From Luteimonas wenzhouensis (GTDB taxonomy: Bacteria > Pseudomonadota > Gammaproteobacteria > Xanthomonadales > Xanthomonadaceae), in contig NZ_VOHE01000003.1 of the NCBI RefSeq assembly GCF_007859305.1, forward strand, positions 310,001 to 374,000: a stretch of 64,000 bases of DNA. Reading direction: 5' to 3'. Position 1 is the first letter of the stretch, and each line of letters opens with the position of its first letter. Positions 1 through 64,000 of the stretch are shown piece by piece. Both the position numbers and the translations under genes were made by a program. The notes under the pieces are model-generated. The model saw only the letters and a list, made by a program, of their open reading frames with translations, was not told where the DNA came from and searched no databases.

Positions 1-1352
1 ACGTGATGGTGCTGATGAGCGCCGACAACGACCCGGCCGCCGAGCGCGACGGCGAGTACCACTTCGCCATGCCGCAGCCGATCCCGTCGTACCTGATGGC
101 GATCGCGGCCGGCGACCTGGTGTTCAAGCCGATCTCCGAACGCTCGGGCGTGTGGGCCGAGCCGGCGATGGTCGAGCGCGCGCACGCCGAGTTCGCCGAC
201 ACCGAGCAGATGATCGCCGCTGCCGAGACGCTGTACGGCGAGTACCGCTGGGGCCGCTACGACCTGCTGGTGCTGCCGCCGTCGTTCCCGTTCGGCGGCA
301 TGGAGAACCCGCGCCTGTCGTTCATCACCCCGACCGTGATCGTGGGCGACAAGTCGCTGGTGGCGCTGATCGCGCACGAGCTCGCGCACAGCTGGTCGGG
401 CAACCTGGTCACCTTCGCCAACGCCCGCCACGGCTGGCTCAACGAGGGCATGACCAGCTACGTCGAGAACCGCATCGTCGAGGCGCTGTACGGCAAGGAG
501 TTCAGCGACATGGAATGGGTGCTCGCGCGCGACGCGCTCAAGCGCGACATCGGCGCGATGCCGGAGCCGCGCCAGGCGCTGGCGATCCGCCCCGGCACCG
601 AGGTCGACGCCGACGACGCGCTGAGCGGGGTGAGCTACGACAAGGGCGCCTGGTTCCTGCACTTCCTCGAGGAGCGCTACGGCCGCGACGTGTTCGATCC
701 GTTCCTGCGCGGCTACTTCGACCACTTCGCGTTCCAGAGCATCACCACCGAGACCTTCCTGGCCTACGCGAAGGAGCACCTGCTGGGCCCTAACCCGGGC
801 GTGGTGAGCGAGGGCGAGCTGGAGGAGTGGCTGTACGGCCCCGGCATCCCGGCCAGCGCGCCGCAGGTGCTCTCGCCGCGCCTGGGTATCGTCGATTCGG
901 CGCGCCTGGGCTGGCGCGGCAGCAAGCAGCTGCCGCCGGCCCAGATCACCGCCAAGTGGAGCACCCAGGAGTGGCTGCATTTCCTGGAAGGCATGCCCGG
1001 GACCCTGCCGCTGGCCGACCTGGAGCAGCTCGACGCCGCCTACGGGTTCACCGGCACCGCCAACGGCGAGATCGCCATGCGCTGGTACCCGCTGGCGATC
1101 CGCAGCGGTTATGCCGCGGCGTATCCGGCGGCGGCGGAGTTCATCGCCCGGGTGGGGCGGCGCAAGCTGATCATCCCGGTGTACGACGCGCTGGTGGCCA
1201 CCGCGCCGGGCCTGGCGCTGGCGCGCGAGACTTTCGAGCGGGCACGCCCGGGCTACCACCCGATCACCACCGCCTCGGTGGAGAAGCTGCTGGCCGAAGC
1301 GGAGCCGGCAGCCGCGCCCGCCGGCGGCGCGTCCGCGCCTTCGGACGACTGA
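1..1352 (+). CDS. M1 family metallopeptidase (leukotriene A4 hydrolase/aminopeptidase-like), 5' partial
   Basis: This is the C-terminal part (about 450 residues) of a zinc aminopeptidase; the reading frame is open at the left edge, so the true start lies upstream of the window. The substrate-binding GGMENP motif is present, followed by HELAH, 18 residues and NEG, which is the gluzincin HExxH-18-E zinc site encoded around 374-446. The pattern GGMENP...IAHELAHSW resembles leukotriene A4 hydrolase-type M1 enzymes. A helical C-terminal region follows, as in that subfamily. It probably removes N-terminal residues from peptides. The protein ends in an Ala/Pro-rich tail. A lipoprotein gene follows 92 bp downstream on the same strand. 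Confidence 0.93.
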   Translation, partial: VMVLMSADNDPAAERDGEYHFAMPQPIPSYLMAIAAGDLVFKPISERSGVWAEPAMVERAHAEFADTEQMIAAAETLYGEYRWGRYDLLVLPPSFPFGGMENPRLSFITPTVIVGDKSLVALIAHELAHSWSGNLVTFANARHGWLNEGMTSYVENRIVEALYGKEFSDMEWVLARDALKRDIGAMPEPRQALAIRPGTEVDADDALSGVSYDKGAWFLHFLEERYGRDVFDPFLRGYFDHFAFQSITTETFLAYAKEHLLGPNPGVVSEGELEEWLYGPGIPASAPQVLSPRLGIVDSARLGWRGSKQLPPAQITAKWSTQEWLHFLEGMPGTLPLADLEQLDAAYGFTGTANGEIAMRWYPLAIRSGYAAAYPAAAEFIARVGRRKLIIPVYDALVATAPGLALARETFERARPGYHPITTASVEKLLAEAEPAAAPAGGASAPSDD

Positions 1353-1444
1353 TCCGACGCCGCAGGGCTTGCGGCGGCCTGCGCCGCGCCCGACACTGGC
1401 GCGCGTCGCCGGCCGCGGCCGGCCCGGTCCGAGGATTCCGCCCG

Positions 1445-2176
1445 ATGTCATCGCGCCTGTTCGCCGTCGCCGCCCTGGCCCTGCTCCTGCTGTCCGGCTG
1501 CAAGGACCGCGAGGCCGAGGCCGCGGCCCAGGCGGCCGCGATCGCGGCCGCCAACGAACAGGCCGCCGCCGAAGCCGAGCAGGCCTTCGACGCTGCGGTT
1601 GCCGACGGCAACTGGGCGCTGGCCAAGGCACAGGGCGACATCGTGTTCGCGCGCTGGCCCGACACCGAGGCGGCCGCGCGCCTGCGGCCCAGGTACGAGG
1701 AAGCGCGCGCCCGGGGCGCGGCCGAGAACGAGGCCCGTCGCCTCGAGGCGCTGTGGACCTACCAGACCATCGCGGTGAAGGGCGGCCAGCAGGTGTCGGC
1801 GGCCATCCACGCGAAGGAGCCGGTGGACGTCGACGGCAGCGGGCCCGGGCCGGTGCAGCTGATCTTCCGCGACCACCCCGAATGGGGCCGCAGCAGCTAT
1901 CTGGTGCTCGAGGCGGGCGACTTCGCCCGGGCCTGCTACCGCGGCTGCCGGGTCGAGGTGACGGTCGACGACCAGGCGCCGCGGCGCATGGCCGCCAACC
2001 GCCCGGACACGGACGAAGCGATCGCCATGTTCATCGACGACGAGAAGGCGCTGTGGCGACTGCTGCGCGACGCGCGGCGGCTGCGAATCGCGTTCCCCAC
2101 CCGCGACGCGGGCACCCAGGCGGTGGAGTTCGAGGTCGGCGGCCTCGACCGCTCGAAGATGCCCAGGTGGGACTGA
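1445..2176 (+). CDS. Putative lipoprotein of unknown function
   Basis: A 243-residue protein with a clear lipoprotein signal: MSSRLFAVAALALLLLSGC, giving a lipobox LSGC with the lipidated Cys near residue 19. Residues ~20-110 are rich in Ala, Glu and Arg and are probably helical or coiled-coil. The C-terminal half (~110-243) looks like a small beta-rich domain carrying two close cysteines (ACYRGC). I do not recognise the family and give no function. The ATG at 1445 is chosen because it places the signal peptide at the very N-terminus; the frame is also open far upstream, but that part overlaps the M1 peptidase. Confidence 0.8.
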   Translation: MSSRLFAVAALALLLLSGCKDREAEAAAQAAAIAAANEQAAAEAEQAFDAAVADGNWALAKAQGDIVFARWPDTEAAARLRPRYEEARARGAAENEARRLEALWTYQTIAVKGGQQVSAAIHAKEPVDVDGSGPGPVQLIFRDHPEWGRSSYLVLEAGDFARACYRGCRVEVTVDDQAPRRMAANRPDTDEAIAMFIDDEKALWRLLRDARRLRIAFPTRDAGTQAVEFEVGGLDRSKMPRWD

Positions 2177-2190
2177 GCCCGTCGGCTCAG
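2173..2190. terminator. Hairpin across two convergent stop codons
   Basis: CTGAGCC-CGTC-GGCTCAG is a perfect 7-bp stem with a 4-nt loop. Its arms contain the TGA of the lipoprotein gene and, on the other strand, the TGA of the PfkB kinase gene. There is no T-tract, so intrinsic termination is uncertain; it could end or protect both converging transcripts. Confidence 0.4.
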
Positions 2191-3122
2191 GCCAGCGCGT
2201 AGCCGAACTGCTGCCGGAACTGGGCGGCGAACTCGTCGAAGTCGAAGCGCTGGTTCTGGGTGCCCGGGTGCTCGACCTTGAGCGCGCCCATGAGGTTGCC
2301 GACCCGGCCGATCGTCATCCAGTCGTAGCCCTTCTGGATGCCGAAGATCAGGCCGGCGCGGAACGCGTCGCCGCAGCCGGTGGGGTCGGTCACCCGGCGC
2401 TCGTGCGCGGGCGGGACCTCGTAGACCTTCTCCGGGGTGTGGATCACCGCCCCCTTGGGACCGCGGGTGACGATGTAGGCCTTCACCCGCTGCACGATGT
2501 CCTGCCCGCTCCAGCCGGTGCGCTGCTGCAGCAGGTTGGACTCGTAGTCGTTCACGGTCACGTAGTCGGCCTGCTCGATGAACGCGCGCAGCTCCTCGCC
2601 GTTGAACAGCGGCATCGCCTGGCCGGGGTCGAAGATGAAGGGGATCCCGCACTCGGCGAACTCGCGGGCGTTCTGGATCATCCCCTCGTAGCCGTCGGGG
2701 CTGACGATGCCGATGGTGACGCCCGGCACGTCCTTCACGTGGTTCTCGTAGCTGCGCATCATCGCCCCCGGGTGGAAGGCGGTGATCTGGTTGTTGTCGT
2801 GGTCGGTGGTGATGAAGGCCTGCGGGGTGAACAGCTCCTCGATCACCTTGACCCGCTCGAGCGTGATCCCGTTCTCCTCGAACCACTGCCGGTAGGGGCC
2901 GAAGTCCTGGCCCACGGTCGCCATCGGGATCGGGTCGCCGCCCAGCAGCTTGAGGTTGTAGGCGATGTTGCCGGCGCAACCGCCGAACTCGCGCCGCATC
3001 CGCGGCACCAGGAACGAGACGTTCAGGATGTGCACCTTGTCCGGCAGGATGTGGTTCTTGAACTGGTCGGGGAACACCATGATGGTGTCGTAGGCCAGGG
3101 AACCGCAGATCAGTGCGGACAT
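2187..3122 (-). CDS. PfkB-family sugar/nucleoside kinase (adenosine kinase-like)
   Basis: A 311-residue ribokinase-fold kinase. The N-terminal substrate region contains EFGGCAGNIAYNLKLLGG (about residues 45-62), and the C-terminal PfkB signature DPTGCGDAFRAG carries the anion hole and catalytic Asp. Family members phosphorylate a sugar or nucleoside hydroxyl with ATP; proteins of this type in Xanthomonadaceae are commonly labelled adenosine kinase, but the substrate cannot be read from the sequence. It is convergent with the upstream lipoprotein gene and divergent from mreB, with a GC-rich 183-bp gap between the two starts. Confidence 0.9.
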   Translation of the reverse strand: MSALICGSLAYDTIMVFPDQFKNHILPDKVHILNVSFLVPRMRREFGGCAGNIAYNLKLLGGDPIPMATVGQDFGPYRQWFEENGITLERVKVIEELFTPQAFITTDHDNNQITAFHPGAMMRSYENHVKDVPGVTIGIVSPDGYEGMIQNAREFAECGIPFIFDPGQAMPLFNGEELRAFIEQADYVTVNDYESNLLQQRTGWSGQDIVQRVKAYIVTRGPKGAVIHTPEKVYEVPPAHERRVTDPTGCGDAFRAGLIFGIQKGYDWMTIGRVGNLMGALKVEHPGTQNQRFDFDEFAAQFRQQFGYALA

Positions 3123-3266
3123 CAGGGCAACTCGGCAGCGGGACGGGGCCGCTAGGGTAGCGGGGCGGCCCCCGCGAGGCCAGCGCGCGCCGGGGCGGCC
3201 GCGGGGCCCCCCGCGGCCGGCGCGGGCCGCGGACGGCCGCCGGAATGCGCTTTTTTGCTAGGCTAG

Positions 3267-4349
<1,083 letters not shown>

Positions 4350-4385
4350 GGGCGCGCGTGGATGGCGACGGGTAGCGGGTGATCC

Positions 4386-4409
4386 GCGGGGCCGGTCGGC
4401 CGGCCCCGC
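4386..4409 (+). other. Strong hairpin between mreB and mreC
   Basis: GCGGGGCCGG-TCGG-CCGGCCCCGC is a perfect 10-bp GC stem with a 4-nt loop in the 138-bp mreB-mreC gap. No U-tract follows. It could be a partial terminator or an mRNA processing/stability element separating abundant mreB message from mreCD. Confidence 0.5.
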
Positions 4410-4487
4410 CCCAGACGAGCACCGACGCCGGCCGCGGCAGCGGCACCGGCTTCCGACCAACCGCCGAGCATCCCACGGTTCCCTATC

Positions 4488-5468
4488 GTGCCTTCCCTCG
4501 CCAACCCGGCCGCACCCCGACCCGGCGACGTCGCCGGAACGCTGCGGCTGCTGGCCTACCTGGCGATGTCGGTGGTGCTGATCGTGCTCGACCACCGCGG
4601 CGGCTGGCTCACCCGCGCGCGCGAGGCGGCCACGGTCGCGGTGCAGCCGCTGTGGCAGGTCGCCGGACTGCCCGCGCGGCTGGGGCAGGCGATGCGCGAG
4701 GACGCGGTGACGCGCTCGGTGCTGGCCGAGGACAACCGCCGCCTGCGCAACGAGCTGCTGGTGATGGGCGCGCGCCAGGCCCAGTTGCAGGTGGAGGCCG
4801 ACGAGAACGCGCGCCTGCGCGGCCTGGTCGGCGCCGCCGCCCGCGGCGGCCTGGACGTGCAGCTGGCGCCGATCCTCGACGTCGACCTGGATCCGTCCCG
4901 GCAGCGGCTGCTGCTCAACGCCGGCGCCCGCGACGGCGTGCGCCAGGGCCAGACCGTGATCGACGCCGGCGGCGTGCTGGGCCAGATCATCGCGGTCACT
5001 CCCGACACGGCCACGGTGCTGCTGATCACCGACCTCGACCACGCGGTCCCGGTGTCGATCTCGCGTACCGGCGTACGGTTGCTGGCCTACGGCATCGGCC
5101 GCGCCGACCGCCTGGAGCTGCGCAACATCCCGGTCTCGAGCGACGTGCAGGTGGGCGACGTGGTGGTGACCTCGGGCCTGGGCGGGCGTTTCCCGCCCGG
5201 TTTCCCGGTCGGCCGCATCGTCGACCTGCGGCCGGACGACAGCCAGGCGTTCCTGATCGGCGGGCTGGCGCCGGCGGCCCAGCTCGACCGCGGCCGAGAC
5301 GTGCTGCTGCTGCGCGGGACCGCGCCGGCGGCGCCGCGCGCCGGCAGCGACGCCGATGCCGGGGCCGATGCCGGCGCGGCCGGCGGGACGGTCCCGGGCG
5401 CATCCGCGCAGGCGGGCCCGCCGGATCCGCCGGGCGATGCAGCGGCCGCCACGGAGCGCACGCCATGA
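4488..5468 (+). CDS. mreC: Rod shape-determining protein MreC
   Basis: A 326-residue bitopic inner-membrane protein that links cytoplasmic MreB to periplasmic PBP2. After a short cytoplasmic N-terminus there is one membrane segment (about residues 22-42), a coiled coil rich in ENRRLRNELL-type heptads (about 75-115) and the beta-rich MreC domain to ~275. A low-complexity Ala/Asp/Gly/Pro tail of about 45 residues follows. The start is GTG 4488, and the stop overlaps the mreD start (ATGA), indicating translational coupling. Confidence 0.97.
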   Translation: MPSLANPAAPRPGDVAGTLRLLAYLAMSVVLIVLDHRGGWLTRAREAATVAVQPLWQVAGLPARLGQAMREDAVTRSVLAEDNRRLRNELLVMGARQAQLQVEADENARLRGLVGAAARGGLDVQLAPILDVDLDPSRQRLLLNAGARDGVRQGQTVIDAGGVLGQIIAVTPDTATVLLITDLDHAVPVSISRTGVRLLAYGIGRADRLELRNIPVSSDVQVGDVVVTSGLGGRFPPGFPVGRIVDLRPDDSQAFLIGGLAPAAQLDRGRDVLLLRGTAPAAPRAGSDADAGADAGAAGGTVPGASAQAGPPDPPGDAAAATERTP

Positions 5469-5947
5469 ACCGCCGCGGCCGCCTCTGGCTGCTTCCGGTC
5501 ACGGTGCTGGTGGCGCTGCTGCTGGCGCTGCTGCCGCTGCCGGCGCCGGTCCAGGGCCTGCGCCCCTACTGGCTGGCGCTGGTGGTGGCCTACTGGGTGA
5601 TCGAGGAGCCCGGCCACGCCGGGCTCGGCTTCGCCTTCACCTCGGGCGTGGTCGCCGACCTGGTGACCGGGTCGCTGCTGGGCGAGCATGCGCTGCGGCT
5701 GGTGGTGATGGCCTTCATCCTGCAGCGCTTCCGCGCCCAGCTGCGGTTCTTCCCGCTCGGCCAGCAGGCGCTGGCGATCGGCGGCCTGCTGCTCAACGAC
5801 CGGGTGGTGGCCGCGGCCCTCCACCTGCTACTGGGGCTGCCGCAGCTGCCGTGGCCGTACTGGCTGGCGCCGCTGGTGGGCGCGCTGCTGTGGGCGCCGC
5901 TGTTCCTGGTGCTCGACGCGTTCCGGCAGGCGCGGAGGCCGCGCTGA
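5465..5947 (+). CDS. mreD: Rod shape-determining protein MreD
   Basis: A 160-residue, very hydrophobic protein with about five predicted membrane segments, of normal family length. MreD works with MreB and MreC in the elongasome and affects the balance of PBP2 activation. ATG 5465 overlaps the mreC stop by 4 bp and its own stop shares a base with the mrdA start (TGATG), so mreC-mreD-mrdA are tightly coupled. Confidence 0.94.
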   Translation: MNRRGRLWLLPVTVLVALLLALLPLPAPVQGLRPYWLALVVAYWVIEEPGHAGLGFAFTSGVVADLVTGSLLGEHALRLVVMAFILQRFRAQLRFFPLGQQALAIGGLLLNDRVVAAALHLLLGLPQLPWPYWLAPLVGALLWAPLFLVLDAFRQARRPR

Positions 5948-7992
5948 TGCGGCGGCGGCCGGAGAAGATCCGAAATCCGTCCGCGGAGGCCGCGCAGTTC
6001 CGGGTGCGGGCGCTGGTCGGGCTCGGTCTGGTGCTGCTGGCGCTGGGGGGGCTGGCGGGGTGGTACTTCCGGCTCCAGGTGGTGCAGCACGACGACTTCG
6101 CGCGGCAGTCCGAGGCCAACCGGATCAAGCCGCGCCCGGTGGTGCCCGCGCGCGGGCTGATCTACGACCGCAAGGGCCGGCTGCTGGCCGACAACGTGCC
6201 CGCCTACCGGCTCGACGTGACCCCGGAGGACGCCGGCGACATTCCGCGCATGCTGCGCGAACTGTCGCAGGTGGTGGAACTCTCGCCCGAGGAAATCGAA
6301 CGCTTCGAGGCCGCGCGCAGGGCCACCCGCAGCTTCCGTGCGATCACCCTCAAGCAGCGCCTGAGCGACGAGGAGGTGGCGCGCTTCGCGGTCGACCGCT
6401 GGCGCTTCCCGGGGGTCGAGGTGGTCGCCTACCTCAACCGCCGCTACCTGTACGGCGATCTTCTGGCGCACGTGATCGGCTACGTCGGCCGCACCGATGA
6501 GGGCGACGTCGAGCGCTATGGCAAGGACCATGTGCTGTTCCCGCATACCGGGCGCACCGGGGTGGAACGTTACTACGACGAGCAGCTGCGCGGAAAGATC
6601 GGCTACGAGCAGGTGGAGACCAACGTCGAGGGCCGCGCGCTGCGCAGCATCGGCATGGTCCCGGCGCGGGCCGGCACCGACCTGCGCCTGGGCATCGACC
6701 TGGACCTGCAGCGGGCGATGGTGATGGCCTTTGGCGAGCAGACCGGCTCGGCGATCGCGATCGACCCGCGCACCGGGGAGGTGCTGGCGATGGTGAGCCT
6801 GCCCTCGTTCGACCCGAACCTGTTCGTCAACGGGATCTCCAATGCCGACTACCGGCGGTTGATTGACGACCCCTCGCGCCCGTTGTTCAACCGCCTGGTG
6901 CTGGGCGGGGTGGCGCCGGGCTCGACGATCAAGCCGATGCTCGCGCTCGCCGGGCTCGACAGCGGCCTGCGCAAGCCGGAGGACCGGGTGCTGTCCACCG
7001 GCATGTTCTACCTGCCGGGCTCGAGCCGCGGCTGGGGGGACGCGAGCCGCGGCGGCCACGGCTGGACCGACCTGCGCAAGTCGATCTCGGCCTCGGTCAA
7101 CACCTACTACTACCGGCTCGCGCTCGACCTGGGGATCGAGCGTTTCGCCAGCCACATGGCCCACTTCGGCTTCGGCCGCCCCACCGGCATCGACCTGGTG
7201 GGCGAGATCGGCGGGATCCTGCCGTCGCCCGAGGCCAAGCTGGCCACGCGCGGCGAGCGCTGGTACCCGGGCGACACCGTCAATGCCGCGATCGGCCAGG
7301 GCGACTGGAAGGTGACGCCGCTGCAGCTGGTCCGCGCAACCGCGGCACTGGCCGATGGCACCCTGCGGCGTCCGCACCTGGTCACCCAGGTGCGGGCCGG
7401 CTTCGACGCGCCATGGACGCGGCTGCCGCAGCCGCCGGGCGTGCCGGTGAGTCCGCACCCGGAGAACGTCGAGGTGGTGCGCCTGGGCATGCAGGACACG
7501 ATGCAGCCCGGCGGGACCGGCTGGCGCACCGCGCTGGGCGCGCCCTACACGATGGCCGGCAAGACCGGCACCGCACAGGTGATCAGCCGCCGCGGCACGG
7601 CCGCGGTGGATCCGCGCAGCCTGCCGCTGCACCTGCGCCACCGTGCCCTGTTCATCGGCTTCGCCCCGGCCGAGGCGCCGACGATCGCGGTCGCGATCGC
7701 GGTCGAGGGCGGCGGCTACGGCGGCGCCGCGGCCGGACCCATCGCGCGCAAGATCTTCGATGCCTGGCTGCTGGGCAAGATGCCCGAGGCGGAGGACGGC
7801 GCCGCCGCCCCGCAGGCCGGGGCCACCCCGCCGCCAGCGCTCCGGGACGCCCCCGCGCCGGAGCGCGAGGCCGCGTCCGCGCCGCCCGCGACGGGCGCCG
7901 CCGGCACCCCGCCGGCCGCGAGCCCGGCCCCGCCGCCCGGCCCCCGGCCGTCGCCGCGCCGCCGCCGGCATCGCCGGAGGCCGGCCGCGTGA
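5947..7992 (+). CDS. mrdA: Penicillin-binding protein 2 (elongation transpeptidase)
   Basis: A 681-residue class B PBP, the DD-transpeptidase that crosslinks lateral-wall peptidoglycan with RodA. A single N-terminal membrane anchor (about 20-42) is followed by the pedestal domain (ARGLIYDRKGRLLADN) and the transpeptidase domain. The active-site motifs are S326-TIK, S383-VN and K539-TG. E. coli PBP2 has about 633 residues; the extra length is a C-terminal tail of ~60 residues rich in Ala and Pro that ends in an Arg-rich stretch. The stop overlaps the rodA GTG start (GTGA). Confidence 0.98.
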   Translation: MRRRPEKIRNPSAEAAQFRVRALVGLGLVLLALGGLAGWYFRLQVVQHDDFARQSEANRIKPRPVVPARGLIYDRKGRLLADNVPAYRLDVTPEDAGDIPRMLRELSQVVELSPEEIERFEAARRATRSFRAITLKQRLSDEEVARFAVDRWRFPGVEVVAYLNRRYLYGDLLAHVIGYVGRTDEGDVERYGKDHVLFPHTGRTGVERYYDEQLRGKIGYEQVETNVEGRALRSIGMVPARAGTDLRLGIDLDLQRAMVMAFGEQTGSAIAIDPRTGEVLAMVSLPSFDPNLFVNGISNADYRRLIDDPSRPLFNRLVLGGVAPGSTIKPMLALAGLDSGLRKPEDRVLSTGMFYLPGSSRGWGDASRGGHGWTDLRKSISASVNTYYYRLALDLGIERFASHMAHFGFGRPTGIDLVGEIGGILPSPEAKLATRGERWYPGDTVNAAIGQGDWKVTPLQLVRATAALADGTLRRPHLVTQVRAGFDAPWTRLPQPPGVPVSPHPENVEVVRLGMQDTMQPGGTGWRTALGAPYTMAGKTGTAQVISRRGTAAVDPRSLPLHLRHRALFIGFAPAEAPTIAVAIAVEGGGYGGAAAGPIARKIFDAWLLGKMPEAEDGAAAPQAGATPPPALRDAPAPEREAASAPPATGAAGTPPAASPAPPPGPRPSPRRRRHRRRPAA

Positions 7993-9122
7993 ACGTCATC
8001 CTGCGCTGGCTGGCCGACCTGTTCGTGCGCCTGACGCGCACGCTCGACTGGCCGCTGCTGGCCGCGCTGGCCGCGTTGATGGGCATCGGCCTGGCGGTGC
8101 TGCACAGCGCCGGGGGCCAGAACATGTCGCTGGTGCGCTCGCAGGCGGCGCGCTACCTCGTCGGCCTGGGGGCGATGTGGCTGCTGTCGCGGATCCCGCC
8201 GCTGCCGCTGCGCCGGGCGACGCCCGCGGTCTACGCGGTCTCGCTGCTGCCGCTCGTGGCGGTGCTGTTCATTGGCACCGGGCGCAGCGGCGCGCACTGG
8301 ATCAACCTGGGCCTGTTCTACTTCCAGCCGGCGGAGCTGATGAAGCTGAGCCTGCCGATGATGGCGGCCTGGATGCTGAGCCAGGCGCCGCTGCCGCCGC
8401 GCATGGGCACGATCCTGGCGACCGGTGCGGTGATCGCGATCCCCACCGCGCTGATCCTCGCCCAGCCGGATTTCGGCACCGCGATGCTGGTGGTGGCCAG
8501 CGGCGTCTTCGCGCTCTACCTGGCCGGGATGTCGTGGGTCTGGTTCGCGATCGCCGGGGTGGGCGCGGCGACGGCGGCGGGCCTGGCGCTGTTCGCGCCG
8601 ATCTCGTGGTTCTCGTTCCTGCGTCCCTACCAGCAGGACCGGATCCTGACCTTCCGCGATCCCGAGAACGATCCGCTCGGCGCCGGCTGGAACATCATCC
8701 AGTCCAAGATCGCCATCGGATCGGGCGGCTTCACCGGGCAGGGCTGGGGCAAGGGCACCCAGTCGCACCTGAACTACGTGCCCGAGCACACCACCGACTT
8801 CATCTTCGCGGTGCTGGCCGAGGAGTTCGGCTGGGTCGGCGTGGCCACGGTGCTGGCGCTGTACGGCTTCGTGATCGGGCGCTGCCTGTGGATCGCGGCC
8901 GAGGCGCGCGACGCCTATGCGCGCATCCTCACCGGCACGCTCGGGCTGGCGCTGTTCGTGTACGTGGTGGTGAACGGCGGCATGATCTCCGGATTGCTGC
9001 CGGTGGTGGGCGTGCCGATGCCGCTGCTGAGCTTCGGCGGCACCGCGGCGGTGTCGCTGCTGGCGGGGATGGGCGTGGTGATGGCCGTGGGCGCCCAGGC
9101 GCAGGGCCGGCGCCGGTACTGA
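7989..9122 (+). CDS. rodA: Peptidoglycan glycosyltransferase RodA (SEDS family)
   Basis: A 377-residue multi-spanning SEDS polymerase that partners PBP2 in elongation and uses lipid II. Membrane segments run through the protein. The conserved acidic site lies in PEHTTDFIFAVLAEEFG (Asp270, equivalent to the essential Asp of E. coli RodA), and the C-terminal LLPVVGVPMPLLSFGG motif is intact. The start is GTG 7989, overlapping the mrdA stop; starting there gives the usual short cytoplasmic N-terminus. Confidence 0.98.
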   Translation: MNVILRWLADLFVRLTRTLDWPLLAALAALMGIGLAVLHSAGGQNMSLVRSQAARYLVGLGAMWLLSRIPPLPLRRATPAVYAVSLLPLVAVLFIGTGRSGAHWINLGLFYFQPAELMKLSLPMMAAWMLSQAPLPPRMGTILATGAVIAIPTALILAQPDFGTAMLVVASGVFALYLAGMSWVWFAIAGVGAATAAGLALFAPISWFSFLRPYQQDRILTFRDPENDPLGAGWNIIQSKIAIGSGGFTGQGWGKGTQSHLNYVPEHTTDFIFAVLAEEFGWVGVATVLALYGFVIGRCLWIAAEARDAYARILTGTLGLALFVYVVVNGGMISGLLPVVGVPMPLLSFGGTAAVSLLAGMGVVMAVGAQAQGRRRY

Positions 9123-9187
9123 CGCGACGCGCCGGCGTTCATGCGGTGGAATCCTTCGCGCGCAGGACGCGTGCTACCCTCGCGCCG

Positions 9188-10315
9188 ATGACCCGACCCC
9201 CGGCCCCGCTGCTTCCCGCCATCGTGCTGTCGCTTGCGTTGGGTGCCTGTGCGACACCGGTGCCGGCCGGGTCCGCGGCGGCGCCCGACGCGCCCGCCAG
9301 CGGCTCTGGCGCAGCGGCCGCCCCGGCGCTGCTGCCGAAGGTGCCGCAGCCGCCCGAGCGCCCGGTCGCGCCGCCGCAGGTCACCGACCCGGCGATTCCG
9401 CGCGAGCAGCGGATCGCCGCCTTCGTCGACTACACCGCCGAGACCTACGGCGTGGACCGCGCGCTGGTCCGCGGGGTGCTGGCACAGGCGCAGCGGCGCC
9501 AGTCGATCATCGACGCCATGAACCGCCCGGCCGAGGCGGTGAAGCAGTGGCACGAATACCGCCCGATCTTCCTCAACCCCGCCCGCATCGACGGCGGCAT
9601 CGCCTTCTACCGCCAGCACCGCGAGGCGCTCGAGCGGGTGGCCGCGCAGACCGGCGTGCCGGCCGAGCTGATCGTCGCGATCATCGGCGTGGAGACCAGC
9701 TACGGCCGGGTGACCGGCAACTACCGCGTGCTCGACGCGCTCTACACCCTGGCCTTCGACTTTCCGCGGCGGGCCCCGTTCTTCGCCGGCGAGCTGGCCC
9801 AGCTGTTCGCACTGAAGCAGGAGGAGCCGCAACTCGACCTGCTCGCGCTCAAGGGCAGCTATGCCGGGGCGATGGGCCTGGGCCAGTTCATGCCCTCGAG
9901 CTACCGGCTGTGGGCCAAGGACGGCGACGGCGACGGCCGCCGCGACCTGCTCACCCACCTGCCGGACGTGTTCGCCTCGATCGCCAACTACTTCGTGGTC
10001 CACGGCTGGGAGCCCGGCGGCCCGGTGGTGGCGCGCGCCAGCCGCGACCCGGGCGCCGAGGACTTCGTGCCCGACGGCTGGGATCCGGTGTTTCCACTGG
10101 CCGAGCTGGCCGCGCGCGGCTACCGGCCGCTGCCGGGCGAACCGGTCGCCGAGGGCGCGACCGTGCTCACCTTGCAGGGCGAGGCCGGCCCGGAGTACTG
10201 GCTCGCCTACCGCAACTTCTACGTGATCACCCGCTACAACCGCTCGCCGATGTACTCCCTCTCGGTCCACCAGCTCGCGCAGGCGATCCGCGCCGGAGTC
10301 GGAACATCGCCATGA
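9188..10315 (+). CDS. mltB: Membrane-bound lytic murein transglycosylase B
   Basis: A 375-residue GH103-type enzyme that cleaves the MurNAc-GlcNAc bond with formation of 1,6-anhydroMurNAc. The N-terminus MTRPPAPLLPAIVLSLALGAC gives a lipobox LGAC, followed by an Ala/Pro-rich linker (~22-70). The catalytic Glu is E169 in IIGVETSYGR, and MGLGQFMPSSYR is the second diagnostic motif. It follows rodA by 65 bp and overlaps rlpA by 4 bp (ATGA). It probably sits on the inner face of the outer membrane. Confidence 0.96.
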   Translation: MTRPPAPLLPAIVLSLALGACATPVPAGSAAAPDAPASGSGAAAAPALLPKVPQPPERPVAPPQVTDPAIPREQRIAAFVDYTAETYGVDRALVRGVLAQAQRRQSIIDAMNRPAEAVKQWHEYRPIFLNPARIDGGIAFYRQHREALERVAAQTGVPAELIVAIIGVETSYGRVTGNYRVLDALYTLAFDFPRRAPFFAGELAQLFALKQEEPQLDLLALKGSYAGAMGLGQFMPSSYRLWAKDGDGDGRRDLLTHLPDVFASIANYFVVHGWEPGGPVVARASRDPGAEDFVPDGWDPVFPLAELAARGYRPLPGEPVAEGATVLTLQGEAGPEYWLAYRNFYVITRYNRSPMYSLSVHQLAQAIRAGVGTSP

Positions 10316-11580
10316 GGCGGCTGCTGTTGCTGCTGGCGGTGCTGCTGCTGGCCGGCTGCGCCGGCACCGCGAAAAAGCCCGGGGCCGCGCCCGGCCAGGT
10401 GGCCGCCGGCCCCGCCGCGGCCGGAGCGCCGGACTGCACCGGCTTCAAGCCGTACCCGCCGGCGCGCGAGGATCTGTCCACCCGCGGCCACTACGTCGCC
10501 GGGGGGCTGTACCGCCCGGACGTGCGCGACTCGACGCCGGACCACATCCCCAACGTCGACTGCATCCCCGAACCGCGCGTGGTCGACGAACCGCGGTCGG
10601 CCTACGGGAACCGCTCCCCCTACCAGGTGCTCGGCCGCACCTACCACGTGCTCGAATCGGCCGACGACTACGTCGAGACCGGGGTGGCCTCGTATTACGG
10701 CGCCAAGTTCCACGGTCGCCGGACCTCCAACCAGGAGGTCTACGACATGTACGCCTTCACCGCGGCCCACCGGTCGCTGCCGCTGCCCAGCTACGCGCGC
10801 GTGACCAACCTGGACAACGGCCGCTCGGTGGTGGTGCGGGTCAACGACCGCGGACCGTTCCACGAAGGCCGGCTGATCGACCTGAGCTATGCCGCCGCGG
10901 TCAAGCTCGACATCCATCGCCAGGGCACCGGACGGGTCGAGGTACGCGCGCTGCGGCCGGGCGATGCCGAGGCGTCGACCCTGCAGGCGGCCGCGCCGGT
11001 GCCCGCCGCACCCCCTGCCGCGCAGGCAACGGGGATGGATGCCCTGGTCGGGCAGCTGGCCACGACACCCGATGCGCCCGCGCCGCGGGCCGTGGCCTCG
11101 GTGGCCGGCGCCGCGCCCGCGGGACGCCCGGCCGGACTGGCCGACCACCCGGACTACGGCCGCGAGGAGGACCGGTTCCGCCTGGTCGACGACAACGGCC
11201 GGGTCCGCAGCGCCGACGAATTCGATGCCTGGATGCGCGCCCGCCACGCGCGGCTGGCAGCCGCGGACGCCGCCCCGTCCAGGGCGGCGTCGGCCGCGCC
11301 GGCGCCCGCGGTGGCGGCTGCGGCCGCCCCCGCCCCGTCAGCCACCGGCGAGCCGGTCACGCTCCAGGTCGGCGTGTTCTCCGTGCGCGACAACGCCGAG
11401 CGCGTGCTTGCCACGCTGCGCGGCGCGGGCATCGCCCAGGCCTGGATGCAGGACGTGGCCAGCGCCGGCCGCACCCTGTGGCGCGTGCGCGTGGGCCCGG
11501 TGGGCGAGGCCGCGCTGGCTGAACTGTCCGCGCGCGTATCCGGCCTCGGCCTGGGCATGCCCCAGGTCGTGCGCGATTAG
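10312..11580 (+). CDS. rlpA: RlpA family septal ring lytic transglycosylase
   Basis: A 422-residue lipoprotein (lipobox LAGC near residue 16). Residues ~125-215 form the double-psi beta-barrel domain, recognisable from TGVASYYGAKFHGRRTSNQE and VRVNDRGPF. A long Ala/Pro linker leads to a C-terminal SPOR domain (about 345-420, starting VTLQVGVFSVRDNAERVL) that binds denuded glycan strands at the septum. In Pseudomonas aeruginosa RlpA cleaves naked glycan; activity here is inferred. The start overlaps the mltB stop. Confidence 0.95.
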   Translation: MRRLLLLLAVLLLAGCAGTAKKPGAAPGQVAAGPAAAGAPDCTGFKPYPPAREDLSTRGHYVAGGLYRPDVRDSTPDHIPNVDCIPEPRVVDEPRSAYGNRSPYQVLGRTYHVLESADDYVETGVASYYGAKFHGRRTSNQEVYDMYAFTAAHRSLPLPSYARVTNLDNGRSVVVRVNDRGPFHEGRLIDLSYAAAVKLDIHRQGTGRVEVRALRPGDAEASTLQAAAPVPAAPPAAQATGMDALVGQLATTPDAPAPRAVASVAGAAPAGRPAGLADHPDYGREEDRFRLVDDNGRVRSADEFDAWMRARHARLAAADAAPSRAASAAPAPAVAAAAAPAPSATGEPVTLQVGVFSVRDNAERVLATLRGAGIAQAWMQDVASAGRTLWRVRVGPVGEAALAELSARVSGLGLGMPQVVRD

Positions 11581-11670
11581 ACTGTTCCGTCGCCATCGCG
11601 TCCGCGCCGTGTCGTGGGCGTCCCCCCTCGACCGGCCACGGACGACCGGACTACCGGAGTACCCAGTTCG

Positions 11671-12900
11671 ATGAGATCCACCGCCGCCTTCCGCCGTTTC
11701 GCCGTCACCGCGCTGGCCACCTGCGCCCTGGGGTTCGCGTTCGCGCAGGACGCGCCGCGGCCGGGGCCCGCGCCCGCCGCGGCCGCGGCCGCGGAGCCGG
11801 CCGAGGCACTGCCCACGCCGCCGCCGCCGCCGGTGACCGCGACCGCGTGGCTGCTGATGGACTACGAGAGCGGCCAGATCCTGGCCGGCGAGAACATCGA
11901 CCAGCGGGTCGAGCCGGCCAGCCTGACCAAGGTGCTGACCAGCTACGTGATCGCGGCCGAGATGAAGGCCGGCAAGATCTCCCCCGACGACCAGGTGATG
12001 ATGACCGAGAACGCCTGGCGCAAGGGCGGCGCCGGCACCGACGGCAGCTACAGCGGCTTCCCGGTCAACCAGACCGCGCCGCTGGTGGACATGGAAAAGG
12101 GCATGGTGGTGCAGTCGGGCAACGACGCCGCGATCGCCCTGGCCGAGCACGTGGCCGGCAGCGAGGAGGCGTTCGCCGCGCTGATGAACGCCTATGCCAG
12201 ACGCATCGGCATGAAGAACTCGAACTTCGTCAACTCGCACGGCCTGTCCGAGCCGGACCACTATTCGACCCCGCGCGACCTGGCCCTGCTCGGCGCCGCG
12301 ATGGTCCGCGACTTCCCCGAGCAGTACGCCTACAACGCGATCAAGGAATTCACCGTCGGCCCGATCACCCAGCGCAACCGCAACCTGCTGCTATGGCGCG
12401 ACCAGAGCGTGGACGGGATCAAGACCGGCCACCACTCTGGGGCCGGCTACTGCCTGATGGCCTCGGCCAAGCGCGGCGACCAGCGCCTGATCTCGGTGGT
12501 GATGGGCTCGACCGGCGAATCCCAGCGCGCCAACGACTCCCTGGCGCTGCTCAACTGGGGCTTCCGCTTCCACGAGACCCACCGCCTGTACGACCCGTCC
12601 AAGCCGGTGTCGGTGCAGAAGGTCTGGAAGGGCAAGGTGAACGAGGTCGCGCTCGGGGTCGACGCCCCGTTGCTGGTCAGCCTGCCGCGCGGCCGCTACG
12701 ACCAGCTCAAGCCCTCGATGGACGTGCCCGCGACCCTGGTGGCGCCGATCGCCAGGGGCCAGGAGATCGGCCGGGTGCGGGTCACGCTGGACGGCAAGGT
12801 GGTCGCCGAGCGGCCGCTGGTGGCGCTGGAGGAGGTCGCCGAGGCCGGGTTCTTCAAGCGCCTGTGGCACGAATTCCTGATGTGGTGGTACGCCGACTGA
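11671..12900 (+). CDS. dacC: D-alanyl-D-alanine carboxypeptidase (PBP5/6 type)
   Basis: A 409-residue S11-family serine carboxypeptidase that removes the terminal D-Ala of the stem peptide. A signal peptide ends at about AFA-QD (residues 1-26), followed by an Ala/Pro linker. Active-site motifs are S84-LTK, S149-GN and K251-TG. A C-terminal PBP5-type beta domain follows, and the last residues (FFKRLWHEFLMWWY) form an amphipathic helix that would hold it to the inner membrane. ATG 11671 is chosen because it starts directly at the signal peptide. Confidence 0.97.
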   Translation: MRSTAAFRRFAVTALATCALGFAFAQDAPRPGPAPAAAAAAEPAEALPTPPPPPVTATAWLLMDYESGQILAGENIDQRVEPASLTKVLTSYVIAAEMKAGKISPDDQVMMTENAWRKGGAGTDGSYSGFPVNQTAPLVDMEKGMVVQSGNDAAIALAEHVAGSEEAFAALMNAYARRIGMKNSNFVNSHGLSEPDHYSTPRDLALLGAAMVRDFPEQYAYNAIKEFTVGPITQRNRNLLLWRDQSVDGIKTGHHSGAGYCLMASAKRGDQRLISVVMGSTGESQRANDSLALLNWGFRFHETHRLYDPSKPVSVQKVWKGKVNEVALGVDAPLLVSLPRGRYDQLKPSMDVPATLVAPIARGQEIGRVRVTLDGKVVAERPLVALEEVAEAGFFKRLWHEFLMWWYAD

Positions 12901-13047
12901 GGCCCCTGTCCGGCCCCCGGCCCCGGTTTCGTCTTTGCTAAGATCCGCGCAGGGCGGGACGCTGGAGTGCGTTCCGCCCGTCCGCGGGGGCGGGCGCATG
13001 CGCCCGGACGACCATATCTTCAGGAAGAACGAAAGGGGTAACTCCAT

Positions 13048-14010
13048 ATGTCCGGATCCACTGGCAAGCGCGTGCTCACGCTCGCGCTCACGGCGGTCGC
13101 GATGGTCGCGGCCGCGTCACCGGCGCTGGCCCAGCGCCAGAGCGCACAGGAGCGACGCCAGCAGCAGGTGGCGCAGATCCCGACCTGCGCCCAGCCACTG
13201 GGCACGATTTCGGTGATCGAACCCGAGGACGGCGTGCACTGGTGGACCGGCCAGCAGCTGCCGGCGCCGTCGCGGCTGATCAAGGTGTTCGTCAACAAGT
13301 CGCGCTGCTTCACCCTGGTCGACCGCGGCGCCGGCTTGGACGCGGCCATGCGCGAGCGCGAGCTGGGGTCCGCCGGCGAGTTGCGCAACCGCTCCAACAT
13401 CGGCCGCGGCCAGATCCGCGCGGCCGACTACGTGATGGTGCCCGACCTGATCGGCGCCAACTCCAATGCCGGGGGCAACGCCGTGGGCGGCCTGCTGGGC
13501 GGCCTGATCGGCGGTCGCGCCGGGGCCCTGGTCGGGGGCCTGAACTTCAAGAGCAAGACCGCCGACGTGGTGCTGACCGTCACCGACGTGCGCTCCTCCG
13601 AGCAGGTCGCGATGGCCGAGGGCCACGCCAAGAAGACCGACATCGGCTGGGGCGCGGGCGGCGGCCTGTTCGGCAGCAGCGGCCTGGGCGCCGCGGGCGT
13701 CGGCGGCTACGCCAACACCGAGCTCGGCCAGGTGATCACCCTGGCCTACCTGCAGGCCTATACCGACCTTGTCGCCCAGCTGGGCGGGCTGCCGGACAAC
13801 GCCTCGGCGGCCAACGCCCACCAGGCGGTCACCGTCACCAAGCCCGCACGCCTGTTCACCGGCCCCGACGGCAAGGGCGTGGTGCGTTCGCTGGACGTGG
13901 GCATGATGCTGTACCCCACCGGCGAGAAGCAGGGGATGATGTGGGAGGTCGAGGACGAACTGGGCAACAAGGGCTGGGTGTCCTCGACCCTGCTCGAACT
14001 CTCGCGCTGA
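13048..14010 (+). CDS. CsgG/HfaB-like secreted protein with glycine zipper and SH3-like tail
   Basis: A 320-residue protein with a cleavable signal peptide (ASPALA-QR, about residue 28); no lipobox, unlike E. coli CsgG. The middle region (VFVNKSRCFTLVDRG, NRSNIGRGQIRAADYVM, SKTADVVLTVTDVRSSEQV) matches the pattern of the CsgG/HfaB nucleotide-binding-like fold. It is interrupted by a glycine zipper (VGGLLGGLIGGRAGALVGG, about 147-165). The last ~60 residues resemble a bacterial SH3 domain. CsgG proteins form outer-membrane export pores, but no curli genes are present here, so the substrate and even pore function are unknown. A possible -10 TAAGAT is at 12939. Confidence 0.75.
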   Translation: MSGSTGKRVLTLALTAVAMVAAASPALAQRQSAQERRQQQVAQIPTCAQPLGTISVIEPEDGVHWWTGQQLPAPSRLIKVFVNKSRCFTLVDRGAGLDAAMRERELGSAGELRNRSNIGRGQIRAADYVMVPDLIGANSNAGGNAVGGLLGGLIGGRAGALVGGLNFKSKTADVVLTVTDVRSSEQVAMAEGHAKKTDIGWGAGGGLFGSSGLGAAGVGGYANTELGQVITLAYLQAYTDLVAQLGGLPDNASAANAHQAVTVTKPARLFTGPDGKGVVRSLDVGMMLYPTGEKQGMMWEVEDELGNKGWVSSTLLELSR

Positions 14011-14038
14011 GCCGGGCCGTCCCGGCCGCGTGACGCAG

Positions 14039-14060
14039 GGGCCGCCTCCGGGCGGCCCTT
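14039..14060 (+). terminator. Probable terminator after the CsgG-like gene
   Basis: GGGCCGCC-TCCG-GGCGGCCC is a perfect 8-bp stem 28 bp after the stop codon, followed by only a short CTT. It is a weak intrinsic terminator at best. Confidence 0.45.
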
Positions 14061-14114
14061 CGCGTCCTGGCCGTGGCGGGTTGGGACCGGGCGATCCGGC
14101 CCCATAATCGAACG

Positions 14115-14387
14115 ATGGAAATCAGGTCCGACAACCCCGAGCACGGCTTCCAGTTCCCGGGGGTCTTCGAAATCGCGGCCATCGGCAATGCCGGGCTGGA
14201 GGCCGCCGTGCCGCGGCTGCTGACCGAGGCCGGGCTGGTGGTGGTCGAAGGGTCGCTCAGCGTGCGTACCGCCCGCGGCGGGCGCTACGTCTCGGTCAAG
14301 CTGCACTTCCACGCCGAGGACCGCGGCCGCTACGAGGCCGCGCACCACGCGCTGCGCGCCCACCCGGACGTGAAATGGACGCTGTGA
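14115..14387 (+). CDS. ybeD: YbeD/DUF493 family protein
   Basis: A 90-residue small ACT-like protein of the DUF493 family (MEIRSDNPEHGFQFPGVFEI start; C-terminus HPDVKWTL, typical of the family). Its position directly upstream of lipB matches the E. coli dacA-ybeD-lipB order. The molecular role is unknown; a regulatory role for the lipoate genes has been suggested from context. ATG 14115 gives the family's usual length. Confidence 0.93.
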   Translation: MEIRSDNPEHGFQFPGVFEIAAIGNAGLEAAVPRLLTEAGLVVVEGSLSVRTARGGRYVSVKLHFHAEDRGRYEAAHHALRAHPDVKWTL

Positions 14388-14426
14388 GCCGGCCGGCGCC
14401 GATGCGCGGCCGGGCGGGGCGCGGCG

Positions 14427-15173
14427 ATGGCTGAACCCGTCGCCGGCCGGCCCGCGCCGCAGGCCCCCGCGCCGGACGCCGGGGCGCCCGTGGCCGCACC
14501 CCGGGCCTGCCTGGTCCGCGACCTCGGCCGCCAGCCCTACGAGCCGGTCTGGCGCGCCATGCAGCGCTTCACCGATGCGCGCGACGGGGCGTCGCTCGAC
14601 GAGCTGTGGCTGGTCGAGCACGAGCCGGTCTTCACCCTGGGCCAGGCCGGCCGGTCCGAGCACGTGCTCATGCCGGGCGACATCCCGGTGCTGCACGTCG
14701 ACCGCGGCGGCCAGGTGACCTACCACGGGCCGGGCCAGATCGTGGCCTATCCGCTGCTGGACCTGCGGCGGATGCGCTTGGGCGTGCGCGAGTACGTGCA
14801 CCGGATCGAGCAGGCGGTGATCGACACCCTGCTGGAGTGGAACATCGTTGGCGTGCGCCGCGAGGGCGCCCCGGGCGTGTACGTGGCCGGGGCCAAGGTC
14901 GCCGCGCTCGGGATCCGGGTGCGCCAGGGCCGCAGCTTCCACGGCCTGGCGTTCAACATCGCCATGGACCTGGAGCCGTTCGCCCGCATCAACCCCTGCG
15001 GCTACGCCGGGCTGCAGGTGACCTCGATGCTAGACTTGGGCGGTCCGTCCGGCATGGACGCGGTCAAGCCCGTGCTGCTGGACGAGCTGGCACGGCAGTT
15101 CGGACTGGCGCTGGAGCATGCGCCGCCGCCGGACCTCGCCGACCCCCGACCGACCCCGTCGCGAGCCCCCTGA
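14427..15173 (+). CDS. lipB: Lipoyl(octanoyl) transferase LipB
   Basis: A 248-residue enzyme that moves octanoate from acyl carrier protein to the lipoyl domains of 2-oxoacid dehydrogenases and GcvH, the first step of lipoate assembly. The family motifs [20 protein letters not shown], the Lys of [11 protein letters not shown] and the catalytic Cys of [13 protein letters not shown] are all present. It carries an extra Pro/Ala-rich N-terminus of ~25 residues and a Pro-rich C-terminus. lipA starts 5 bp after its stop. Confidence 0.97.
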
Positions 15174-15178
15174 GCGCC

Positions 15179-16195
15179 ATGTCCCAGTCCCCGTCCCGCC
15201 CGATCCCGCTGCAGATGGTGCCGGCCGACGCGCCGGCGTCGCTGGAGACCGGGGCCAAGCAGCTGGGCGGCGACAAGATCGCCCGCTCGCCAGTGGAGTT
15301 CGTCGACGCGCCGGTGCTGCGCAAGCCGTCCTGGATCCGGGTGCGGATCCCGTCCAACGGCGCGGTCGCCGCGCTCAAGGCCAAGCTGCGCAAGAACCGG
15401 CTGGTGACGGTGTGCGAGGAGGCCAGCTGCCCCAACATCCACGAGTGCTTCGGCCACGGCACCGCCACCTTCATGATCCTGGGCGAGGTGTGCACCCGCC
15501 GCTGCAGCTTCTGCGACGTGGCCCACGGCCGGCCGAAGCCGCCGGATCCCTCCGAGCCGGCGAACCTGGCCGACACCATCGCCGACATGCGCCTGAAGTA
15601 CGTGGTCATCACCTCGGTGGACCGCGACGACCTGCGCGACGGCGGCGCCCAGCACTTCGTCGACTGCATCCGCGCGGTGCGGGCGAAGTCGCCGGGCATC
15701 CGGATCGAGATCCTGACCCCGGACTTCCGCGGCCGCGGCCGCATGGAGCGCGCGCTGGAGATCCTGGCCACGGCGCCGCCGGACGTGTTCAACCACAACG
15801 TCGAGACCGTACCCGACCTGTACCGCAACGTGCGCCCGGGCGCGGACTACCAGTGGTCGCTGACCTTGCTGAAGAAGTTCAAGGCCCAGCATCCGGACGT
15901 GCCGACCAAGTCCGGGATCATGCTCGGCCTGGGCGAGACCATGGAGCAGGTCCAGGGCACCCTGCGCGACCTGCGCGCCCACGACGTGGACATGGTCACC
16001 ATCGGCCAGTACCTGCAGCCCTCGCCGCACCACCACCCGGTGCTGCGCTACTGGACCCCCGAGGAGTTCAAGGCGCTGGAGGACTACGGCATGTCGCTGG
16101 GCTTCAGCCACGTCGCCTCCGGCCCGCTGGTGCGCTCGTCCTACCACGCCGACCGCCAGGCGATGGAGGCCGGGCTGGACGCGGCCGCCTCCTGA
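15179..16195 (+). CDS. lipA: Lipoyl synthase LipA
   Basis: A 338-residue radical SAM enzyme that inserts two sulfurs into octanoyl groups. Both iron-sulfur sites are visible: the auxiliary cluster [12 protein letters not shown] (CX4CX5C) and the radical SAM cluster CTRRCSFC (CX3CX2C). The C-terminal RSSYHA motif holding the Ser ligand of the auxiliary cluster is intact. It acts on the product of lipB, its immediate upstream neighbour. Confidence 0.98.
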
Positions 16196-16430
16196 CCGTC
16201 CGCGGGGCGCGTCCGCCGCCGCCCGGCGACCGGCCCGGGCCATCCGGGCAGCTCCGTCCCGCGGCCGCGTTGCACGGGGGGCAACGGGACGTGCCATCAT
16301 CGTTCACATCCCCGCAAGCCGCGGCCGATAGAGTGGGGCAGGCCCCCGCAACTTTGTGCACTGGCGCGGGGTCCAACGGGGGCGCCAACGTGGACGGGCG
16401 CCCACAGCCTTCCTCCCAGGACCGTTTCCG

Positions 16431-18617
16431 ATGAAATTCACCCGCCTCGTCGCCGTGCCCCTAATTGCCCTGGTGCTGAGCGTGCCGCTGGGGATGATGG
16501 CGCGCGCCGAGGGCGACGCGCTGCCGGGCGCGCCCACCCCCGAGCAGATCACCACCGCCAAGCTGGTCTACGGGCTGCTGTCCGACAGCCGCTACGCCTA
16601 CCGGCCGCGGCCGCTCGACGACACCATGTCGGCCGAGATCTTCGACCACTACCTCGAGGCGCTGGACCGCAACAAGCTGTTCTTCACCGCCGCCGACATC
16701 GCCCGCTTTGAGGCCCACAAGCCGCAGATGGGCGAGAACGTGCGCAGCGGCAGGCTCGAGCCGGCCTACGCCATCTTCGCCGTGTACAAGCAGCGCGTGG
16801 CCGAGCGCGTGGCCTACGCGCGCGAGCTGCTCGGGAAGGACATCTTCGATTTCACCGGCGACGACCGCTGGGAGTACGACCGCGAGGACGCGCCCTGGGC
16901 CGCCGACCGCGCCGAGCTCGACGCGCTGTGGCGACAGTCGGTGCGCAACGACTGGCTGCGACTGAAGCTGGCCGGCAAGAAGCCCGACGAGATCCGCAAG
17001 ACCCTTGGCCGCCGCTACCTGAACCTCGGCAACAACGTGGCCGCGCTCAACCAGGAGGACGCGTTCCAGTCGTTCCTCAACGCGTACACGTCGACGGTCG
17101 ATCCGCATACCGACTACATGAACCCGCGTACGGCCAAGCTGTTCACGCAGAACATGTCGCTGTCGCTGGAGGGCATCGGCGCACAGCTGCAGAAGCAGGA
17201 CGACGTGGTGGTGATCCGCGAGCTGATCGCGGGCGGCCCGGCGGCGCTGAGCGGCAAGTTCAAGCCCGGCGACCGCATCGTCGGCGTCGGCCAGGGCAGC
17301 AGCGGGCCGATGGAGGACGTGGTCGGCTGGCGGCTGGACGACGTGGTCGAGAAGATCAAGGGCCCGAAGGGCACCCAGGTGCGCCTGGACGTGGTCCCCG
17401 GCGAGGCCACCCTCGACAGCGAACCGGTGCGGGTGGTGCTCACCCGCGCGCGGATCAAGCTCGAGGAGCAGGCGGCCAAGTCCGAGATCATCTCGCTGCC
17501 GGCCCCGGCCGGCGGCGGCGCCGACAAGCGCATCGGCGTGATCAAGCTGCCGGCCTTCTACCAGGACTTCGAGGGCCGGCGCAGCCGCAACGGCGAGTAC
17601 ACCTCGGCCACGCGCGACGTGGCCCGCCTGCTCGAGCAGTTCCGTACCGACGGCGTGGACGGCGTGGTGCTGGACCTGCGCAACAACGGTGGCGGCTCGC
17701 TCAACGAGGCGATCGAGCTCACCGGCCTGTTCATCGACAAGGGCCCGGTGGTGCAGGTGCGCGAGTCGGGCGGCCGCGTGAGCGTGGAGAGCGACCGCAA
17801 CCCGGGCGTGGCCTGGGACGGCCCGCTGGCGGTCCTGATCAACCGCGGTTCGGCCTCGGCCTCGGAGATCTTCGCCGGCGCGATCCAGGACTACGGCCGC
17901 GGCCTGGTGATCGGCGAGACATCGTTCGGCAAGGGCACGGTGCAGAACATCGTCCCGCTCGACCGCTGGCCGGCGAAGGAAGGCGACCGCTTCGGCCACG
18001 TCAAGCTGACCATCGCCCAGTTCTTCCTGCCGGGCGGCAGCAGTACCCAGAACCGCGGCGTGGTGCCCGACATCGCCTTCCCGGTGACCGTGGACGCCAG
18101 CGAGTTCGGCGAGAGCACCTACGACAACGCGCTGGAATGGCGCCAGATCGCGGCCGTGCCGCACGAGCGCTACGGCGACTTCGCGCCGCTGTTGCCGCGA
18201 CTGCAGGCGCGGCACGCCGAGCGGGTCAAGCAGGACCCGGAATTCCAGTGGTGGGTCGAGGACGTGGCGGAGTTCCGCGCCGAGCGCGAGAAGAAGTATG
18301 TCTCGCTCAACGAGGCCGAGCGCCGCGCCGAGCGCGATCGCGACGCGGCCAAGCGCAAGCAGCGCCAGGAGGAGCGCAAGCGCCTGGGCCTGGCGCTCGA
18401 CCCGCTGGCCGATACCACCGACGACGGGCTGCAGGCCGGCGAGCGCAACGTGGCCGAGGACGCGGCGCGCGAGAAGGCCGCGGAGAAGCGGCCCGACCCG
18501 CTGCTGCGCGAGTCGGCGGCGATCCTGGCCGACGCGATCCACCTGCTCGACAGCGATCGCAAGCTCTCGGCGCAGGTGTTGCCCCGGTCGACCGCGCCGG
18601 GGATCTGGGCGCAGTAG
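16431..18617 (+). CDS. prc: Carboxy-terminal (tail-specific) processing protease
   Basis: A 728-residue periplasmic S41 protease. Signal peptide ends at about ARA-EG (residue 25). A large N-terminal helical domain (~35-230) precedes a PDZ domain (~240-330, GIGAQLQKQDDVVVIRELI) and the protease core with the Ser of NRGSASASEIFAGAI and the Lys of GETSFGKGTVQ as the Ser/Lys dyad. A C-terminal DUF3340-type helical region is highly charged. Prc trims periplasmic proteins, including lipoprotein and cell-wall enzymes. It stands alone after a 235-bp gap from lipA and converges on ppa. Confidence 0.97.
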   Translation: MKFTRLVAVPLIALVLSVPLGMMARAEGDALPGAPTPEQITTAKLVYGLLSDSRYAYRPRPLDDTMSAEIFDHYLEALDRNKLFFTAADIARFEAHKPQMGENVRSGRLEPAYAIFAVYKQRVAERVAYARELLGKDIFDFTGDDRWEYDREDAPWAADRAELDALWRQSVRNDWLRLKLAGKKPDEIRKTLGRRYLNLGNNVAALNQEDAFQSFLNAYTSTVDPHTDYMNPRTAKLFTQNMSLSLEGIGAQLQKQDDVVVIRELIAGGPAALSGKFKPGDRIVGVGQGSSGPMEDVVGWRLDDVVEKIKGPKGTQVRLDVVPGEATLDSEPVRVVLTRARIKLEEQAAKSEIISLPAPAGGGADKRIGVIKLPAFYQDFEGRRSRNGEYTSATRDVARLLEQFRTDGVDGVVLDLRNNGGGSLNEAIELTGLFIDKGPVVQVRESGGRVSVESDRNPGVAWDGPLAVLINRGSASASEIFAGAIQDYGRGLVIGETSFGKGTVQNIVPLDRWPAKEGDRFGHVKLTIAQFFLPGGSSTQNRGVVPDIAFPVTVDASEFGESTYDNALEWRQIAAVPHERYGDFAPLLPRLQARHAERVKQDPEFQWWVEDVAEFRAEREKKYVSLNEAERRAERDRDAAKRKQRQEERKRLGLALDPLADTTDDGLQAGERNVAEDAAREKAAEKRPDPLLRESAAILADAIHLLDSDRKLSAQVLPRSTAPGIWAQ

Positions 18618-18639
18618 CCGGGCGGCGGCCGGCCCCCGT

Positions 18640-18660
18640 GGAGCCCGCCACCCGGGCTCC
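18640..18660. terminator. Hairpin between convergent prc and ppa
   Basis: GGAGCCCG-CCACC-CGGGCTCC forms a perfect 8-bp stem in the 63-bp gap between the two stop codons. With no T-tract on either side it is at best a Rho-assisted bidirectional end. Confidence 0.4.
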
Positions 18661-18680
18661 CCGCCGGCGCCAGCCGGGCG

Positions 18681-19226
18681 TCAGGCCGGCCGGCGCGCCT
18701 GTTCGGCGTGGCGCTCGATCGCGTAGACCAGGATGCGCTTGGCCTCCTCGGCCGAGCCCCAGCCTTCGAGCTTGACCCACTTGCCCTTCTCCAGGTCCTT
18801 GTAGTGCTCGAAGAAGTGGCCGATGCGCTCGAGCCAGTGGGCGCTCACCTGGTCGATGTTCTCGACGTGGGCATAGCCTTGGAACACCTTGGCCACGGGG
18901 ACCGCGAGCAGCTTCTCGTCGCTGCCGGCCTCGTCGGTCATCTTCAGCACGCCCACCGGACGACAGCGGATCACCGAGCCGGGGACCAGGGGCAGCGGCA
19001 GGACCACCAGCACGTCGGCCGGGTCGCCGTCGCCGCACAGGGTATTGGGCACGTAGCCGTAGTTGCAGGGGTAGCGCATCGGCGTGGACAGGACGCGGTC
19101 GACGAAGATCGCGCCGCTTTCCTTGTCCACTTCGTACTTGACCGGCTCGGCGTCCTTGGGAATCTCGATGATGACGTTGATCTCGTCGGGGGGATTCTTG
19201 CCGGTGGAGACGTGGTCCAGACCCAT
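18681..19226 (-). CDS. ppa: Soluble inorganic pyrophosphatase, family I
   Basis: A 181-residue cytoplasmic enzyme that hydrolyses PPi from biosynthetic reactions. The family I metal-binding signature DGDPADVLVV is present, as are the conserved YPCNYGYVPNT and FFEHYKDLEKGKWVKLEGW regions. ATG 19226 gives the normal N-terminus. A possible -10 (TAGAAT on the minus strand, complement of 19280-19285) lies about 55 bp upstream of the start, without a clear -35. The next gene upstream on this strand is the membrane pyrophosphatase hppA. Confidence 0.98.
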   Translation of the reverse strand: MGLDHVSTGKNPPDEINVIIEIPKDAEPVKYEVDKESGAIFVDRVLSTPMRYPCNYGYVPNTLCGDGDPADVLVVLPLPLVPGSVIRCRPVGVLKMTDEAGSDEKLLAVPVAKVFQGYAHVENIDQVSAHWLERIGHFFEHYKDLEKGKWVKLEGWGSAEEAKRILVYAIERHAEQARRPA

Positions 19227-19687
19227 GCGTTGCAGCTCCGGAGGGGGGGCGGGGCGGAAGCCCGCGGAACAGGAGCGGCATTCTACGCGACTGATGCTGC
19301 ATTGCGGAAAAACGGGGTGCGCGGCGGGACGGGGGCTCGGGCGCCGATCCCCGTTTGGCCTCGGCCTTGGGGATGGGAGCGTCGGGTCCGTCCGCCGGGC
19401 CCAGGCTGGGACGCAGCGGGCCCGCGGGCGGTGGATGGGGCCTCGCGGATGCCGGGGGCTCTCGACTGGTCCCGGGCGGACGCCGGGTGATCGCCGCGGT
19501 TGCCCGGGTCTCCGCCAAGGCGGAGGCCTCCCGGGTGAGGTTCGGGGCGAAGGCCTGCAGGCCGCCCCAGGCACACCGGCGTTCGGACGCGGTGGATCGC
19601 CCTGCACGGTTCGCCGGGCATCGCACAGGCCAGGGGCGGTCGCCTTCCAGGGCACTGGCGCCTGGCGCGACCCGTTTCCGGCGCCGC
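19227..19687. other. Non-coding gap between ppa and hppA
   Basis: About 460 bp without a supportable gene. It contains the probable ppa leader and -10 element near its left end. The open frames across it on either strand show no recognisable domain, lack convincing ribosome-binding sites and reflect the high GC content. The hppA terminator follows at 19688. Confidence 0.6.
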
Positions 19688-19718
19688 GGAAAAAGAAGCC
19701 CCGGCCAGGCCGGGGCTT
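19688..19718 (-). terminator. Rho-independent terminator of hppA
   Basis: On the minus strand, the stem AAGCCCCGG / CCGGGGCTT with a 5-nt loop is followed by a CTTTTTC tract, just after the hppA stop codon. This is a well-formed intrinsic terminator. Confidence 0.88.
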
Positions 19719-19741
19719 CAGGGACCGCGGTCTGGCCCGGC

Positions 19742-21772
<2,031 letters not shown>

Positions 21773-21809
21773 GTATCCTCCCCGGGACAACCCGACCAAA
21801 AGTGCCACG

Positions 21810-21838
21810 ACTATGGCACAGCCGGGCAGGTCCACCAA
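21810..21838 (-). promoter_or_regulatory. Candidate sigma-70 promoter of hppA
   Basis: On the minus strand TTGGTG - 17 bp - CATAGT lies about 38-66 bp upstream of the hppA ATG. The -35 matches 4 of 6 consensus bases and the spacing is ideal; the -10 is weak. Confidence 0.4.
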
Positions 21839-21960
21839 TCGGGTCGGGGAGCGGGGCGGGGCGCGCCCGCGCGTTGTGCGGTGCGGCATGCGCCGGCACG
21901 GGCCGGCGTCGGAGGCCGGCCCCGGCGCCAGCGCGCGGGGCCGGTCCGGGAGCCGCGGGG

Positions 21961-23286
21961 TCAGGCCGCGGCGAACGCCTCGCGGGTGAGGTTGAGCGGG
22001 TCGCCCCCGGTGCAGACCACGTTGTCCTCGATCCGGATCCCGCCGTACGGGCGCAGCGCCTCGACCCGGTCCCAGTCGACCGCGCCGGCTTGCGGCGACG
22101 CACGCAGTTCCTCGAGCAGCATGTCGATGAAGTAGATGCCCGGCTCGATGGTCACCACGAATCCGGGCTCCAGCACGCGGGTCAGGCGCAGGTAGGGATG
22201 CCCGTCGGGCCTGGGGATCGTGCCGCCGCGGTCGGAGGCGGCGAAGCCGCCGACGTCGTGCACCTGCAGGCCCAGCCCGTGGCCGATGCCGTGCGGGAAG
22301 AACGCGCGGCTCACCCCGGTGGCCACGGCCTCCTCGGGTGACACCTTCACCAGGCCGGCCTCGCGCAGCACGCCGGCCAGGGCCAGGTGCGCGTCCAGGT
22401 GCAGCTGCCGGTAGTCGGTGCCGGCACGCACCTGGTCGCACATCCGCTGCTGGGCGGCGTCCACCGCGTCGATCAGGGCCTGGAACTCGCCCGGTTCCTG
22501 GGCGTGGGTGCGGGTGATGTCGCAGGCGTAGCCGGCGTGGCTGGCGCCGGCGTCGAGCAGGAAGCTGCGCACCGGCCTGGGCGGCAGGCGGTCGAACTCG
22601 GTGTAGTGGAGCACCGCCGCGTGCTCGTTGAGGGCGACGATGTTCGCGTACGGGAGCTCGTCGGTGTCCTGGCCGGCGGCCTGGCAGTAGGCCAGGTGGA
22701 TGCCGAACTCGCTGGCGCCGGCGCGGAAGGCGCGTTCGGCCGAGCGGTGCGCGCGCACGCCGCGGCGGGTGGCCTCGCGCAGCATCTCGATCTCGTAGGG
22801 CGTCTTGTAGGCGCGGTGGTAGTCCAGGTAGTCGAGCACCGGGCCCGGATTGTTCGGACGGAACGCGCCGTAGCGGCCGAGCGCGCTCTGCGGCTCGCCC
22901 AGGATCGCGCAGCGCCCGGCGTTGCGCGGCAGGTGCTTGAGCGCCTCGTCTGGCCTGCGGATCACGACGATGTCGAAGTGCTCCACCCACTCACCCTCGG
23001 GCGCCTGTGGCACCACGTGCCAGTAGTCGCGCGGCTGCAGGTAGACCAGCCGCGGGCGCTGCCCGGGGGTGACCACCAGCCAGCAGCCCGGGTGCCGGGT
23101 CAGCGGCAGCCAGTGCTTGAACTGGGGGTTGGCCGCGTAGGGATACTCGCGGTCGTCGAACACCTGCACGTGGGGGGTGCCGCTGGGCACCACGAGGTGG
23201 TCGAAGCCGCCGCGCTCGAGTGCGGTCGCGGCGCGCTCGTGCAGGGTGGCGAGGTGGTCGGCGTACAGGGAACTGGCGGTGGACAT
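21961..23286 (-). CDS. pepQ: Xaa-Pro dipeptidase (prolidase)
   Basis: A 441-residue M24-family metallopeptidase that cleaves dipeptides with C-terminal proline. The dinuclear metal site is visible: the two Asp ligands in [20 protein letters not shown], the His in [13 protein letters not shown], and Glu residues in [12 protein letters not shown] and [10 protein letters not shown]. The length matches bacterial PepQ (about 440). It is preceded by the PilZ gene (71-bp gap) and followed by hppA (188 bp) on the same strand. Confidence 0.96.
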
Positions 23287-23357
23287 CGTAAGGACGACCG
23301 GTGGGGCGGGGTCCGCATTCTGACCCAATGCGCGCCTGGCTGCAGGCCCGCCGGGCG

Positions 23358-23705
23358 CTATTCGTAGTGGCTGCCGGGCGCTTCGATCCAGGCCCGCAGG
23401 CGCCGCGCCTGGGTTTCGGAGACCGCGATGAACCGGAACCCGGCCCAGACCTGGTCCGGGGCGCTGGCACGGTCGCGCCACAGCAGGTGCGCGCCCACGT
23501 CCACCGGCTGGGCCGCGGTCCCGTCGGGCAGGGCGAAGCGCAGCTGGTAGAGCGCGTCGTCGGCCAGCGCCTCGCTGGCGATCAGCAGCATGCCGGTTTC
23601 GGAGAGGTTGCCAATCCGGCCGATCACCCGCTCGGTCATCGCGTCGGTGACCAGGATGGTGTCGGAGGCCTTGCGCCGCTTGGCCCGACGGAACTCGTGC
23701 ATCAT
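23358..23705 (-). CDS. PilZ domain protein, predicted c-di-GMP receptor
   Basis: A 115-residue single-domain protein. The c-di-GMP-binding signature is complete: an RxxxR motif in FRRAKRR (residues 6-11) and NLSETG (N33-G38, D/NxSxxG). A beta-barrel pattern follows with a C-terminal helix. PilZ proteins transmit c-di-GMP to motility, adhesion or secretion. Starting at ATG 23705 the gene overlaps the DUF1631 stop codon by 4 bp (ATGA), so the two are translated together. A second ATG (23702) lies right after. Confidence 0.93.
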   Translation of the reverse strand: MMHEFRRAKRRKASDTILVTDAMTERVIGRIGNLSETGMLLIASEALADDALYQLRFALPDGTAAQPVDVGAHLLWRDRASAPDQVWAGFRFIAVSETQARRLRAWIEAPGSHYE

Positions 23706-26050
23706 GCCGTCACCCCTTCCGTCCCGGCGTCCTTCTCGCCGAGGCCGGCGAAGCTGCGCAGGGCGTGCATCGCCGCCTGCCAGGCGCGGTCCACCAGGCG
23801 GGCCTGGCCGGCGGTGACGATCCGCGCCTGGCCCGCGGCCAGCATCCGCGCCACGCTGTCGAGCGACTGCTCGCCCACGCGCTGGCCGCGCTGGTTGACG
23901 AACAGGGCGCGGTCGGTGATCGGGCTGAACCACGACAGGCGCCGGCGCACCACGTCGCCCTGCTGGTTGGTGACGAACTCGATCCAGGTGCCGAACGGCA
24001 TCACCTTGAGCTGCTCGTAGCGCGCCTGCTCCTCCGGCGTGCGCGGTGGCAGCTGCGGCTTCTTGCGCTCGGCGTCCTCGCCCAGGCGGGTGCGCGCCTT
24101 GAGCTTCATCGCCAGCTCGGTGCGCGAGGCGGGCTCGTCCTCGTCCTCGTCGGCGCGACTGCTGGTGAGCCGCTGGGCGATGACGCTGGCTTCCTCGCCG
24201 TGGTAGCCGACCTGGGCCAGCGAAGCCTCGATGTGCTGCACCAGCCCCGGGTCGCTCGGCGCGTCGTCGCGGCTGCAGGCGTCGATGATCCGGCGGGTGG
24301 CGTCGAGCTGGCGCTCCCAGGCCTCCGACTCCTCGCCCTGGCGCAGCAGGGTCAGGGTCAGCACGTCGGCCCAGGCCTGGTTGAGCAGGGCGCGGGTGAA
24401 GCGCGGCAGTCGCCGGTCGCCAACCAGGCCGGCCATCACCTCGGCCGTGCGCAGCTTGGCGATCTCCAGCTTCTCCTTGCCGCGCGCGGCCTCGGCGTGG
24501 CGCTTCTCGAGCAGTTCGGCCTTGCGCACCTGGGCCTGCAGGTGGGTCTGCAGCTGTTCGTTGGAGGCGGTGAACACCTCCAGGTCGCCGTGGTACTTCT
24601 CGATGACGTGGTTGACCGCCGCCTGCAGCGGCTGCAGGAACTGCGGGTCGAAGTCGGCGTCGTCGAGCCACTTGGCGGCGCTTTCGGCCACCGTGTTGAG
24701 CAGCTGCCGCGCGGGGTGGCGGCTGCGAACGAAGAACGCGCTGTCGCGCAGGGCGACCCGCAGCAGCGGCACCTGCAGGCGCTTGACCAGCGAGGCGGCC
24801 GGCGCGTCGGCGCGGATCTCCTCCTCGAGGTTGCCGAACAGCATCCCGAGCAGCTCGAAGGTGTCGTTGTCGCGCGGCGAGAGCTCGGCGTGCACCCCGC
24901 GGCGCTGGCGCGCCTGCGCCAGCAGGGTCTGCTTCACGTCGGCCAGGGTCTGCAGGGTGCCACCGGCGGTCATCGACTGCCCCTGCAGGTGGCCCAGCGC
25001 CGAGAACACCTCCTCGGTGGCGATCGGCGCACCGCCTGCGGACTTGCGGCCGGGACGCAGCTTGCCGAGCAGTTCGCGGCGACTGTTGAGCAGCTGCTGC
25101 AGCTGCTGGGAGGCAAGCTGCTCGTCTTCGTCCAGCTCCTCGATCGGTTCGCCCATCCAGCCGGTGTGCGGCCGCTGCGGATCGCCGGCGCGGTAGCCGC
25201 CGCGGCCGGGGGCGGGCGTGGCCGGCGCCCGGTCCGCCGGGGCGGCGTCGCGGGCCGGGGGCGTGGCGGCGGCCGGGCGCGCCTCGCCGGTCCGTTCGCG
25301 CGGCTGCGGCGACGGCCGGATGCGCACTGGCACGTAGGTCAGGCCCGACAGGATGCCCTCGCGGTCGAGCAGCTCGTCCAGCCGGTCCAGCACCCGCCAG
25401 AAACCCTGCATCACGTGGCGATCGAAGATCCGGTAAAGCAGCAGCCGCGAATCGTGCTCGATGTCCAGCGCATGGGCCGCGGCCCGCATCGCCCGGCACA
25501 GCGCCTGCGGGCCCAGCGGCAGGCGCTCGGTGTCGAAGGCGGGCGCGCCGGCGAGCACGCCGAAGCGCTGGCCGAGCAGGTGCAGGGCGAGGTTGGCGCG
25601 CGCTTCCTGGCGTGCCGCGATCTCGCGCAGCACCGTGTCCTCGTCCATCACCGACTCGTCCACCAGGCTCAGGGTGCCGAAGCCGGCGGTGGCAGGACCG
25701 TAGCCGGGGCCGCCAGGCAACGGGGTGGCGTGCGCCGAGCGCGGCGTGCGGATCGCGGCCACCTGTGCTTCGAGTTCGAGGATGAAACGCGGCACCAGGT
25801 CGGCGCGGTTGAGCCGGAAGCTGCGCAGCGTCTGCATGTAGCCCGACTCGATGCCCGGGTTGCGCGCCTGGTCGGCGAGCCGGAACAGTTCCTCCTCGAA
25901 CTCGTCGAGCATCGCGCCCAGGTGCGGCTCGATGTCGTCGGTGACCACGGCCAGCGCCGCCTCGAGCGCCTTGCGGACGCGCGGAGGCAGTCCCGCGGCG
26001 GCGAGCGACCTGGGAGCCGCGTGTTCGGCGGGCGGAAGCGTGACGGGCAT
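23702..26050 (-). CDS. DUF1631 family protein
   Basis: A 782-residue protein of the DUF1631 family, common in beta/gammaproteobacteria and of unknown function. It appears soluble, without signal peptide or membrane segments. The N-terminal ~250 residues are helical; residues ~255-310 form a Pro/Ala/Arg linker; the rest is helical with a coiled-coil stretch (QVRKAELLEKRHAEAARGKE). The last ~110 residues (MPFGTWIEFVTNQQGDVVRRR...) look like a degenerate PilZ-like beta barrel. Translational coupling to a canonical PilZ gene suggests a shared c-di-GMP-linked role, which is inference. Confidence 0.85.
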   Translation of the reverse strand: MPVTLPPAEHAAPRSLAAAGLPPRVRKALEAALAVVTDDIEPHLGAMLDEFEEELFRLADQARNPGIESGYMQTLRSFRLNRADLVPRFILELEAQVAAIRTPRSAHATPLPGGPGYGPATAGFGTLSLVDESVMDEDTVLREIAARQEARANLALHLLGQRFGVLAGAPAFDTERLPLGPQALCRAMRAAAHALDIEHDSRLLLYRIFDRHVMQGFWRVLDRLDELLDREGILSGLTYVPVRIRPSPQPRERTGEARPAAATPPARDAAPADRAPATPAPGRGGYRAGDPQRPHTGWMGEPIEELDEDEQLASQQLQQLLNSRRELLGKLRPGRKSAGGAPIATEEVFSALGHLQGQSMTAGGTLQTLADVKQTLLAQARQRRGVHAELSPRDNDTFELLGMLFGNLEEEIRADAPAASLVKRLQVPLLRVALRDSAFFVRSRHPARQLLNTVAESAAKWLDDADFDPQFLQPLQAAVNHVIEKYHGDLEVFTASNEQLQTHLQAQVRKAELLEKRHAEAARGKEKLEIAKLRTAEVMAGLVGDRRLPRFTRALLNQAWADVLTLTLLRQGEESEAWERQLDATRRIIDACSRDDAPSDPGLVQHIEASLAQVGYHGEEASVIAQRLTSSRADEDEDEPASRTELAMKLKARTRLGEDAERKKPQLPPRTPEEQARYEQLKVMPFGTWIEFVTNQQGDVVRRRLSWFSPITDRALFVNQRGQRVGEQSLDSVARMLAAGQARIVTAGQARLVDRAWQAAMHALRSFAGLGEKDAGTEGVTA

Positions 26051-26135
26051 CAGGGCGGGTTTGGAACGGGTCGCCCAATAGTTACATGCCGCGGGCGCCG
26101 CGGCCAATGCCGCGCCCGGGCCGCTCCAGCCGCGC

Positions 26136-27332
26136 TCAGCCGGGCAGGAACAGGGCGACCACGTCGTTGTTGAAGCGGCGCCCGAGCGCGGTGGGGACCA
26201 CGCGCTCGCCGCTGCGCTCCAGCCAGCCGCGGGCCACGGCCTCCTCCAGCGGCGCGGCGATCGCCTCCACCGGCAGTCCGCAGCGGGCCTGGAACGCCGC
26301 CAGACTGAAGCCCTCCACCAGCCGCAGCGCGTTGAGCATGAACTCGAACGGCCGTTGTTGCGGTGCAACGTACTCCTCGCCGCCGATCGCCGCCGCACTG
26401 CCGGCCGCCGCCTGCCAGGCGGCCGGATGCCTGGCCTTCCAGCGCCGCAAGACCTGCTGCGTCGCGCCCAGGGTGAGTTTGCCGTGCGCGCCGGCGCCGA
26501 TTCCGAGGTAGTCGCCGTAGCGCCAGTAGTTGAGGTTGTGCGCGCACTGGCGACCGGGCCGCGCGTAGGCCGACACCTCGTACTGGGCGTAGCCGGCGTC
26601 GGCCAGGCGCGCCTGGCAGGCCTCCTGCATCTCCCAGGCGTGGTCCTCGTCGGGCAGGTCCTGCGGCGGGCGGGCGGCGAACACGGTGTTGGGCTCGAGG
26701 GTGAGCTGGTAGTGCGACAGGTGCGCGGGCCCAAGCGCGATCGCGCGCTCCAGGTCGTGCAGCGCCATCGCCGCCGTCTGCCCGGGCAGCGCGTACATCA
26801 GATCGAGGTTGAGGTTGTCGAAGCCGGCGTCCTGCGCCAGCCGCACCGCGGTCTCGGCCTGGGCGGCGTCGTGGATCCGGCCCAGCCGTCGCAGGCAGCC
26901 GTCGTCGAAGCTCTGGATGCCGAAGCTGATCCGGTTCACCCCGGCGGCGAGGTAGTCCTCGAAGCGGCCGTGCTCGGCGGTGCCGGGATTGGTCTCCAGG
27001 GTCACCTCCAGCCCCGGCGCGAACCGCAGCCGCGCGCTGGCGCCCTGCAGGAAGCGATCGATCTGCGCGGGCGGGAACAGGCTCGGGGTGCCGCCGCCGA
27101 AGAACACGCTGTGCACGGTGCGGCCCCAGGCCAGCGGCAGGTCGTGGTCGAGGTCGGCCAGCAGCGCGTCGACGTAGGCCTCGAACGGCAGCGGCCCGCG
27201 CGCCTGGTGCGAGTTGAAGTCGCAGTACGGGCACTTGCGCACGCACCAGGGCAGGTGCACGTACAGCGACAGCGGCGGCGGCACCAGTGCCGGGGCGTCG
27301 GTGCCGGCGGCGACCGCGCCGGGCGTGCTCAT
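26136..27332 (-). CDS. hemW: Radical SAM heme chaperone HemW
   Basis: A 398-residue protein of the HemN/HemW family. The cluster motif CVRKCPYC (CX3CX2C, residues ~31-38) is near the N-terminus, followed by VFFGGGTPSLF and ETNPGT. HemW binds heme and passes it to respiratory enzymes; older annotations call it coproporphyrinogen III oxidase, which it is not. The start overlaps the rdgB stop by 4 bp. DUF1631 follows after 85 bp on the same strand. Confidence 0.95.
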   Translation of the reverse strand: MSTPGAVAAGTDAPALVPPPLSLYVHLPWCVRKCPYCDFNSHQARGPLPFEAYVDALLADLDHDLPLAWGRTVHSVFFGGGTPSLFPPAQIDRFLQGASARLRFAPGLEVTLETNPGTAEHGRFEDYLAAGVNRISFGIQSFDDGCLRRLGRIHDAAQAETAVRLAQDAGFDNLNLDLMYALPGQTAAMALHDLERAIALGPAHLSHYQLTLEPNTVFAARPPQDLPDEDHAWEMQEACQARLADAGYAQYEVSAYARPGRQCAHNLNYWRYGDYLGIGAGAHGKLTLGATQQVLRRWKARHPAAWQAAAGSAAAIGGEEYVAPQQRPFEFMLNALRLVEGFSLAAFQARCGLPVEAIAAPLEEAVARGWLERSGERVVPTALGRRFNNDVVALFLPG

Positions 27333-27949
27333 CGCGGGGGCGCGGCCGTCGCCGACAGCCGCTCGACGAGCAGCGCCAGCGCCTGGCCACGGTGGCTGAT
27401 CCGGTTCTTCAGTTGCAGCGGCATCTCGGCGGCGGTCTGCCCGTGGACGGGATCGAGGAACACCGGATCGTAGCCGTGGCCGCCGCCGCCGCGGCGTTCG
27501 CGCAGGATCGTCCCGCGCCACTGGCCCTCGACCACGATCGGATGCGGGTCCTCCGGGTGGCGCAACAGCGCCAGCGCGCAGACGAAACCCGCGCCGCGGT
27601 CGGGGTCGGCGACGCCGTCGAGTTCGCGCAGCAGACGGTCGATGTTGCGGTCGGCGTCGCCGTGCCCGCCGCCGTAGCGTGCCGAATACAGGCCGGGTGC
27701 GCCATCGAGCGCGTCCACGCACAGCCCCGAATCGTCCGCCAGCGCCGGCAGGCCGGTGGCGCGGCTGGCGTGGCGCGCCTTGAGGATCGCGTTCTCGATG
27801 AAGCTCAGGCCGGTCTCTTCGGCGTCCTCGACGCCGAACTCGTCCTGGGCGCGGACCTCGAAACCGCGGCCGGCGAGCAGCGCCCGGAATTCCTCCAGCT
27901 TGCCTGCGTTGCCCGAGGCGAGCACGAGCGTCCGTGGCGCCGCGTTCAT
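27329..27949 (-). CDS. rdgB: XTP/dITP diphosphatase (RdgB/HAM1)
   Basis: A 206-residue house-cleaning pyrophosphatase that removes dITP, ITP and XTP. Family motifs [12 protein letters not shown] (N-terminal substrate motif), [16 protein letters not shown] and GYDPVFLDP are intact. It sits between rph and hemW with ATGA overlaps at both ends, the usual order in this group. Confidence 0.97.
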
Positions 27950-28671
27950 CGCGCCAGGGCGTCGCGCTGGTGCTGGAGCAAGGTGGCGATCCCGCCCTCG
28001 GCCAGGCCCAGCAGCGCGTCGAGCTCGTCGCGGCGGAAGGCATGGCCCTCGGCCGTGCCCTGCAGCTCGATGAAGCCGCCGCCGTCGTTCATCACCACGT
28101 TCATGTCCGTGTCGCAGCCGGCGTCCTCGGCATAGTCCAGGTCGAGCACCGGCACCCCGCGCCAGATGCCCACCGACACCGCGGCGACCGCTCCGAACAC
28201 CGGGTCGCGGGTGATCTCGCCGCGCTTGCGCAGCCAGCGCACCGCGTCCACCAGGGCCACGTAGGCGCCGGTGATCGCGGCGGTGCGGGTGCCGCCGTCG
28301 GCCTGCAGCACGTCGCAGTCCAGGGTGATCGTGCGCTCGCCCAGCGCCGAGCGGTCGACACAGGCGCGCAGCGCGCGTCCGATCAGGCGCTGGATCTCCA
28401 GGGTGCGACCGCCCTGCTTGCCGCGCGCGGCCTCGCGGTCGCTGCGCGAATGGGTGGCGCGCGGCAGCATCCCGTATTCGGCGGTCACCCAACCTTCGCC
28501 CTTGCCGCGCAGGAACGCCGGGACCTTGTTGTCCACGCTGGCGGTGCACAGCACCCGGGTGTCGCCGAAGCACACCAGCACCGATCCCTCGGCGTGGCGG
28601 GTGAACCCGCGCTCGATGCGGACCTGGCGCATCTGGTCGGGTGCGCGGCCGCTGGGGCGGGTGATGTTCAT
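27946..28671 (-). CDS. rph: Ribonuclease PH
   Basis: A 241-residue phosphorolytic 3'-5' exoribonuclease that trims tRNA 3' ends. The start region [20 protein letters not shown] is typical, and the phosphate-binding and active-site segments ([51 protein letters not shown]) are present. ATG 28671 is chosen over an upstream in-frame start because it matches the family N-terminus. It diverges from yicC with a 77-bp gap. Confidence 0.98.
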
Positions 28672-28748
28672 GTGCTGCGATTCCGGCAAAAAAACGGGGC
28701 GCCAGATTACCATTGCCGCTTCGCCGGAAACGGCCCACGGGGACCGCG

Positions 28749-29612
28749 ATGCCGATCCGAAGCATGACCGCCTACGCGTCCGGGGAACGCAGCACGCCCT
28801 GGGGCACGCTCGGCTGCGAGCTGCGCGCGGTGAACCACCGGTTCCTGGAACTGGGCCTGCGCCTGCCCGACGAACTGCGCGCGTTCGAGCCGCTGCTGCG
28901 CGAGCGGGTGTCTGCGCGCGTCTCGCGCGGCAAGCTCGACCTGGCCCTGCGCCTGCGCCCGGGGGAAGGCAGCGCCGCCCTGCAGCTGGACGAGGGCCTG
29001 GTGGCGCGCCTGGGCGAACTGGCCGGGCGCCTGCGCGGCCACTTCCCGGAGCTGCGCGTGGGGCTGGTGGAACTGCTGCAGTTCCCGGGCGTGCTGCAGT
29101 CGCAGGGCGCCGATCCGGCCGCGATGCAGGCCGAGGTGCTGGCGCTGCTGGACACGGTGCTCGACGAGTTCATCGCCGGCCGCGAACGCGAAGGGGCCAG
29201 GCTGGTAACGGCGATCCTGGAGCGGGTGGACGGGATCGAGCGCATCGCCGCCGAGGTGCGGACGCTGGTGCCGGATATCCGCGAGGCCCAGCGGACCCGG
29301 CTCCGGGCCAGGCTGGCCGAGCTGGCGCAGGGGGCCGACCCGGCGCGGGTGGAGCAGGAGCTGGTGCTGGCACTGCAGAAGCTGGACGTGGACGAGGAGC
29401 TCGACCGCCTCGCCAGCCACGTCGACGAGATCCGCCGCGTGTTCACCCAGCGCGAGCCGGTGGGCCGGCGCCTGGATTTCCTGCTCCAGGAGTTCAACCG
29501 CGAAGCCAACACCCTGGGGTCGAAGTCGGTGGACGCGCGCACCAGCCGCGCGGCGGTCGAGCTCAAGGTGCTGATCGACCAGATCCGCGAGCAGGTCCAG
29601 AACATCGAATGA
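28749..29612 (+). CDS. yicC: YicC family endoribonuclease
   Basis: A 287-residue protein starting [13 protein letters not shown], the standard YicC N-terminus (MI-SMTAFA type). The C-terminal half has the family motif [24 protein letters not shown]. coli YicC is an endoribonuclease involved in decay of the small RNA RyhB. It heads the block yicC-gmk-rpoZ-spoT, an order widely conserved in proteobacteria. Confidence 0.95.
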
Positions 29613-29730
29613 GCCGGGCCCTGCGCGCGCGCCCGCGGCGGCGGGAACAGGTAGGATGTCCGGCCCGACCACGGCCGGCAGGGTGCCTGCCGTGAGCGGC
29701 CAGTCCCCGAACGCCACCAGCCAGGCCTCC

Positions 29731-30348
29731 ATGCGCGGCACCCTGTTCATCGTCGCCGCCCCGTCCGGGGCGGGAAAGTCGAGCATCGTCAACGCGTGCC
29801 TGGCGCGCGACCGCAACATCTGCCTGTCGGTCTCGTTCACCTCGCGCCCGCCGCGCCCGGGCGAGCGCGACGGCGAGCACTACCACTTCGTCAGCGCCGA
29901 GCGCTTCGAGGCGATGATCGCGGCCGGCGACTTCTTCGAGTACGCCCAGGTCCACGGCGACTGGAAGGGCACCGCGAGGCAGTCGGTCGAGCCGCAGCTG
30001 GCCGCCGGCCGCGACGTGCTGCTGGAGATCGACTGGCAGGGCGCGCAGCAGGTCAAGGCCAAGGTGCCCGACGCGGTGGGCGTCTTCATCCTCCCGCCCT
30101 CGCGCGCCGCGCTCGAGGAGCGCATGCGCAAGCGCGGGCAGGACAGCGAGGAGACCATCGCCCGGCGCATGGCCAACGCGCGCGAGGAGATGTCGCACCA
30201 CGGCGAGTTCGACTTCATCATCGTCAACGAGGTGTTCGAGACCGCGGTCGACGAGATGTGCGCGGTCTTCGCCGCCAGCCGCCTGCGCCGCGAACGCCAG
30301 CAGCAGCGGCACGCGGCCCTGATCGAGGCGCTGCTGGCGCCGGAATGA
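29731..30348 (+). CDS. gmk: Guanylate kinase
   Basis: A 205-residue enzyme that converts GMP to GDP. The P-loop APSGAGKSS is near the N-terminus, followed by SFTSRPPRPGERDGEHYHFVS, the GMP-binding region. The start is uncertain: ATG 29731 (MRGTLFIVAAPSG) matches the N-terminus usual in Xanthomonadaceae, but in-frame starts at GTG 29692 and ATG 29656 also exist. In many bacteria Gmk is inhibited by ppGpp, fitting its place near spoT. Confidence 0.96.
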   Translation: MRGTLFIVAAPSGAGKSSIVNACLARDRNICLSVSFTSRPPRPGERDGEHYHFVSAERFEAMIAAGDFFEYAQVHGDWKGTARQSVEPQLAAGRDVLLEIDWQGAQQVKAKVPDAVGVFILPPSRAALEERMRKRGQDSEETIARRMANAREEMSHHGEFDFIIVNEVFETAVDEMCAVFAASRLRRERQQQRHAALIEALLAPE

Positions 30349-30418
30349 TCCTGACCGGGCTCGCGGCCGTTCCGCACCGGTTTTTGCGTCGCAAGTGATT
30401 GATTTTCATGGGGCATGC

Positions 30419-30446
30419 TTGCAATCCGGCCGGATCCCGCTACAAT
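30419..30446 (+). promoter_or_regulatory. Sigma-70 promoter of rpoZ
   Basis: TTGCAA (30419-30424), a 16-bp spacer and TACAAT (30441-30446) lie about 50 bp upstream of rpoZ, in a locally AT-richer stretch. Both hexamers are close to consensus. Confidence 0.7.
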
Positions 30447-30495
30447 GGCCGGTCCCGCATCCTGAATCGACGGCCCGCCGGCCGCCGGGAGTCCC

Positions 30496-30795
30496 ATGGC
30501 CCGCATCACCGTTGAAGATTGCCTGAAAGTCGTCGACAACCGCTTCGAGCTCGTCATGATGGCCGCCAAGCGCGCGCGCCAGCTCGCCAACGGCGTCGAG
30601 CCGCAGCTCGACAACTCCGAACTGCAGGACAAGCCGACCGTGCTGGCGCTGCGCGAGATCGCCGCGCGCCGCATCGACCAGGACTACATCGACGCGGTCG
30701 ACAAGGCCGAGCGCGAGCGCAAGGAGCGCGAGGCGCTGGAGTGGGCCGCGGCCGAGGTGGTCGCCGGCGAGGACGACATGAAGGGCGACGACTGA
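30496..30795 (+). CDS. rpoZ: RNA polymerase omega subunit
   Basis: A 99-residue protein: [20 protein letters not shown] is the standard omega N-terminus, and the conserved core [10 protein letters not shown] follows. Omega aids assembly of beta-prime and, together with it, forms ppGpp binding site 1. It has its own promoter and is followed by a hairpin, so it may be transcribed apart from spoT. Confidence 0.98.
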
Positions 30796-30830
30796 ACGGC
30801 GCCCGCCGGCGCCATCCAGTCCACCCCCGG

Positions 30831-30855
30831 AGGCCCCGCCATGGCGGGGCCTTCG
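30831..30855 (+). terminator. Probable rpoZ terminator
   Basis: AGGCCCCGCC / GGCGGGGCCT is a perfect 10-bp stem (loop 2-4 nt) 36 bp after the rpoZ stop, followed by TTC rather than a run of T. It probably attenuates rather than fully ends transcription before spoT. Confidence 0.55.
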
Positions 30856-30953
30856 CGCGTCCGGGCGCCGCGTCCGCGGCGCGGGCACGCCGCCGCCCGC
30901 GCGCGCGGCGCGGCCCTATTCCCCATTCCCGTCCCACGAATTAGGCTCGCAGG

Positions 30954-33131
30954 ATGACTTCCGGTGAGTCCGCGCTGATCCAGCCCGTGTCCACGTCCGA
31001 CGCCGACGTGCCCGGCTATGTGCTCGAGTTCGAGCGCGCCGCCTCGTACCTGCCCGAGGACCAGCGCGCGCTGCTGCGCCGCGCCTGGGCGGTGGGCGCG
31101 GCCGCGCACGCCGGCCAGACCCGCCGCTCCGGCGAGCCCTACATCACCCACCCGGTGGCGGTGGCCAAGGTGCTGGCCGACCAGAAGGTCGACGTCGAGA
31201 CCCTGGTCGCGGCGATCCTGCACGACACCATCGAGGACACCCCGCTCACCCGCGAGCAGCTCGCCGCGGAGTTCGGCGAGACCGTGGCCGAACTGGTCGA
31301 CGGCGTCACCAAGCTCGACAAGCTGCACTTCAGCAGCCGCCAGGAGGCGGCAGCCGAGAGCTTCCGCAAGATGATGCTGGCGATGGCGCGCGACCTGCGC
31401 GTGATCCTGATCAAGCTCAGCGACCGCTTGCACAACATGCGCACGCTCGGCGCGCAGCCGGCGCCGGCGCGCCAGCGCATCGCGCGCGAGACGCTGGAGA
31501 TCTACGCCCCCATCGCCCAGCGCCTGGGCATGAACCTGATCAAGGCCGAGCTGCAGGACCGCGGCTTCCACGCCCTGCATCCGCTGCGCCACCTGATCCT
31601 CGAGAAGCACATCCGCAGCCAGCCGATGGTGCGGCGCGAGGCGATGGCCAAGATCGAGGCCCAGCTGGCGCAGAGGCTCACCGCCGAGGGACTCGAATAC
31701 CGGCTGGTGAGCCGGGTCAAGTCGCCGTGGAGCATCTACAACAAGATGCGCAGCGAGGGGAAGACCTTCGCCCAGGTGATGGACGTGTTCGGGTTCCGGA
31801 TCGTGGTCCAGTCGGTGGGCGACTGCTACCGCGCGCTGGGCGTGGCGCACTCGGTCTACAAGCCGTTGGACGGGCGCTTCCGCGACTTCATCGCGATCCC
31901 CAAGGCCAACGGCTACCAGTCGCTGCACACGGTGCTGTTCGGCCCGTACGGCTCGCCGATCGAGGTCCAGATCCGCACCGAGGAGATGGACCTGATCGCC
32001 GAGCGAGGGATCGCCGCGCACTGGGCCTACAAGCACGGCATGGCCGCCAGCGGCGCCCAGGCGCGCGCGCATTCGTGGATCGCCAACCTGCTCGAGTCGC
32101 AGCGCGCCACCGGCTCGTCGCTGGAATTCCTGGAGAACGTCAAGGTCGACCTGTTCCCGGACGAGGTCTACCTGTTCACGCCCAAGGGCGACATCCTCGC
32201 CCTGCCGCGCAACTCCACCGCGCTCGACTTCGCCTACGCGGTGCATACCGACGTGGGCAACACCGCGGTGGCCGCGCGCGTGGACAAGAAGCTGGTGCCA
32301 CTGCGTACCAAGCTGGTGAGCGGGCAGTCGGTGGAGGTGGTCACCGCGAAGTCGGCGTTCCCCAAGCCGCAGTGGCTGGAAGTGGTGGTCACCGGCAAGG
32401 CGCGCACCGCGATCCGCGCCCAGCTCAAGCAGCTCGAGCACGAGGACGCGGTGACCCTCGGCCACCGCATGATCGACCGCGCGCTGGAGGATCTGGGCAC
32501 CTCGCTCGACCGGATCCCGCAGGCCCGGCTGGACGAGTTCCTCGGCGAACTGCGCTATCCGCGGCTGGAGGAACTGCTGGCCGACATCGCCCTGGGCAAC
32601 CGCATGCCGGCGCAGGTCGCGCTGGCCCTGGCGCAGAAGGAGCCGGCCGCCGCCGACGCGGCCCCGGGCGCGGCGCCGGTGCAGCGCCGCGGCGAACGGA
32701 TCCTGATCACCGGCCACGAGCGCGGCGTGATCAGCTTCGCGAACTGCTGCATGCCGATCCCGGGCGACGAGATCATGGGCTACCACACCGCCGGCAAGGG
32801 CATCGTGGTGCACCGGATGGACTGTCCCAACGTCGCCGACTACCGCAAGTCGCCCGACCGCTGGGTGGCGATCGGCTGGGACCGCGAGGTGATCGGCGAG
32901 TACCCGGTGGGGCTGGTGATCGAGACCGAGAACAAGCCCGGTTCGCTGGCCGAGGTGGCGGCGGCGATCGCCAAGGCCGAATCCAACATCGAGGGCGTGG
33001 AATACCTCGAGCGCGACGCCAACGTCGCCGTGATCCGCTTCTCGCTGGGTGTGCGCGACCGCACCCACCTGGCCGACGTGATCCGCCGCACCCGCCGCCT
33101 GGGCGTGGTCCACGGCGTGCGCCGCGCGTAG
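30954..33131 (+). CDS. spoT: Bifunctional (p)ppGpp synthetase/hydrolase
   Basis: A 725-residue RSH protein. The hydrolase HD motif HDTIEDT is intact (residues ~88-94), as are the synthetase motifs IAIPKANGYQSLHT and EVQIRTEEMD, so both activities are predicted. A TGS domain (~400-460, VDLFPDEVYLFTPKGD) and a C-terminal ACT domain (~650-725) follow, with the helical and zinc-finger-like region between (NCCMPIPGDEIMGY). It is of the SpoT type; ridA and recG follow. Confidence 0.98.
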   Translation: MTSGESALIQPVSTSDADVPGYVLEFERAASYLPEDQRALLRRAWAVGAAAHAGQTRRSGEPYITHPVAVAKVLADQKVDVETLVAAILHDTIEDTPLTREQLAAEFGETVAELVDGVTKLDKLHFSSRQEAAAESFRKMMLAMARDLRVILIKLSDRLHNMRTLGAQPAPARQRIARETLEIYAPIAQRLGMNLIKAELQDRGFHALHPLRHLILEKHIRSQPMVRREAMAKIEAQLAQRLTAEGLEYRLVSRVKSPWSIYNKMRSEGKTFAQVMDVFGFRIVVQSVGDCYRALGVAHSVYKPLDGRFRDFIAIPKANGYQSLHTVLFGPYGSPIEVQIRTEEMDLIAERGIAAHWAYKHGMAASGAQARAHSWIANLLESQRATGSSLEFLENVKVDLFPDEVYLFTPKGDILALPRNSTALDFAYAVHTDVGNTAVAARVDKKLVPLRTKLVSGQSVEVVTAKSAFPKPQWLEVVVTGKARTAIRAQLKQLEHEDAVTLGHRMIDRALEDLGTSLDRIPQARLDEFLGELRYPRLEELLADIALGNRMPAQVALALAQKEPAAADAAPGAAPVQRRGERILITGHERGVISFANCCMPIPGDEIMGYHTAGKGIVVHRMDCPNVADYRKSPDRWVAIGWDREVIGEYPVGLVIETENKPGSLAEVAAAIAKAESNIEGVEYLERDANVAVIRFSLGVRDRTHLADVIRRTRRLGVVHGVRRA

Positions 33132-33195
33132 CGGGGCCGGGGCTCGGCCGGCGCGCGACCTATAATCGGACGCATCCACGCACAGGAGACGCGCG

Positions 33196-33579
33196 ATGCC
33201 CCGTACCCCGATCCAGACCGAGCGCGCGCCTGCCGCGATCGGCCCCTATTCCCAGGCCACGCGGGCCGGCTCGATGGTGTTCCTGTCCGGACAGATCCCG
33301 CTCGATCCGGCCACCGGCGAAGTCGTCCCCGGCGGCATCGAGGAACAGGCGCGGCGCGCGTTCGACAACCTCAAGGCGGTGGCCGAGGCCGCCGGCGGCT
33401 CGCTCGCCGACGTGGTGCGCCTGGGCCTGTACCTGACCGACCTGTCGCAGTTCGCCGCGGTCAACGCAGTGATGGCCGGGTATTTCGAGGCGCCGTATCC
33501 CGCGCGCTCGACCATCGAGGTGTCCGCACTGCCCAAGGGCGTGCTGTTCGAGGTCGACGCGATCATGGTGACCGGCTGA
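33196..33579 (+). CDS. ridA: RidA family enamine/imine deaminase
   Basis: A 127-residue YjgF/RidA protein that hydrolyses reactive 2-aminoacrylate and other enamines released by PLP enzymes. The start PRTPIQTERAPAAIGPYSQA is typical, and the conserved Arg in YPARSTIEVSALP is present. A perfect -10 TATAAT lies at 33161-33166, without a recognisable -35, and AGGAGA precedes ATG 33196. spoT-ridA-recG is a common order in this lineage. Confidence 0.97.
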   Translation: MPRTPIQTERAPAAIGPYSQATRAGSMVFLSGQIPLDPATGEVVPGGIEEQARRAFDNLKAVAEAAGGSLADVVRLGLYLTDLSQFAAVNAVMAGYFEAPYPARSTIEVSALPKGVLFEVDAIMVTG

Positions 33580-33591
33580 CCGCGCGTCGGG

Positions 33592-35691
33592 ATGGCCAGG
33601 CCCGCCCCCGTGCTGGCCGCCGCCGGCGACCGTCCGCTGACCACCCTGCCGGGCGTGGGCCGGGTGATGGCGGAAAAGTTCGCCGCGCGCGGGCTGACCA
33701 CGGTCCAGGACCTGTGGCTGCACCTGCCGCGCCAGTACGAAGACCGCACCCGCATCACGCCGTTGCCTGAGCTGCAGCCGGGCGTGGCGGCGCAGGTGGA
33801 AGGGCGGGTCGAAGCGGTCGAGCGCGGTTTCCGTTACCGGCCGCTGCTGCGGGTGGCGATCGGCGACGGGTCGCGCGCCACCCTGGTGCTGCGCTTCTTC
33901 CACTTCCGTTCGCAGCAGGTCAACCAGTTCCGGATCGGCGCGCGGGTGCGCGCCTACGGCACGCCGCGCATCGGGCAACAGGGGCTCGAGATCGTGCATC
34001 CCAGCTACCGGGTGCTGGACGAGGGCGAGGCGGGCGAACTCGGCGACGCGCTCGACCCGGTCTATCCCGCGGTCGAGGGCGTGGGGCCGGGCACGCTGCG
34101 GCGCCTGGTCGCGCAGGCGCTCGAGCAACTGCCGCCCGCGGAGGAGCTCGAGCTGCTGCCGCCAGGCTGCCTGCCGGACCAACTGCCGTCGCTGCGCGAT
34201 GCGCTGCTCACCCTGCACCGCCCGCCGCGCGATGCCGACGTCGGTGCGCTGCTCGCCGGACGGCATCCGGCGCAGCGCCGGCTGGCGCTGGAGGAGCTGT
34301 TGGCCCACCACCTGAGCCTGCGCCGCCAGCGCATCGCCCTGCAGGCGCACGCGGCGCCGGTGCTGGTCGACGACGGCGGCCGGGTGGACGCGCTGCTGGC
34401 CTCGCTGCCGTTCGCGCTCACCGGCGCCCAGAAGCGGGTGTTCGGGGAGATCCGCGCCGACCTGGCCCGGCCCTCGCCGATGCTGCGCCTGGTCCAGGGC
34501 GACGTGGGCAGCGGCAAGACCGTGGTCGCGGCGCTGGCCGCGCTGCTGGCGATCGGCAGCGGCCGCCAGGCGGCGCTGATGGCGCCGACCGAACTGCTGG
34601 CCGAGCAGCACCTGGCGAACCTGCGCGCCTGGCTCGAGCCGCTGGGCGTGCGCGTGGCGTGGCTGGCCGGCAAGGTCATCGGGCGCGCGCGCAGCCAGGC
34701 GCTGGCCGACGTCGCCAGCGGCGCCGCGCAGCTGGTGGTGGGCACCCACGCGTTGATGCAGCAGGGCGTGGTGTTCGCCGACCTGGCGCTGGCGATCATC
34801 GACGAACAGCACCGGTTCGGCGTGCACCAGCGCCTGGCACTCCGGGACAAGGGCGCGCAGGGCGGCCGCGTGCCGCACCAGCTGGTGATGACCGCCACCC
34901 CGATCCCGCGCACGCTGGCGATGGCGGCCTACGCCGACCTCGACGTCTCGGCGATCGACGAGTTGCCGCCCGGCCGCACTCCGGTGCAGACCGTGGTGCT
35001 CGGCGCGTCGCGGCGGCCGGAGCTGATCGAGCGCATCCGCGCCGCCTGCGCGGAAGGGCGCCAGGCGTACTGGGTGTGCACGCTCATCGACGAGAGCGAC
35101 GAGGTCGTCGCCCAAGCCGCGCAGACCACCTGGGAGCAGCTCACCGCCGCGCTGCCGGAGCTGCGCGTGGGCTTCGTCCACGGACGGATGAAGGCGGCGG
35201 AGAAGCAGGCGACGATGCTCGCGTTCAAGCGCGGCGAACTCGACCTGCTCGTCGCCACCACCGTGATCGAGGTGGGCGTGGACGTGCCCAATGCCTCGCT
35301 GATGATCATCGAGAACGCCGAGCGCCTCGGCCTGTCGCAGCTGCACCAGCTGCGCGGGCGGGTGGGGCGGGGCAGCGCGGCTTCGAGCTGCGTGCTGCTC
35401 TACCAGCCGCCGCTGTCGCAGATGGCCCGGCAGCGGCTGGAGACCATGCGTTCGACCAGCGACGGTTTCGTGATCGCCGAGAAAGACCTGGAACTGCGCG
35501 GCCCGGGCGAGCTGCTCGGCACCCGCCAGACCGGCCTGGCCGAGTTCCGGATCGCCGACCTGGCCCGCGATGCCGACCTGCTGCCCGAGGTGCACCGCAT
35601 CGGCGAGTCGCTGGCGGCACGGGCCCCGGAGGTCGCCGACCGCCTGGTCGACCGCTGGATCGGCGGCGCGGCGCGCTACGCCGCGGCCTGA
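33592..35691 (+). CDS. recG: ATP-dependent DNA helicase RecG
   Basis: A 699-residue helicase that remodels stalled forks and branched DNA. The wedge domain with an OB fold is N-terminal (~1-150). Helicase motifs follow: GDVGSGKTVVAA (Walker A), IIDEQHRFGVHQR (DEQH box), TATPIPRTLA, and QLRGRVGRG (motif VI). The gene begins 12 bp after the ridA stop, so the two are probably co-transcribed. Confidence 0.98.
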   Translation: MARPAPVLAAAGDRPLTTLPGVGRVMAEKFAARGLTTVQDLWLHLPRQYEDRTRITPLPELQPGVAAQVEGRVEAVERGFRYRPLLRVAIGDGSRATLVLRFFHFRSQQVNQFRIGARVRAYGTPRIGQQGLEIVHPSYRVLDEGEAGELGDALDPVYPAVEGVGPGTLRRLVAQALEQLPPAEELELLPPGCLPDQLPSLRDALLTLHRPPRDADVGALLAGRHPAQRRLALEELLAHHLSLRRQRIALQAHAAPVLVDDGGRVDALLASLPFALTGAQKRVFGEIRADLARPSPMLRLVQGDVGSGKTVVAALAALLAIGSGRQAALMAPTELLAEQHLANLRAWLEPLGVRVAWLAGKVIGRARSQALADVASGAAQLVVGTHALMQQGVVFADLALAIIDEQHRFGVHQRLALRDKGAQGGRVPHQLVMTATPIPRTLAMAAYADLDVSAIDELPPGRTPVQTVVLGASRRPELIERIRAACAEGRQAYWVCTLIDESDEVVAQAAQTTWEQLTAALPELRVGFVHGRMKAAEKQATMLAFKRGELDLLVATTVIEVGVDVPNASLMIIENAERLGLSQLHQLRGRVGRGSAASSCVLLYQPPLSQMARQRLETMRSTSDGFVIAEKDLELRGPGELLGTRQTGLAEFRIADLARDADLLPEVHRIGESLAARAPEVADRLVDRWIGGAARYAAA

Positions 35692-35850
35692 CCCCCGCCG
35701 CGCACGCGGCCCGCGCCGGCCGACCCGGGAACGCGCGGACCCGGCCGGACGGGAGCGGCGGAACCGGGCAGGCGTGGGCCCGGGTCCGCGGTGGCGCCCC
35801 GCCGGCCGCCGGAACGGGGACAATGGACCGCCCGACGCCGGATTCCGTCC

Positions 35851-36819
35851 ATGTCCGACCCCATCCCCCTGCTGATCGACACCGACCCGGGCGTCGACGA
35901 CGCCCTCGCCCTGCTGATGGCCTTCGACGATCCCGCCCACCGCGTGGTCGGCCTGACCGTGTCGGCCGGCAATGTCGGCCTGGAGCACACCGTGGCCAAT
36001 GCGCTGAAGCTGTGCGAAGTGGCCGGTCGCGCGGACGTGCCGGTCTTCGCCGGCTGCGCGGCGCCGCTGCTGCATCCGGCGCCGGACGCGGCCGAGGTCC
36101 ACGGTCGCGACGGCTTCGGCGACGTCGGCTACGTGCCGGCCGCGCGCGCGGCGCAGGACGAGCACGCGGCGCTCGCGATCCTGCGCCTGTCGCACGAGCA
36201 TGCCGGGCGCCTGGTGCTGGTCGCGCTGGGTCCGCTGACCAACCTGGCGCTTGCGCTCTCGCTCGACCCCGGCCTGCCGCGGAGGATCGCGCGCCTGGTG
36301 GTGATGGGCGGCGCGGTGACCGCGCGCGGCAACGTCACCTCGGCGGCGGAATTCAACATCCACTTCGACCCCGAGGCGGCTCGGATCGTGTTCCGCGCCT
36401 TCCCGCGCTTCGACCTGGCCGACTGGGAGGCGACCGTCGCCCACGGGCTGCCGCACGCCGAGGCGGAAGGCTGGCTGGCCGCCGACACCCCGCAGGCGCG
36501 CTTCTACGAGGCGATCTCGCGCCGGACCCGGCGCTGGTCCGCCGACCGCCGCGGCGACCGCTGGTACCTGGCCGACCCGCTGGCCATGGCCTGGGCGCTG
36601 GAGCCCGAGGGGGCGGCGGAACTGGCCGAGCGCCCGGTCGAGGTCTGCCTGGAGCACGGTCCGGCGCGGGGGGCGACGGTGGTGGACTGGAACCGCCAGC
36701 TGGGCGTGCCGGACAACGCCCGGATCCTGCTGCGCTACGACCAGGCCCGGTTCGAGGCGCGGGCCCGGGTGGCGCTGGCGGCCGAGGGCGGCTTGCGGCG
36801 CCGGCCCCCGACGGGCTAG
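35851..36819 (+). CDS. Nucleoside hydrolase (inosine-uridine preferring type)
   Basis: A 322-residue enzyme that splits ribonucleosides to base and ribose. The Ca-binding signature DTDPGVDDALAL is at the N-terminus, VMGGAVTARGNVTSAAEFNIH in the middle region forms the ribose site (written in two parts here: VMGGAVTARGN and AEFNIHFDPEAA), and ADPLAM near the C-terminus supplies the last Asp ligand. Which nucleosides it prefers cannot be told. It stands alone between recG and rpmE2. Confidence 0.93.
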   Translation: MSDPIPLLIDTDPGVDDALALLMAFDDPAHRVVGLTVSAGNVGLEHTVANALKLCEVAGRADVPVFAGCAAPLLHPAPDAAEVHGRDGFGDVGYVPAARAAQDEHAALAILRLSHEHAGRLVLVALGPLTNLALALSLDPGLPRRIARLVVMGGAVTARGNVTSAAEFNIHFDPEAARIVFRAFPRFDLADWEATVAHGLPHAEAEGWLAADTPQARFYEAISRRTRRWSADRRGDRWYLADPLAMAWALEPEGAAELAERPVEVCLEHGPARGATVVDWNRQLGVPDNARILLRYDQARFEARARVALAAEGGLRRRPPTG

Positions 36820-36822
36820 ACT
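36793..36822 (+). promoter_or_regulatory. Candidate promoter of rpmE2
   Basis: TTGCGG (36793-36798), an 18-bp spacer and TAGACT (36817-36822) end about 35 bp upstream of the ATG. The -35 lies inside the end of the nucleoside hydrolase gene. Confidence 0.45.
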
Positions 36823-36857
36823 AGCGCGCTTACCCCGCGAATTTCCGGTGCCCGCCC

Positions 36858-37106
36858 ATGAAGGCCGACATCCATCCCGATTACCGCGAAGTCGTCTTCC
36901 AGGACGTGACTTCCGATTTCAAGTTCCTGACCCGTTCCACGCTGGCCGCCTCCGCCAAGGAGACGATCAAATGGGAGGATGGCAACGAGTACCCGCTGAT
37001 CAAGGTCGAAGTGTCCTCGGCGACGCATCCGTTCTACACCGGCCAGAACAAGATCGTCGACACCAGCGGCCGCATCGACAAGTTCAAGCGCCGCTACGCG
37101 AAGTAA
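36858..37106 (+). CDS. rpmE2: 50S ribosomal protein L31, type B
   Basis: An 82-residue ribosomal protein starting [16 protein letters not shown] and ending RRYAK. It contains no cysteine, so it is the zinc-independent (C-minus) L31 form that replaces the zinc-binding form when zinc is scarce in bacteria having both. No Zur-like operator is evident upstream. Confidence 0.98.
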
Positions 37107-37146
37107 GCGCGCGCCCGGCGCGCTGCGCCACACGCGCCGCCGCAGC

Positions 37147-37182
37147 CACCACGGCCGCCCCAGGGCGGCCGTGGTGCTTTCT
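37147..37182 (+). terminator. Rho-independent terminator of rpmE2
   Basis: A 13-14-bp perfect stem (CACCACGGCCGCC / GGCGGCCGTGGTG) with a tiny loop lies 40 bp after the stop and is followed by CTTTCT. Confidence 0.8.
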
Positions 37183-37212
37183 GCGACCGTGCCCACCGAC
37201 CGCGCTGCCCGC

Positions 37213-37289
37213 GTAGGAGCGGCTTCAGCCGCGACCGGCGTGGCGCAGAACCAGCCGAAGCGCGCGGTCGCGGCTGAAGCCGCTCCTAC
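37213..37289. repeat. Inverted pair of GTAG-headed REP-like palindromes
   Basis: A 24-bp sequence starting GTAGGAGCGGCTTCAGCC (37213-37236) occurs again in perfect inverted orientation at 37266-37289, separated by 29 bp. Each arm carries its own short palindrome (GCGGCT-TC-AGCCGC). This head-to-tail design with a GTAG tetranucleotide matches the REP/SMAG repeats described in Stenotrophomonas and relatives, mobilised by RAYT transposases. It sits between rpmE2 and nadC. Confidence 0.85.
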
Positions 37290-37319
37290 GGGGGCCGGCC
37301 AACGCGCCGCAGGGCCCGC

Positions 37320-38189
37320 TCAGCCCAGCTTGAGCGACAGGTCGATCGCGCGGACGTGCTTGGTCAGCCCGCCGATGGAAATGAAGTCCACGCCATCGGC
37401 GGCGATCGCGGGCAGGCCGTCGAACTCGACGCCACCCGAGACCTCCAGCGGGATCCGCCCGGCGAACGGCGCGCCGCGGGCGATGGCGACCGCCTCGCGC
37501 CGCATGCCCGGATCGAAGTCGTCGATCAGCACCCGGTCGCAGCCTTCGGCCAGCGCTTCGCGCAGTTCGTCGAGCGTTTCCACTTCCACCACCAGCGGCA
37601 GCTCGGGCCGCGCTGCGCGTGCGGCGCGGATCGCCCCGGCGACCGAGCCGAACGCGCGCACGTGGTTCTCCTTGAGCATCACCGCGTCGAACAGGCCGAT
37701 CCGGTGGTTGTGGCCGCCGCCCACGCGCACCGCGTACTTCTGCGCGTGGCGCAGGCCGGGCAGGGTCTTGCGGGTGTCGAGGATGCGCGTGCCGGTGCCG
37801 CGCACGGTCTCCACGTGCGCCGCGGTGGCGGTGGCGGTGCCGCTCAGGGTCTGCATGAAATTGAGCGAGGTGCGTTCGGCGGTCACCAGCGCGCGCGCGC
37901 GCCCGTGCAGGACGGCGAGCACGGTCCCGGCCTCCACGCGCTGGCCTTCGGCCACCTGCCAGTCGATCCGCACCTGCGGGTCGAGCGCGCGATGGCAGGC
38001 GTCGAACCAGGGCCGGCCGCAGACCACGGCGGGTTCCTTGCACAGCAGCCGGGCACGCCCGGCGCGGTCGGGGAGCAGGGCGGCGGTGGCGTCGCCGTCG
38101 CCGATGTCCTCGGCCAGCGCGCGCGCCACGTCGGCCTCGACGATGGCCGGGTCGGGCGGGGCGAAGGCGGGAATCGTGGTTCCGGACAT
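37320..38189 (-). CDS. nadC: Nicotinate-nucleotide pyrophosphorylase (carboxylating)
   Basis: A 289-residue quinolinate phosphoribosyltransferase in NAD synthesis. Conserved segments: EDIGDGDATAALLP at the N-terminus, ERTSLNFMQTLSGTAT, DTRKTLPGLRHAQKYAVRVGG (in two parts: DTRKTLPGLR and QKYAVRVGGG), HNHRIGLFDAVMLKENH, and EVSGGV at the end of the barrel. The length is normal. Upstream on the same strand is the Trm112-like gene (51 bp). Confidence 0.97.
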   Translation of the reverse strand: MSGTTIPAFAPPDPAIVEADVARALAEDIGDGDATAALLPDRAGRARLLCKEPAVVCGRPWFDACHRALDPQVRIDWQVAEGQRVEAGTVLAVLHGRARALVTAERTSLNFMQTLSGTATATAAHVETVRGTGTRILDTRKTLPGLRHAQKYAVRVGGGHNHRIGLFDAVMLKENHVRAFGSVAGAIRAARAARPELPLVVEVETLDELREALAEGCDRVLIDDFDPGMRREAVAIARGAPFAGRIPLEVSGGVEFDGLPAIAADGVDFISIGGLTKHVRAIDLSLKLG

Positions 38190-38240
38190 GATCGGGGCGG
38201 ACGCCCGCGGGCGCGCCGCGCGCCTGCGGCAGTGGCGCGC

Positions 38241-38510
38241 TCAGCCGCGCGGGAAGTCGGGAACCTGCCCGGTGGCGATGCCTTCCTCGGCCAGCAGCAC
38301 CGGGATGCCGTCGTCGATCCGGTACACCAGGCGGCGGTCGCGGGTGACCAGCGCCTCGCGCAGCGGCTCGGCCTGCGGGCTGCCGTCCACGCGTTGCAGG
38401 GTGCCGGCCGCCACCGCCGCGTTGAGCGCGGCCAGCCCGGTGGCGTCGAGCAGGGCCAGCGGTTGCCGGGTCGCGGGGCAGACGAGGAGGTCGAGCAGCT
38501 TGCGGTCCAT
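38241..38510 (-). CDS. Trm112 family protein, without zinc ligands
   Basis: An 89-residue protein starting MDRKLLDLLVCPATRQPLAL and ending in IDDGIPVLLAEEG, the clear frame of the YcaR/UPF0434 (Trm112-like) family. Zinc-binding members have several Cys; here only one (in VCP) remains, and the second of the CPxC pair is replaced (CPAT). It has a Gly/Ala-rich insert in the middle. Function in bacteria is unknown. Confidence 0.9.
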   Translation of the reverse strand: MDRKLLDLLVCPATRQPLALLDATGLAALNAAVAAGTLQRVDGSPQAEPLREALVTRDRRLVYRIDDGIPVLLAEEGIATGQVPDFPRG

Positions 38511-38566
38511 GGCGGGAAGCGGCGTGGGCGAACCGCTAGAATACGTCTTTAGGCACGGGAGCAGCC

Positions 38567-39070
38567 ATGTCCGTCAATCCTGCCAGCCCGCTGGTCGGCG
38601 TCGTCATGGGGTCGCGGTCCGACTGGGGCACCATGCAGCACGCGGTGCAGAAGCTCGAGGCGCTCGGCATCGCGCATGAGGTGCGGGTGGTGTCGGCGCA
38701 CCGCACGCCCGACGTGCTGTTCGACTACGCGGCCACCGCGCAACAACGCGGGCTGCGCGCGATCATCGCCGGCGCCGGCGGCGCCGCGCACCTGCCGGGC
38801 ATGCTCGCGGCCAAGACCGCGGTGCCGGTGCTCGGCGTGCCGGTGCAGAGCCGCGCGCTCAACGGCCTGGATTCGCTGCTGTCGATCGTGCAGATGCCGG
38901 GCGGGATCCCGGTCGCGACCTTCGCCATCGGCCAGGCCGGCGCCGTCAACGCGGCCCTGTTCGCCGCCGCGATGCTCGCCGCCGACCACCCCGCGATCGC
39001 CGACGCGCTCGCCTCCTTCCGCCAGCGGCAGACCGACGAGGTGGCCGGCAACGACGACCCGCGCCGGTGA
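38567..39070 (+). CDS. purE: N5-carboxyaminoimidazole ribonucleotide mutase
   Basis: A 167-residue class I PurE that rearranges N5-CAIR to CAIR in purine synthesis. Motifs [26 protein letters not shown] and [13 protein letters not shown] are intact. A -10-like TAGAAT lies at 38537-38542. Its stop overlaps the purK start (GTGA), so PurE and PurK are translated together. Confidence 0.98.
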
Positions 39071-40221
39071 CCGCGGCCATGGACACGGTCGGGATCCTCG
39101 GCGGAGGGCAGCTGGCGCGCATGCTCGCCCTGGCCGCCGCGCCGCTCGGGCTGCGGGTGCTGGTGATGGACACCGTGGCCGACGCCTGCGCCGGGCAGTG
39201 CGCGCCGCTGCTGGTGGGCGACTACCGCGACGAGGCGGCGCTGGCCGAGTTCGCTGCGAAGGCCGGCGTGGCCACCTTCGACTTCGAGAACGTTCCCGCC
39301 GCCAGCGCCCAGTGGCTGGCGCGGCGCATCCCGGTGTACCCGGGGCCGGGCGCGCTCGCCGTGGCCCAGGACCGCCTGGCCGAGAAGACCCTGTTCCGCG
39401 AGCTCGGCATCCCGGTGCCGGACTTCGTCGACGTGCCCACGCGCGAAGCGCTCGAGGCGGCGGTGGCGCGCATCGGCACGCCCTGCATCCTCAAGACCCG
39501 GCGCCTGGGCTACGACGGCAAGGGCCAGTTCCGGATCCGCTCGACGGCCGACGTCGGTGCGGCGTGGGCCGCGCTCGGCGCGCAGGCGGCCGAGGTGGGC
39601 CTGATCCTGGAAGCCTTCGTGCCGTTCGAGCGCGAACTGAGCGTGGTCGCGGTGCGCGGCCGCGACGGCGATTTCCGCACCTGGCCGCTGACCGAGAACT
39701 GGCACGTCGACGGCGTGCTCTCCGCCAGCCTGGCGCCGGCGCGCTGCGAGCCCGCGATCGAGGCGCAGGCGCACGCGCATGCGCGTGCCCTGGCCGAGCG
39801 CCTGGACTACACCGGCGTGTTCGCGCTGGAGCTGTTCTGCCGCGACGGCGTGCTGCTGGCCAACGAGCTCGCCCCGCGCGTGCACAACTCCGGCCACTGG
39901 ACGATCGAGGGCGCCGAGACCTCGCAGTTCGAGAACCACCTGCGCGCGGTGCTGGGGCTGCCGCTTGGCGCCACCCGGATGATCGGCCATGCCTGCATGC
40001 TCAACTGGATCGGCGCGATGCCCGATCCGGCGCCGGTGCTGCGCGAGCCCGGCGGCCACTGGCACGACTACGGCAAGCAGGCGCGCGACGGGCGCAAGGT
40101 CGGCCACGCCACGCTGCGTGCGGACACGCCGCAGGCGCTGCAGGCCGCGCTCGAGCGCGTGGGCACGGCGCTGGAGCGGCAGGCCCAGGTGGCGCCGGTC
40201 ATCGAGCGCCTCGCCGGCTAG
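39067..40221 (+). CDS. purK: 5-(carboxyamino)imidazole ribonucleotide synthase
   Basis: A 384-residue ATP-grasp enzyme making N5-CAIR, the PurE substrate. [16 protein letters not shown] is the N-terminal signature; [12 protein letters not shown] and [15 protein letters not shown] are ATP-grasp and catalytic motifs. The start may be GTG 39067 (overlaps purE) or ATG 39079, four codons later. Its TAG stop shares the palindrome CTAG with the stop of the convergent gene at 40218. Confidence 0.97.
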
Positions 40222-40841
40222 CCCGGTCCGGCCCCCGCGCGCGAGGCCTCGCGCGCCCGGTCCAGCCGCGCCTCCACCACCTGCCAGTCCACCAGCGCCC
40301 AGAATCCGGCCAGGTAGCGCGCCAGGGCGTCGTCGCCCTCGGGCATGGCGTGCGGCCACAGGCAGCAGGCCAGCAGCGGCGTATCGCCGCCGGTCAGCGG
40401 CGTGGCCGAGGCGGGCGTGGCCAGGATCGCGAGCCGGCCGTCGCGGCGCTGTGCCAGCCACAGCCAGCCGGGTCCGGACAGGCGCCCGGCCGCCTCGGCG
40501 AACCGCTCGCGCATCCGCGCCGGGTCGCCGAAGGCCTGCTGGATGGCCGCGGCGAGGGCACCGCCGGGCTCCCCGGGCTCGTCGCCGCGCGCCGGACCCA
40601 GGGCGGCCCAGTGGAACTCCTCCGCCCAGGCCTGGGCCGCGTGCGCGGCGAGCGCGCCGCGCGCCTCCACCGCCAGGCGGGCCAGGTCGGGCGCCGCGTC
40701 GTCGTCGCCGGCGTCCCGCAGCGCGTCGAGGGCGTCCAGCGTCCGCTGCTGCGCCTGGCGGTGGCGTTCCACCTGCTCCGGCGCCAGGTGCGGCACGAAC
40801 GCGGCGGGCGCGCAGGGCAACGGACGGGGCTCGATCGGCAT
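40218..40841 (-). CDS. Fe/Mn superoxide dismutase-like protein with altered metal ligands
   Basis: A 207-residue protein with the whole Fe/Mn-SOD layout: VPHLAPEQVERH (N-terminal helix), AWAEEFHW, GGALAAAIQQAFGD, GPGWLWLAQRRDGRLAIL, TPLLACCLWPH and FWALVDWQVVEARL. Compared with active enzymes only two of four metal ligands remain: His27 and His164 are kept, but the second His is Glu74 and the Asp is Cys160. The Tyr and His gateway residues after the first ligand (HHxxY) are also lost. It is therefore unlikely to be an ordinary SOD; it may bind another metal or be structural. Divergent from grxD. Confidence 0.8.
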   Translation of the reverse strand: MPIEPRPLPCAPAAFVPHLAPEQVERHRQAQQRTLDALDALRDAGDDDAAPDLARLAVEARGALAAHAAQAWAEEFHWAALGPARGDEPGEPGGALAAAIQQAFGDPARMRERFAEAAGRLSGPGWLWLAQRRDGRLAILATPASATPLTGGDTPLLACCLWPHAMPEGDDALARYLAGFWALVDWQVVEARLDRAREASRAGAGPG

Positions 40842-40932
40842 GGCGGCGGCGTGGTCGGGCGGGGAGAGGCAATACAATACGCAACCCCGAATTCTTCCGG
40901 TGCGTGTCCGGCGCCCGGTACTGGAGAGACCC

Positions 40933-41253
40933 ATGGCCGTCCTGGACCGCATCAGGGCCGAAGTCGAGACGCATCCGCTGGTGCTGTTCATGAAGGGCAC
41001 CCCGGAACATCCGATGTGCGGGTATTCCAGTCGCGCGGTGGAAGTGCTCAAGGCGGCCGGTGCCCGCGACCTGCGCACGATCAACGTGCTCGCCGACCCG
41101 GAGATCCGGGCCAACCTGCCGCGCTTCTCGAACTGGCCCACGTTCCCGCAGTTGTTCATCCATGGCGAGCTGATCGGCGGCTGCGAGATCACCCTGGAAC
41201 TGCACGAGAGCGGCGAGCTGGCGCGGATGATCGCGGAAGTGCAGAAGACGTGA
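40933..41253 (+). CDS. grxD: Monothiol glutaredoxin (Grx4/GrxD type)
   Basis: A 106-residue monothiol glutaredoxin with active site CGYS (Cys29; usually CGFS), and the glutathione-binding WPTFPQLFIHGELIGGCEI region intact. These proteins carry a glutathione-ligated [2Fe-2S] cluster and deliver or sense Fe-S. A TACAAT -10-like hexamer lies at 40873-40878. The stop overlaps the GTG start of the next gene. Confidence 0.97.
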   Translation: MAVLDRIRAEVETHPLVLFMKGTPEHPMCGYSSRAVEVLKAAGARDLRTINVLADPEIRANLPRFSNWPTFPQLFIHGELIGGCEITLELHESGELARMIAEVQKT

Positions 41254-41960
41254 GCGCCCCCGGGACGCCCGCGGGCGGCCGGCGCCTGGCCGGTCGCGTG
41301 GTGCTGGTGACCGGCGCCTACGGCGGCTACGGCCGGGCGCTCGCGGTCGACTGTGCCCGCGCCGGCGCGCGCCTGGTGCTGCTGGGCCGCAACGCGCGCA
41401 AGCTCGAACGCGCGGCCGACGCGGTCGAGCAGGCCGGGGGCGAGGCCCTGCTGTATCCGCTCGACTTGGAAGGCGCGACCCCGGACGACTACGCCGAGCT
41501 CGCCGCGCGCGTGGGCGAAGGCGCGGGCCGGCTCGACGCGCTGGTGCACTGCGCCGCCCATTTCCCCGGCCTGACCCCGCTCGAGCACAGCGACCCGGCG
41601 GCCTTCGCGCGTGCCCTGCACGTGGGCCTGACCGCGCGCTGGTGGCTGACCCAGGCCTGCCTGCCGCTGCTGCGCGATTCGGGCGCGGGGCGGGTGGTGT
41701 TCGCGGTGGATCCGGGGCCGCGCGCGTTCCCGGCCTACTGGGGCGGCTACGGCGTGGCCCAGCGCGGACTGGAGGCGCTGGTGGAGACGCTGGCCGCCGA
41801 GCAGCCGGGCCTGGCGGTGCACGCGCTGCACCTGCCGCCGCTGCGCACGCCGTTGCGCGCGCGCGCCTACGCCGCCGACGAGGACCGCCTGGCGCGCGAT
41901 CCGGCCGGCTTCACCGGCCCCTGCCTGGACCTGCTGGCCGGTGGCGGGGAGGGCGCATGA
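41250..41960 (+). CDS. SDR-family protein, YciK-like, with altered catalytic residues
   Basis: A 236-residue short-chain dehydrogenase/reductase fold. The cofactor motif TGAYGGYG (21-28, TGxxxGxG) is intact and the protein follows the YciK pattern. However, the YxxxK motif reads Y167-GVAQ171 (Lys to Gln), the usual catalytic Ser position is Asp154, and the NNAG segment reads HCAA. It may still bind NAD(P)H but is probably not a normal dehydrogenase. GTG 41250 overlaps grxD and the stop overlaps the MarC-like gene, so all three are coupled. Confidence 0.85.
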   Translation: MSAPGTPAGGRRLAGRVVLVTGAYGGYGRALAVDCARAGARLVLLGRNARKLERAADAVEQAGGEALLYPLDLEGATPDDYAELAARVGEGAGRLDALVHCAAHFPGLTPLEHSDPAAFARALHVGLTARWWLTQACLPLLRDSGAGRVVFAVDPGPRAFPAYWGGYGVAQRGLEALVETLAAEQPGLAVHALHLPPLRTPLRARAYAADEDRLARDPAGFTGPCLDLLAGGGEGA

Positions 41961-42556
41961 CGATCCTCTCGGCCGCGCTGCTGCTGTTCCTGATCCTCGA
42001 CCCGCTGGGCAACATCCCGGTGTTCCTGAGCCTGTTGCGGCGCCTGGAGCCGGCGCGGCAGCGGGTGGTGCTGGCGCGCGAACTGCTGATCGCGCTGGTG
42101 GTGCTGATGCTGTTCCTGTGGGCCGGCAAGTACGCGCTGGAGGTGATGCACCTGCGCCAGGAATCGGTGTCGATCGCCGGCGGCATCGTCCTGTTCCTGA
42201 TCGGCATCCGCATGATCTTCCCCCCGCCGGAGGGCCTGATGGGCGAGATCCCCGGCGGCGAGCCGTTCATCGTGCCGCTGGCGATCCCGCTGGTGGCGGG
42301 CCCCTCGGGCATGGCCGCGGTGGTGCTGATGGGCAGCCGCGAGCCCGAACGCCTGGGCGAATGGAGCCTGGCCCTGTTCATGGCCTGGGCGGCCACCGCC
42401 GCGATCCTGTTCTGCGCGCCGTGGCTGTACCGGCTGCTGGGCGCGCGCGTGCTCAGCGCGATCGAACGGCTGATGGGCATGCTGCTGGTCGCGATCTCGG
42501 TCCAGATGCTGCTTGACGGCGTGAGCGGTTACATCGCCCAAAGCATGGCGGCCTGA
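41957..42556 (+). CDS. MarC family integral membrane protein
   Basis: A 199-residue protein with six predicted membrane segments and MarC/YhgN motifs: LILDPLGNIPVFLSLL at the N-terminus and PLAIPLVAGPSGMA in the middle. The family was once linked to multidrug resistance, but its real substrate is unknown. ATG 41957 overlaps the preceding stop (ATGA). Confidence 0.93.
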   Translation: MTILSAALLLFLILDPLGNIPVFLSLLRRLEPARQRVVLARELLIALVVLMLFLWAGKYALEVMHLRQESVSIAGGIVLFLIGIRMIFPPPEGLMGEIPGGEPFIVPLAIPLVAGPSGMAAVVLMGSREPERLGEWSLALFMAWAATAAILFCAPWLYRLLGARVLSAIERLMGMLLVAISVQMLLDGVSGYIAQSMAA

Positions 42557-42603
42557 ATGTGGCGACCGGGCGACAAGGACTTGCCGGAACTATCTCGATC
42601 GCT

Positions 42604-42697
42604 TGTCAATTTCCAGCGCTGTCAATGACTTCCATTGGGCGGCCAGTGTCTTTTGCGTGTCATCTGCAACCGATATCGTGTTAACCTGATGTTAACC
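42604..42697 (+). promoter_or_regulatory. Repeat-rich regulatory region upstream of the TonB-dependent receptor
   Basis: This AT-richer stretch in the 245-bp gap holds two direct repeats TGTCAAT (42604-42610 and 42620-42626, period 16) and two GTTAACC repeats with GTTAAC palindromes (42680-42686 and 42691-42697, period 11, one helical turn). The regular spacing suggests binding of a regulator to one face of the DNA. No regulator gene is adjacent. Confidence 0.45.
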
Positions 42698-42801
42698 CAC
42701 GGCCACGTCGCCCAGCGCGGCCGCATTCCCATGGCGCACCACCGGCCACACGTTCCACCGGTCCATCCGGTATCCCACGACCACCCATCGAGGCTCCCCA
42801 C

Positions 42802-45800
42802 ATGACCAGTCGCAACTGCCTTCGACTCTCGAAACTGTCGATCGGCCTGATCGCCGCGCTCGCCGCGGCGCCCGTCTTCGCCCAGAGCACGTCGGCGGGC
42901 GTCGGCGGCGTCGTCACCGACGGCAGCGGGCAGCCGGTGGCCGGCGCCGAAGTCGTGATCACGCACGTGGAGTCGGGCACGGTGAGCCGCGCCGTGACCG
43001 ATGCCAGCGGCCGCTACAACGCGCGCGGCCTGCGCGTGGGCGGTCCCTACGAGATCACCGTCAGCGCCCCGGGCGCGGGCACGCGGACCGAAGACAACGT
43101 CTACCTCGCCCTGAACCAGGTGGGCGCGGTCAACATGCAGCTGGTCGACGACACGACCACCCTGGCTGCGGTCGCGGTCACCGCCTCGCGCCTGCTCGAC
43201 ACCTTCAACCCCGACAACAAGGGCGTCGGCACTTCGGTCGGCGGCCGCCAGCTCGAGATCATGCCGCAGGCGAGCCGCTCGGTGGACGACGTCGCGCGCC
43301 TGGACCCGCGCATCACCGTGATCGACCAGGCCGGCGGCGCGATCTCGGTGGCCGGCCTGAACAACCGCTACAACGACATCTCGGTCGACGGCCTGTCCCA
43401 GGGCGACCCGTTCGGCCTGAACTCCAACGGCATGCCGTACACGGGCAGCCCGATCTCGGTCGACACGATCGAGGCATACGACCTGAAGATCTCCGATTAC
43501 GACGTCACCTCCGACACCATCGGCGCGCGGATCAACGCGGTCACCAAGTCGGGCACCAACGAGTTCCACGGCTCGGTGTACTACGCCTACAAGGACGCCG
43601 GCAGCATGGTCGGCAAGGTCGACGGCGAGGAGTACGACCGGTTCGGGACCGACGAGACCCGCGGCGTGACCCTCGGCGGCCCGATCGTCAAGGACCGCCT
43701 GTTCTTCTTCGCCTCCTACGAGGAGCAGACGATCTCCGACTTCGGCGGGACCGGCTCGGCCGACGGCGTGGCCAACGGCTACGTGACCCTGGACGAGGTC
43801 AACCGCACGATCGACATCGCCACCCGCCTGGGCATGCAGCCGGGCAGCTACGGCGTGGCCGCCAGCAACGACCTGGAGAACAAGCGCTACCTGGCCAAGA
43901 TCGACTGGAACATCAACGACAACCACCGCGCCAGCCTGACGTACCAGCAGACGGAGGAATTCCGCATCTCGCCGTACGACGAGGGCGCGCGCAACGTGCT
44001 GCTGTCGAGCCACTACTACAACATCGACAACATCACCAAGAACACGTCGCTGCAGCTGTTCAGCGACTGGAGCACGAACTTCTCGACCGAGTTCAAGCTC
44101 AGCCACCAGACCTTCGACCAGGTCAACGGCAACGAAGTCGACAACCCCGAGGTGATCGTCAGGACGCCGGGCGGGACGATCTACATCGGCGAGGACGACA
44201 ACCGCCACGAGAACCAGATCAACACCGAGCGCGTGGCCGCCAGCCTGGTCGGCACCTACTACGCCGGCGACCACGCGATCAAGGGCGGCGTCGACTACCT
44301 CCGCCACGACGTGTTCAACCTCTACGGCAAGACGCTGCACGGCGAATACCGCTTCAACAGCCTCGACGACTTCGAGGCCGGCAACTACTCCAACTACATC
44401 GTGCGGCGCCCGGTGGACGGCTACACCGAGGCCGACCTGGCGGCGGCGCTGGTCTACACCCAGATCAGCCCGTTCATCCAGGACACCTGGCAGGTCAACG
44501 ACCAGCTCTCGCTGACCTACGGCGTGCGGGTCAACATCCCCAGCGCCGACAGGGCGCCGCCGCGCACCCCGGGCTTCGAGGAGGCGTTCGGCTACCGCAA
44601 CGACTACAAGCTCGGCTCGGACAACCGCGTGATCATGCCGCGCGTCTCGTTCAACTACATGTTCGACAGCGAGCGCTTCTCGCAGCTGCGCGGCGGCGCC
44701 GGCGTGTTCCAGAGCGTGCCGCCGTTCGTGTGGCTGGCCAACCCCTACCAGAACAACGGCGTGACCGCGCTGCAGTACCGCTCGCAGGATCCGGCGAGCG
44801 CGCCGTTCAGCCCCGACCCGTACAACCAGCCGATCCCGAGCGGCGCCTCGACCGAACTGCCGGCCTACCAGGTCGACACGATCGATCCCGACTTCAAGCT
44901 GCCCACGGCCTGGAAGTTCACCCTGGGCTACGACGCGGAGCTGCCGTGGATGGGGCTGGTCGGCTCGATCGACCTGGTCGACATCCGCGCCAAGGACGCG
45001 GTCTTCTACCAGGCGATCAACATCGGCCAGCCGCAGGGCCAGCTGCGGGATGGCCGCCTGAACTTCCGCTGCCTGCCCGCCGACGGCTGGTTCGGCAGCG
45101 CGTTCGACTCGACCCAGTTCAGCGGCAACAACTGCGGCCGCAACGAAGCCTTCGACTGGCGGTCGACCAAGCTCGGCAACACCGACAAGGGCCGTTCCAC
45201 CGCGATCACCTTCTCGCTGACCAAGCCGATGTCCAACGGCTGGTACGGCAGCCTGAGCTACACCTTCACCGACGCCAAGGAAGTGGCGTCCGACGGCAGC
45301 TCGCAGGCCTGGTCCAGCTACCAGTACGTATCGCGGGTCAATCCGAACCAGGAGGTCCTCACCACCGCCGGCCGTGCCATCCGCAACTCGATCAAGGCCA
45401 CCCTGGGCTGGGAGCGCGCGTTCTTCGGCGACTACAAGACCAGCGTCACGGCGTACTACAACGGCCGCAACGGGTTGCCGTACACCTGGCTGATCGACGG
45501 CGACCTCAACGGCGACAGCATCGACCAGGATCCGGCCTACGTCCCGCTGGTCGACGACCCGATCGTGAGCTACGGCAACGCCACGCCCGAGCAGATCGCG
45601 GCGTTCCACGAGTTCATCGACGCCAACCCGTACCTGGCCGCGCGCCGCGGCTCGATCGTCGAGCGAAACGGGGCGCGCTACCCGTGGGTGCACCAGCTCG
45701 ACGTCGGCTTCCAGCAGGAACTGCCGGGCTTCTTCAAGGACCACAAGACGATCGTGCGTCTGGACATCTACAACGTCCTGAACATGATCGACAAGGACTG

Positions 45801-46011
45801 GGGCGAGACCTGGGGCGGCACCTTCTCCGACAACACCCGCGACCTCGCGGCGCTGGCGGGGGTGAACCCGGACGGCACCTACGTCTACGACCTCGGCTCG
45901 GCCGACAGCCCGACCTGGGATCCGCTGTCCCGGTATGACTCCAGCGCGACCCATCCCTCGCGCGTGGTTTCGCGCTGGTCGGCGATGCTGACGGTCCGCT
46001 ACCAGTTCTGA
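42802..46011 (+). CDS. TonB-dependent receptor, Oar-like, with carboxypeptidase-regulatory-like domain
   Basis: A 1069-residue outer-membrane protein. Signal peptide ends at PVFA-QS (~27). Residues ~30-110 form a carboxypeptidase-regulatory-like beta-sandwich (GVVTDGSGQPVAGAEVVI). A plug domain follows (~120-250, with AGLNNRYNDISVDGLSQGDP), then a large beta barrel ending in the aromatic C-terminus VRYQF. There is no obvious TonB box. Such Oar/OmpA-related receptors in Xanthomonadaceae and myxobacteria have mostly unknown ligands. It has its own regulatory region and terminator, so it is probably monocistronic. Confidence 0.94.
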   Translation: MTSRNCLRLSKLSIGLIAALAAAPVFAQSTSAGVGGVVTDGSGQPVAGAEVVITHVESGTVSRAVTDASGRYNARGLRVGGPYEITVSAPGAGTRTEDNVYLALNQVGAVNMQLVDDTTTLAAVAVTASRLLDTFNPDNKGVGTSVGGRQLEIMPQASRSVDDVARLDPRITVIDQAGGAISVAGLNNRYNDISVDGLSQGDPFGLNSNGMPYTGSPISVDTIEAYDLKISDYDVTSDTIGARINAVTKSGTNEFHGSVYYAYKDAGSMVGKVDGEEYDRFGTDETRGVTLGGPIVKDRLFFFASYEEQTISDFGGTGSADGVANGYVTLDEVNRTIDIATRLGMQPGSYGVAASNDLENKRYLAKIDWNINDNHRASLTYQQTEEFRISPYDEGARNVLLSSHYYNIDNITKNTSLQLFSDWSTNFSTEFKLSHQTFDQVNGNEVDNPEVIVRTPGGTIYIGEDDNRHENQINTERVAASLVGTYYAGDHAIKGGVDYLRHDVFNLYGKTLHGEYRFNSLDDFEAGNYSNYIVRRPVDGYTEADLAAALVYTQISPFIQDTWQVNDQLSLTYGVRVNIPSADRAPPRTPGFEEAFGYRNDYKLGSDNRVIMPRVSFNYMFDSERFSQLRGGAGVFQSVPPFVWLANPYQNNGVTALQYRSQDPASAPFSPDPYNQPIPSGASTELPAYQVDTIDPDFKLPTAWKFTLGYDAELPWMGLVGSIDLVDIRAKDAVFYQAINIGQPQGQLRDGRLNFRCLPADGWFGSAFDSTQFSGNNCGRNEAFDWRSTKLGNTDKGRSTAITFSLTKPMSNGWYGSLSYTFTDAKEVASDGSSQAWSSYQYVSRVNPNQEVLTTAGRAIRNSIKATLGWERAFFGDYKTSVTAYYNGRNGLPYTWLIDGDLNGDSIDQDPAYVPLVDDPIVSYGNATPEQIAAFHEFIDANPYLAARRGSIVERNGARYPWVHQLDVGFQQELPGFFKDHKTIVRLDIYNVLNMIDKDWGETWGGTFSDNTRDLAALAGVNPDGTYVYDLGSADSPTWDPLSRYDSSATHPSRVVSRWSAMLTVRYQF

Positions 46012-46030
46012 TCCGGAGCGGAGGCTTGGA

Positions 46031-46064
46031 GGAAACGGCCGGGGCGACCCGGCCGTTTCCGTTC
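46031..46064 (+). terminator. Terminator after the Oar-like receptor
   Basis: GGAAACGGCCGGG-GCGA-CCCGGCCGTTTCC is a perfect 13-bp stem with a GNRA-type loop, 19 bp after the stop codon; it is followed by GTTC only, but the stem is very stable. Confidence 0.7.
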
Positions 46065-46110
46065 GCGCACCGGCTTGCGCTACATTCCCGCCACACACGA
46101 GAGGCAGCCA

Positions 46111-47505
46111 ATGGACAACAAGCGGACCGAGGCGGCCACGGCGTCGCTGCCAGTGGTGAGCACGCGGATCTACCCCCGCGGCGCGCTGGACATCCTGTCG
46201 CGCGACGAGGTGGCGCGGCTCAAGGATGCCTCCACCGGCGGCCTGCACGACCTGCTGCGGCGCTGCGCGCTGGCGGTGCTGACCAGCGGCAGCGCCTCGG
46301 ATGACCCGCGCGCCGCGCAGGAACTGTATCCCTCGTTCGACATCCAGGTCGAGCAGCACGATCGCGGCCTGCGGATCGAACTGGTCAACGCGCCCGCGAT
46401 GGCCTTCGTCGACGGCGAGCTGATCCGCGGCGTGGCCGAGCTGCTGTTCGCCGTGGTCCGCGACCTTGCCTGGACCGCGATCGAGCTGGGGCCGGACGAG
46501 TCCGAGCGGCTGCGGACCTCCGCCGGCCTGACCGACGCGGTGTTCGGCCTGCTGCGCAACGCGCGCATCCTGCAGCCGACCGAGCCGAACCTGGTCGTGT
46601 GCTGGGGCGGCCACTCGATCGGCCGCGAGGAGTACCAGTACACCAAGAACGTCGGCTACGAGCTCGGCCTGCGCGGGCTGGACATCTGCACAGGCTGCGG
46701 CCCGGGGGCGATGAAGGGGCCGATGAAGGGCGCCACCATCGCCCACGCCAAGCAGCGCCGCCGCCGGCCGCGCTACATCGGCATCACCGAGCCGGGGATC
46801 ATCGCCGCCGAGTCGCCGAACCCGATCGTCAACCAGCTGGTGATCATGCCGGACATCGAGAAGCGCCTGGAGGCCTTCGTCCGGCTCGGCCACGGCATCA
46901 TCGTGTTCCCGGGCGGCGTGGGCACCGCCGAGGAGATCCTGTACCTGCTGGGGATCCTGCTGCGCGAGGAGAATGCGCAGCTGCCGTTCCCCTTCATCCT
47001 CACCGGCCCGACCGCGGCCGCGCCGTACTTCGAGCGCATCGACCAGTTCATCCGGCTGACGCTGGGCGAAGAGGCCGCATCGCGCTACGAGATCATCGTC
47101 GCCGACCCCGAGCGGGTGGCCAAGCGCATGGCCGCGGGCATCCGCAAGGTGCGCGAGTACCGGATCGCGCAGAAGGATTCGTTCTACTTCAACTGGGGGC
47201 TGGACATCCCGCTCGAGTACCAGCAGCCGTTCGATCCCACGCACGAAGCGATGGCGGCCCTCGAACTGCGCCACGGCCGCTGCCCGCAGGACCTGGCGGC
47301 CGACCTGCGCCGTGCCTTCTCCGGGATCGTGGCCGGCAACGTCAAGGAGCACGGCATGCGCCGGGTGGAGCGGCACGGGCCGTTCCGGATCCACGGCGAC
47401 CGGGACATCATGGAGGCCCTGGACGACCTGCTGCGCGCCTTCGTCGAACAGCGCAGGATGAAGATCTCGGGCGAGTACCGCCCGTGCTACCGCGTGGTCG
47501 CCTGA
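46111..47505 (+). CDS. ppnN: Nucleotide 5'-monophosphate nucleosidase PpnN (LOG family)
   Basis: A 464-residue protein close to E. coli PpnN (YgdH, 454 aa), which splits purine and pyrimidine nucleoside monophosphates into base and ribose 5-phosphate and is activated by (p)ppGpp. The LOG signature VFPGGVGTAEEILYLLG is present (~270-290), with CTGCGPGAMKGPMKGA as the preceding Rossmann motif. The N-terminal domain matches the PpnN-specific extension. ATG 46111 has GAGAGG nearby; an in-frame ATG 36 bp earlier is less likely. Confidence 0.95.
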   Translation: MDNKRTEAATASLPVVSTRIYPRGALDILSRDEVARLKDASTGGLHDLLRRCALAVLTSGSASDDPRAAQELYPSFDIQVEQHDRGLRIELVNAPAMAFVDGELIRGVAELLFAVVRDLAWTAIELGPDESERLRTSAGLTDAVFGLLRNARILQPTEPNLVVCWGGHSIGREEYQYTKNVGYELGLRGLDICTGCGPGAMKGPMKGATIAHAKQRRRRPRYIGITEPGIIAAESPNPIVNQLVIMPDIEKRLEAFVRLGHGIIVFPGGVGTAEEILYLLGILLREENAQLPFPFILTGPTAAAPYFERIDQFIRLTLGEEAASRYEIIVADPERVAKRMAAGIRKVREYRIAQKDSFYFNWGLDIPLEYQQPFDPTHEAMAALELRHGRCPQDLAADLRRAFSGIVAGNVKEHGMRRVERHGPFRIHGDRDIMEALDDLLRAFVEQRRMKISGEYRPCYRVVA

Positions 47506-47620
47506 GCCCGCCGGCCTGCCGACGCTCGTCCCCTTGGTCCGACCGCTCGTCCCCCGGGCGGTTGCCCCCCGGGCCCCGCTCCGTACCCTGTATCGTCAGC
47601 CGTTGAACCGGGTGGGGGAC

Positions 47621-48145
47621 ATGCAGCGCAACAGTGCAGCGGGCGTCAGCCTCATCGAGCTGCTCGTGACCGTGGCGGTCGTGGCGATCCTGCTGGCGAT
47701 CGCATTCCCGAACTTCGAGGGGTCGATGCGCCGCAACCGCCTGGCCACGACCACCAACGAACTGCTGGGCAGCGTCGCGCTGGCCCGCTCCGAGGCGATC
47801 CGCAACACCCGCGGCGCCGGCATCTGCGCCAGCGCGGACGGCCTGGCCTGCGGCGGCGACTGGAACGACGGCTGGCTGGTGTGGACCGACGGCGTCGATC
47901 CGCCGCCGACCGGCACCGTGATCCGGGTGGTCGATGCCCATCCCCGGCTGGAGCTGGTCGCCGCCGACGCCGGCGGCGCCGGCGTGAGCGAGGTCGCCTT
48001 CGACTACCGCGGCCGGCCGACCGACTTCGCGAGCACCGTCTTCACCCTCCAGCCCGACGCGTGCCCGAGCGGCCAGGAGCTGGTGCGCACCCTGACGATC
48101 AACATCTCCGGACAGATGGTCAACCAGCGGGAGGCTTGCCCATGA
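47621..48145 (+). CDS. fimT: Type IV minor pilin FimT/GspH family
   Basis: A 174-residue pseudopilin. The prepilin leader MQRNSAAG is cleaved before VSLIELL, with Glu at +5 of the mature protein, followed by the hydrophobic alpha-1 helix and the FimT-type RRNRLATTTNELLGSVALARSEAIRN segment (in parts: RRNRLATTTNELL, ALARSEAIRN). The start is fixed by a strong ribosome-binding site (GGTGGGGGAC) just before ATG 47621. First gene of the minor pilin operon; homologues also bind DNA in some competent species. Confidence 0.94.
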   Translation: MQRNSAAGVSLIELLVTVAVVAILLAIAFPNFEGSMRRNRLATTTNELLGSVALARSEAIRNTRGAGICASADGLACGGDWNDGWLVWTDGVDPPPTGTVIRVVDAHPRLELVAADAGGAGVSEVAFDYRGRPTDFASTVFTLQPDACPSGQELVRTLTINISGQMVNQREACP

Positions 48146-48624
48146 CGATCCGTCGGGCGGGGGGCGGCGGGCGGCGGCGCCAGGCCGGCTTCTCCATGAT
48201 CGAGGTCCTGATCGCGCTGGTCGTGCTGGCATTCGGCCTGCTGGGCCTGGCCCTGATGCAGACGCTCAACCTGCGCTACACCCAGAGCGCGCAGCAGCGC
48301 ACCCTGGCCGTCAACCTGGCCAGCGAACTGCTGGATACCATGCGCACCAACCGCAGCCAGCTGGCCGCGTACGCGATGGCCAAGGCGGACTTCGACAGCA
48401 TCGACTTCTCCGATGGCTGTCCCACCTTCGACCCGGCCACCGCGGCGAGGAACGTGGAGCGCTGGCAGTGCGAGGTCAAGGAATCGCTCGGCCCGGACGC
48501 CTACGCGATCGTCGACGTCTCGGGGGCGCCCACGGTCTCGGTCACCGTGGTGTGGACCGAACGCGGGACCGGCGGCACCGATGGCGCCGCGGAAGGCAGC
48601 ATCGAACTGGAGACCACCCTGTGA
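48142..48624 (+). CDS. pilV: Type IV minor pilin PilV
   Basis: A 160-residue pseudopilin with leader ending RRRQAG before FSMIEVLIALVVLAFG, a textbook PilV start. The globular part carries two Cys (DGCPTF, WQCEV) that may form the C-terminal disulfide. ATG overlaps the fimT stop (ATGA); the stop overlaps the pilW GTG. Confidence 0.95.
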   Translation: MTIRRAGGGGRRRQAGFSMIEVLIALVVLAFGLLGLALMQTLNLRYTQSAQQRTLAVNLASELLDTMRTNRSQLAAYAMAKADFDSIDFSDGCPTFDPATAARNVERWQCEVKESLGPDAYAIVDVSGAPTVSVTVVWTERGTGGTDGAAEGSIELETTL

Positions 48625-49904
48625 GGGCGCATCCGAAGCGGCGCGGCGCGGCCGGCCTGTCACTGATCGAGCTGATGATCGCGCTGGCCATCGGCTCGCT
48701 GCTCATCCTCGCGCTGGTGGAGGTGTTCGCGGCCTCGCGCGCCGCGTACATGCTCGCGACCGGCCTGGCCCGGACCCAGGAGAACGGCCGGTTCGCGATC
48801 GACATCCTGCAGCGCGACCTGCGCATGGCCGGCCACGCGGGCTGCGTCAACGACCAGGCGCGCTTCCTGCCCGCCAACGTCACCGCCTCGCGCCCGGCCC
48901 TGATCTCGACCTTCCTCACCGACGACCAGCAGTTCAACGGCGACTACGCGGCGGTCGGGTCCCCGGGCCTGCGCTTCGACATGAGCATCACCGGCTACGA
49001 GGCGGTCAACACCGCCAGTGGCGACACGGTGTCGATCCCGGCGACCCCGGTGGTCGCGGGGCAAGGCGCCTGGACCGGGATGCCGGGAAACCTGTTCGCG
49101 GCCTTCCCGTCGGCGGCAAACGCGCCCGGGCGGCCGGTGACCAACAGCGATGTGCTGGTGCTGCGGTTCTTCGCGCCGACGGGAGTGCAGGTGGAGCAGT
49201 TCATCCCGGGCAACCCGGCCACGATCCGCTTCCCGCCCGCGCAGCAGGCGCGGCTGACCGAAGGGCTTTCGAACCCCGGGCTGTTCGCGATCGCCGACTG
49301 CATGCAGGCTGCGGTCTTCCAGGCCAGCAACACGCCGTTCACCGCCGCGCCATCGCCTGCCGGCACCATCACCGTGGCCACCGGCGGGCTGAACGCCTCG
49401 AGCTTCTTCGCGACCCCGCCGTTCACCAGCGGCCAGGCGATGCTCTACAGGGCCGAGAGCGTCATCTACTACGTCGGCATCAACGGCAACGGCAATCCTT
49501 CGCTGTACAGGATCCGGTTCGCCGCCCCGCCGGGCAGTGCCGCGGTCACGGCCATGGCGCCGGAGGAACTGGTGGAGGGCATCGAGTCGCTGCAGCTCGA
49601 GTTCGGGCAGGACAGCAACACCTCCGCCGCGCAGACGCCGACCGGCAACATCGCCAGCAGCGTGGTCGCCAGCGGCGTGCAGCCCGCCGGGGATCCGGAA
49701 ACCGCCTGGCGCCGGGTCGGCATGGTCCGGGTGGGGCTGCTCGCGCGCAGCACCGAACCGGCCTCGGCCGAGCAGCGCAACACCGGCGAGGGCACCACGC
49801 GCCTGTCGGCGGTGGGCGTGGTCTTCAACCCGCCCGACGATACCCGCTACCGCGCCGTCTACGAGGACACGGTTGCCCTGCGCAACCGGCTGTTCGGGAA
49901 CTGA
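48621..49904 (+). CDS. pilW: Type IV minor pilin PilW
   Basis: A 427-residue protein with leader VRAHPKRRGAAG cleaved before LSLIELMIALAIGSLL. PilW helps prime pilus assembly and export PilY1. The family segment ENGRFAIDILQRDLRMAGHAGC follows the helix (given as ENGRFAIDILQRDLR, MAGHAGC). Longer than the P. aeruginosa protein (about 274 aa), as is common in Xanthomonadaceae. The GTG start overlaps pilV (GTGA). Confidence 0.94.
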   Translation: MRAHPKRRGAAGLSLIELMIALAIGSLLILALVEVFAASRAAYMLATGLARTQENGRFAIDILQRDLRMAGHAGCVNDQARFLPANVTASRPALISTFLTDDQQFNGDYAAVGSPGLRFDMSITGYEAVNTASGDTVSIPATPVVAGQGAWTGMPGNLFAAFPSAANAPGRPVTNSDVLVLRFFAPTGVQVEQFIPGNPATIRFPPAQQARLTEGLSNPGLFAIADCMQAAVFQASNTPFTAAPSPAGTITVATGGLNASSFFATPPFTSGQAMLYRAESVIYYVGINGNGNPSLYRIRFAAPPGSAAVTAMAPEELVEGIESLQLEFGQDSNTSAAQTPTGNIASSVVASGVQPAGDPETAWRRVGMVRVGLLARSTEPASAEQRNTGEGTTRLSAVGVVFNPPDDTRYRAVYEDTVALRNRLFGN

Positions 49905-49913
49905 GCAAGCACC

Positions 49914-50381
49914 ATGAAGAACCATTCCAGCCTTTCCAGGTCCAGGCAATCGGGCGCCGTGCTGTACGTGGCGCTGATCATGCTGATCCTGCTGGCGCTG
50001 ATCGGCGTGATCGCGATGCAGGTGGCCAGCCTGCAGGAACGCATGTCGGCCAACTACCACGCCGGCAACATGGCCTTCCAGAACGCCGAATCCGCCGCCC
50101 GCCTGCAGGAGCGCGACCTGGACGCGCTGGTCAACGCCGGCCGCAACCCGCCGACCAACGTGGCGCCGACCAATTGCACCTACTCCTTCGACGCCGCGGC
50201 CTGGAACAGCAGCACGCCCTTCGTGCGTCGCCTCGACCTGTGCTTCTCCTGGGGCGCGCTCGACCTGCCCGCGGACGAGGCGGAGCGGACCGACCAGATC
50301 TACCAGGTCACGGCCTACAGCCGCGACCGCCCGATCTTCCCCTCATCCGAATCGGTGGTCGACACCGTGTTCATCCCCTGA
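49914..50381 (+). CDS. pilX: Type IV minor pilin PilX
   Basis: A 155-residue protein with leader MKNHSSLSRSRQSG and a hydrophobic helix (AVLYVALIMLILLALIGVIA). As usual for PilX, the Glu+5 region deviates from the major pilin rule. The motif SLQERMSANYHAGNMAFQNAE follows (in parts: SLQERMSANY, MAFQNAESAA), diagnostic of PilX. It connects PilY1 to the minor pilin tip complex. Confidence 0.93.
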   Translation: MKNHSSLSRSRQSGAVLYVALIMLILLALIGVIAMQVASLQERMSANYHAGNMAFQNAESAARLQERDLDALVNAGRNPPTNVAPTNCTYSFDAAAWNSSTPFVRRLDLCFSWGALDLPADEAERTDQIYQVTAYSRDRPIFPSSESVVDTVFIP

Positions 50382-50402
50382 GCACGGGACGAGGAAGCAG
50401 AC

Positions 50403-53400
50403 ATGAGCCACAGCACAGTCCTTCGCGTCGGCATCGTAGGCCTCGCGGTCGCCCTGCTCGGGATCCGCAGCGCGAGCGTCCAGTCCGACACGGTCTACTT
50501 CGCCGGCTCGCCGCCGACCATCGCCCAGACGCCGCTGTACCTCGACGACGCGGTGCCGCCGTTGAACATGCTGGTGATGGGCAAGGACCACAAGATCTAC
50601 TACGAGGCCTACAACGACGCCTCCGACCTGGACGGCGACGGCATCCTCGACGTCGGCTACCGCGGCTTCGAGCTCAAGAACCCGGCGCCGACCGACGGCA
50701 GTTCGCGCTTCAAGATCGACTATTACGGCTACTTCAACTCGTATGCCTGCTACAGCTGGCAGACCGATCGCTTCGTGCCGGTCGCGGCCGCCCCGAACAA
50801 GACCTGCTCCGGCAGCTGGAGCGGCGACTTCCTGAACTACCTCACCATGTCGCGGATGGACGCGCTGCGCCGCGTCCTCTACGGCGGCTGGCGGCAGGTG
50901 GACACGCAGGACGAGACCATCCTGCAGGGCGCCTTCTTCCCCCAGGACGCGCACAGCTGGGGCAAGGAGTACCAGAGCATCGAGCGCGACGGCTACGACA
51001 TCCGCGACTACGCGCCGCTGCCCCTGCCGGCGCCCAACAAGTACCACCTGTTCGCCGTCACCACCGTGAGCGACAGCAGCGCGGGGTTCCCGGACTACAC
51101 CGCGCCGATGTTCCGGGTGCTGCAGAACAGCGACTTCCGCGTGTGGAACTGGCTGTCGATCGAAGGGCCGGTGGCCGGCAACCGCTGCTTCAACGCGAGC
51201 AACACCCGCGTCGATTGCGTGAACAACGCCGCGGCGAGCTGGCAGCTGGTTCCGTCGTCGGCGCTGCAGAACCTGCAGATCTCGACCTGGCGGCGGCCGA
51301 ACAATGTCGGCAGTCCGGCCGACCTGGCAGGCATGAACGACCTGTTCAACCAGTACGCGGTCTCGAGCCACCTGTGCGGTAGCGGCACGGTCACGCAGAT
51401 CAACAAGACGAACTCGGGCAACCCGTTCACGGGCAACAGCTGCGGACACGACAATTACCTGACGCGCATCACCGGCCAGATCGTCATCCCCGCGGATGGC
51501 ACCTACCGGTTCGCGGTGGACGGCGATGACGCCGTCGACCTGTTCATCGACGGCAACCACGTCGTGGGCTGGTACGGTGGCCACGCGAACGACCGCAGCA
51601 ACGGCGGCCTCAACAGCCACTCGGCGAGCGTCACGCTCAGCGCGGGCGTCCACACCATCGAGTTCCGCCACGAAGAGGCCACCGGCGACGACAGCTGGGG
51701 CCTGTTCTGGCAGGACAGCTCGAGCGCGGCCAGCCGCCAGGATTACCTGGTCCGGGTGCAGGCCTGCCGTGGCGGGGACGCATATGCCGACCTGCGCGAG
51801 AGCGTGTGCAAGGCCTACGGCACGGCCGACAACCCGATCTACAAGCCGACCGGCATCCTCCACGACTATGGCGAGACCCGGAAGATGTTCTTCGGCCTGA
51901 TCACCGGGTCGCAGGCGAACAACCTCGAAGGCGGCGTCCTGCGCAGCAACATCGAGGACTTCAACCGCGAGATCGATCCGGACACGGGCATCTTCCGCGC
52001 CAACGTCGAAGGCATCGTCCGCAGCATCGACCGCCTGCGCATGATCGGCGGCGGCTACAACAGCGGGGTCACCAACAACCTCAACGGCGACACCAACTGG
52101 AACTGGGCGAACACGGCCCACGGGGTCGGCGGCTACTGCGAATCCCAGGGCGGCCGCGCCCTGAGGAACGGCGAATGCCGCATGTGGGGCAACCCGATCG
52201 CGGAGATGCTGTACGAGGGGCTGCGCTACTTCGCCGGGGCGGCCACGCCGACCACCCGCTTCTCCAGCGGCGGCAGCAGCCAGGGCCAGGCCGAGGACAA
52301 CCGGCTGGGCCTGCCGGCCCCGGCCTGGCGCGACCCGTACTCCGACACGGTGGTCGACGGCGTGACCACGCACACGGCCTATCCGTCGTGCGCGCGCCCG
52401 CACATGACCATCATCAGCGACATCAACCCCAGCTACGACGGCGACCTGCCGGGCAGTGCCTTCGAGGACGCGATCACGACCGTCAACAACACGCCCGCCA
52501 CGATCAGCGGCTTCAATGCCGCCGAGGAGGGCGCGGCGATCTGGAATGCCGAGTTCGGCGGGCCGCAGACGGTCTTCATCGGCGAAGTGCTCGGCGACGG
52601 CGGGGTGCTGGTCAACGACGGCGCGCCGACGGCGAAGACCGCCTCGAGCTTCGGCACCATCCGCGGCCTGTCGCCGGAGGAGCCGACCAAGCGCGGCACC
52701 TACTATTCCGCGAGTGTCGCCCGGTTCGGGCGCAACACCGACGTGAACCCGGCGCCCGGGAACCAGAACGTCAACACCTACTCGATCGCGCTCGCGTCCC
52801 CGCTGCCGCAGATCGCGTTCCCGGTGGGCGGCCGCTGGGTCACCCTGCTGCCCTTCGCCAAGACGGTCAGCGGCACGTTCGGCGAGAACCCGATCAAGCC
52901 CACCAACACCATCGTCGACTTCTACGTCGAGGACTTCCAGAACTTCCCCGGCCAGCCGGTGGACCCGGCAGTCAACGGCGGCCGGCCCAGCGCGGTGTTC
53001 CGGATCAACTACGAGGACGTCGAGCAGGGCAACGACCACGACATGGACATGATCGTGCGCTACCAGGTCGTGGCCAACGCCGACAACACCGTGACGGTCA
53101 CGCTCGACTCGGAGTACGCCGCGGGAAGCGCGAACCAGAATGCCGGGTACGTCATCTCGGGAACCACCCAGGATGGCGTGTACCTCGAGGTCCGCGACCG
53201 CGACAGCGCGCAGAACACCTCGGTGTATGAACTCAACACCCCGAGCGGCGTGTGGGCCGGCGGCTGCATCGGCGCCACCAACACCTGGCCGTGCAACCAG
53301 GGCCTCGGCCTGGCCTCCACGCGGACTTTCACCCCCGGCGACGCGGGTCGCGGGGTCCAGCTCAGGGATCCGCTGTGGTACGCGGCCAAGTACGGATCGC

Positions 53401-55721
53401 CGACCCCGACGGCCTGGGACGCGGATGGTGACGGTGATCCCGACAACTACTTCCTGGTCACCAACCCGCTCAACCTGCGCGCGCAGCTGTCCAGGGCGTT
53501 CGACGACATCGCCAGCTACAGCATCGACGCGGGCAGCCAGACCCTGACCGGCGCCCGCGTGGGCAGCGGCTCGTTCACCCTGGTGCCCAGCTTCCAGCGC
53601 GACCGGGACGGCAAGGACTGGTTCGGCAACCTGTCCGCGGTCGCGATCACGCCGGAGGGCACGCTGGTCGACACCGAGCTGTGGAATGCGCAGGCCAAGC
53701 TGCCGGCGCATGGCTCGCGAAGGATCCACACGGTGGTCCAGCCGGGAGCCAACAACGCGGTGCAGGCGGTCGAGTTCCGCGGCGACAACACCAACCTGGG
53801 CCCGGACGATCCGTCCAAGCTGGCCAGGCTGGGGATCACCGGTTCGCTGTCGACCCTGCCCAACGCCTATGGCGCGGTCTATGACGCCGCGGCGATCGTC
53901 GACTACCTGCGCGGCGACCAGTCGCGCGAGAGCGGACGCCCCGGCGTGGGCAACACCCTGCGGGCGCGGACATCGGTGCTCGGCGACATCGTCAACTCCG
54001 AGCCGGTGATCGCCTCGCCCCGGTCCGACTTCGGCTACGGGAGCTTCAACGATCCCATGTTCTCCGGGTACGCCGGCGAGAACGGCTACCTGGAGCAGAA
54101 GGCGTCGCGGCCGACGGTGGTCTACGTCGGCGCCAACGACGGCATGCTGCACGCGTTCAACGGCAATACCGTGCCGTGCGACGCCGGCGATCCCAACAGC
54201 GTGGCGTGCGCGCATCCGGCCGCCGGCAGCGAGATGTTCGCCTTCATCCCGCAGGAGTCGCTGCGGCGGATGGGCGCGCTCGCGCTCCCGGACTCCCTGT
54301 ACGAGCACCGCTACTACGTCGACGGCCAGCTGATGGTCACCGACGCCAAGGACGCGACCGGTGCCTGGAGGACGGTCCTCGTCGGCTCCATGGGCGGCGG
54401 CGGCCGTTCGGTGTTCGCGCTCGACGTCAGCAACCCCGAAGGGTTCGGCAACGGCAGCGTGCTGTGGGAGCTCAACAGCAGCGTCGACCAGGACATCGGC
54501 CACGTGTACGGCCGGCCGCTGCTGCTGCCGCTGGAGAACGACCGCTGGGGCGTGCTGTTCGGAAATGGCTACGGCGGCAACACCAGCGACCCGTCGCTGT
54601 ATGTGGTGGATGCCTTCACCGGTCAGCTGATCGCCAAGCTGACGGCCGACGACGGCCATCGGGCCAGCAATGCCGGCACGCCCCTGTCGAACTGGATCTG
54701 TTCGGTCACCGGGCTGCTGTGCGCGGAGGTCGACCATCCGTTCAACGGGCTGGGCCAGATCACCGCCATCGACCGCGATGGCAACGGCAAGGCCGATACC
54801 GTCTATGGCGGCGACCTGCAGGGCAACGTCTGGAAGTTCGACCTGAGCGGCGATTCCGCGGCCAACTGGGAAGTCGCGCTGGGCGGGCAGCCGCTGGTCA
54901 CGGCGATCGCCTCCAACGGCGAGCGGCAGCCGGTGACCGGGGGGCTGCGCGTGTCGGCGGGCCCCGGCTCGGGCGTGATGGTCTACTTCGGCACCGGTCG
55001 CTACTTCCTCGACGGCGACAACGAGATCCCGCAGGAGCCCGACGTGCAGTCGCTGTACGGCGTGTTCGACAACGACACCCCGATCGTGATCGCCGACGAA
55101 ACCCAGAAGGACGTGGTCCTGCAGCGCCAGTGGATCCAGGCCGAGGTCGAGACCAACATCGATACCGACGGCGACGGGGTGAACGATACCCGCACCGTGA
55201 CCCGTAACATCAGCCGCAACCGGGTGAGCTACTACGGACCCAACGCCAAGCGAGGCTGGTACCTGGACCTGGTCGTGGACAACGAGGATGGCACGGCGTC
55301 GGGCACGGACCTGCGGCCCGAGGGCGAACGCTTCATCGCCACCCCCAGGATCCAGAGCGGCCGCGTGTTCTTCACCACCTTCTCGCCCACCGGCGACAGC
55401 TGCGATCCGGGAGGGACCAACATCGTCTACGCGCTCGACCTGCTGTCGGGATCGGGCGCGCTGAGCAACGTGCGTTCGGTAGGATCCGAGGCCGCTGCGT
55501 GCACCGGTCCCAACTGCGGGGCCGTGCAGATCCCGGAAGGCGGAGCCCCGATCACCAGCACCTCGGTGGCGGCGATCAACCCGACCCGCTACGTCACCAA
55601 CCCGGCCTGCACCCCGGGCGTGGACTGCCCGACGTTCGAGGAATGCCAGGTGGTGATCTACCCGGGCGCGTTCGTCCTGCCGAGGCCATGCGGGAGGCAG
55701 TCGTGGCGACAGCTCAGGTGA
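50403..55721 (+). CDS. pilY1: Type IV pilus tip adhesin/assembly factor PilY1 with PA14-like module
   Basis: A 1772-residue exported protein (signal peptide ~1-27). The C-terminal half (~1190-1690) is the PilY1 beta-propeller domain: PTVVYVGANDGMLHAFNG, SMGGGGRSVFALDV and the Ca-binding loop DRDGNGKADTVYGGD (~1457-1471). Unlike PilY1 of P. aeruginosa, I see no vWA MIDAS motif (DxSxS) in the N-terminal part. Instead there is an EF-like loop DLDGDGILD (~78) and a PA14-like module (~355-440: IPADGTYRFAVDGDDAVDLF, GVHTIEFRHEE, GLFWQDSS). PilY1 promotes pilus extension and surface adhesion. It lies 21 bp after pilX. Confidence 0.95.
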   Translation: MSHSTVLRVGIVGLAVALLGIRSASVQSDTVYFAGSPPTIAQTPLYLDDAVPPLNMLVMGKDHKIYYEAYNDASDLDGDGILDVGYRGFELKNPAPTDGSSRFKIDYYGYFNSYACYSWQTDRFVPVAAAPNKTCSGSWSGDFLNYLTMSRMDALRRVLYGGWRQVDTQDETILQGAFFPQDAHSWGKEYQSIERDGYDIRDYAPLPLPAPNKYHLFAVTTVSDSSAGFPDYTAPMFRVLQNSDFRVWNWLSIEGPVAGNRCFNASNTRVDCVNNAAASWQLVPSSALQNLQISTWRRPNNVGSPADLAGMNDLFNQYAVSSHLCGSGTVTQINKTNSGNPFTGNSCGHDNYLTRITGQIVIPADGTYRFAVDGDDAVDLFIDGNHVVGWYGGHANDRSNGGLNSHSASVTLSAGVHTIEFRHEEATGDDSWGLFWQDSSSAASRQDYLVRVQACRGGDAYADLRESVCKAYGTADNPIYKPTGILHDYGETRKMFFGLITGSQANNLEGGVLRSNIEDFNREIDPDTGIFRANVEGIVRSIDRLRMIGGGYNSGVTNNLNGDTNWNWANTAHGVGGYCESQGGRALRNGECRMWGNPIAEMLYEGLRYFAGAATPTTRFSSGGSSQGQAEDNRLGLPAPAWRDPYSDTVVDGVTTHTAYPSCARPHMTIISDINPSYDGDLPGSAFEDAITTVNNTPATISGFNAAEEGAAIWNAEFGGPQTVFIGEVLGDGGVLVNDGAPTAKTASSFGTIRGLSPEEPTKRGTYYSASVARFGRNTDVNPAPGNQNVNTYSIALASPLPQIAFPVGGRWVTLLPFAKTVSGTFGENPIKPTNTIVDFYVEDFQNFPGQPVDPAVNGGRPSAVFRINYEDVEQGNDHDMDMIVRYQVVANADNTVTVTLDSEYAAGSANQNAGYVISGTTQDGVYLEVRDRDSAQNTSVYELNTPSGVWAGGCIGATNTWPCNQGLGLASTRTFTPGDAGRGVQLRDPLWYAAKYGSPTPTAWDADGDGDPDNYFLVTNPLNLRAQLSRAFDDIASYSIDAGSQTLTGARVGSGSFTLVPSFQRDRDGKDWFGNLSAVAITPEGTLVDTELWNAQAKLPAHGSRRIHTVVQPGANNAVQAVEFRGDNTNLGPDDPSKLARLGITGSLSTLPNAYGAVYDAAAIVDYLRGDQSRESGRPGVGNTLRARTSVLGDIVNSEPVIASPRSDFGYGSFNDPMFSGYAGENGYLEQKASRPTVVYVGANDGMLHAFNGNTVPCDAGDPNSVACAHPAAGSEMFAFIPQESLRRMGALALPDSLYEHRYYVDGQLMVTDAKDATGAWRTVLVGSMGGGGRSVFALDVSNPEGFGNGSVLWELNSSVDQDIGHVYGRPLLLPLENDRWGVLFGNGYGGNTSDPSLYVVDAFTGQLIAKLTADDGHRASNAGTPLSNWICSVTGLLCAEVDHPFNGLGQITAIDRDGNGKADTVYGGDLQGNVWKFDLSGDSAANWEVALGGQPLVTAIASNGERQPVTGGLRVSAGPGSGVMVYFGTGRYFLDGDNEIPQEPDVQSLYGVFDNDTPIVIADETQKDVVLQRQWIQAEVETNIDTDGDGVNDTRTVTRNISRNRVSYYGPNAKRGWYLDLVVDNEDGTASGTDLRPEGERFIATPRIQSGRVFFTTFSPTGDSCDPGGTNIVYALDLLSGSGALSNVRSVGSEAAACTGPNCGAVQIPEGGAPITSTSVAAINPTRYVTNPACTPGVDCPTFEECQVVIYPGAFVLPRPCGRQSWRQLR

Positions 55722-55753
55722 ACCAGCGGCACTGGATCCAAGGGGAAACGAAC

Positions 55754-56209
55754 GTGCGACGTGAACCGACCATCACAGGAAGGCGGGGCCATCGGCAGCA
55801 GGGGTTCACCCTGATCGAGCTGATGATCGTGGTGGCGATCGTGGGCGTGCTGGTCGCGATCGCCTATCCCTCCTATACCGACAGCGTGCGCAAGGGCAAG
55901 CGCGGCCAGGCCAAGGGGCAGCTGGTGGAACTGGCGCAGCGCGCCGAGCGCTACCGGACCGTGAACAACGGCTCGTTCGCGGGCTTCTGGGACACGGTGC
56001 CGAGCACGGACCGGCGCTCCCCGAAGGAAGGTACGGTGGCCTACACCCTGGACTTCGCGGCTACCGATGGCGGGGCCGGCTTCACCCTGTCGGCCGTCCC
56101 GCAGGGCGCGCAGACTGCGGACACGCGCTGCATGACCCTGACGCTGACCGATACCGGCAAGAAGGGCGTGACCGGCGGGGCCACCGGGACGGTCGCGGAC
56201 TGCTGGTAG
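55754..56209 (+). CDS. pilE: Type IV minor pilin PilE
   Basis: A 151-residue pilin-like protein with leader ending GHRQQG before FTLIELMIVVAIVGVLVAIA. Two Cys near the C-terminus (TRCMTL, ADCW) form the D-region disulfide. GTG 55754 is preferred because AAGGGG lies 7-8 bases upstream; an in-frame ATG at 55688 would overlap pilY1 and give an unusually long leader. Last gene of the minor pilin operon. Confidence 0.93.
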   Translation: MRREPTITGRRGHRQQGFTLIELMIVVAIVGVLVAIAYPSYTDSVRKGKRGQAKGQLVELAQRAERYRTVNNGSFAGFWDTVPSTDRRSPKEGTVAYTLDFAATDGGAGFTLSAVPQGAQTADTRCMTLTLTDTGKKGVTGGATGTVADCW

Positions 56210-56242
56210 CGACCTGGCCTCGGCAGGCGAAGGCCGGAAACA

Positions 56243-56270
56243 GGGAAGCCGCGGCAGGCCGCGGCTTCCC
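56243..56270. terminator. Hairpin between pilE and tRNA-Asn
   Basis: GGGAAGCCGCGG-CAGG-CCGCGGCTTCCC is a perfect 12-bp stem. On the plus strand it follows pilE by 33 bp; on the minus strand it follows the tRNA-Asn gene and is followed by CTGTTTCC. It may end both transcripts. Confidence 0.6.
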
Positions 56271-56282
56271 TGGATCATGAAC

Positions 56283-56359
56283 TGGCGCCCGAAGTTGGAC
56301 TCGAACCAACGACCCCCTGATTAACAGTCAAGTGCTCTAACCGGCTGAGCTATTCGGGC
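56283..56359 (-). tRNA. tRNA-Asn (anticodon GTT)
   Basis: A 77-nt cloverleaf including encoded CCA. The acceptor stem GCCCGAA/TTCGGGC is perfect, the D-arm AGCTCAGCCGGTTAGAGC and T-arm GGTTCGAGTCC are standard, and the anticodon loop CTGTTAATC places GTT (complement of 56323-56325) at positions 34-36. Confidence 0.97.
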
Positions 56360-56369
56360 GGGGAGGGCC

Positions 56370-56397
56370 ATTTTAGTGGCTGCCCCGGCAAGGTCAA
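56370..56397 (-). promoter_or_regulatory. Sigma-70 promoter of tRNA-Asn
   Basis: On the minus strand TTGACC (complement of 56392-56397), a 16-bp spacer and TAAAAT (complement of 56370-56375) end 10 bp upstream of the mature tRNA. Close to consensus; it lies just past the stop of the upstream FimT-like gene. Confidence 0.8.
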
Positions 56398-56405
56398 GGC
56401 AAGCC

Positions 56406-56933
56406 TCAGCCCGCGGGGCAGGGCAGGCCGGCGGCCGGGCGGGTGCTGCGGGCACGGCCGTGGTTGTTGACCACCACCTGGCCTGCGACCGAGCCGTGCC
56501 GGCACACGTGGACGGTCAGATTGGAGTGGGCGCTGCGCCCGTCCCTCTGGTAGCGCAGGTACGGCCTCGAGGATCGCAGGGCGAATCCCGGCCCGGTCGG
56601 GGCATCGGTGGCCCGCAGGACCTGCTCCGCGGCGCCCGGCCGGCGGTCGCCGTCGAGGTCCACGAAGACCAGCCACCCCCGGCTCCAGTCCGACGCCGTG
56701 CTGCAGCCGCCCGACCGGTCCATCGGGCAGACCACCACCTGCTCGCCACGGATCACCGCGGTGCTCCGGGCCATGGCCATGTCGGCCATGAGCAGGTGCA
56801 GCGCCAGGGTGACCCGGTTGCGCTGGATCGCCTCGGCGAACGCGGGCACGCCCGCCAGCACGAGGCTCGCCGCCAGCGCGAGCACGACCATGGCCTCGAT
56901 CAGCGAGAGCCCCCGGATCCGTTCATGCATCAT
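56406..56933 (-). CDS. Second FimT/GspH-like type IV pseudopilin
   Basis: A 175-residue pseudopilin with leader MMHERIRG cleaved before [20 protein letters not shown], Glu at +5. The FimT-type region [20 protein letters not shown] and paired cysteines ([25 protein letters not shown]) follow. It is a paralogue of the FimT gene at 47621, but lies on the opposite strand, apart from the operon. It may give the pilus or a type II-like system an alternative tip subunit. Start is ATG 56933 (a second ATG follows at once). Confidence 0.88.
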
Positions 56934-57079
56934 TCTGCTCCGTCCATGGGCAGGCCCGCAGTGTCGGCGACCGTCGGCCGCCGGGGGATCGGCGGGAGCG
57001 GCGGTCCGGGGTAGGAAAACGCCGCGCCAGCCCCCATCCACGTGGATCGCTACACTGGACGGCCCGCCCGACGCCCCCG

Positions 57080-59116
57080 ATGACCCGCTCCGCGCCCTCC
57101 GCCAGGTTCCAGCTCGTTGCCCCGTACCAGCCCGCGGGCGACCAGCCGCGGGCGATCGAGAAGCTCGTCGAAGGCTTCGAGGACGGGCTTGCGCGGCAGA
57201 CGCTGCTCGGCGTCACCGGCTCGGGCAAGACCTACACCATCGCCAACGTCATCGAGCGGGTGCAGAAGCCAACCCTGGTGATGGCGCCGAACAAGACCCT
57301 GGCCGCGCAGCTGTACGGCGAGTTCAAGCAGTTCTTCCCGCACAACGCGGTCGAGTACTTCGTCAGCTACTACGACTACTACCAGCCCGAGGCCTACGTG
57401 CCGTCCACCGACACCTTCATCGAGAAGGACAGCTCGGTGAACGAGCACATCGAACAGATGCGCCTGTCGGCGACCAAGGCCCTGCTGGAGCGGCGCGACG
57501 CGATCATCGTCTGCACCGTGTCGGCGATCTACGGCCTGGGCGATCCGAACGAGTACTTCAAGATGGTGCTGCACATGGTGCGCGGCGAGCGCATCGACCA
57601 GCGCGAGCTGATCCGGCGCCTGACCGAGATGCAGTACACCCGCAACGACACCGAGCTGCGTCGCGGCACCTACCGCGTGCGCGGCGAGGTGGTGGACGTG
57701 CACCCGGCCGAATCCGACGACGAGGCGCTGCGGATCGAACTGTTCGACGGCGAGATCGAGAAGCTCACCTTGTTCGACCCGCTCACCGGCGAGACCCGCA
57801 GGTCGCTGCCGCGCTACACCATCTATCCCAAGTCGCACTACGTCACCACGCGCCGGACCACGCTCGACGCGATCGAGGCGATCAAGCGCGAGCTGCCCGA
57901 GCGGCTGGAGCAGTTCTACGCCCAGAACAAGCTGGTCGAGGCCCAGCGCCTGCAGCAGCGCACCCAGTTCGACCTGGAGATGATGGCCGAGGTCGGCTAC
58001 TGCAACGGCATCGAGAACTATTCGCGCCACCTCACCGGGCGGATGCCGGGCGAGGCGCCGCCGTGCCTGTTCGACTACCTGCCGCCGGACGCGCTGCTGG
58101 TGGTCGACGAGTCGCACGTCACCGTCCCGCAGATCGGCGCCATGTACAAGGGCGACCGCTCGCGCAAGGAGACCCTGGTGGAGTTCGGCTTCCGGCTGCC
58201 GTCGGCGCTGGACAACCGGCCGCTGAAGTTCGAGGAGTGGGAGGCGCGCTCGCCGCGCACGATCTTCGTCTCGGCGACGCCTGGCAGGTACGAGCTGGAG
58301 AAGTCGCAGGGGCAGGTGGTCGAGCTGGTGGTGCGCCCGACCGGCCTGGTCGACCCGGAGGTCGAGATCCGGCCCGTGGCCACCCAGGTGGACGACGTGC
58401 TGGGCGAGATCAACAAGCGCGTGGCGATGGGCGACCGGGTGCTGATCACCACGCTCACCAAGCGCATGGCCGAGAACCTCACCGAATACCTCGGCGAGCA
58501 CGACGTGCGCGTGCGCTACCTGCACTCGGACGTGGATACGGTCGAGCGGGTGGAGATCATCCGCGACCTGCGCCTGGGCAAGTTCGACGTGCTGGTGGGC
58601 ATCAACCTGCTGCGCGAGGGCCTGGACATGCCCGAGGTGTCGCTGGTGGCGATCCTCGACGCCGACAAGGAGGGCTTCCTGCGTTCGACCGGTTCGCTGA
58701 TCCAGACCATCGGCCGCGCGGCGCGCAACGTGCGCGGCAAGGCGATCCTGTACGCGGACACGGTGACGAAGTCGATGCAGGCCGCGATCGAGGAGACCGA
58801 TCGCCGGCGGCAGAAGCAGATCGAGTACAACGCCGAGCACGGCATCACCCCGCAGTCGGTGGTGCGCGCGGTAATGGACATCATGGAAGGCGCCCGCGAC
58901 GAACCCGCGGCGGCGCGGGCGGCGACCGGCAAGGCGCGCCGGGCGGCCGAGGAGGCCGAAGACTACGCCTCGCTCGATCCGGCCAGGCTGGCGGCCCGGC
59001 TCAAGGCGCTGGAGCAGCGGATGTACCAGCACGCCCGCGACCTCGAGTTCGAGGAAGCGGCGCGGGTGCGCGACGAGATCCGCAGGATCAGGGAAGCGGC
59101 GCTGGCCGGTTCGTGA
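57080..59116 (+). CDS. uvrB: Excinuclease ABC subunit B
   Basis: A 678-residue nucleotide excision repair protein that verifies DNA damage and loads UvrC. Motifs: [10 protein letters not shown] (Walker A, ~residue 42), the beta-hairpin [23 protein letters not shown]-type motif II, and a C-terminal UVR domain (~635-670, [20 protein letters not shown]). A -10-like TACACT is at 57051. I found no LexA-box-like palindrome just upstream. Confidence 0.99.
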
Positions 59117-59157
59117 GCGGCCTGGCCTGCCAGTCGGAGCGGGACGATCCGGCCATG

Positions 59158-59184
59158 CAAAAGGAAAACCCGCCGCGTGGCGGA
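59158..59184 (-). terminator. Rho-independent terminator of tRNA-Val
   Basis: On the minus strand CCGCC-ACGC-GGCGG is followed by GTTTTCCTTTTG, 37 bp after the tRNA 3' end. Confidence 0.75.
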
Positions 59185-59220
59185 TTCGTCTCCAGGTTCC
59201 AACCCTCGAATCGCTGGTCC

Positions 59221-59295
59221 TGGTGGGCGGTACAGGGTTCGAACCTGTGACCCCTACCATGTCAAGGTAGTGCTCTACCGCTGAGCTAACCGCCC
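59221..59295 (-). tRNA. tRNA-Val (anticodon GAC)
   Basis: A 75-nt cloverleaf including encoded CCA. Acceptor stem GGGCGGT/ACCGCCC is perfect, the D-arm AGCTCAGCGGTAGAGC and T-arm GGTTCGAACCC are standard, and the anticodon loop CTTGACATG gives GAC (complement of 59261-59263). Confidence 0.97.
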
Positions 59296-59323
59296 GGCTG
59301 CTGCGTAAGCCGCAGGGGCGCGA

Positions 59324-59352
59324 ATTCTAGCGCAGGCGGGGGGCGGGGACAA
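59324..59352 (-). promoter_or_regulatory. Sigma-70 promoter of tRNA-Val
   Basis: On the minus strand TTGTCC (complement of 59347-59352), a 17-bp spacer and TAGAAT (complement of 59324-59329) lie about 30 bp upstream of the mature tRNA. Confidence 0.75.
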
Positions 59353-59387
59353 CCGATCGGGTCGGCATGGCTTGCCGGTCGCCGCAC

Positions 59388-59720
59388 GCCCCCACCCCGG
59401 CCCTCCCCCGCAAGCGGGGGAGGGAGTATCGACATGGCCGAGCGAAAAGCCGGTCAGTCACCGGGCGGAGCGACCGACAGCCTCGGCGCCAGAGGCACGC
59501 TGACTGCCTGGCGCATGCCCCGCCTCGCCTCGGCGCCAGAGGCACGCTGACTGCCCGGCGCATGTCCCGCCTCGCCGCGGGGCCAGCAGGTCCGGCGGCG
59601 TTGCCGGATGGCGCCCGGGACGCCACAGAGGGGAGCGCGCTCGACGTCTGTGCCGTTCCACGCACATCGCCCGCCATGTCGCTCCCTCCCCCGCTTGCGG
59701 GGGAGGGCCGGGGTGGGGGC
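59388..59720. repeat. 333-bp element bounded by perfect 39-bp inverted repeats
   Basis: The 39 bp at 59388-59426 (GCCCCCACCCCGGCCCTCCC...) recur exactly, inverted, at 59682-59720. Each arm has its own palindrome, CCCTCCCCCGC-AA-GCGGGGGAGGG. Between the arms are 255 bp without a supportable gene, including a 47-bp tandem duplication. The shape is that of a REP doublet or a small non-autonomous element; no target-site duplication is obvious. It fills most of the gap between tRNA-Val and the TonB-dependent receptor. Confidence 0.85.
59480..59573. repeat. 47-bp tandem direct repeat, two copies
   Basis: Two adjacent units begin GCCTCGGCGCCAGAGGCACG at 59480 and 59527 and differ at two positions. 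The duplication lies inside the inverted-repeat element. Frames across it are open but show no protein features. Confidence 0.85.
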
Positions 59721-59831
59721 GGGCGGGCGCGGCCGCCGCTCGATGCCTCCAGCCTCTTCGCGCAAATCGCCCAGGCGTGGGTACGTCACTGATGGGACTG
59801 CAGTTCGGAGGCGAAGCCCCGGAGAACCCGG

Positions 59832-59869
59832 GAAAAAGAAGCCCCCGCGGCGGAGGAACCGGCGGGGGC
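59832..59869 (-). terminator. Terminator of the TonB-dependent receptor at 59919
   Basis: On the minus strand the stem GCCCCCGC / GCGGGGGC with a 13-nt loop is followed by TTCTTTTTCC, 50 bp after the receptor's stop codon. A typical intrinsic terminator. Confidence 0.8.
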
Positions 59870-59918
59870 CAGGCGTCGCCCGGTGGAGGGGCCCGGGCGA
59901 CGTGCGCTGTGGGAGCCG

Positions 59919-62609
59919 TCAGAAGCGGTAGCTGAAGCCCACGAGGGTGGTGCGCCCGTACTCGAAGTAGCGTTCCGGGCGGTTGGCCGGGTCGCCGTCG
60001 TTGTAGGCGGCGAACGGCTCGTCGCCGATGTTGCTCACCTGCAGGTACAGCGACAGGCCTTCCAGCGGGCCGTGGTTGAAGGTGTAGTTCACCTGTGCGT
60101 CCTGCACGGTCTCGCCGGCGATGCTGATGGTCTGGTAGTCGGCGCCGAAGCCGCGGGTCTCGCCGCGGAAGTCGGAACGGGTGCGGCGGCTGTAGCGGAT
60201 CGAGAATCCGCCGCGCTCGTAGTAGACCGTCGCGTTCGACACGTACTTCGACAGGCCGCTGATCGGCTCGCTGGTACCGGGGCCGTTGGGATGGATCGAA
60301 CTGTCGGTGTCGGAGTAGGTGGCGATGATGCCCAGGCCGTCCAGCGGTGCCCACAGCACGTCCAGCGGTACCGAGGCGGTCAGCTCCAGGCCCCGGATCG
60401 TGCCGCCCTCGCCGTTGAACGGCTGGTTGATGCGGCCGATCGGCGAGTCGGGATAGACGTCCTGGCCCGGGATCGGCGGCGGCAGCGGGAAGTCGCTGAA
60501 GTCGAACGCGACATCCTGGTTGTAGATGTAGGTCTTGAGGTCCTTGTGGAACCAGGCCGCGCCGACGTAGCCGCGGTTGCCGGCGGCGGTCGTGAAGTAC
60601 TTCTCCAGCGAGACGTCCACCGCGTCCGCGAGCCATGGGCGCAGGCGCGGGTTGCCGCCGCCGGCGGACCACTCGCCGCGGGTGACGTCGATGCCGACGT
60701 TCATGCCCGCGGTGAGCTGGTCCATGCGCGGGCGCGCCATCTGCCGCGCCAGGCCCAGGCGCAGCACGGTCTCGGGCAGGAATTCGAGCCCCAGGTTCAG
60801 GCTCGGCAAGGTCACCGAGTAGTCGATGCCGTCGGTGACCGCGCTGCCCGCCGGGTTGCCCTCGAAGGTGGAATAGCCCAGCGACGACTGGTCGACGTAG
60901 ATCTTCTGCACGCCGACGTTGCCGCGCAGCGGCATGCCGCCGAGCTCGGTATCGATGTCGGCCTTGACGTATACCGTCGTCTGCTCTTCCTCGACCTCCC
61001 AGTTCTTGGCCGCGATGTCCTCGTGGTAGTTGTAGACGAAGTTGTAGAGGCCCGAATCCAGGATCGCGTTGGCATCGTACACGCCGAGCCGGCCGATGCC
61101 GCCGAAGTTGAAGTCCTGGATGCCGCCGGGGAAGGGCGCGGTCACGCCGAAGCGGCCGCCGCTGCAGTCGGTGAGGCACAGCTTGGCCTCGATCGAAGCC
61201 TTGTCCTTGGTGCGCTTGCTGTGGTTCGCGCCGAAGTCGACCGCGCTGATGAAGCCGTTCTCGAAGCTGCGGATGGCGTTGAGGCGCACCGCACGGATCC
61301 GGTCGTTGACGCCGAAGTCCTTGAGGTAGCCGTCCTGGCCCCAGCCGCCGGCGTCGGTCAGCACCAGCGTGCCCGGGTCGTCGAAGGTCTGGCCGAGCAC
61401 GTAGTTGTAGTAAAGCCGGCCGGGGTCGAGGCTGGCCTGGAGCGTGGTGTAGCCGTTGTTGCTGGCCACGCCGGCATAGGTCTCGAGCACGCGGAAGCTG
61501 CGCTCGACATCGGACCTGGACAGGTCGAAGTTCACCAGCCAGTGGTCGCCGATGCGGAACTTGCTGTTCAGGCCGATCGAGTCGAGGCGGTCGTCGATGG
61601 GATTGCTGTCCATCCGGATCACCGGCGAGACGTCGTCCCAGACGCTGTCGACGATGGTGCCGTTGCCGGCCACCGTATAGCCCGGGCGCAGCACCCCGCT
61701 GCCCCAGAGCGTGCCGAACTCCATGCCGGTCTTGATCTCGGTCTTCTCGAACCGGGAGTGGAACCAGTCCAGGGTGCCCTCGTAGACGTCGCTGGGCTTG
61801 AACTGCAGGGTGGCCGCGACGCCGGTGCGCTCGTGGGAGTTGTCGAAGCGGTAGAGCTTGCCGCCGCCGAGCACCATGGTGCCGTCCGGCCCGTCGGTGA
61901 AGCCCCAGACCTCGTTCTGGTAGCCCGGCTGCGGGCTGTCCATCCTTGACACCGCCAGCATCACGCCGAAGGTATCGTCGGCGAACTGGTCGATGTACGT
62001 CGCGCTCAGGCGATGCCCGTTCTCCCTCTGGTCGCGGATCCGGTTGCGCTCGTAGCGGGCGTTGACGCTGACCACGCGCTCGTCGAACGACAGTGGCCGC
62101 ACGGTCTGCAGGTCCACGGTGCCCGACAGGCCCTGGCCGACGAGCGCCGCGTCCGGGGTCTTGTAGACCACCACCTGGCTCAGCAGCTCGGACGGGTACT
62201 GGTCGAACTCGACGCCGCGGTTGTCGCCGGTGCTCGCCTGCTCGCGGCCGTTGAGCGTGGCGGTGGAGAAGTCGCCGGCGAAGCCGCGGATGTTGATCTG
62301 GGTGGCGCGGCCGCGCTCGCGCTGCGCGGTCAGGCCGGGCAGGCGCGCGATCGATTCGGCGATGCTGGCGTCCGGCAGCTTGCCGATGTCCTCGGCCGAG
62401 ATCGCCTCGACGATCGAGGTGGAGGTCTGCTTGGTGTCGATGGACCGTTCGATCGAGGAACGGATGCCGGTAACGACGATGCGGTCGAGCTCGGTGGCCT
62501 CTTCGCCGTCCGGCGCCGCGGCGGTGTCCTGCGCGAAGGTCTGCGGTGCGGAAAGCAGGATCGCGGATGCGAGCGCGGTACTCAGCAGGGTGCGCCTGGG
62601 TTGCAACAT
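59919..62609 (-). CDS. TonB-dependent receptor (Xanthomonas/Caulobacter type), probably for alpha-glucans
   Basis: An 896-residue outer-membrane receptor. Signal peptide ends at QTFA-QD (~26). The plug contains the motifs of the TonB-Xanth-Caul subfamily: ELDRIVVTGIRSSIERSID, AEDIGKLPDASIAESIARLPG and NIRGFAGDFSTATLNGRE. The barrel ends with VGFSYRF (terminal Phe). The strong ribosome-binding site GGGAGGGG fixes ATG 62609. Proximity to a GH13 alpha-glucosidase on the same strand suggests uptake of maltodextrins or related sugars, as with MalA in Caulobacter; this is inferred from context. Confidence 0.94.
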   Translation of the reverse strand: MLQPRRTLLSTALASAILLSAPQTFAQDTAAAPDGEEATELDRIVVTGIRSSIERSIDTKQTSTSIVEAISAEDIGKLPDASIAESIARLPGLTAQRERGRATQINIRGFAGDFSTATLNGREQASTGDNRGVEFDQYPSELLSQVVVYKTPDAALVGQGLSGTVDLQTVRPLSFDERVVSVNARYERNRIRDQRENGHRLSATYIDQFADDTFGVMLAVSRMDSPQPGYQNEVWGFTDGPDGTMVLGGGKLYRFDNSHERTGVAATLQFKPSDVYEGTLDWFHSRFEKTEIKTGMEFGTLWGSGVLRPGYTVAGNGTIVDSVWDDVSPVIRMDSNPIDDRLDSIGLNSKFRIGDHWLVNFDLSRSDVERSFRVLETYAGVASNNGYTTLQASLDPGRLYYNYVLGQTFDDPGTLVLTDAGGWGQDGYLKDFGVNDRIRAVRLNAIRSFENGFISAVDFGANHSKRTKDKASIEAKLCLTDCSGGRFGVTAPFPGGIQDFNFGGIGRLGVYDANAILDSGLYNFVYNYHEDIAAKNWEVEEEQTTVYVKADIDTELGGMPLRGNVGVQKIYVDQSSLGYSTFEGNPAGSAVTDGIDYSVTLPSLNLGLEFLPETVLRLGLARQMARPRMDQLTAGMNVGIDVTRGEWSAGGGNPRLRPWLADAVDVSLEKYFTTAAGNRGYVGAAWFHKDLKTYIYNQDVAFDFSDFPLPPPIPGQDVYPDSPIGRINQPFNGEGGTIRGLELTASVPLDVLWAPLDGLGIIATYSDTDSSIHPNGPGTSEPISGLSKYVSNATVYYERGGFSIRYSRRTRSDFRGETRGFGADYQTISIAGETVQDAQVNYTFNHGPLEGLSLYLQVSNIGDEPFAAYNDGDPANRPERYFEYGRTTLVGFSYRF

Positions 62610-62745
62610 TTTCCCCTCCCGAAAGGCAATGTCGTCATTGGTTCGTGTGGTCTGGCCCGTCGCTCGACGCGTGTCATGACGGGGCGCCGGACGTTCGCCG
62701 GACGTGCAGCCATGGTAGTGGCCGCAGCGTCGTCCGGCGCCGTCT

Positions 62746-62791
62746 TGCATACGTATTCATGCGCGTTATCCGCCCGGGAAAACAGCGTTTT
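62746..62791 (-). promoter_or_regulatory. Palindromes between the receptor and alpha-glucosidase genes
   Basis: In the 299-bp gap, TGCATACGTATTCA (62746-62759) is an imperfect palindrome centred on CG, the usual form of LacI-family operators. A second inverted repeat AAAAC-AGC-GTTTT lies at 62779-62791. Both are about 140-180 bp upstream of the receptor start and could control it in response to sugar. No regulator gene is visible in the window. Confidence 0.4.
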
Positions 62792-62908
62792 GCGTGCACG
62801 CCGCCCGCGCGCGACGAAGCCGCACCCGACGCCGCGGGATACATTCCCGGCATGCCTGGGGACAGGGTGCGGCGACCGCCTGCGACAGGGGCGCGGCCGG
62901 CGCGGGCG

Positions 62909-64000
62909 CTACTCGCGCGCGGCACCGGGCCTGCCGTAGAACACACCGTAGGCAGGCAGTCGCAGGCGTCCGTCCGCCAGCGTGCCGAGGTCGAAGCCAG
63001 GGAGGTCGACGGCGCGGGCGTCGATGTCGCCCAGGGCGACGTCCGCGTCCGCGGCGGACAGGTTGAAGGCGACGAGCAGCCGCTCGCCGGCGTGCTCGCG
63101 CAGGAAGGCCAGCACCGGCTCGGGCGTGTCGAGGAAGCGGATGCCTCCCTGCACCAGCGCCGGTTCCCGCCGGCGCCACGACAGGAACGCGCGTACCGCG
63201 CAGAGGGTCGATCCTGCGTCCGCCTGCTGTGCCTCGACGTTGAGCGCGCGGTGCGCGGCGGGCACCGGCAGCCAGGGCTGTCCGGTGGTGAATCCGCCGT
63301 GCTCGCCGGCGGTCCACGGCATTGGCGTGCGGCACCCGTCGCGCCCCTTGAAGTTCGGCCAGAAGGCGATGCCGTAGGGATCGCGCAGCGCCTCGAACGG
63401 GACGTCCGCTTCCGGGAGGCCCAGCTCCTCGCCCTGGTACAGGCAGACCGAGCCGCGCAGCGAGCACACCAGCGCCACCAGCATCCGTGCCAGCTGCGGC
63501 GGCGCCGAGGGGCCGCCCCAGCGCGTCACCGCGCGGCGCACGTCGTGGTTGGACACCGCCCAGCACGGCCAGCCCTCGGTCATCACCGCTTCAAGGCGCG
63601 ACACGGTGTCGCGGATGTAGCGTGCGCTGAAGTCGTCCACCAGCAGCTCGAAGCTGTAGCCCATGTGCAGGCGGCGGCCGGAGGTGTACTCGGCCGTGGT
63701 CGCGAGCGAGTCCTCGGAGGAGATCTCGCCCAGCGTCACCACGCCGGGATAGCGGTCGATGAGCGCGCGCAGCTCCTCGAGGAAGCTGATGTTCTCGGGC
63801 CGGGTGTTGTTGTACCAGTGGTACTGGAACGCGTACGGGTTGTCCGGGCTGAAGCCGCGGCCCACGCGTTCGGACGCCGGCTTGGGCGGGTTGTCGCGCA
63901 GCTGCGCGTCGTTGAAGCAGAAGTTGATCGAGTCCAGGCGGAAACCGTCCACGCCGCGGTCGAGCCAGAACTTCACGTAGTCGAGCGTGGCCTGACGGAC
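62909..64000 (-). CDS. GH13 alpha-glucosidase, 5' partial
   Basis: 363 residues of the C-terminal part are visible; the start lies beyond the right edge. Catalytic residues of GH13 are present: the nucleophile Asp in GFRLDS, the acid/base Glu in VVTLGEIS, and the stabilising Asp in VSNHDVRR. LYQGEELGLPEADVPFEAL and RDGCRTPMPW are typical of GH13_23-type alpha-glucosidases. A C-terminal beta domain follows. It would cleave alpha-1,4 or related glucosides. It precedes the TonB-dependent receptor on the same strand. Confidence 0.94.
   Translation of the reverse strand, partial: VRQATLDYVKFWLDRGVDGFRLDSINFCFNDAQLRDNPPKPASERVGRGFSPDNPYAFQYHWYNNTRPENISFLEELRALIDRYPGVVTLGEISSEDSLATTAEYTSGRRLHMGYSFELLVDDFSARYIRDTVSRLEAVMTEGWPCWAVSNHDVRRAVTRWGGPSAPPQLARMLVALVCSLRGSVCLYQGEELGLPEADVPFEALRDPYGIAFWPNFKGRDGCRTPMPWTAGEHGGFTTGQPWLPVPAAHRALNVEAQQADAGSTLCAVRAFLSWRRREPALVQGGIRFLDTPEPVLAFLREHAGERLLVAFNLSAADADVALGDIDARAVDLPGFDLGTLADGRLRLPAYGVFYGRPGAARE

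Follow-up and report, generated by a model that had tools for sequence, protein, structure and literature searches.

PilY1 of Pseudomonas aeruginosa joins a vWA domain with a MIDAS to a beta-propeller (PMC9210963). In Myxococcus, PilY1.1 has a putative sugar-binding Ca domain in its N-terminal half (PMC9109919, PMC13190605), and AlphaFold-Multimer modelling in M. xanthus makes the N-terminal domain of PilY1 the ultimate tip of the pilus (PMC13190605). A 2026 survey of published PilY1s gives vWFA and DUF4114 as their N-terminal domains and no other (PMC13190605). A glycan-binding module at a type 4 pilus is also described for Streptococcus sanguinis PilC (PMC9934059), where it is grafted on a pilin (lectin graft: PMC9109919).

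The window analysed here, a stretch of 64,000 nucleotides from Luteimonas wenzhouensis, encodes a PilY1 that can be set beside these proteins. It shares with P. aeruginosa PilY1 the C-terminal propeller (3hx6), the minor-pilin operon and, by the model, a vWA-like N-terminal fold, and it differs by its lack of DxSxS, by an EF-like loop and by the PA14 domain inserted in it (PMC9210963). The Myxococcus domain is DUF4114, another family than the PA14 found here (PMC9109919, PMC13190605), and the S. sanguinis module sits on a pilin, unlike the putative glycan-binding module here, which fills a slot in PilY1 itself (PMC9934059, PMC9109919). Taken as a whole, sequence comparisons and structure models make it probable that this PilY1 is a MIDAS-less vWA-like scaffold bearing an exchangeable, Ca-dependent, lectin-type PA14 cassette at the pilus tip. 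The points we present as new are that the module fills a defined slot, left empty in certain homologues, that it occurs in two strand orders, and that its forms were exchanged at the same operon.

Searches of literature whose coverage mostly leaves out subscription papers turned up no report of a PA14 domain in a PilY1. Plain searches for PA14 and PilY1 are ambiguous, PA14 being also the name of a P. aeruginosa strain; "PA14 domain" with "type IV pili" gave nothing on PilY1 by title, and "PA14 domain" with "circular permutation" matched one review alone. Because Pfam itself detects the domain, databases may already show PA14 in PilY1.

The pilY1 operon and the N-terminal scaffold

The ORF at 50403-55721 matches Pfam T4P_PilY1 (PF05567) at 142.7 bits. 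Its C-terminal part resembles 3hx6, the solved structure of P. aeruginosa PilY1 (E 5.7e-52), and has the PilY1 beta-propeller, the one such propeller detected in the genome. Four DxDxDG-type Ca loops occur in the protein, at residues 75, 1006, 1457 and 1587; the loop at 1457 aligns with DNNSDGVAD of 3hx6, which we take to be the known Ca site of P. aeruginosa PilY1. The gene is set in a minor pilin operon (Table 1), adjoined by PilW, PilX, a ComP_DUS-type pilin, a further N_methyl ORF and GspH. ComP_DUS is the Pfam family of the DNA-uptake-sequence receptor. Outside pilY1, the genome (G000) has further PA14 matches at C12:360220-360642, C15:235462-235749 and C14:74887-75111. In L040 (G001) and L068, an in-frame TAG in the N-terminal part splits pilY1 (Luteimonas sp. 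4-12), which makes it either a pseudogene or a sequencing error.

Table 1. Features of pilY1 and adjoining genes, with positions in the window; residue numbers refer to PilY1.
Feature	Position	Strand	Basis
ORF with prepilin methylation motif, pilV position; true start inside ORF	47881..48624	+	pilV named by position
pilW; true start inside ORF	48468..49904	+	neighbour-gene profile search
pilX	49914..50381	+	neighbour-gene profile search
pilY1, 1772 aa, with PA14 module	50403..55721	+	ORF translation, Pfam, structure match
First strand of the vWA-like fold, residues 52-64, reads PPLNMLVMGKDHK	50556..50594	+	sequence against canonical relatives, model strand
EF-hand-like loop DLDGDGILD (DxDxDGxxD), residues 75-83	50625..50651	+	sequence, 78-sequence alignment
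Cys...Cys, residues 262-272, left border of slot; like pair in empty slot of L195	51186..51218	+	
Inserted module, residues 273-446; absent from L195 and other empty-slot PilY1s	51219..51740	+	
WxLVP...L stretch, residues 280-297; N side here, C side in permuted modules	51240..51293	+	
Pfam PA14 match, residues 310-434	51330..51704	+	Pfam 42 bits, cut-off 24
D375-D376, aligned with DcisD pair of PA14 lectins	51525..51530	+	alignment; motif in PMC8092209
EEATGDD, residues 424-430, aligned with ligand loop L11	51672..51692	+	by eye from 6m8m alignment
DYLVRV, residues 447-452, right border of slot	51741..51758	+	sequence
TIISDINPSYD, residues 669-679	52407..52439	+	model, alignment
C-terminal beta-propeller, residues 1157-1770, homologous to 3hx6	53871..55712	+	Pfam, 3hx6 match
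Ca-type loop DRDGNGKAD, residues 1457-1465, within C-terminal propeller region		+	sequence
Minor pilin (pilE position), Pfam ComP_DUS; ORF overlaps pilY1 end, true start inside ORF	55499..56209	+	
GspH/FimT-like pseudopilin	56406..57041	-	

At the expected first strand of a vWA domain the window protein reads PPLNMLVMGKDHK, against PPAFIMAVDDSGSM in L054, a canonical PilY1 of the same genus with DxSxS. MGKDHK occupies the place of that motif, an equivalence of residues 52-64 to the canonical MIDAS strand that was read by eye, the profile comparison not reaching there. L054, as an example of the canonical PilY1s of the genus, also has MLFTDG farther on. Loss of DxSxS is common to the subfamily, with G at position 60 in 72 and H at position 63 in all of the 78 aligned sequences. 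The EF-hand-like loop, a putative Ca loop, is kept in nearly all of them (D75 in 78/78, D79 in 77/78, D83 in 76/78).

Pfam VWA matched none of the 79 subfamily proteins at E 0.01. Nor did it match any of 11 PilY1s used for comparison, 10 from the genus and 1 from the order, although DxSxS can be seen by eye in 10 of the 11. Because these 10 likewise have no match, the silence of Pfam is uninformative, and we rejected it as proof that vWA is absent. A profile comparison of the window family with canonical PilY1s aligned the last 87 columns alone, so the link to vWA rests on the structure model.

The AlphaFold2 model of residues 30-1159, made from 78 sequences, has a pLDDT of 84.4 and a pTM of 0.80. 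VIA-align matched it to 6fpy (inter-alpha-inhibitor heavy chain 1, residues 287-480, which we take to be its vWA domain) at Z 10.9 and rmsd 3.1 over 191 residues; among the 50 structure matches listed, most of them PA14, the vWA entries are 6fpy and its mutant 6fpz, which are one protein. The match is discontinuous, running over model residues 20-1013 (window residues 49-1042) with PA14 inserted within. These results support an N-terminal core that is a vWA-like fold, built discontinuously and lacking the MIDAS; by the model, what was lost is the MIDAS motif and not the vWA fold. The stretch TIISDINPSYD, whose D673 is invariant in 78/78 aligned sequences, is possibly a remnant of the later MIDAS acid of that fold.

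The earlier note, made from the letters of the window, had read this ORF as a PilY1 whose N-terminal half has an EF-like Ca loop, no MIDAS-type DxSxS and no recognisable vWA domain. The gene assignment, the Ca loop and the missing motif are all borne out. The statement on vWA stands as far as DxSxS is concerned and fails for the fold, as the model matches the vWA-bearing 6fpy. A vWA fold at the N-terminus, which the note itself had named as evidence against its view, is thus what the AlphaFold2 model gives.

The slot and its PA14 module

Five module-less relatives, four from the genus and one from the order, can be aligned to the family across 748 profile columns, and the module appears as a gap. 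In L195, from genome G071 of the same genus, the scaffold is the same and the Cys...Cys is followed directly by DFTVRVDVC; judged by its sequence, this is a natural empty slot. The slot also looks empty, by eye, in L199, L200 and L202 of the wider Pseudomonadota. That the empty slot is a proven loss was not upheld, as L195 branches off close to the root of its tree, where the fork is open.

Residues 40-256 have a match in 27 of 299 Pseudomonadota genomes, and the module was present in one (L198) of the 15 loci examined among the 26 matching genomes besides the window's own. Within the genus, PilY1 was matched in 50 of 52 genomes: 13 of these proteins carry PA14, 26 carry DxSxS (25 by motif search and L062 by eye), 4 have neither (RDE type) and 1 has the empty slot, the remainder being 2 of a third type and 4 that are not classifiable. 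The third type, in G003 (L063) and G075 (L187), is without DxSxS, DH motif and PA14.

A scan of named genomes gave 321 relatives, and the best 79 by likeness to the window were taken as loci. They span Lysobacterales, Comamonadaceae, Chromatiaceae, Methylococcaceae, Competibacteraceae, Pseudomonas, Thermodesulfobacteriota and others. Pfam PA14 matched 65 of 79 proteins (the window and 78 loci) at E 0.01, leaving 14 with no match, and a module profile made here, partly from those loci, matched all 79 fetched named loci. Neither profile was accepted as a census of the module: Pfam passes over 14 proteins in a set that the module profile matches throughout, and the module profile was applied to loci ranked by likeness to the window and built partly from them. 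A single CBM_35 match in a set of 37 loci (A3) was not found again in parts of 15 of the 37. L134, from a Deltaproteobacteria MAG, is a PilY1 of 2451 aa in which three Calx-beta stretches precede the scaffold.

The Pfam PA14 match in the window protein scores 42 bits against a gathering cut-off of 24, and a GLEYA match stays below its cut-off. The model region of about residues 277-443 aligns with PA14 proteins at Z 14.3 to 10.3, including 6qe7 (14.3), MpPA14 6xa5 (13.5), the RTX-adhesin PA14 6m8m (13.4), Flo5 2xjr (12.2) and Epa1 4asl (10.7). The PA14 fold in the model extends over about residues 289-442. Foldseek agrees, with E 1e-6 to 1e-4 for PA14 lectin entries. The PA14 pattern quoted in the earlier note is present in the sequence, with Pfam PA14 above cut-off, and structure prediction, which the note had proposed as a check, gives a PA14 fold that aligns with the lectins MpPA14 and Flo5. 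The note had also supposed that the tip might recognise glycans instead of, or besides, working through a mechanosensing vWA domain. "Besides" agrees with the model, in which PA14 is inserted in the vWA-like fold; "instead of" does not.

In MpPA14, from a Marinomonas ice-binding adhesin, Asp110-Asp111 in cis hold the sugar-binding Ca, and loop L11 takes part (PMC8092209). By model and alignment, the window module shares with it the PA14 fold, the putative Asp-Asp Ca pair and the ligand loop, and differs in its setting, as MpPA14 belongs to a 1.5-MDa adhesin and not to a pilus (PMC8092209). D375-D376 align with ADDG of 6m8m and are kept in 76/78 aligned sequences; L075 is without both Asp and L108 reads ND. 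G374 and Y391 are each kept in 78/78, and in the EEATGDD loop E425 is kept in 73/78, G428 in 74/78 and D430 in 69/78. The Asp pair and this loop fit a kept Ca-dependent ligand site. Since the PA14 fold is supported by both sequence and model and the Asp pair is so widely kept, a glycan-binding pilus tip is plausible.

PA14 domains can be structural or protein-binding. The module might then be a spacer of that kind rather than a lectin, and its variation a sign of relaxed constraint. In its favour, the empty slots indicate that certain lineages can do without the module, and residues 257-440 are the most variable part of the protein, with a mean entropy of 1.85-2.15 bits against 1.09-1.63 elsewhere in residues 40-1040. 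We nevertheless consider a spacer unlikely, because amid this variation the Ca and ligand positions (DD 76/78, Y391 78/78, D430 69/78) remain conserved, which fits a kept binding site.

Strand order and exchange of the module

The window module starts with SWQLVP..ALQNLQISTW ahead of the core. In the permuted form the core comes first and the strand stretch last, as in WAVVPSSKFSGLTQTFY of L122. A strand profile made from 38 N-side stretches, none of the permuted class, was run on 86 whole proteins. It scored best on the N side of the core in 51 proteins, on the C side in another 24 and at some other place in 2, with no match in 9. The C-side matches reach E 1e-8 (L127, L134) and 1e-6 (L120, L122), the others being weak. 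In none of the 86 proteins did the strand score above 3 bits on both sides, and 3.8 bits was the highest score among the controls, which comprised 1020 shuffled proteins and 17 reversed ones. Class labels were assigned by eye to 15 proteins of the permuted form and, for the N-side form, to L133. In the latter, from Rhodocyclus tenuis, the DD strand of the module is followed by an additional long loop, and the module has no Pfam match.

A C-side form, L066, was modelled from 12 sequences (pLDDT 74.9) and matched the PA14 entries 6qe7 (Z 12.9) and 6m8m (Z 12.6). The stretches of MpPA14 aligned by the N-form and C-form models differ slightly (15-172 and 25-185). At sequence level, the two module forms are a circular permutation, which may have arisen by duplication and loss of the strand.

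The modules of 27 proteins fall into two types in their tree, with support of 99/98 (100/98 on shared columns). On the scaffold tree of the same 27 proteins these types need 7 changes, 6 of them forced by firm branches. The N/C form was followed on trees of 80 of the 86 proteins, which were quick ones made without bootstrap, the scaffold tree under a plainer model, and whose change counts depend on the by-eye labels: it takes 4 changes on the module core tree, at least 2 of them forced, against a mean of 25 for shuffled labels. On the scaffold tree it takes 16, at least 9 of them forced, against a shuffled mean of 24.8. The difference between 16 and 4 changes indicates that modules were exchanged, and the difference between 16 and 24.8 that descent also counts.

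The nearest scaffold relative of the window PilY1, G005, is 85% identical to it at residues 501-1040, but in the module core the identity is 33%. Pseudoxanthomonas CF125 is 62% identical at residues 501-1040 and 69% in the module core, and a Dokdonella module reaches 56%. Per 30-codon bin, the DNA identity of the window and G005 is 0.76-0.91 at residues 181-270 and 451-570, and 0.45-0.63 at 271-420. The scaffold trio of the window, G034 and G005 is firm (100/100); the pairing of the window with G005 over G034 is weak (95/93, AU p 0.041). AU tests, for clades named after the trees had been seen, rejected this trio as one clade of the module tree (p 3e-63, or 4e-37 when shared columns were used), as well as the scaffold pairs L067 with L080 and L070 with L075 (p 3e-4 or less). 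A scaffold tree with the first module type gathered on one side was also rejected (p 4e-34). The window genome, G034 and G005 have the same operon, beside the ORF at 57080-59116 (presumably uvrB), and PilY1 matches fall in one ORF in each of the three genomes. The shared operon and the single PilY1 ORF make paralogues an unlikely cause.

PilY1 modules thus appear to have been exchanged between close orthologues at the same operon. That the module types came about with no exchange, by fast divergence in place or from hidden paralogues, we hold to be very improbable. The module trees are short (122-177 columns) with many weak forks, and the forms keep some clustering on the scaffold tree, both of which would suit such an account. 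It is opposed by the firmness of the split into two types on either set of columns, by a window module that is nearer to CF125 and Dokdonella than to its nearest scaffold relative, by the one PilY1 ORF per genome at the same operon, and by the rejection of vertical grouping in the AU tests.

A proposed choice of target at the pilus tip

The following mechanism would accommodate these results. By the model, the N-terminal half is a vWA-like scaffold with no MIDAS DxSxS and an EF-hand-like Ca loop nearby, and the lectin-type PA14 module sits in one of its loops, between the Cys pair at 262-272 and DYLVRV at 447. At the tip, where we can only presume its orientation, the most likely role of the module is to bind a glycan of the surface via Ca held on D375-D376 and the neighbouring loop. 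Retraction would then pull on the glycan-bound module through the vWA-like scaffold, to which it would be mechanically coupled. The cassette occurs in three states among homologues, namely an empty slot, the form with the strand before the core, and the permuted form with the strand after it. By swapping forms, orthologues could change tip specificity while the assembly parts stay, perhaps under selection for that change.

Exchange, rearrangement and absence of the module in close relatives suggest that the tip target can change quickly. We tentatively extend this, by analogy, to a proposal that is possible though doubtful: the slot may be a tip specificity locus, at which species trade circularly permuted PA14 lectins through module-confined recombination, switching the glycan that is gripped. 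It is also conceivable that what drives the exchange is not the glycan target but phages that bind pili and make use of the PilY1 tip. Type IV pili do serve Stenotrophomonas phages as receptors (PMC6024842), and the phage records of our collection held no relatives of residues 30-439, a result that is neutral on the matter. We judge phages to be a quite improbable driver, and keep to glycan choice.

If the slot does set specificity, twitching bacteria could switch the neighbour, matrix or host glycan that they grip, much as TraA alleles set the recognition groups of myxobacteria. This would bear on the means by which type IV pilus tips select their targets, reducing the question to one loop, one module and two key residues. 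Natural empty slots, natural swaps and orthologues that differ most at the slot would offer a direct handle on tip choice. A circularly permuted lectin-type module inside a host loop would also be an unusual case in protein evolution.

Two described systems come close to this picture. Acinetobacter ComC shares with the window PilY1 an insertion in the vWA scaffold of a PilY1 homologue, with variants exchanged within the genus, and deletion of its finger impaired adhesion, twitching and DNA uptake (PMC10374093). The ComC insert differs in being a finger with a Tyr-rich motif and not PA14, and it is the whole T4aP gene cassette that is exchanged there (PMC10374093). Myxobacterial TraA, likewise a surface receptor, has a PA14-like domain that is polymorphic, and some of its alleles are apparently chimeric (PMC3820747). 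It is not a pilus protein, and its specificity was shown by allele replacement, whereas that of the window PilY1 is presumed (PMC3820747). By analogy, the ComC finger of Acinetobacter and TraA would be the nearest functional parallels to the window PilY1.
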